From Pseudomonadota bacterium (GTDB taxonomy: Bacteria > Bdellovibrionota > Oligoflexia > Oligoflexales > Oligoflexaceae): 18,494 bases of DNA. Where the stretch lies: assembly GCA_029556045.1 (NCBI GenBank), contig JAKQGS010000295.1, forward strand, positions 1-18,494. Reading direction: 5' to 3'. The notes under the pieces are model-generated. The model was not told the origin of the DNA and searched no databases. It saw nothing but the letters and a program-made list of their open reading frames with translations. Shown here piece after piece: positions 1-18,494 of the stretch (positions are counted from its first letter, which is position 1; every line of letters begins with the position of its first letter). Both the position numbers and the translations under genes were made by a program.

Positions 1-2951
1 GCTTCCGACCCCATACCGGAGCCAAACACCAGAGGCATGGCCGCTGCCACTGTGGCCACGGAGGTCATCACAATCGGACGCAGACGGACGGGACAGGCTT
101 CCAGCAGAGCGTCGTGAATTTCCGCTGCGGTACGGGCGTTGTGTCGCGCACGCATCTGGTTGGTGAACTCCACCAGCATGATGGAGTTCTTTTTGGCGAT
201 CCCCATCAAAACGATGAGACCAATGTAGGAAAACAGGTTGAGGGAAACATTCGCACCCCACAGTGCTAAAAGGGCGCCGGTGACGCTAAACGGCAATGCC
301 ATCAGCACGGAAATGGGGTGAATGAACGAATTGAATTGAACCGCCAGGATCAGATAGGCCACTAAGACGCCGATCAGCAGTGCATCGTACAGGCTGGCAA
401 AAGCTTCCTGAAACCCGGCAGAAGCGCCCTCCAACGCAAAACTATACCCAGTTGGCAGAATCTCCTGGGCGATCGCCTGCGCACGGGACAAAACCTTCGC
501 CTGGGATTGACCGGGGGCCAGGTTGCCGTAGAGAGAGATAGCCCGTTGACGGTTGACCCGCGAGATGGACTGGGAGGCTTTACCCTCCCGGATTTTGACG
601 ATATCCGTCAGGGGAACAATATTGCCGGCACTGTTGCGCACGTAGATGGAGCGAATATCGGCTGCGGAACGGATGCGCTCATCCGGTATTTTCATGCGGA
701 TGTCATAACGGCGCCCGTCAGCGGTATATCGCCCCTGCCTGAGCCCTCCCACGGCGGCGGCGATGGTCTGTCCCACAACCTCAACGCTCACACCGCGGCT
801 GGCCATAGCGGCACGATCCGGTTCAAGAATCAATTCGGGGATACCGGTGCGGTAGTCAGTGTCAAGATCCACCGCCAAACCTTCGGATTCAAGCCTTTCC
901 ATCAGTATCTGGGTTTTTTCGTTGAGTATCACTAGGTCGGGCCCCCGCAGGCTGATAGCCACCGGGTTTTGGCGCCCCGAGCCCAGGTTGCGGGCGGAGT
1001 TATCCCGCATGCTGAGGCGGACGCCTTTGATGGTTTTAAATTTCTCCCGCAGTTCGGCCATGATGGCGGTGTGAGAACGCTGACGGGTTTCTTTGGGTTT
1101 TAATGCCAGCGGAATAAACATTTGGTTCACACTGGAGTTTGGTCCCCCGGCTCCAACGGAAACAATAAAGCCCGCCATTTCTGGAATCTCTTTCAGCACG
1201 GCTTCTACCTGTTCTGAGGCTTTGACGGTTTGTTCCAGGGAACTACCGGGGGGTGTTTGGCCACTCACAATGATGATGTCCTGATCCTGTGGTGGGACAA
1301 ACTCCTGACGGACCTGGCTGATCAACTTCAACGATAGGCCGAAAATTATGAGGGATGTAATCACCACCACGCCCTTCCAACGCAGGACAGGGCGTAACAG
1401 GCGCTGGTAGAGGTGATTAAACTTTTCAAACTGGCGGTCCAGATGGGCTTCAAACCGTCCGATCTTGGGCTCACCACTCAAAAATGCAGCAGCCCGCATG
1501 GGGGTGATGGTGACCGCCTCCAAAAGCGATAGGGCGACGGCCGCAGAAATGGTGATACCAAATTGAAAGAAGAATTTTCCCACCACCCCTTCCATAAAAA
1601 CCACCGGAATAAAGATCGCGATCACAGCCAGAGTGGCTGCGGAGGCAGCTGGAAGTACTTCCATAGCCCCTTCCAGGGCGGCACGATAGGAGCCCTTGCC
1701 CATGCGATAGTGGCGCACGATGTTTTCCAGAAGCATGATGGCATCGTCCACCACGATGGAGATTGACAACGTCAAAGCCAGCAGGGTGAACAGGTTCAAG
1801 GTAAAACCGGAAAAGGCCAGGATGATGAAAGTCCCCACGATCGACGTGGGGATGGAGAAGAGAATATTGATGGCAGCCTGATAGCTACCTAAAAATAGAA
1901 AACAGACTAGGATGGTTATCAGGCCCGCCACCCACAGTTTTTCCATGGTGAGATCAACTGTTGATTTTGTTGAACGGGTAAAATCCACATTGATGCGATA
2001 CCCGTAGCCCTTGGGAAAACGGTCTTTCAGTTCTTCGAGTTTCTTCTGCACGGCTTGAGATACGTCAACCTCATTGGTGCCCCGCTGCTTGCGAACCATG
2101 ATCGCCACCGCCTGCTTGTCTTCAAAACGCACCATGCGACGGATATCGGTCAGACCGTCTTCGACGGCGGCAACATCTTTGATATAAATCTTGCGACCGT
2201 GAATCAGCTGTCCGCCCCGGCGCAGGATCTGGATATTCCCCACCTCGTCTACATCGGCGGCCTCCCCCAACCAGCGGACCCGCAGTTCGCGAAGACCCTC
2301 AGTGAATTGGCCGGCGGCACTTTCCAGATGCTGCGAACGCAGGGCTTCGGCAACATCGGCAATGGTCAGATCAAAAGCCTTTAATTTTTCGGGATTGAAC
2401 CACACCCGCAGGCTGCGCTGACTCATGCCACCCAAGCTGACTTCACCAACACCGGGTAGAAAACGCAATTGATCCAGTAGAAAAATGTCAGACCAGTTCA
2501 GCATGTTGCGCAGACTGTCATCGGAGTAAACGGATATGATCAGGATTGGGTCTTCCTCGGGGTTTGATTTTCGTACAATGGCGGGATCAACGCCGGGTGG
2601 CATGCGGAACTGACTGATGGCGGACTGCACCTCCTGTAGGGCCACATCGATATTGCGGTCGATTTCAAACTCCAGGGTGATACGCCCGGATCCTTGCGTC
2701 GCGTTCCCACGCATCTCCTTGATGCCCTCGATGGCAAGGAGGCGTTCCTCAAGCGGGGTGATGAGCTCTGCCTCGACCACTTCCGGTGAGGCACCTTCGT
2801 AGGTCACCGAAATATTCAGAATCGGAAAATCCACGTCCGGCATCTGGCTGATGCCCATGCGATTCAGGCTGATGGCCCCAAATAGGATCAGAGCAAACAT
2901 TAAAACCCAGGCAAAAACCGGTCGCTTGAGGGATACTTCGATGAGGTTCAT
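1..2951 (-). CDS. RND multidrug efflux pump, HAE1/AcrB family (C-terminus outside window)
   Basis: This is an inner-membrane proton-driven efflux transporter of the resistance-nodulation-division (RND) superfamily. The frame is open from ATG at 2949-2951 to the left edge, giving 983 codons where the family usually has about 1,030-1,050, so about 50-60 residues are missing. The N-terminus (MNLIEVSLKRPVFAWVLM) is the typical first membrane helix. The proton-relay Asp pair of TM4 lies in VVDDAIMMLENIV at residues 402-403, matching D407/D408 of AcrB. The second-half signature GIAKKNSIMLVEF and the late motif LRPIVMTSVAT are present. Two large periplasmic loops separate the membrane halves. AAGGGA lies 6 nt before the ATG and overlaps the stop of the upstream tolC-like gene, which ends only 10 nt away, so the two are cotranscribed. 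The substrate cannot be told from sequence. It could be MdtB/MdtC- or MexF-like, but the HAE1 family assignment is secure. Confidence 0.95.
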   Translation of the reverse strand, partial: MNLIEVSLKRPVFAWVLMFALILFGAISLNRMGISQMPDVDFPILNISVTYEGASPEVVEAELITPLEERLLAIEGIKEMRGNATQGSGRITLEFEIDRNIDVALQEVQSAISQFRMPPGVDPAIVRKSNPEEDPILIISVYSDDSLRNMLNWSDIFLLDQLRFLPGVGEVSLGGMSQRSLRVWFNPEKLKAFDLTIADVAEALRSQHLESAAGQFTEGLRELRVRWLGEAADVDEVGNIQILRRGGQLIHGRKIYIKDVAAVEDGLTDIRRMVRFEDKQAVAIMVRKQRGTNEVDVSQAVQKKLEELKDRFPKGYGYRINVDFTRSTKSTVDLTMEKLWVAGLITILVCFLFLGSYQAAINILFSIPTSIVGTFIILAFSGFTLNLFTLLALTLSISIVVDDAIMLLENIVRHYRMGKGSYRAALEGAMEVLPAASAATLAVIAIFIPVVFMEGVVGKFFFQFGITISAAVALSLLEAVTITPMRAAAFLSGEPKIGRFEAHLDRQFEKFNHLYQRLLRPVLRWKGVVVITSLIIFGLSLKLISQVRQEFVPPQDQDIIIVSGQTPPGSSLEQTVKASEQVEAVLKEIPEMAGFIVSVGAGGPNSSVNQMFIPLALKPKETRQRSHTAIMAELREKFKTIKGVRLSMRDNSARNLGSGRQNPVAISLRGPDLVILNEKTQILMERLESEGLAVDLDTDYRTGIPELILEPDRAAMASRGVSVEVVGQTIAAAVGGLRQGRYTADGRRYDIRMKIPDERIRSAADIRSIYVRNSAGNIVPLTDIVKIREGKASQSISRVNRQRAISLYGNLAPGQSQAKVLSRAQAIAQEILPTGYSFALEGASAGFQEAFASLYDALLIGVLVAYLILAVQFNSFIHPISVLMALPFSVTGALLALWGANVSLNLFSYIGLIVLMGIAKKNSIMLVEFTNQMRARHNARTAAEIHDALLEACPVRLRPIVMTSVATVAAAMPLVFGSGMGSE

Positions 2952-2961
2952 GGGGTTTCCC

Positions 2962-4233
2962 TTATGGGTAAATGCCGGCGGTGGCTTTCACCGCCACAAT
3001 GTTTTGCAGAATTTGAATGGCCAGGCGATCGCGGGTGCGCCGGGTCTCTTCCAGCGTATTCTGTGCCTGCAGGACCTCAAGGCTGGTGACCAGACTGAGT
3101 GAGTAGTCGCGATTTTGTTCCCGATAGTTCCTTTCAAGAGTCTGCATGGCCTTGTCCAAAATGTCAGCCTGTTGCGCCAAATGCTCAAGATTTTGCAGGG
3201 CGCTCTCGATTTGTGTTGTGGCCAAACGATGAGCTTGGGTGTAACGCAGCTCCTGCTCGCGGGATTTGGCGGATGCTTCCGCTACTTCGGCGCGGATTTG
3301 CCCCCCTTCATAAAGGGGATAGTTCAGGGTCAGGCCGATATCCCATTTAACGGGCTCTTGCGGTCCTTCCCGCAGCACGTAGTAGTTACCTGCCAGATCC
3401 AAGCTGGGATAGCGGCCGGAGCGGGAAACCGCGATTTGGTTACGGCTGACCTCCGCCTGTTTTTGCAGAGCCAGAAGATCGGGACGTTGCGTCAATGCCT
3501 GTATCAGGGGCTCTCTGGCCGGCAGGGATGGAGATTTGGCGGGGCTGAAGTCTGGGAGGTCTTTACGACTTTGGCCAGTCAGGTATGTCAACTCCTCCCA
3601 GCCGGCGTCCAGTTGGCTGCGGGCTGCCTGCAGTTGATTGGCCACCAGGAGATTTTGCGCTTCCAGACTGAGAAGATCCGCCTGTCGGGAGCGACCAATG
3701 CGGACCCGATCAGCGATTTCACGGGTTCGTTTGCTGTTGACCTTTTGCAGTGCCTGCAAATTGCTGATGTCCCGCTTCGCGGCCACAATGCTAAAATAAG
3801 TCTGAGCGACCAGTGTGAAGAGAAGAATTTGTTCCTGATTCTGCAGAGCTTCCTGCACCTGCAGCTCTACTGTTGCCACATCCACACCCGATTGTTCCTT
3901 GTACCCATGAAAGATGGGGTGGGTGAGATTCACGCGGGTGTGGTACTGGTCAGGATCCACCCCAGGATCTCGGTCATCCAGCCGGGTATAATTGGCAATC
4001 AGATTCAACCGTGGGCCGGTCAGACTCTCGGCACGATTCAGGCGCTCGCGATACTGTTCGACGCGGGAGGACTGAATCGCCATGCTTTCCGCATGCTGCA
4101 GGGCCCCTTGGTAAAACTCCCGGATCACATTCAGGTGTTTGTCCATGACATCGGTATTACCGGCAGCTGCCATTGTTGACCCAGTAAATTGCAGTCCAAG
4201 ACCTAAAAACAATAAATAGCGGATCAAGGTCAT
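2962..4233 (-). CDS. TolC-family outer-membrane efflux protein
   Basis: This is an outer-membrane channel of tripartite efflux or type I secretion machines, 423 residues long, normal for the OEP family. A Sec signal peptide covers residues 1-24 (hydrophobic LLFLGLGLQF, then TMAAA before GN). The mature part shows the two-fold repeat of the family. Long Gln/Glu/Ala-rich amphipathic helices alternate with short beta segments such as RLNLIANYTRL and LDLAGNYYVL, followed by PLYEGGQIRAEVAEA, the usual second-repeat motif. The start ATG (4231-4233) overlaps the stop of the marR gene as ATGA, which implies translational coupling. The RND pump follows after 10 nt. Family membership is clear from repeat structure and context. 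I infer that the adjacent pump is its partner. No periplasmic adaptor gene lies between them. Confidence 0.92.
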   Translation of the reverse strand: MTLIRYLLFLGLGLQFTGSTMAAAGNTDVMDKHLNVIREFYQGALQHAESMAIQSSRVEQYRERLNRAESLTGPRLNLIANYTRLDDRDPGVDPDQYHTRVNLTHPIFHGYKEQSGVDVATVELQVQEALQNQEQILLFTLVAQTYFSIVAAKRDISNLQALQKVNSKRTREIADRVRIGRSRQADLLSLEAQNLLVANQLQAARSQLDAGWEELTYLTGQSRKDLPDFSPAKSPSLPAREPLIQALTQRPDLLALQKQAEVSRNQIAVSRSGRYPSLDLAGNYYVLREGPQEPVKWDIGLTLNYPLYEGGQIRAEVAEASAKSREQELRYTQAHRLATTQIESALQNLEHLAQQADILDKAMQTLERNYREQNRDYSLSLVTSLEVLQAQNTLEETRRTRDRLAIQILQNIVAVKATAGIYP

Positions 4234-4649
4234 AGAAAAACCTTTCTGAGCAGGGCCAGACCCTGTTTGAGTTCATTTTTTTCCCGGGGGCTGAGGGCGT
4301 CGAGATGGTGGGATAATTCCTGCGCACCTTTTTCGCGAATTTTGGTGTATTCGCTGCGTCCTTTGGGGGTCAGGGATAGTTTGACCTGGCGGCGGTCCCG
4401 GCTTTCAGCGTCACGGGTCACCAGGCCCTTCTTAACCAAGCCATCCACCATGCGGGACATGGCGGCTTCACTGTTACCGATCCATTCCGCCAGTTCGGTG
4501 TTGGAGCAGCAGCCTTTGCCCAGTTTCACTAGAACCCGAAACTGCGGGACCGTCAGTTGTTCTTTGGCAGCGGAACGCATGGTGGTGCGCATCACCTGCA
4601 TCACCATCGGGACGGTATCCAGAATATCGCGGGCGCATTCAAATTCCAC
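4230..4649 (-). CDS. MarR-family transcriptional regulator of the efflux operon
   Basis: This is a 139-residue winged-helix DNA-binding protein, typical MarR length. The core is TVPQFRVLVKLGKG (residues 33-46), a recognition-helix region NSEAAMSRMVDGLVKKGLV (59-77), and the wing with the family motif RDAESRDRRQVKLSLT (79-94) leading into TPKG. Amphipathic helices at both ends would form the dimer interface. The start is GTG at 4647-4649, with AGGG nine nt upstream. An ATG alternative would cut into the first helix. The gene overlaps the tolC-like gene by 4 nt and is first in the operon, so it most likely represses itself, the channel and the pump until a ligand binds. Two adjacent cysteines (C47, C48) lie just before the recognition helix. 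Thiol sensing is possible but only a guess. Confidence 0.92.
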   Translation of the reverse strand: MEFECARDILDTVPMVMQVMRTTMRSAAKEQLTVPQFRVLVKLGKGCCSNTELAEWIGNSEAAMSRMVDGLVKKGLVTRDAESRDRRQVKLSLTPKGRSEYTKIREKGAQELSHHLDALSPREKNELKQGLALLRKVFL

Positions 4650-4651
4650 AA

Positions 4652-4688
4652 TTAGTTACCCTATACAATAGTTGCATTGGTTAACTAA
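4652..4688. promoter_or_regulatory. Candidate MarR operator (inverted repeat upstream of marR)
   Basis: TTAGTTACCC (4652-4661) and GGTTAACTAA (4679-4688) are inverted with one mismatch around a 17-nt spacer. The spacer edge holds a smaller imperfect palindrome, CAAT-AGTTGC-ATTG, at 4666-4679. The block begins 3 nt before the marR GTG and covers its likely ribosome-binding and promoter region. This is where an autorepressing MarR protein commonly binds. Binding itself is inferred, not seen. Confidence 0.55.
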
Positions 4689-4841
4689 TAGCGATTTTAT
4701 TGTGTTAACGCAATGCCCTAAGATATTTTCCGCCCCAATAGAGGGAGGCAATGACTCTGTCGCCAGCCTGGCCAGCAATGGTCCAATCCTTGCTACCCTA
4801 AAATCACAGTGCATGGAATCATCGACAGGAGAATATTCAAT

Positions 4842-5498
4842 ATGAAATTAAACAACAGCGAACAAGAAATTGTGATTTTGGGCAGATCCTTCCATCTGAA
4901 AGGCATTTTGGGTCGACCGCCGGGAGCAAAGGCTGTGGTTGTTTTCGCTCATGGAAGTGGCAGCGGCCGCTTGAGTTCCCGCAATAATTTTGTGGCGCGG
5001 GAGCTGCAAAAAGCGGGTTTTGCCACTTTGTTGATGGATCTGCTGACTGAAGATGAGGAGGCAGATCGTAAGAATGTCTTTGACATTCACTTGTTGTCAG
5101 AGCGGCTTTTGCTGGCAAAGAATTGGGTAGCGGCGAACACTTCCGCCCTGTCCTTGGTGGGTTACTTTGGCGCAAGTACAGGTGCAGCTGCTGCCCTTGA
5201 GGCGGCGGCAAAAGATCCTGCGAACATATTTGCGGTGGTGTCCCGCGGGGGGAGACCTGATCTGGCCATGTCGTCCCTTCCACAGGTCAAGGCACCGACA
5301 CTCCTCATCGTGGGGGGGCGGGACGATGTTGTGATTGAATTAAATCAAAAGGCTTTGCGGCAATTAACCTGCGCCAAAGAACTCACCATAATTCCGGGAG
5401 CCACCCACCTCTTTGAGGAGCCGGGGGCTCTGGAGCAGGTCGCGCAAAAGGCGGCCCATTGGTTTGTCAGTCATGTGGAGGTCGTTTGGATACGCTGA
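4842..5498 (+). CDS. Alpha/beta hydrolase, dienelactone-hydrolase-like
   Basis: This is a cytoplasmic alpha/beta-hydrolase-fold protein of 218 residues. The oxyanion-loop motif FAHGSGSGRLSSRN is at residues 35-48. The nucleophile elbow is G-A-S-T-G with Ser112, the acid is in GGRDDVV (Asp161 or Asp162), and the catalytic His189 is in GATHLFEEPG. The motif VVSRGGRPDLA is typical of hydrolases often fused behind a phosphoribosyltransferase domain, but here the hydrolase stands alone. I chose ATG 4842 because AGGAG lies 10 nt upstream. An earlier GTG-type start (4809) lacks a good site. The natural substrate is unknown. The last residues (EVVWIR) look altered: a partial second copy at 6984-7066 ends in SHAEVK and stop instead. 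The final roughly 77 nt are repeated downstream of the helicase, which suggests that DNA joined here changed this C-terminus. Confidence 0.85.
   Translation: MKLNNSEQEIVILGRSFHLKGILGRPPGAKAVVVFAHGSGSGRLSSRNNFVARELQKAGFATLLMDLLTEDEEADRKNVFDIHLLSERLLLAKNWVAANTSALSLVGYFGASTGAAAALEAAAKDPANIFAVVSRGGRPDLAMSSLPQVKAPTLLIVGGRDDVVIELNQKALRQLTCAKELTIIPGATHLFEEPGALEQVAQKAAHWFVSHVEVVWIR
5406..5482 (+). repeat. Direct repeat copy A: 3' end of the hydrolase gene
   Basis: From CACCTCTTTGAGGAGCC through the Trp-Phe-Val-Ser-His codons to GAGGT, this segment recurs at 6984-7059. Over the best 70 nt (5406-5475 against 6984-7052) I count five substitutions and one single-base deletion, about 91% identity by hand. 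Similarity stops right after GAGGT. The copies lie about 1.6 kb apart in the same orientation and bracket the DEAD-box helicase gene. Confidence 0.85.
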
Positions 5499-5790
5499 AT
5501 CCCCAGGTCAGAACTGCCACCTCGGGCACCACCGGGCTAGATTGTCTACCAATGGCGGTGTGCATGAAAACGCGCCAATAAACCAAGCCGGTGATAATCG
5601 TCTCGATAACCAAAAATTCCTTATATTTTAATATTTATGCCAATAATATCATGGTCATCATTGATTTTATGAAAAGTCAGGGGTTTTTATGGTTTTAATA
5701 TGATAGAAAGCCACGCTGCATTAGATCGACCTATTTTAAAACCAAAAGTCGAGTGACGTTACCCAATATCCGACGACCAGGACCAGATTC
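5499..5790 (+). other. Intergenic leader before the DEAD-box helicase
   Basis: There is no convincing gene in these 292 bases. The first 120 bases have ordinary base composition and no clear terminator for the hydrolase gene. From about 5615 to 5760 the sequence becomes strongly AT-rich, with -10-like hexamers (TAATAT, TATGAT near 5696-5704) but no well-spaced -35. This is probably the promoter and 5' leader of the helicase gene. AGGA eleven nt before the ATG at 5791 is a plausible ribosome-binding site. Confidence 0.4.
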
Positions 5791-6891
5791 ATGAATTTAT
5801 TTTCAGCCTTTAATCTCCTACCCACCCTGCAAGCAACCTTGGCAGAAAAAAACCTCGTGACGCCAACCGAGATCCAAAAACGCGCTCTGCCGGCCTTACT
5901 CAACGGCGAATCCATCGTCGGAATTTCGGAAACGGGAAGCGGCAAGACCCTGACTTACGCCTTGCCTGTGTTGCATCGACTCAAGGTCCTCGAAAACGAA
6001 GGGCAGGCCATCACGGCCGATCGTCAACCCCGCGTCGCGATCATCGTACCGACCCGCGAGTTGGGAGAGCAGGTTTCCAAGGTTTTGAAACCCTTCACGC
6101 ATACCACGCGTTTGCGCGTTCGCACGGTTTTGGGTGGGACCGAACTCGAGGTGGCGAAACAAAATATCCAAGGTAAATTTGAGATTCTAGTTGCCACGCC
6201 TGGCCGATTGGTGAAACTTTTGGAGCGCGGATTGATCAGTCTCCGCGACGTGCGAACCTTGGTTTTTGATGAAGCCGATCAGATGCTCGATCCCGGGTTT
6301 TTAGCCGTGGCCAATCAGATTACGTCGGCCTGTGCCCCCAAGTGCCAGTTGGCCCTGTTCTCCGCTACCGTGCCGCAAGCCATGCAAGAGTTGATGGTCA
6401 AGCTCTTTTCCCGCGCCAAAGTCATTCGCAGCGCGGGTAGTCATCGCGTTGTACCCACTCTGAAAACAATCAATCGCACTGTGGTAGACGGCAAACGTTT
6501 TCCGGTCCTGGAGGATATCATCGCCAAACCCAGTGCCGGTGGCACCTTGATATTCACCAATACGCGTTCTCAATGCGACAAACTTGCCGAACAACTCATG
6601 AGCAAAGGTCTCAGCTGTTTGATATACCGTGGTGAGATGGACAAAATCGAGCGTCGCGCCAATCTGAAAGCTTTTCGGGACGGTAAAGTCAACCTGATGA
6701 TATCTACGGATCTTGCCGCCAGAGGTCTTGATGTCGAGCATATCGGACGGGTGATCAATTATCACTTGCCCAAGGATATGAACAACTACCTCCACCGGGT
6801 TGGGCGGACGGCGAGAGCTGGACGCAAAGGTTACGTATTTAACCTGGTAACCGAACGAGATCAACCGCTGGTGATCAAGCTTTCAAACTAA
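5791..6891 (+). CDS. DEAD-box ATP-dependent RNA helicase (short, RhlE/RhlB-like core)
   Basis: This is a 366-residue ATP-dependent RNA-unwinding enzyme with both RecA-like domains. Visible motifs are the Q motif TPTEIQKRALP (Gln29), motif I SETGSGKT (46-53), Ia PTREL (87-91), Ib TPGR (136-139), II DEAD (160-163), III SAT (191-193), IV LIFTNTRSQ, V STDLAARGLDV, and VI HRVGRTARAG. All catalytic motifs are intact, although motif I reads S-E where A-Q is usual. The protein stops about 25 residues after motif VI and has no C-terminal tail. It is thus close to the minimal core and may be slightly shortened. Possible roles are RNA decay, ribosome assembly or cold adaptation, and the sequence does not decide between them. 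The gene lies between two direct-repeat copies of the neighbouring hydrolase's 3' end, suggesting insertion or local rearrangement. Confidence 0.93.
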   Translation: MNLFSAFNLLPTLQATLAEKNLVTPTEIQKRALPALLNGESIVGISETGSGKTLTYALPVLHRLKVLENEGQAITADRQPRVAIIVPTRELGEQVSKVLKPFTHTTRLRVRTVLGGTELEVAKQNIQGKFEILVATPGRLVKLLERGLISLRDVRTLVFDEADQMLDPGFLAVANQITSACAPKCQLALFSATVPQAMQELMVKLFSRAKVIRSAGSHRVVPTLKTINRTVVDGKRFPVLEDIIAKPSAGGTLIFTNTRSQCDKLAEQLMSKGLSCLIYRGEMDKIERRANLKAFRDGKVNLMISTDLAARGLDVEHIGRVINYHLPKDMNNYLHRVGRTARAGRKGYVFNLVTERDQPLVIKLSN

Positions 6892-6983
6892 AACAGTCCT
6901 ATGATTTAAGAAAAAACGACCGCGCATCCTCGACCCGGTGCCCGATCTCGGTGAGGCGTTACCTCCAGCATCTGAATCAACCC

Positions 6984-7066
6984 CACCTCCTTGAGGAGCC
7001 GGGGCCCTGTAGCAGGCCGCGCAAAAAGCGGCCCATTGGTTTGTCAGTCATGCTGAGGTAAAGTAG
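6984..7066 (+). pseudogene. Decayed 3' fragment of the alpha/beta hydrolase gene (repeat copy B)
   Basis: This segment matches the last part of the hydrolase gene (5406-5482) at about 91% over 70 nt, including the codons around the catalytic His (His-Leu-Leu-Glu-Glu-Pro-Gly). A single-base deletion in the G-run near 7004 breaks the frame. The restored frame then reads WFVSHAEVK followed by TAG at 7064-7066. No start codon or upstream hydrolase sequence is recognisable between the helicase stop (6891) and 6984. It is therefore a remnant and not a gene. It could be the displaced original 3' end of the hydrolase gene or the last relic of a tandem copy. Confidence 0.8.
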
Positions 7067-7077
7067 AGTCGGGTATT

Positions 7078-7695
7078 CTATTTTTTGGTGAAAGTGGCGC
7101 TTGAACTGACATCGATCGCGCGTTTGGCGGCTGTCGATGCGTCGTGTTCATCTTCATCACTGACTGCCAGGTTCAGACTGGTTCCATCCAGGAGATAGCT
7201 GCCGTAATACTTCTGAGTCGTTGATGTCTCCAGATCTCCCTCTTCACCACATGTTTTCCCCGTGATGTCACTTGCCACGTTTTTGGTCCAGGTAACGCCG
7301 CAATAACTCTCGCTATTGAAGGCTGCTACCAGTGCATCGGTATGAGGGGTGACTTTGAAACTTGACTTCGTGGAATAGTAATTTTTTGTTCCAGTTGCTG
7401 CGCCATCACCCTCGATGACAAAGTTTTCCACCACATTGAATGAAAGGTACGAATCGCTGGCATCACAGCCAGCGGTGCTGAATAACGTCATATTAGAATC
7501 CATTTTAGATCCGCTCACCACCATTTCAATCGTTGCAGATTCCCCATCGCTATCGTCGACGCATCCACCATCCCAGGTGCCTTCGATTTCAGTGGTGACA
7601 GATTGGTTGGTTGATTTATTGTCTTCTGACCCGCATCCGACAATCGCAGATATTCCAAATAGGACTAAACAGAGTGACAAAGTCTTGATCCACAT
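7078..7695 (-). CDS. Small secreted lipoprotein, function unknown
   Basis: This is a 205-residue precursor with a lipoprotein signal peptide. A lone Lys precedes the hydrophobic stretch LSLCLVLFGISAIV, and the lipobox V-G-C puts the lipidated Cys at residue 21, followed by Gly-Ser-Glu-Asp. The mature protein is rich in Ser, Thr, Asp and beta-forming residues. It has an EGTWDGGC motif near its start, reminiscent of small lipocalin-like barrels, and four further cysteines that could form two disulfides. I do not recognise a family. The ATG at 7695 is chosen because AGGGAG lies seven nt upstream and the signal peptide then begins correctly. An upstream in-frame extension would precede the signal peptide and overlap the neighbouring gene. 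The gene appears monocistronic. Confidence 0.75.
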   Translation of the reverse strand: MWIKTLSLCLVLFGISAIVGCGSEDNKSTNQSVTTEIEGTWDGGCVDDSDGESATIEMVVSGSKMDSNMTLFSTAGCDASDSYLSFNVVENFVIEGDGAATGTKNYYSTKSSFKVTPHTDALVAAFNSESYCGVTWTKNVASDITGKTCGEEGDLETSTTQKYYGSYLLDGTSLNLAVSDEDEHDASTAAKRAIDVSSSATFTKK

Positions 7696-7731
7696 CGATA
7701 AACTCCCTGAAATGGTGATTAATGCATTCAT

Positions 7732-7760
7732 TGTATAATCATACAGGAAAATTGGCACAA
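7732..7760 (-). promoter_or_regulatory. Possible sigma-70-type promoter for the lipoprotein gene
   Basis: On the minus strand TTGTGC (7755-7760), a 17-nt spacer and TATACA (7732-7737) sit about 37 nt before the lipoprotein start. TACAAT and TATGAT overlap as alternative -10 boxes. The match is only partial. Confidence 0.3.
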
Positions 7761-7776
7761 TTGAACCCTGGGGGAA

Positions 7777-7801
7777 GATTCCTTGCTGCGCTCGGAATGA
7801 C
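7777..7801. repeat. Short REP-like imperfect palindrome
   Basis: The block begins GATTCC and ends GGAATGAC around a GC-rich centre (TTGCTGCGCTC). Read on the minus strand it gives GTCATTCCGAGCGCAGC. ATTCC (7778-7782) and GGAAT (7794-7798) are the outer arms, with an imperfect inner stem. From memory, very similar words occur as dispersed intergenic repeats in many bacterial genomes. Only one copy is seen in this window. Confidence 0.45.
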
Positions 7802-7867
7802 GGTGAATAAAAGTGATAGCAACCTGCTGAACATCGTTGAAGCAAATTGCCTACTGGAAGGTTTGAC

Positions 7868-8590
7868 TTAGGGTTGGGCGACTTCCTTGTCATTCTGGTC
7901 AAAGTGACCGTCGAAGCAAGTCTCCACCTCCGACTTGGTGAAAAATTCGCCGTTGCAGTATGAGCAAACGTATTTGGCGCCATTGCGAATAAACGGTTTT
8001 TTCCATTGGGCCTTGGAGCGGCGGGTGTCGGCTGAGGTATCCCCTTTGCCTTTGGCGACCTTGCCGTGGGCGACGTCATCACCGGTGGCTGGTGTCATCA
8101 CCTCGGCGGTGGCACCGGATGATGTATCTTCCACAGTTTGTGGTGTGGCAGTATCTTCTTCCATGTTGGAACGCATTTTATAGCGGGGTACCCCCTGGGA
8201 GCGCATGGCGACCAGTTGGGGGCGTCGCTGGCTGGCGTTACCCCGAACGGGGGCGTTTTGCAGATCTTTCAATACCCTCAGGCCAAATGCATTGGTTTCC
8301 TCCGCCAAGTGTTTGCACATATCGGCGCAGTGGATACCTGCCTCCTCCGAAGCGTGTTCGCGCATGCAAAACCGGCAGCGATAGACGTTCTGCTGGGAAG
8401 CCTTTTTATAAACGGTGAGGGGGTACGAGTGTAGTGCCGATTCCCAGCAGGATTCCACGCAATCATAAGCATCGTTGTAATGATCAAAATGCCCACGGCA
8501 GATACCACAGGTAAAGTGTTTGCCTTTGAATACCTTGCGAATGATGGCCTGTCCGTGGATCTGGGGCTTCACTTTGAACGCACGATTCAT
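7868..8590 (-). CDS. Hypothetical protein with three zinc-finger-like C-x2-C-x12-C-x3-[C/H] modules
   Basis: I do not recognise the family of this 240-residue protein. It has three modules with identical spacing: C28-C31-C44-C48, C72-C75-C88-C92 and C209-C212-C225-H229. Each is C-x2-C-x12-C-x3-[C/H], with an aromatic two residues before the first Cys, and Phe, His and Phe at the fourth residue after the second Cys. This is the spacing of classical C2H2 fingers, with Cys replacing the first His. Modules 1 and 2 form an N-terminal pair. Module 3 is near the C-terminus, after a low-complexity linker (about 113-195) rich in Ala, Thr, Asp, Lys and Arg. There is no signal peptide or membrane segment, so it is cytoplasmic. 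The start at 8590 is preferred because GAGGA lies eight nt upstream. A start five codons earlier lacks a good site. Zinc binding is likely; nucleic-acid or protein binding is inference only. Confidence 0.8.
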   Translation of the reverse strand: MNRAFKVKPQIHGQAIIRKVFKGKHFTCGICRGHFDHYNDAYDCVESCWESALHSYPLTVYKKASQQNVYRCRFCMREHASEEAGIHCADMCKHLAEETNAFGLRVLKDLQNAPVRGNASQRRPQLVAMRSQGVPRYKMRSNMEEDTATPQTVEDTSSGATAEVMTPATGDDVAHGKVAKGKGDTSADTRRSKAQWKKPFIRNGAKYVCSYCNGEFFTKSEVETCFDGHFDQNDKEVAQP

Positions 8591-8680
8591 GCTGGCAATC
8601 CTCATGATGGATGGGCGCGTTTAATGCACAACCTATCGGAATAAAGAAATAAAATATGAGGATTTTCTTGTATCGAAAAA

Positions 8681-8709
8681 ATTACAGAAGATCAGAGCTT
8701 TATAGTCAA
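8681..8709 (-). promoter_or_regulatory. Sigma-70-type promoter for the zinc-finger-like gene
   Basis: On the minus strand TTGACT (8704-8709), a 17-nt spacer and TGTAAT (8681-8686) each match five of six consensus bases. The predicted start of transcription lies about 80 nt before the ATG at 8590. The site falls in the gap after the preceding outer-membrane-type gene, so the finger gene is probably transcribed separately. Confidence 0.6.
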
Positions 8710-8749
8710 TTCTTACCGGACGGAATCTTGAGTAATTTCCAGAAGTCTT

Positions 8750-9529
8750 TTAGACACCGAGAGCGGCGGTCAGGCTCACCATCAGGGTATACCCTTTGAG
8801 GGAGCCGCGGTCGGATTGGGGGGTGGTGCCGTCCTCCGAAATCTTATCGTACTTATTGGTAAAGTTGGCTTTCATGGGAACCGCGATACCCAGATTAAGA
8901 ATGTACCCTTCGATGCGGGTCACCAAAAGGTCGGGGTCATTGCCCTTCTTGCGGGGGGGCTCCAACCAGCAGAAAAACACCGCTGGGAGAATGGAAAAAT
9001 TGGTAACCCGGGTGGTGAACTTTTCGATGGCGTCCCCATCGGCTAGTTGCGTCCGTTTGCCCTCCAGGGAGCGGCCCACCATGTCGCTGTAGGAAATGCC
9101 AAAGGTAAACCCATAATTGCCCAGATCCGTGCGCAGGCTGGTATTTTCGGCGCTATAACCCAGCAGTGCCGTGAAACCGGTGCCCTGAAAATCCAAATCC
9201 ACCGGCCCCCCCTGCTGCGCCCGATAGGGGCCGGAGATGATGTCCAGAGTGCCGGAGAGAAACCAGTTGTTTTCCAGATGCCCGCGTCCCACCTGGACCA
9301 CGAGACTGGGGCCCAGGAGACTTTGATCGGTTCCGGATTTGAGATTGTTTTGATAACCGGCCAGGCCGATGCTCCAGTAATTGTCGCGGGCATCAGCACC
9401 GTCGACCGGTGGGGATGGCGCAGCGACATCCGCTCCAAGGGCATGAGTATGGTAACACATCCCCACCACGAGCCCTGTCAGGATTTTCCGGCGAAGGCTG
9501 TCGCTGGCGCTGGTCCATCGGGTCCTCAC
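8750..9529 (-). CDS. Predicted outer-membrane/exported protein coupled to tatC, function unknown
   Basis: This is a 259-residue exported protein with no recognised family. The N-terminus is basic (MRTRW, then LRRK at 12-15), followed by hydrophobic ILTGLVVGM, with cleavage probably near residue 33 (ALGA). The mature part alternates polar and aromatic residues in short strands rich in Gly, Tyr and Phe (for example YGFTFGISYSDMVG and GYTLMVSLTAALGV at the C-terminus), as in an outer-membrane beta-barrel. The start is GTG at 9529, overlapping the tatC stop as GTGA, with AAGGGGA just upstream, so translation is coupled to tatC. A twin-Arg pair (13-14) precedes the hydrophobic core, but the rest of a Tat motif is weak and barrels normally use Sec. 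It is the last gene of the polA-tatC unit. A porin-like or surface role is possible but unproven. Confidence 0.7.
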   Translation of the reverse strand: MRTRWTSASDSLRRKILTGLVVGMCYHTHALGADVAAPSPPVDGADARDNYWSIGLAGYQNNLKSGTDQSLLGPSLVVQVGRGHLENNWFLSGTLDIISGPYRAQQGGPVDLDFQGTGFTALLGYSAENTSLRTDLGNYGFTFGISYSDMVGRSLEGKRTQLADGDAIEKFTTRVTNFSILPAVFFCWLEPPRKKGNDPDLLVTRIEGYILNLGIAVPMKANFTNKYDKISEDGTTPQSDRGSLKGYTLMVSLTAALGV

Positions 9530-10296
9530 GACTTCCCCTTGATCATGCGGATGATGATGAGGGAGGCTTCGTACATCAGGTACGTGGGGATCGCCATGGT
9601 TAGCTGGGACACCGGATCCGGCGTGGGGGTCAGAATAGCGGCAATGATCAGGATGATGACCACAACTGCCTTGCGGTTTTTGGATAACATATCGTAGGAC
9701 AGTATATCCATCATCGCCAGGATAATCAGGATCAACGGCGTCTCAAAGACCACACCAAAGCCGATGATCAAGATCGCCAGAAGAGAAACGTATTCACCGA
9801 CGGTAATGATCGGAACACCGACCGAAATTCCCATGCCAATCAGGTATTTCAACGTGGTGGGCACCATGACGTAATAACAGAACAGGACACCGGCGAGGAA
9901 TAGTCCCACAGACGCCACAATGAATGGCAGGATGTACTTTCTTTCATGTTCGTACAGGGCTGGCTCAATAAAACGCCAGAACTGGTAGAGCCACACCGGA
10001 CATCCCAGGATGATCGATATCAAAAAGGCCACTTTGATGTTCGCGATAAAAACATCCATGGGGCCCGTGAAGTGCAGGGCGTTGACTCCGGCCGGCAAGG
10101 CTTTTACCAGGGGCTCCCGCAGATAGAGCAGGATGGGCTCTGCAAATCCAAAGGCTGCCACAAACAGCACGACTGTGACGATAACGCTGCGCACCATTCT
10201 GGCCCGCAATTCCCCAAGGTGCTCCCAGAGGGTCATGGCTTTATGGTGCTTAGGAGGGGTTTCGTCCGTTGTGGTGTCCGTCTGGGAGTCTGTCAT
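9526..10296 (-). CDS. tatC: Sec-independent protein translocase subunit TatC
   Basis: This is the multi-spanning inner-membrane receptor of the twin-arginine translocase, which exports folded proteins bearing RR signal peptides. It has 256 residues with six predicted membrane helices. Family hallmarks are the N-terminal cytoplasmic LWEHLGELRARM (23-34), the loop CPVWLYQFWRFIEPALYEHERKY with its conserved Pro and Phe-x-Glu-Pro, and the late AAILTPTPDPVSQ motif. A charged, Thr/Asp-rich N-terminal tail of about 20 residues precedes the first motif. The ATG at 10294-10296 shares one base with the polA stop (TGATG), and a TTG codon just before it is the less likely start. The downstream gene overlaps by 4 nt. 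Neither tatA nor tatB is in the window, so tatC is apart from its usual partners, at least on this side. Confidence 0.95.
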   Translation of the reverse strand: MTDSQTDTTTDETPPKHHKAMTLWEHLGELRARMVRSVIVTVVLFVAAFGFAEPILLYLREPLVKALPAGVNALHFTGPMDVFIANIKVAFLISIILGCPVWLYQFWRFIEPALYEHERKYILPFIVASVGLFLAGVLFCYYVMVPTTLKYLIGMGISVGVPIITVGEYVSLLAILIIGFGVVFETPLILIILAMMDILSYDMLSKNRKAVVVIILIIAAILTPTPDPVSQLTMAIPTYLMYEASLIIIRMIKGKS

Positions 10297-13052
10297 CAAT
10301 GTGCCTCTAACCAGTTGTGTCCGTGCCCGATTTCAACGGTCAGGGGGACGGAAATATTCATGGCATGTTCCATGGCGCTTTTCACCAGATGCTCCACGTT
10401 GCTGACGTCGGCCTCCCGGCATTCAAAGACTAATTCGTCGTGGACCTGTAGGAGCATTTTAGCATCCCAGCCGGATTCCTCCAGTTTGTTTTGAATTTTG
10501 ATCATGGCCAGCTTGATCAGATCAGCGGCGCTCCCCTGTATGGGGGAATTGACGGCGATATTTTGGGCATTGGCCAGCACCATATTGTCTTTGGAATGGA
10601 TTTCCGGCAACGGGCGTCGGCGGCCAGTCATGGTGACCGTATAACCGTGATCCTTGGCAAGTCGGATCGATTGATCGATGTAAGTTTTGATGCCCGGGTA
10701 GGTGGCAAAATACCGTTCGATGAATTCTTTCGCTTCGGCGGTCTTGACCCCCGTCTGACGCGCCAAACGCTGTGGCCCCATACCGTAGATGATGCCAAAG
10801 TTGATGGCCTTGGCTTGCGCCCGCTCCTCCGAGGGTACTTCCTGGATGGATCGGCCGAAAATCCGGGCTGCCGTGGCGGCGTGAATATCCTGTCCGCCTT
10901 GAAACGCCTGGATCAGATTGGCGTCACGAGACACCTCCGCCAGGATGCGCAGTTCCACCTGGGAATAATCCGCTGAAACTATCGCATAACCCGGCCTTTC
11001 TGCCCGAAAGGCCTTGCGAATCTCCCGCCCCATTTCGGTGCGGATCGGGATGTTCTGCAGATTGGGGTCCGAGGAACTGAGGCGTCCGGTGGCGGTACCG
11101 GTCTGATGAAAATGGGTGTGCAGTCGCCCAGACCCAGGGTTGATGAGCTGGGGCAGTGTATCGACGTAGGTGCTCTTGAGTTTGGTCACCGTGCGGTATT
11201 CCAGCAGGGCCCGGGCGATGGGGTGCTCCGTCATGGTTTCCAGCACCGACACGTCGGTGGACAGACCGGATTTGGTTTTTTTAACCCGCTTGAGATTCAG
11301 CTGCTCGTGAACTTTCAACTTTTCGTAAAGGATGGTCTGGAGCTGCTTGGTGGACTTGATGTTAAATTCTTCCCCCGCCAGATCAAAAATCTCCCGCTCC
11401 AGTTGCTGGGTTCGCTGATCGAGGGTGTGGGAAAATTCTGTCAGGATTTCCGCATCCACAAAAATGCCGTTTCGCTCCATGCGAGCCAAAACCGGCACCA
11501 GCGGCATTTCAATCTCGTGAAAGACCTTGGTGAGATCCTGCTGTTTGAGCAGGGGCATAAAATACTCATAGAGCCGCAGCGTAAAATCGGCGTCCTCCCC
11601 GGCATAAGCGGTGAGGGCGGGCAGCGGCACGTCCGCCATCGCCTTCGACTTATCTTTGCCGATCAGGGCGGTGGTGGGGGTTTTGACAAAGTCCAGATAG
11701 GTCAGACAACAATGATCCAGACCATGGCTGCGCGCGGTACTATCCAATAGGTAGGAAGCCAGCATGGTGTCGGCCATGGGGCCCTTCATGGTCAGGCCGC
11801 AATTCCACAGCATCTGCAGGTCAAACTTGATGTTATGCCCTACTTTGACCTTTTGGGGGTGCTCCAACAGTGGACGCATGCCGTCCTTGATCTCCTCTGC
11901 CGTCAGATCATGGTGGAGGTGCTGCGACAGCAGGGGGAGGTAGTAACCCTCTCCTGCTTTGGGGGATATCGCAAAACCGATGGGACGGTCATTCACGATA
12001 TCCAAACCCGTGGTTTCGGTGTCAAAGGCAAAGCTGGGAGCGGTTTGCAGCTCGTTCAGCAGCTGTTGAAAGGCGTCCCGTGTGTTCACCAGGTGATAGT
12101 TGCCGGCCTTGGAGGAGGTTGAGTCAGCCGGCTTGTCCGCCACTGCAGATGAGGCCTTGGCACCTTCAGCGATCCATCCCTCCACCTTTTGGGCGAGGGA
12201 GCGGAATTCCATGTCATGCATCAACTGCAGCAAGTCCCTGGACCTAAGGTTGATGTCGGGATGACACTCAAATTCATGCAGATCGTGGTGGATGGTGGCA
12301 TCGGTTTTGATGGTCACCAGCTTCTGGCAGAGATAGGCCAGATCCCTGTTTTCCTTGAGGGCGGTATGCTGCCGCTTGTTGGTGATTTTATCGAGATTGT
12401 CGTAGATGCCGTCTAGACTGTGATAAGTCTGGATCAGGGCGGCGGCTCCTTTTTCCCCGATGCCGGGAACCCCCGGCACATTGTCCGAGCTGTCACCGAT
12501 CAGGGCCAGGATGTCGATCACCTGATGGGGAGATACCCCGAACTTTTCCCGTACCTGATCACTGCCGATGATTTGCACCTCTCCCCCTTTTTTAGGGGAA
12601 TAAAGACGGATATGATGATTCACCAGCTGCATGAAGTCCTTGTCGCCAGACACGATAAAACACTCCATGCCCTCCTTCTGGTGCTGTTTGACCAGGCTGC
12701 CGATCAGATCGTCGGCTTCCAAGCCAGGTTCCTTCAGGGTTTTCAGGCCCAAGGCGTCAAACAGGCGGTAAAGATATGGGATCTGAACCGCCAGCTCTTC
12801 CGGCATGTCCTTACGGTTGGCTTTGTATTCCGGGTAAAGATCGTGGCGAAAAGTCTTTTCTTTGGAATCGGTGGCAATTACCAGATAATCGGGCTTGGCC
12901 TCTTGAATCAGTTTGAGCAGAAAAACCGCGCTGCCATAGACCGCTGATGTGGGCTGACCGCCGGATGTGGTGAGCTGGTTGGCCCCAAAGGCATGAAAGT
13001 TGCGGAAGGCCATGGCCATCGCATCGACGACAAATAGGCGTTTTGCGGTCAT
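10296..13052 (-). CDS. polA: DNA polymerase I
   Basis: This is a repair and Okazaki-fragment-processing DNA polymerase of 918 residues, full length compared with 928 in E. coli. The 5' nuclease domain (about 1-290) has FRHDLYPEYKANR (68-80), EADD (112-115), SGDKDF (135-140) and GDSSDNVPGVPGIGEKG (186-202). The 3'-5' proofreading domain (about 320-500) keeps the catalytic D344-x-E346 in FDTETTGL, then GHNIKFDLQML and a YAGEDADFT motif. This active site is intact, unlike in many polymerases of the family. The polymerase domain has motif A DYSQVELRIL with Asp695, motif B AKAINFGIIYG and motif C HDE with Asp872. I chose ATG 13052 because AGGG lies seven nt upstream; an ATG six codons earlier has no such site. 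The tatC gene follows with a one-base overlap. gltA is divergent. Confidence 0.97.
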   Translation of the reverse strand: MTAKRLFVVDAMAMAFRNFHAFGANQLTTSGGQPTSAVYGSAVFLLKLIQEAKPDYLVIATDSKEKTFRHDLYPEYKANRKDMPEELAVQIPYLYRLFDALGLKTLKEPGLEADDLIGSLVKQHQKEGMECFIVSGDKDFMQLVNHHIRLYSPKKGGEVQIIGSDQVREKFGVSPHQVIDILALIGDSSDNVPGVPGIGEKGAAALIQTYHSLDGIYDNLDKITNKRQHTALKENRDLAYLCQKLVTIKTDATIHHDLHEFECHPDINLRSRDLLQLMHDMEFRSLAQKVEGWIAEGAKASSAVADKPADSTSSKAGNYHLVNTRDAFQQLLNELQTAPSFAFDTETTGLDIVNDRPIGFAISPKAGEGYYLPLLSQHLHHDLTAEEIKDGMRPLLEHPQKVKVGHNIKFDLQMLWNCGLTMKGPMADTMLASYLLDSTARSHGLDHCCLTYLDFVKTPTTALIGKDKSKAMADVPLPALTAYAGEDADFTLRLYEYFMPLLKQQDLTKVFHEIEMPLVPVLARMERNGIFVDAEILTEFSHTLDQRTQQLEREIFDLAGEEFNIKSTKQLQTILYEKLKVHEQLNLKRVKKTKSGLSTDVSVLETMTEHPIARALLEYRTVTKLKSTYVDTLPQLINPGSGRLHTHFHQTGTATGRLSSSDPNLQNIPIRTEMGREIRKAFRAERPGYAIVSADYSQVELRILAEVSRDANLIQAFQGGQDIHAATAARIFGRSIQEVPSEERAQAKAINFGIIYGMGPQRLARQTGVKTAEAKEFIERYFATYPGIKTYIDQSIRLAKDHGYTVTMTGRRRPLPEIHSKDNMVLANAQNIAVNSPIQGSAADLIKLAMIKIQNKLEESGWDAKMLLQVHDELVFECREADVSNVEHLVKSAMEHAMNISVPLTVEIGHGHNWLEAH

Positions 13053-13107
13053 ATCGGGACCCTGCTGCATAAAATTTAACCAATGGCAATGTCTGCCGAG
13101 TCGGAAG

Positions 13108-13137
13108 ATTATCGGGATTGGGGGCGGGTGTCTGCAA
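13108..13137 (-). promoter_or_regulatory. Possible promoter for polA
   Basis: On the minus strand TTGCAG (13132-13137), an 18-nt spacer and GATAAT (13108-13113, five of six) would start transcription about 50 nt before the polA ATG. The -35 match is weak. The 187-bp gap to gltA must also hold the gltA promoter, for which no clear hexamer pair stands out (TTGATT at 13173 is a -35 candidate). Confidence 0.35.
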
Positions 13138-13239
13138 AAATCCGGGTTGGGTTCTTAGGATTTTCCCATGCCTTGATTGCTATCATGTTTCGTTTTAGTT
13201 ACTATGATAAGACGCAAAATTTGGAGGCCGTGGTTGTCT

Positions 13240-14529
13240 ATGAGTGAATTCGCCGAAATCAAAATTGATGGTAAAACCCATAAACTTCCGGTGCTGACGG
13301 GAACCAAAGGTGAAAAAGCCCTTGATATTTCGAATCTGCGCGCCGAATCCGGTTACATCACCCTCGACAACGGTTACGGCAACACCGGATCCTGCACCAG
13401 CGATATCACGTTTATCGATGGGGACAAGGGCATCCTGGAATACCGCGGCATTCCGATTCAGGAACTGGCGGAACACTCCACCTTTGTGGAAACCTCCTAC
13501 CTGCTGATTTATGGTAAATTACCGACAAGGACGGAGTTATCAACCTTTAGTGAAAAACTGACCCGGCACTCCCTGATCCATGAAGATATGCTTCGCTTCT
13601 ACGATGGTTATCCCTCCACAGCGCACCCAATGGCTATCCTGTCGTCTATGATCTGCTCTCTTTCCAGTTATTATCCGGAATATCTGGATCCGATGGATGA
13701 GGACCACCGCAACCATTTGATTCCACGAGTGATATCCAAAATCCGCTCCATTACCGCTTATGCCTACAAAAAATCGATTGGCCAGCCGGTGATCTATCCG
13801 AAAAACTCTCTGTCATACTGCGCCAACTGGCTCTACATGATGTTTGCCGTTCCCTCGGAAGCCTACGAGGTGGATGAGGATATAGTGAAAGCTCTCAATA
13901 CCATCCTGATCCTGCACGCGGACCATGAGCAAAACTGCTCCACCTCTACCGTTCGCTTGGTGGGATCGTCCGATGCCAACTTGTTTGCGTCTATCGCCGC
14001 CGGCGTCTGTGCGCTTTGGGGACCCAAACATGGGGGCGCCAACCAGGCGGTGGTGGAGATGTTGGATGAAATCCGCAAAAACGGTGGGGATGTGAAACGA
14101 GCCATCGCTGCGGCTAAAGACAAGTCCAGCAACTTTAAACTGATGGGCTTTGGGCACCGGGTGTACAAGAACTACGATCCGCGGGCTGGCATTATCAAAA
14201 AACAATGTGACATCCTGCTGGCGAAAAAAGGCGTTAAAGACCCATTGCTGGATATCGCCAAACGCCTGGAAGAGGAAGCTCTGAAAGACCCATATTTTAC
14301 GGAGCGCAAACTGTATCCCAACGTCGACTTTTACTCCGGTGTGATCTACCGGGCGATGGGTATCCCCACCAATATGTTTACCGTGATGTTCTCCCTGGGG
14401 CGATTGCCGGGGTGGATAGCGCAGTGGCGTGAGATGATGATCGGTGGCAACGCCCGCATCGGTCGGCCCCGTCAGATTTACACTGGTCCGGTTGGACAGC
14501 ATTACACGCCGGTTCATGAGCGCGGGTGA
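13240..14529 (+). CDS. gltA: Citrate synthase (type II, E. coli-like)
   Basis: This enzyme condenses acetyl-CoA with oxaloacetate to citrate, the entry step of the TCA cycle, in the cytoplasm. It has 429 residues against 427 in E. coli GltA. Catalytic residues align by position and context: His264 in GPKHGGANQAV, His306 in MGFGHRVYKNYDPRA and Asp363 in NVDFYSGVIYRAMG. The N-terminal beta domain (residues 1-50, KIDGKTHKLPVLTGTKGEKALDI style) is typical of hexameric, NADH-inhibited type II enzymes. Allosteric control is inferred from the family. GGAGG lies 13 nt before the chosen ATG (13240). A TTG two codons earlier sits at better distance from it and could be used. The gene is divergent from polA. 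Its 3' end overlaps the EVE-domain gene. Confidence 0.97.
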   Translation: MSEFAEIKIDGKTHKLPVLTGTKGEKALDISNLRAESGYITLDNGYGNTGSCTSDITFIDGDKGILEYRGIPIQELAEHSTFVETSYLLIYGKLPTRTELSTFSEKLTRHSLIHEDMLRFYDGYPSTAHPMAILSSMICSLSSYYPEYLDPMDEDHRNHLIPRVISKIRSITAYAYKKSIGQPVIYPKNSLSYCANWLYMMFAVPSEAYEVDEDIVKALNTILILHADHEQNCSTSTVRLVGSSDANLFASIAAGVCALWGPKHGGANQAVVEMLDEIRKNGGDVKRAIAAAKDKSSNFKLMGFGHRVYKNYDPRAGIIKKQCDILLAKKGVKDPLLDIAKRLEEEALKDPYFTERKLYPNVDFYSGVIYRAMGIPTNMFTVMFSLGRLPGWIAQWREMMIGGNARIGRPRQIYTGPVGQHYTPVHERG

Positions 14530-15004
14530 TGCCTTGCCTTCGTATTGGCTGATGAAAACGGAACCCGATGTTTTCTCCTATGACGATCTGGAGCTCCGTC
14601 CTGGGCAGACGGAACATTGGGACGGTGTCCGCAATTATCAGGCCCGCAATTTCATGCGGGACCAGTTTCGTATCGGTGACCAGGTGCTTTTTTATCACAG
14701 CCGCACGAATTCCCCCGGAATTGTGGGCATTGCGGAGGTGGTGAAAGAAGCCTATCCCGATCCTTCCGCCCTGGATCCTAACAGCTCATACTTCGATCCC
14801 AAGTCCGCAACTTTGGGGCAGTCCCGCTGGGTGATGGTGGACGTGCGGGCGAAAAAGCGTTTTGCCAGAGCCGTGACTTTGGAGGATATGCGTCGGGAGC
14901 CTCGTCTGGCTCAGATGCTGGTGCTGCAAAAGGGGCAGAGGCTTTCCATTCAACCGGTGAGTGAGGCTGAATGGGACGTGATAAGCCGTCTGAGTTGCCA
15001 GTAG
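14516..15004 (+). CDS. EVE-domain protein (PUA/YTH-like fold)
   Basis: This is a 162-residue single-domain EVE protein, a PUA-superfamily fold related to YTH domains and to human THYN1. Visible conserved blocks are YWLMKTEPDVFSYDDLE near the N-terminus, HWDGVRNYQARNFMR, GDQVLFYHS, GIVGIAEVV and SYFDPKS. Members are proposed to bind modified bases in nucleic acid, though the natural ligand is rarely known. The ATG at 14516 lies inside the last codons of gltA (14-nt overlap, different frame) and has no strong ribosome-binding site, so translation probably depends on gltA. A TTG six codons later (14534) would give the more usual short N-terminus before PSYWLMK and is an alternative. The gene ends only 6 nt from the stop of a convergent gene. 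Confidence 0.9.
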   Translation: MSAGDALPSYWLMKTEPDVFSYDDLELRPGQTEHWDGVRNYQARNFMRDQFRIGDQVLFYHSRTNSPGIVGIAEVVKEAYPDPSALDPNSSYFDPKSATLGQSRWVMVDVRAKKRFARAVTLEDMRREPRLAQMLVLQKGQRLSIQPVSEAEWDVISRLSCQ

Positions 15005-15010
15005 TTCTCG

Positions 15011-15715
15011 TTATAGAGTCAGGGAAATACCGAATTTCAGATAGGTGCTTTTGATCAGGGGTGATAGTGCCGGACGATCCCCGGTGTCCACCAGACTGGC
15101 TTTCTTTTGATCCAGGGCCAAGCCACTGGGGACTGCCACCATGCTATCTTCCCGTAGGCGGGATTTGTCCCAATTGCTCCAAAACTGCTGATAGGACATG
15201 CCAACGATCCAGCGAACGGTGTCAGACAGCGGTGCCATCATGCCACCCTCGTATTCGGTGAAATTACCGGATATCCCTTTATAGGCCGATGATGCAAAAC
15301 TCTCGGGGGTACTCTCCTGCCGCACGGCTCGGGTGCTGCTCTTGCCGGTGATCAGGCTGGCGTATATTTCAGAGCTTTCCGGATCGTCCGCGAATATGCG
15401 GCGACTCAACACCAGGCCACCACCGATCATGCGGCTTTCCATATTGAACAGGGTTTTACGCTCGGAGGTCGAGCTGTTGAATGTGGCCACCCATTGTTTG
15501 GCTTCCAGCTTTGGGCGGGCCCACCACCCCTGGCCTATGGCAAAGGGCAGGGTTGCCCCGAGATTGATCCCTGTGGCCTGATCAGCCTTTTGATTGTCCC
15601 ACTGGGAGGTGCCCACAGTCGGAGCCAGCCAAATTTCCGCACCGAACGCTCGGGAGGTCATAAATGCTCCCGCGATCCCCATCAAGGCAGCCCAAATTAT
15701 AAAAATTATTTTCAT
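15011..15715 (-). CDS. Predicted outer-membrane/exported protein, function unknown
   Basis: This is a 234-residue protein with a Sec signal peptide: MK, then IIFIIWAALMGIAGAF, with cleavage after residue 26 (AFGA before EIW). The mature chain has alternating polar/apolar stretches with many Trp, Tyr and Phe residues (EIWLAPTVGTSQW, WWARPKLEAKQWVATF, VRWIVGMSYQQFW) and ends in YLKFGISLTL, consistent with strands of a small outer-membrane barrel. No family is recognised. It resembles the protein at 8750-9529 only in general type. A weak GGA lies about nine nt before the ATG. An AT-rich region upstream (about 15720-15800) could hold its promoter. The gene converges on the EVE-domain gene with 6 nt between stops and no terminator hairpin, so readthrough would create antisense RNA for either gene. 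Confidence 0.7.
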   Translation of the reverse strand: MKIIFIIWAALMGIAGAFMTSRAFGAEIWLAPTVGTSQWDNQKADQATGINLGATLPFAIGQGWWARPKLEAKQWVATFNSSTSERKTLFNMESRMIGGGLVLSRRIFADDPESSEIYASLITGKSSTRAVRQESTPESFASSAYKGISGNFTEYEGGMMAPLSDTVRWIVGMSYQQFWSNWDKSRLREDSMVAVPSGLALDQKKASLVDTGDRPALSPLIKSTYLKFGISLTL

Positions 15716-16035
15716 AATGTTAATCCATATTTAAAATTACCAACGAGTTTTAATAGAATTCGGTTGACGTGTAAATATAAAATAAAAATACAAATAAATT
15801 TAGTTGGTTGGATTTCTGTTGATGCTTCGATGCCACACCGGCCTTGGATAGGGACGTCGCGGAGGCAGGTGGGTCGAATGCTAGGCTTCGGCGGTGAGGA
15901 GGTGTGTGATTTTTTTGGGCTCACCCTTTACAAATAAAACTGTTTTCGCTTTACTCTTAAGTATGGACGTTTTTTGCTGTGGGTGCGGAATCCTTGAATC
16001 AAACCCGTGATTTGAGTGTGATGGAGAGCTAAGGA
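15716..16035. other. Divergent intergenic region between an outer-membrane gene and the acidic protein gene
   Basis: These 320 bases hold no believable gene. Positions 15720-15805 are strongly AT-rich and probably carry the promoter of the minus-strand gene. The middle (15815-15900) is GC-richer without hairpins of note. The right third carries a plus-strand promoter candidate at 15927-15955. From there to the ATG at 16036 is an 80-nt leader ending in GGAGAG, a good ribosome-binding site. Confidence 0.5.
15927..15955 (+). promoter_or_regulatory. Candidate promoter for the acidic protein gene
   Basis: TTTACA (15927-15932, five of six), a 17-nt spacer and TTTACT (15950-15955, about four of six) predict a transcript starting about 75 nt before the ATG at 16036. 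Confidence 0.4.
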
Positions 16036-16359
16036 ATGTGGAAAATATTTAACATAGAATCGGGAAAAATCTTAAAAGCAGGATTTGATGACGAGGATAC
16101 CGCCAAAGAATGGCTGGAAAATCGTGACGTCGCCGCCGTTGAGGATTTTGCCATCGAAGAGATGGATCAGGATGAAGAAGAAGAGTGGCGGGAAAATGGT
16201 GGCGATGAGGACGAGGAAGACGTGGCGGACGACGATGAAGACACCTACGACCCCAAGGAATTTGGGGATGACGACCTCATGGGCGGTGGCTACGATGAAG
16301 ACGACGACGAAGAGTCGGAAGATGAGGGTGACGATTACGAAGAAGAAGATGAAGACTAG
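16036..16359 (+). CDS. Extremely acidic small protein, function unknown
   Basis: This 107-residue protein has 53 Asp/Glu residues and only about 7 Lys/Arg. The first ~33 residues form an ordinary-looking module: an aromatic beta-hairpin (MWKIFNIESGKILKAGF) followed by a helix (DTAKEWLENRD). From about residue 36 the chain is mostly Asp/Glu with Gly and Tyr and is surely disordered. There is no signal peptide, so it is cytoplasmic. GGAG nine nt before the ATG, an upstream promoter candidate and a strong terminator 19 nt after the stop mark it as a real single-gene unit. The Asp/Glu codons are a mix of GAT, GAC, GAA and GAG and not a simple repeat, which argues that the acidity is selected. Nucleic-acid mimicry, chaperoning of basic proteins or metal buffering are all possible and none is shown. 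Confidence 0.8.
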   Translation: MWKIFNIESGKILKAGFDDEDTAKEWLENRDVAAVEDFAIEEMDQDEEEEWRENGGDEDEEDVADDDEDTYDPKEFGDDDLMGGGYDEDDDEESEDEGDDYEEEDED

Positions 16360-16377
16360 ATTTTAAGTATTCGCATT

Positions 16378-16409
16378 AAAAAGCCGCATCCACTGTGATG
16401 CGGCTTTTT
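16378..16409. terminator. Strong bidirectional intrinsic terminator
   Basis: A perfect 13-bp stem (AAAAAGCCGCATC paired with GATGCGGCTTTTT) surrounds a 6-nt loop (CACTGT). The T-run on each strand lets it stop transcription both from the acidic protein gene (plus) and from the bioD-bioA gene (minus), whose stop is 27 nt away. Confidence 0.93.
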
Positions 16410-16435
16410 ATATTCAGAGGTCATAGAGAAACTCA

Positions 16436-18445
16436 TCACCGCAGCAGGGACTCGATCGTTTTTTGCAGTTGGTGCAGCGCCCACTCCAGTTCCGACTCTG
16501 ATGTGGTCAGCGGTGGCACTAGGTAGATCGTATTACCCAGAGGTCGCAGGAACAGGTTAAATCGTTGAGCCGCGGTGGCAATCGTGGTGGCGTCCGCACT
16601 GAAATAATGACCCAGACCACTGTCTCTCAATTCAAAGGCCAGAATACCCCCCATGGCACGAGGATTGGCGAGACAAAGGCTGGTTGAATAGCTGTTGATC
16701 CAGTCAAGAAAAGCTTTCTCTATCCGTCGACAATTGGTCAAGACGTCATCCTGCGCATAGATATCCAGTGTTGCCAGTGCTGCGGCGCAGGCAATGGGAT
16801 TGGCGGTGTAGGAATGTCCGTGCAGGAGGGCCTTACTCTTGTCTTCCGCCAGAAAGGCTTCATAAATCGGAGCTTGAGCCAGGGTGATCGCCAAGGGGAG
16901 ATTGCCACCGGTGAGTCCCTTGGCCATGCACAGGATGTCTGGGACAATGTCGGCTTTTTGCGCCCCGGTCATGAAACCCAATCGACCCATACCGGTAAAC
17001 ACCTCGTCGAAGATCAGGGGAATTTTGTAGTGGCGGCAGAGTTCTGCCAATTTTTGCAACCACAGTAGCGGTTGCATGGTCATGCCGGATGCCCCCTGGA
17101 CCCAGGGTTCAATGATGACTCCCGCCAAAGTTGTGTGATGCTGTGCAAAGAGCTGTTCCAGTTCGCGGACACGTTCCGGTAGGGCATCAATTCCCCGCGG
17201 GCATACCGCGGATGGATGATGGGTCACCTGCGGGGCTGTCACGGTGCGAAAGAGCAGTGGTTCAAAGGCCTGGTGAAAACCGCTGCTGCGACCCACCGCC
17301 ATCGCCCCAAACGTATCGCCATGGTAACTTCCGGCAAAATCCATCAGCAGCGTGCGCTGGGACTGTCCGCGGTTATGCCAGTATTGCACCACCATCTTCA
17401 GAGCCACTTCCACTGCTGTGGAACCGTTGTCGGAATAGAAGACTTTGGCAAACCCGCCATCGATGGACTCCAGCAATCGGCGGGCCAGCGTGGCGGCACC
17501 CGCATGAGCGGTGCCGGCAAAAAGCACGTGATCGAGGCGGGCCTGTTGTTGTGCCATCGCTTCACGGATCTCGCGCCGCCCATGTCCCACCGTATTCACC
17601 CACCAGGAAGAAGTGCCGTCAAACAGTCGGGTGCCATCGGTGGTTTCCAGCCATACCCCCTGAGCCCGAGCCAGCGGTAGCGGGGGTGACTGGGTGCGGT
17701 GTTGGGTATAGGGGTGCCAGCAGTAAGCGGTGTCATCCGCCAGCCAGGGGGCTGAGTCTGTGCGATCGTAGTGCTTCTGCATCGCATTGAGCAGGAATTG
17801 CCCCAGTCGGAGGGCCTCGCTCGGTGATTCGTCGCTGGTGGCAAGGTCTGTCGGTGGCAGAGTCAAAAACGCCATGTCCGGAAACATACGTTGCAGGCTT
17901 CGGAGATTGGCCGCATGGGGCTCACCGTTCAACACCACCCCGAGGACTGGAAGGTTATGTCCTTTCAGTCGATGAAGGGTCAGTGCGGTGTGATTCAGAG
18001 TGCCCAAGCCGGATCGTGCCACCAACAGAACCGGACATCGGGTGGCTAAGAGCACGTCCAACCAGGTTTCATTTTTTTCGTTGAGGGGTACTTCCAGCCC
18101 GCCGGCCCCTTCCACAAGGGTGATGGTCTGGGAGGCATCGGAGGGCCATTCAGCAAGAATCCCTGGTATGGCGGGGGCTGTTGCTCCCTCATGGGCCGCT
18201 GCCTGGTCCGGGGACGCCGGAAGGGCATAAGACCATCCAGTCGGGCGTATGGTCAGCGCATCACCTCCCCATCGACGCAGCACTGCTTCATCCGGCGCGG
18301 CATTGCCGGTTTGCACTGGCTTCCAATAAAAAACATGCGGGAAGAGATCAGACAAACCGCGGGCCAGCAGGGTGGCAACATGGGTTTTACCCACATCGGT
18401 GTCGGTGCCAAGAATGAAAACCGAGGAAGAGGGAGAAGAGATCAC
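16436..18445 (-). CDS. Fused dethiobiotin synthetase / DAPA aminotransferase (BioD-BioA)
   Basis: This is a 669-residue bifunctional biotin enzyme. Residues 1-223 are BioD: P-loop GTDTDVGKT (13-21), KPVQTG (42-47) and EGAGGLEVPL (112-121), for ATP-dependent ring closure of DAPA to dethiobiotin. Residues from about 235 are BioA, a PLP-dependent class III aminotransferase turning KAPA into DAPA with S-adenosylmethionine as amino donor. Its motifs are WHPYTQ (243-248), DGTSSWWVNTVGHG (276-289), SYHGD (373-377), IFDEVFTG (478-485), the PLP lysine Lys509 in MAKGLTGG, and HGHSYTANP (542-550). All catalytic motifs are intact and the junction is in frame without a stop, so this is a true fusion. The order BioD-then-BioA matches the plant and fungal BIO3-BIO1 fusion. 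The start is GTG, overlapping the upstream stop as GTGA. A terminator follows. Confidence 0.95.
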   Translation of the reverse strand: MISSPSSSVFILGTDTDVGKTHVATLLARGLSDLFPHVFYWKPVQTGNAAPDEAVLRRWGGDALTIRPTGWSYALPASPDQAAAHEGATAPAIPGILAEWPSDASQTITLVEGAGGLEVPLNEKNETWLDVLLATRCPVLLVARSGLGTLNHTALTLHRLKGHNLPVLGVVLNGEPHAANLRSLQRMFPDMAFLTLPPTDLATSDESPSEALRLGQFLLNAMQKHYDRTDSAPWLADDTAYCWHPYTQHRTQSPPLPLARAQGVWLETTDGTRLFDGTSSWWVNTVGHGRREIREAMAQQQARLDHVLFAGTAHAGAATLARRLLESIDGGFAKVFYSDNGSTAVEVALKMVVQYWHNRGQSQRTLLMDFAGSYHGDTFGAMAVGRSSGFHQAFEPLLFRTVTAPQVTHHPSAVCPRGIDALPERVRELEQLFAQHHTTLAGVIIEPWVQGASGMTMQPLLWLQKLAELCRHYKIPLIFDEVFTGMGRLGFMTGAQKADIVPDILCMAKGLTGGNLPLAITLAQAPIYEAFLAEDKSKALLHGHSYTANPIACAAALATLDIYAQDDVLTNCRRIEKAFLDWINSYSTSLCLANPRAMGGILAFELRDSGLGHYFSADATTIATAAQRFNLFLRPLGNTIYLVPPLTTSESELEWALHQLQKTIESLLR

Positions 18446-18494
18446 AGCAGCAGCCCCCGTGCCGTTGAAAAGACCTGAATGATCCGCTCAACAT
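18442..18494 (-). CDS. C-terminal end of an upstream gene, probably in the biotin operon
   Basis: Only the last 16 codons are present (VERIIQVFSTARGLLL then TGA at 18442-18444). The stop overlaps the GTG of the BioD-BioA gene by 4 nt, so the two are cotranscribed and translationally coupled. Its identity cannot be fixed. By context it should be another biotin gene. The VERIIQVF end would suit a BioF-type aminotransferase tail, but this is a guess. Confidence 0.6.
   Translation of the reverse strand, partial: VERIIQVFSTARGLLL

Follow-up and report, generated by a model that had tools for sequence, protein, structure and literature searches.

The locus considered here raises the question of how a gene for a DEAD-box RNA helicase came to lie between an intact hydrolase gene and a second, partial copy of that gene's 3' end. 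Throughout, the window denotes the whole stretch of DNA analysed (18,494 nt), in which the features relevant to this question are, in order:

4842–5498, plus strand: dienelactone-hydrolase / alpha-beta hydrolase family gene (218 aa, intact; last codons beyond the repeat; PF01738, 42.5 bits)
5404–5482, plus strand: repeat copy A, the 3' end of the intact hydrolase gene
5483–6981, plus strand: segment between copies A and B, comprising the hydrolase end, an AT-rich 292-nt spacer (42% GC), the helicase gene and a 90-nt spacer
5791–6891, plus strand: core-only DEAD-box RNA helicase gene (366 aa, intact; Pfam DEAD 141 bits, Helicase_C 99 bits; relatives called RhlE by some sources)
6982–7059, plus strand: repeat copy B, a remnant of the hydrolase 3' end (1-nt deletion, TAG, F191L)
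7060–7066, plus strand: right flank of copy B; joined to the frame of copy A it reads VK and then TAG (7064–7066), the presumed original hydrolase stop
7078–7695, minus strand: small convergent gene, lipoprotein-like by eye, with no NCBIfam or PHROG match

The initial annotation described a same-strand repeat of 5406–5482 at 6984–7059, about 91% identical over 70 nt. The pair is present almost exactly as described, and alignment refines its limits to 5404–5482 and 6982–7059, with 71 of 79 columns identical (89.9%) and with seven substitutions and a single 1-nt deletion in copy B. When the 3 kb on either side of the helicase gene were compared with each other, the repeat scored 104 bits, against 30.1 bits for the best of 200 Markov-shuffled flank pairs and at most 26.5 bits when the procedure was repeated on 12 other window genes (with shorter flanks near the window ends), and the only other direct repeats of at least 25 nt in the whole window were two 26-nt pairs of 77% identity. 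The A/B repeat is thus far above chance. Since the window may be a lone contig, an assembly artefact was considered; we regard this as most improbable, as copy B has diverged and decayed and is no mere copy of A, and as the helicase and lipoprotein-like genes are probably adjacent in another strain also. The closest relatives of the two proteins, P0121 for the helicase (98%) and P0241 for the lipoprotein-like protein (92%), have the same listed length for their longest contig, 13,078 nt, and it is from this common figure that we infer the adjacency, which argues against misassembly and would date the event before the strains parted. The lipoprotein-like protein has one further homologue at E ≤ 0.001 (32%), and a slightly longer frame for it (7078–7731) gave no Pfam match.

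Copy A forms part of an open, intact coding sequence whose protein ends SHVEVVWIR, with the tail encoded beyond the repeat, in agreement with the original description of an in-frame copy ending in EVVWIR. The frameshift originally reported for copy B is likewise present, arising from one lost base, and is accompanied by an in-frame GAG to TAG change and by a TTT to CTT change (F191L) at a residue of the HLFEE motif that is kept in all 120 hydrolases listed, the window's own included. Because of the frameshift, the in-frame TAG and the loss of an invariant Phe, copy B is a decaying remnant. Four of its seven substitutions, counted base by base, are nonsynonymous (P 0.06 under omega 0.1, P 0.94 under neutrality), a pattern that fits neutral decay and that does not firmly separate diverged alleles from decay following duplication. 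In contrast to the lost Phe of HLFEE, the two copies agree at every base of a 19-nt stretch (CATTGGTTTGTCAGTCATG) in the tail, where conservation is lower; copy B thus derives from this very hydrolase gene, or from an allele very close to it, and has since drifted without coding constraint. All differences between the copies would also be explained by later decay if a helicase-bearing fragment had been inserted, in a single event, at a staggered break whose fill-in generated a 79-nt target duplication, the copies then being identical at birth. Target duplications of this length are, however, very long, and the end of the block beside a stop codon would be a coincidence, so that we consider such an origin distinctly unlikely. 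As a separate observation, substitutions at 7015–7033 in copy B create a perfect 6-bp stem (GGCCGC/GCGGCC) with no T-run after it, probably by chance. A role for copy B as a transcription terminator was entertained and rejected: each copy has a 6-bp stem, but what follows it is CATTGGTTTG and not a T run.

The flanks of the repeat bear upon which of the two gene ends is native. Splicing the frame of copy A, by script, to the right flank of copy B yields a protein ending HWFVSHVEVK, with an in-frame stop two codons past the shared block. This TAG (7064–7066) lies 11 nt from the stop of the lipoprotein-like gene at 7078, and because an in-frame stop there forms a compact convergent pair with that gene, the arrangement suggests that the right side of copy B is the old gene end and that the tail of copy A came from the insert side. 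The right edge of similarity lies at most 7 nt from the stop on the B side, as would be seen if two homologous genes were each followed by unrelated DNA. Of 119 homologue tails scored, 12 have 8 residues after the Trp, as in the joined version, and the 11-residue tail of the present hydrolase is found in the window's own protein only; as a pointer to the native end, tail length is nevertheless weak evidence, since 41 of the 119 tails exceed 11 residues. The native end SHAEVK originally assigned to copy B therefore stands in part: the right edge is native-looking, but SHAEVK is readable only past the frameshift, and copy B encodes no intact protein end. The accompanying proposal, of a displaced old end and a replacement tail on the present gene, gains support from the native-looking stop beside copy B, from the decay of that copy and from the position of the helicase in its tree (see below).

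Accordingly, our preferred reading, likeliest on grounds of parsimony although held at a little short of even confidence, is that the layout is a recombination scar, left when helicase-bearing DNA entered at the hydrolase gene and displaced the old gene end downstream. The ancestral hydrolase gene would have led straight into the convergent lipoprotein-like gene, and the incoming DNA would have carried the 3' part of a hydrolase gene and, after it, the gene for the DEAD-box helicase. A first join, within or upstream of the hydrolase gene, would have been made by homology, and a second, non-homologous join would have cut into the end of the old hydrolase gene, at 6981/6982. Copy A, with its tail EVVWIR, would be the end that came in and that now serves the gene, and copy B would be what is left of the old gene, its final 78 nt, pushed 1.6 kb downstream and decaying. 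The arrangement expected of such a scar, namely an orphan 3' remnant downstream of an intact homologue and a new gene, is the one found, and the significance of the repeat, the three lesions of copy B, and the in-frame stop formed by the joined flanks, with a tail length known in homologues, all favour it. We infer the direction of the event, its mechanism (homology-facilitated illegitimate recombination) and a donor whose hydrolase gene was closely related. Against this, copy B comprises only 79 nt, and its substitutions cannot tell orthologue divergence from decay after duplication.

The helicase itself is presumably an ordinary RNA helicase. Both DEAD and Helicase_C are above the Pfam gathering scores, as in core-only DEAD-box RNA helicases (RhlE in some sources), many relatives being of about 366–380 aa and some of them named as Bdellovibrionales MAGs; it differs in scoring under the threshold for each NCBIfam family shown (25 of 33). 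A maximum likelihood tree was built from 66 rows (61 of the 120 listed homologues, four from the order of the nearest, Oligoflexales-type genomes, and the window protein), with a bootstrap not fully settled. The window helicase fell in a group of 29 rows, three of which are named Bdellovibrionales or Bdellovibrionaceae, and the four order homologues stood together in the other, 37-row group (support 100/98). The window helicase is therefore no simple vertical counterpart of those of its order, and its placement hints at horizontal acquisition, although old paralogy, which is possible, would give the same split; the tree does not pin down a donor group, because rows named Bdellovibrionota, Bdellovibrionia and Deltaproteobacteria are also found on the side of the order homologues. 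Matches to the helicase are confined to four of the 43 genomes of that order (E ≤ 1e-80) and to four of 58 genomes at phylum level (E ≤ 1e-140). Both its separation from the order homologues and this rarity favour displacement by incoming DNA, although a donor close at the hydrolase does not by itself account for a helicase of another lineage.

Apart from a 100% match (cluster P0001), relatives of the hydrolase among the matches listed reach at most 69% identity (over 89% of the query), the best-scoring of them 67%; it is matched in seven of the 43 order genomes at E ≤ 0.001 (five at E ≤ 1e-50, two weak) and in five of 58 genomes at phylum level (E ≤ 1e-50). In the hydrolase tree a long branch, without a starred set, leads to the window protein, and the tree is uninformative as to its origin. 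In the comparison of codon use that the initial annotation suggested, the helicase is atypical relative to the other window genes (z -3.1), but so are the hydrolase (z -4.8) and the lipoprotein-like gene (z -5.2), so that the insert is not singled out, whilst oep (-0.7), znf (-0.1) and marR (+2.1) show no deviation in that direction. The atypical codon use of hydrolase and helicase is in keeping with the displacement reading; with the lipoprotein-like gene deviating too, the codon data suggest that several accessory genes form a patch here, of which the helicase is one. At 4650–4841, the promoter region from which marR and the hydrolase gene diverge, two GTTAAC palindromes were seen by eye and are possible MarR-type operators. 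Beside the MarR gene, 3–4233 (minus strand) holds an RND-type pump gene (ACR_tran) that runs off the window and an outer-membrane efflux gene (PF02321), with no membrane-fusion gene between them.

The initial annotation had also raised the possibility that the segment is a cargo remnant of a mobile element. On such an account a site-specific integrative element would have entered at the hydrolase 3' end, supplying copy A, displacing the original end as copy B and carrying the helicase as cargo, which would explain why a block is duplicated at a gene 3' end with the gene kept intact and why the displaced end retains a native-looking stop. The results did not bear this out, and we judge it unlikely. 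Family scans confirmed that, as first stated, no integrase lies inside the 1.5-kb segment, and in the window proteins that they covered they detected neither an integrase nor any further mobility gene; five other ORFs of at least 60 aa touching the insert matched no Pfam or PHROG family, the helicase being the sole family match there. The window contains no tRNA, and neither the repeat core nor the helicase matched viral contigs. A search for terminal inverted repeats in the outermost 40 nt at either end, made both within and beyond the direct repeats, gave 5 nt as the longest exact inverted match; one 15-nt inverted pair lies within the 5' spacer. Helicase matches in plasmid records (three, 34–35% identity) and in phage records (43, all below 60%; 33–35% in the best 10 of 43) reach at most 35.4% in these three and ten rows, and the 39 plasmid records with a hydrolase reach at most 60.5% in the best 10 of 39. 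Furthermore, in the four relatives found to carry the helicase, comparison of the 3 kb before the gene with the 3 kb after it gave no comparable repeat; the best match was of 34 nt (82%, E 0.002, in L094), and L096 has a 23-nt match at the corresponding place.

Relatives were also examined for the locus as a whole. The window PolA is nearest to Oligoflexales-type genomes, with best identities of 52–59% (L001–L004), whose polA flanks also hold citrate synthase, EVE, tatC and the 8750 gene; oep, marR, the hydrolase, the helicase and the genes at 7078 and 7868 were not found near polA there. Neither hydrolase nor helicase occurred in the flanks of any of the best 80 of 579 PolA loci compared, many of these flanks being short. 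Within the window itself, 7868–8605 (minus strand) encodes a protein without a Pfam or NCBIfam match but with paired Cys motifs by eye, and 16036–16359 (plus strand) another without such matches and with a very acidic tail by eye. A single 669-aa gene occupies 16436–18445 (minus strand); residues 242–664 match bioA (TIGR00508), and the N-terminal part is, by eye, BioD-like, so that we take the product to be perhaps a BioD-BioA fusion.

Hydrolase and helicase were adjacent in none of nine regions of relatives, and the 120 hydrolases and 120 helicases listed have no longest contig of the same size in common. One genome (G022) has both on different contigs, and another (G019) has the helicase and, on another contig, a partial, weaker hydrolase match; genes beside the helicase in relatives are DUF1456, MFS, YchJ-like and GreA/GreB-like, with no hydrolase among them. 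Neither a close donor nor an empty-site genome was found among the genomes searched, so that the direction proposed above for the event is tentative. A tandem duplication of a hydrolase-helicase unit, followed by loss of most of one hydrolase copy (and of any extra helicase) such that its last 78 nt survive as copy B, would give an identical final layout, would let copy B decay like any redundant copy and would make integrase, terminal repeats and donor unnecessary. We hold this to be possible but less likely than displacement by incoming DNA: it requires at least two events, the repeats of the window include no trace of a second helicase or of other hydrolase parts, and the tree position of the helicase is not itself explained. 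It is very doubtful that insertions recur at the hydrolase 3' end in this lineage, with single cargo genes swapped in together with a replacement tail to leave gene-end scars that have no integrase of their own; among five relatives no second hydrolase end was found besides the self match.

We see no sign of a new mechanism: most likely the locus represents an ordinary recombination scar that adjoins an acquired helicase gene, and probably no function attaches to the scar. It provides a readable case, from a poorly sampled Oligoflexales-like lineage, of a single gene settling beside another with part of the old gene left behind, and would acquire greater significance only if the same site had taken different cargo genes in different strains.

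Two known systems offer comparison. With integrative elements at gene 3' ends the locus shares a direct repeat of the gene end flanking the insert and a gene that acquires a new tail, but here the insert is of 1.5 kb, there is no integrase and the tail is not restored exactly. The closer precedent is provided by the type VI secretion system (T6SS) effector-immunity arrays of Vibrio cholerae, in which, in the portion of PMC5361080 available, displaced effector 3' ends and immunity genes lie downstream; homology-facilitated illegitimate recombination is there put forward tentatively and the process called rare, and the part of PMC3240628 available indicates that such recombination does occur. 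The present case differs in being a single locus, with a plain RNA helicase beside a 78-nt non-coding remnant, and the Vibrio mechanism is, in that text, proposed rather than demonstrated. Nevertheless, the two share their defining arrangement, in which one or more new genes stand ahead of the shifted-back 3' end of an earlier allele.
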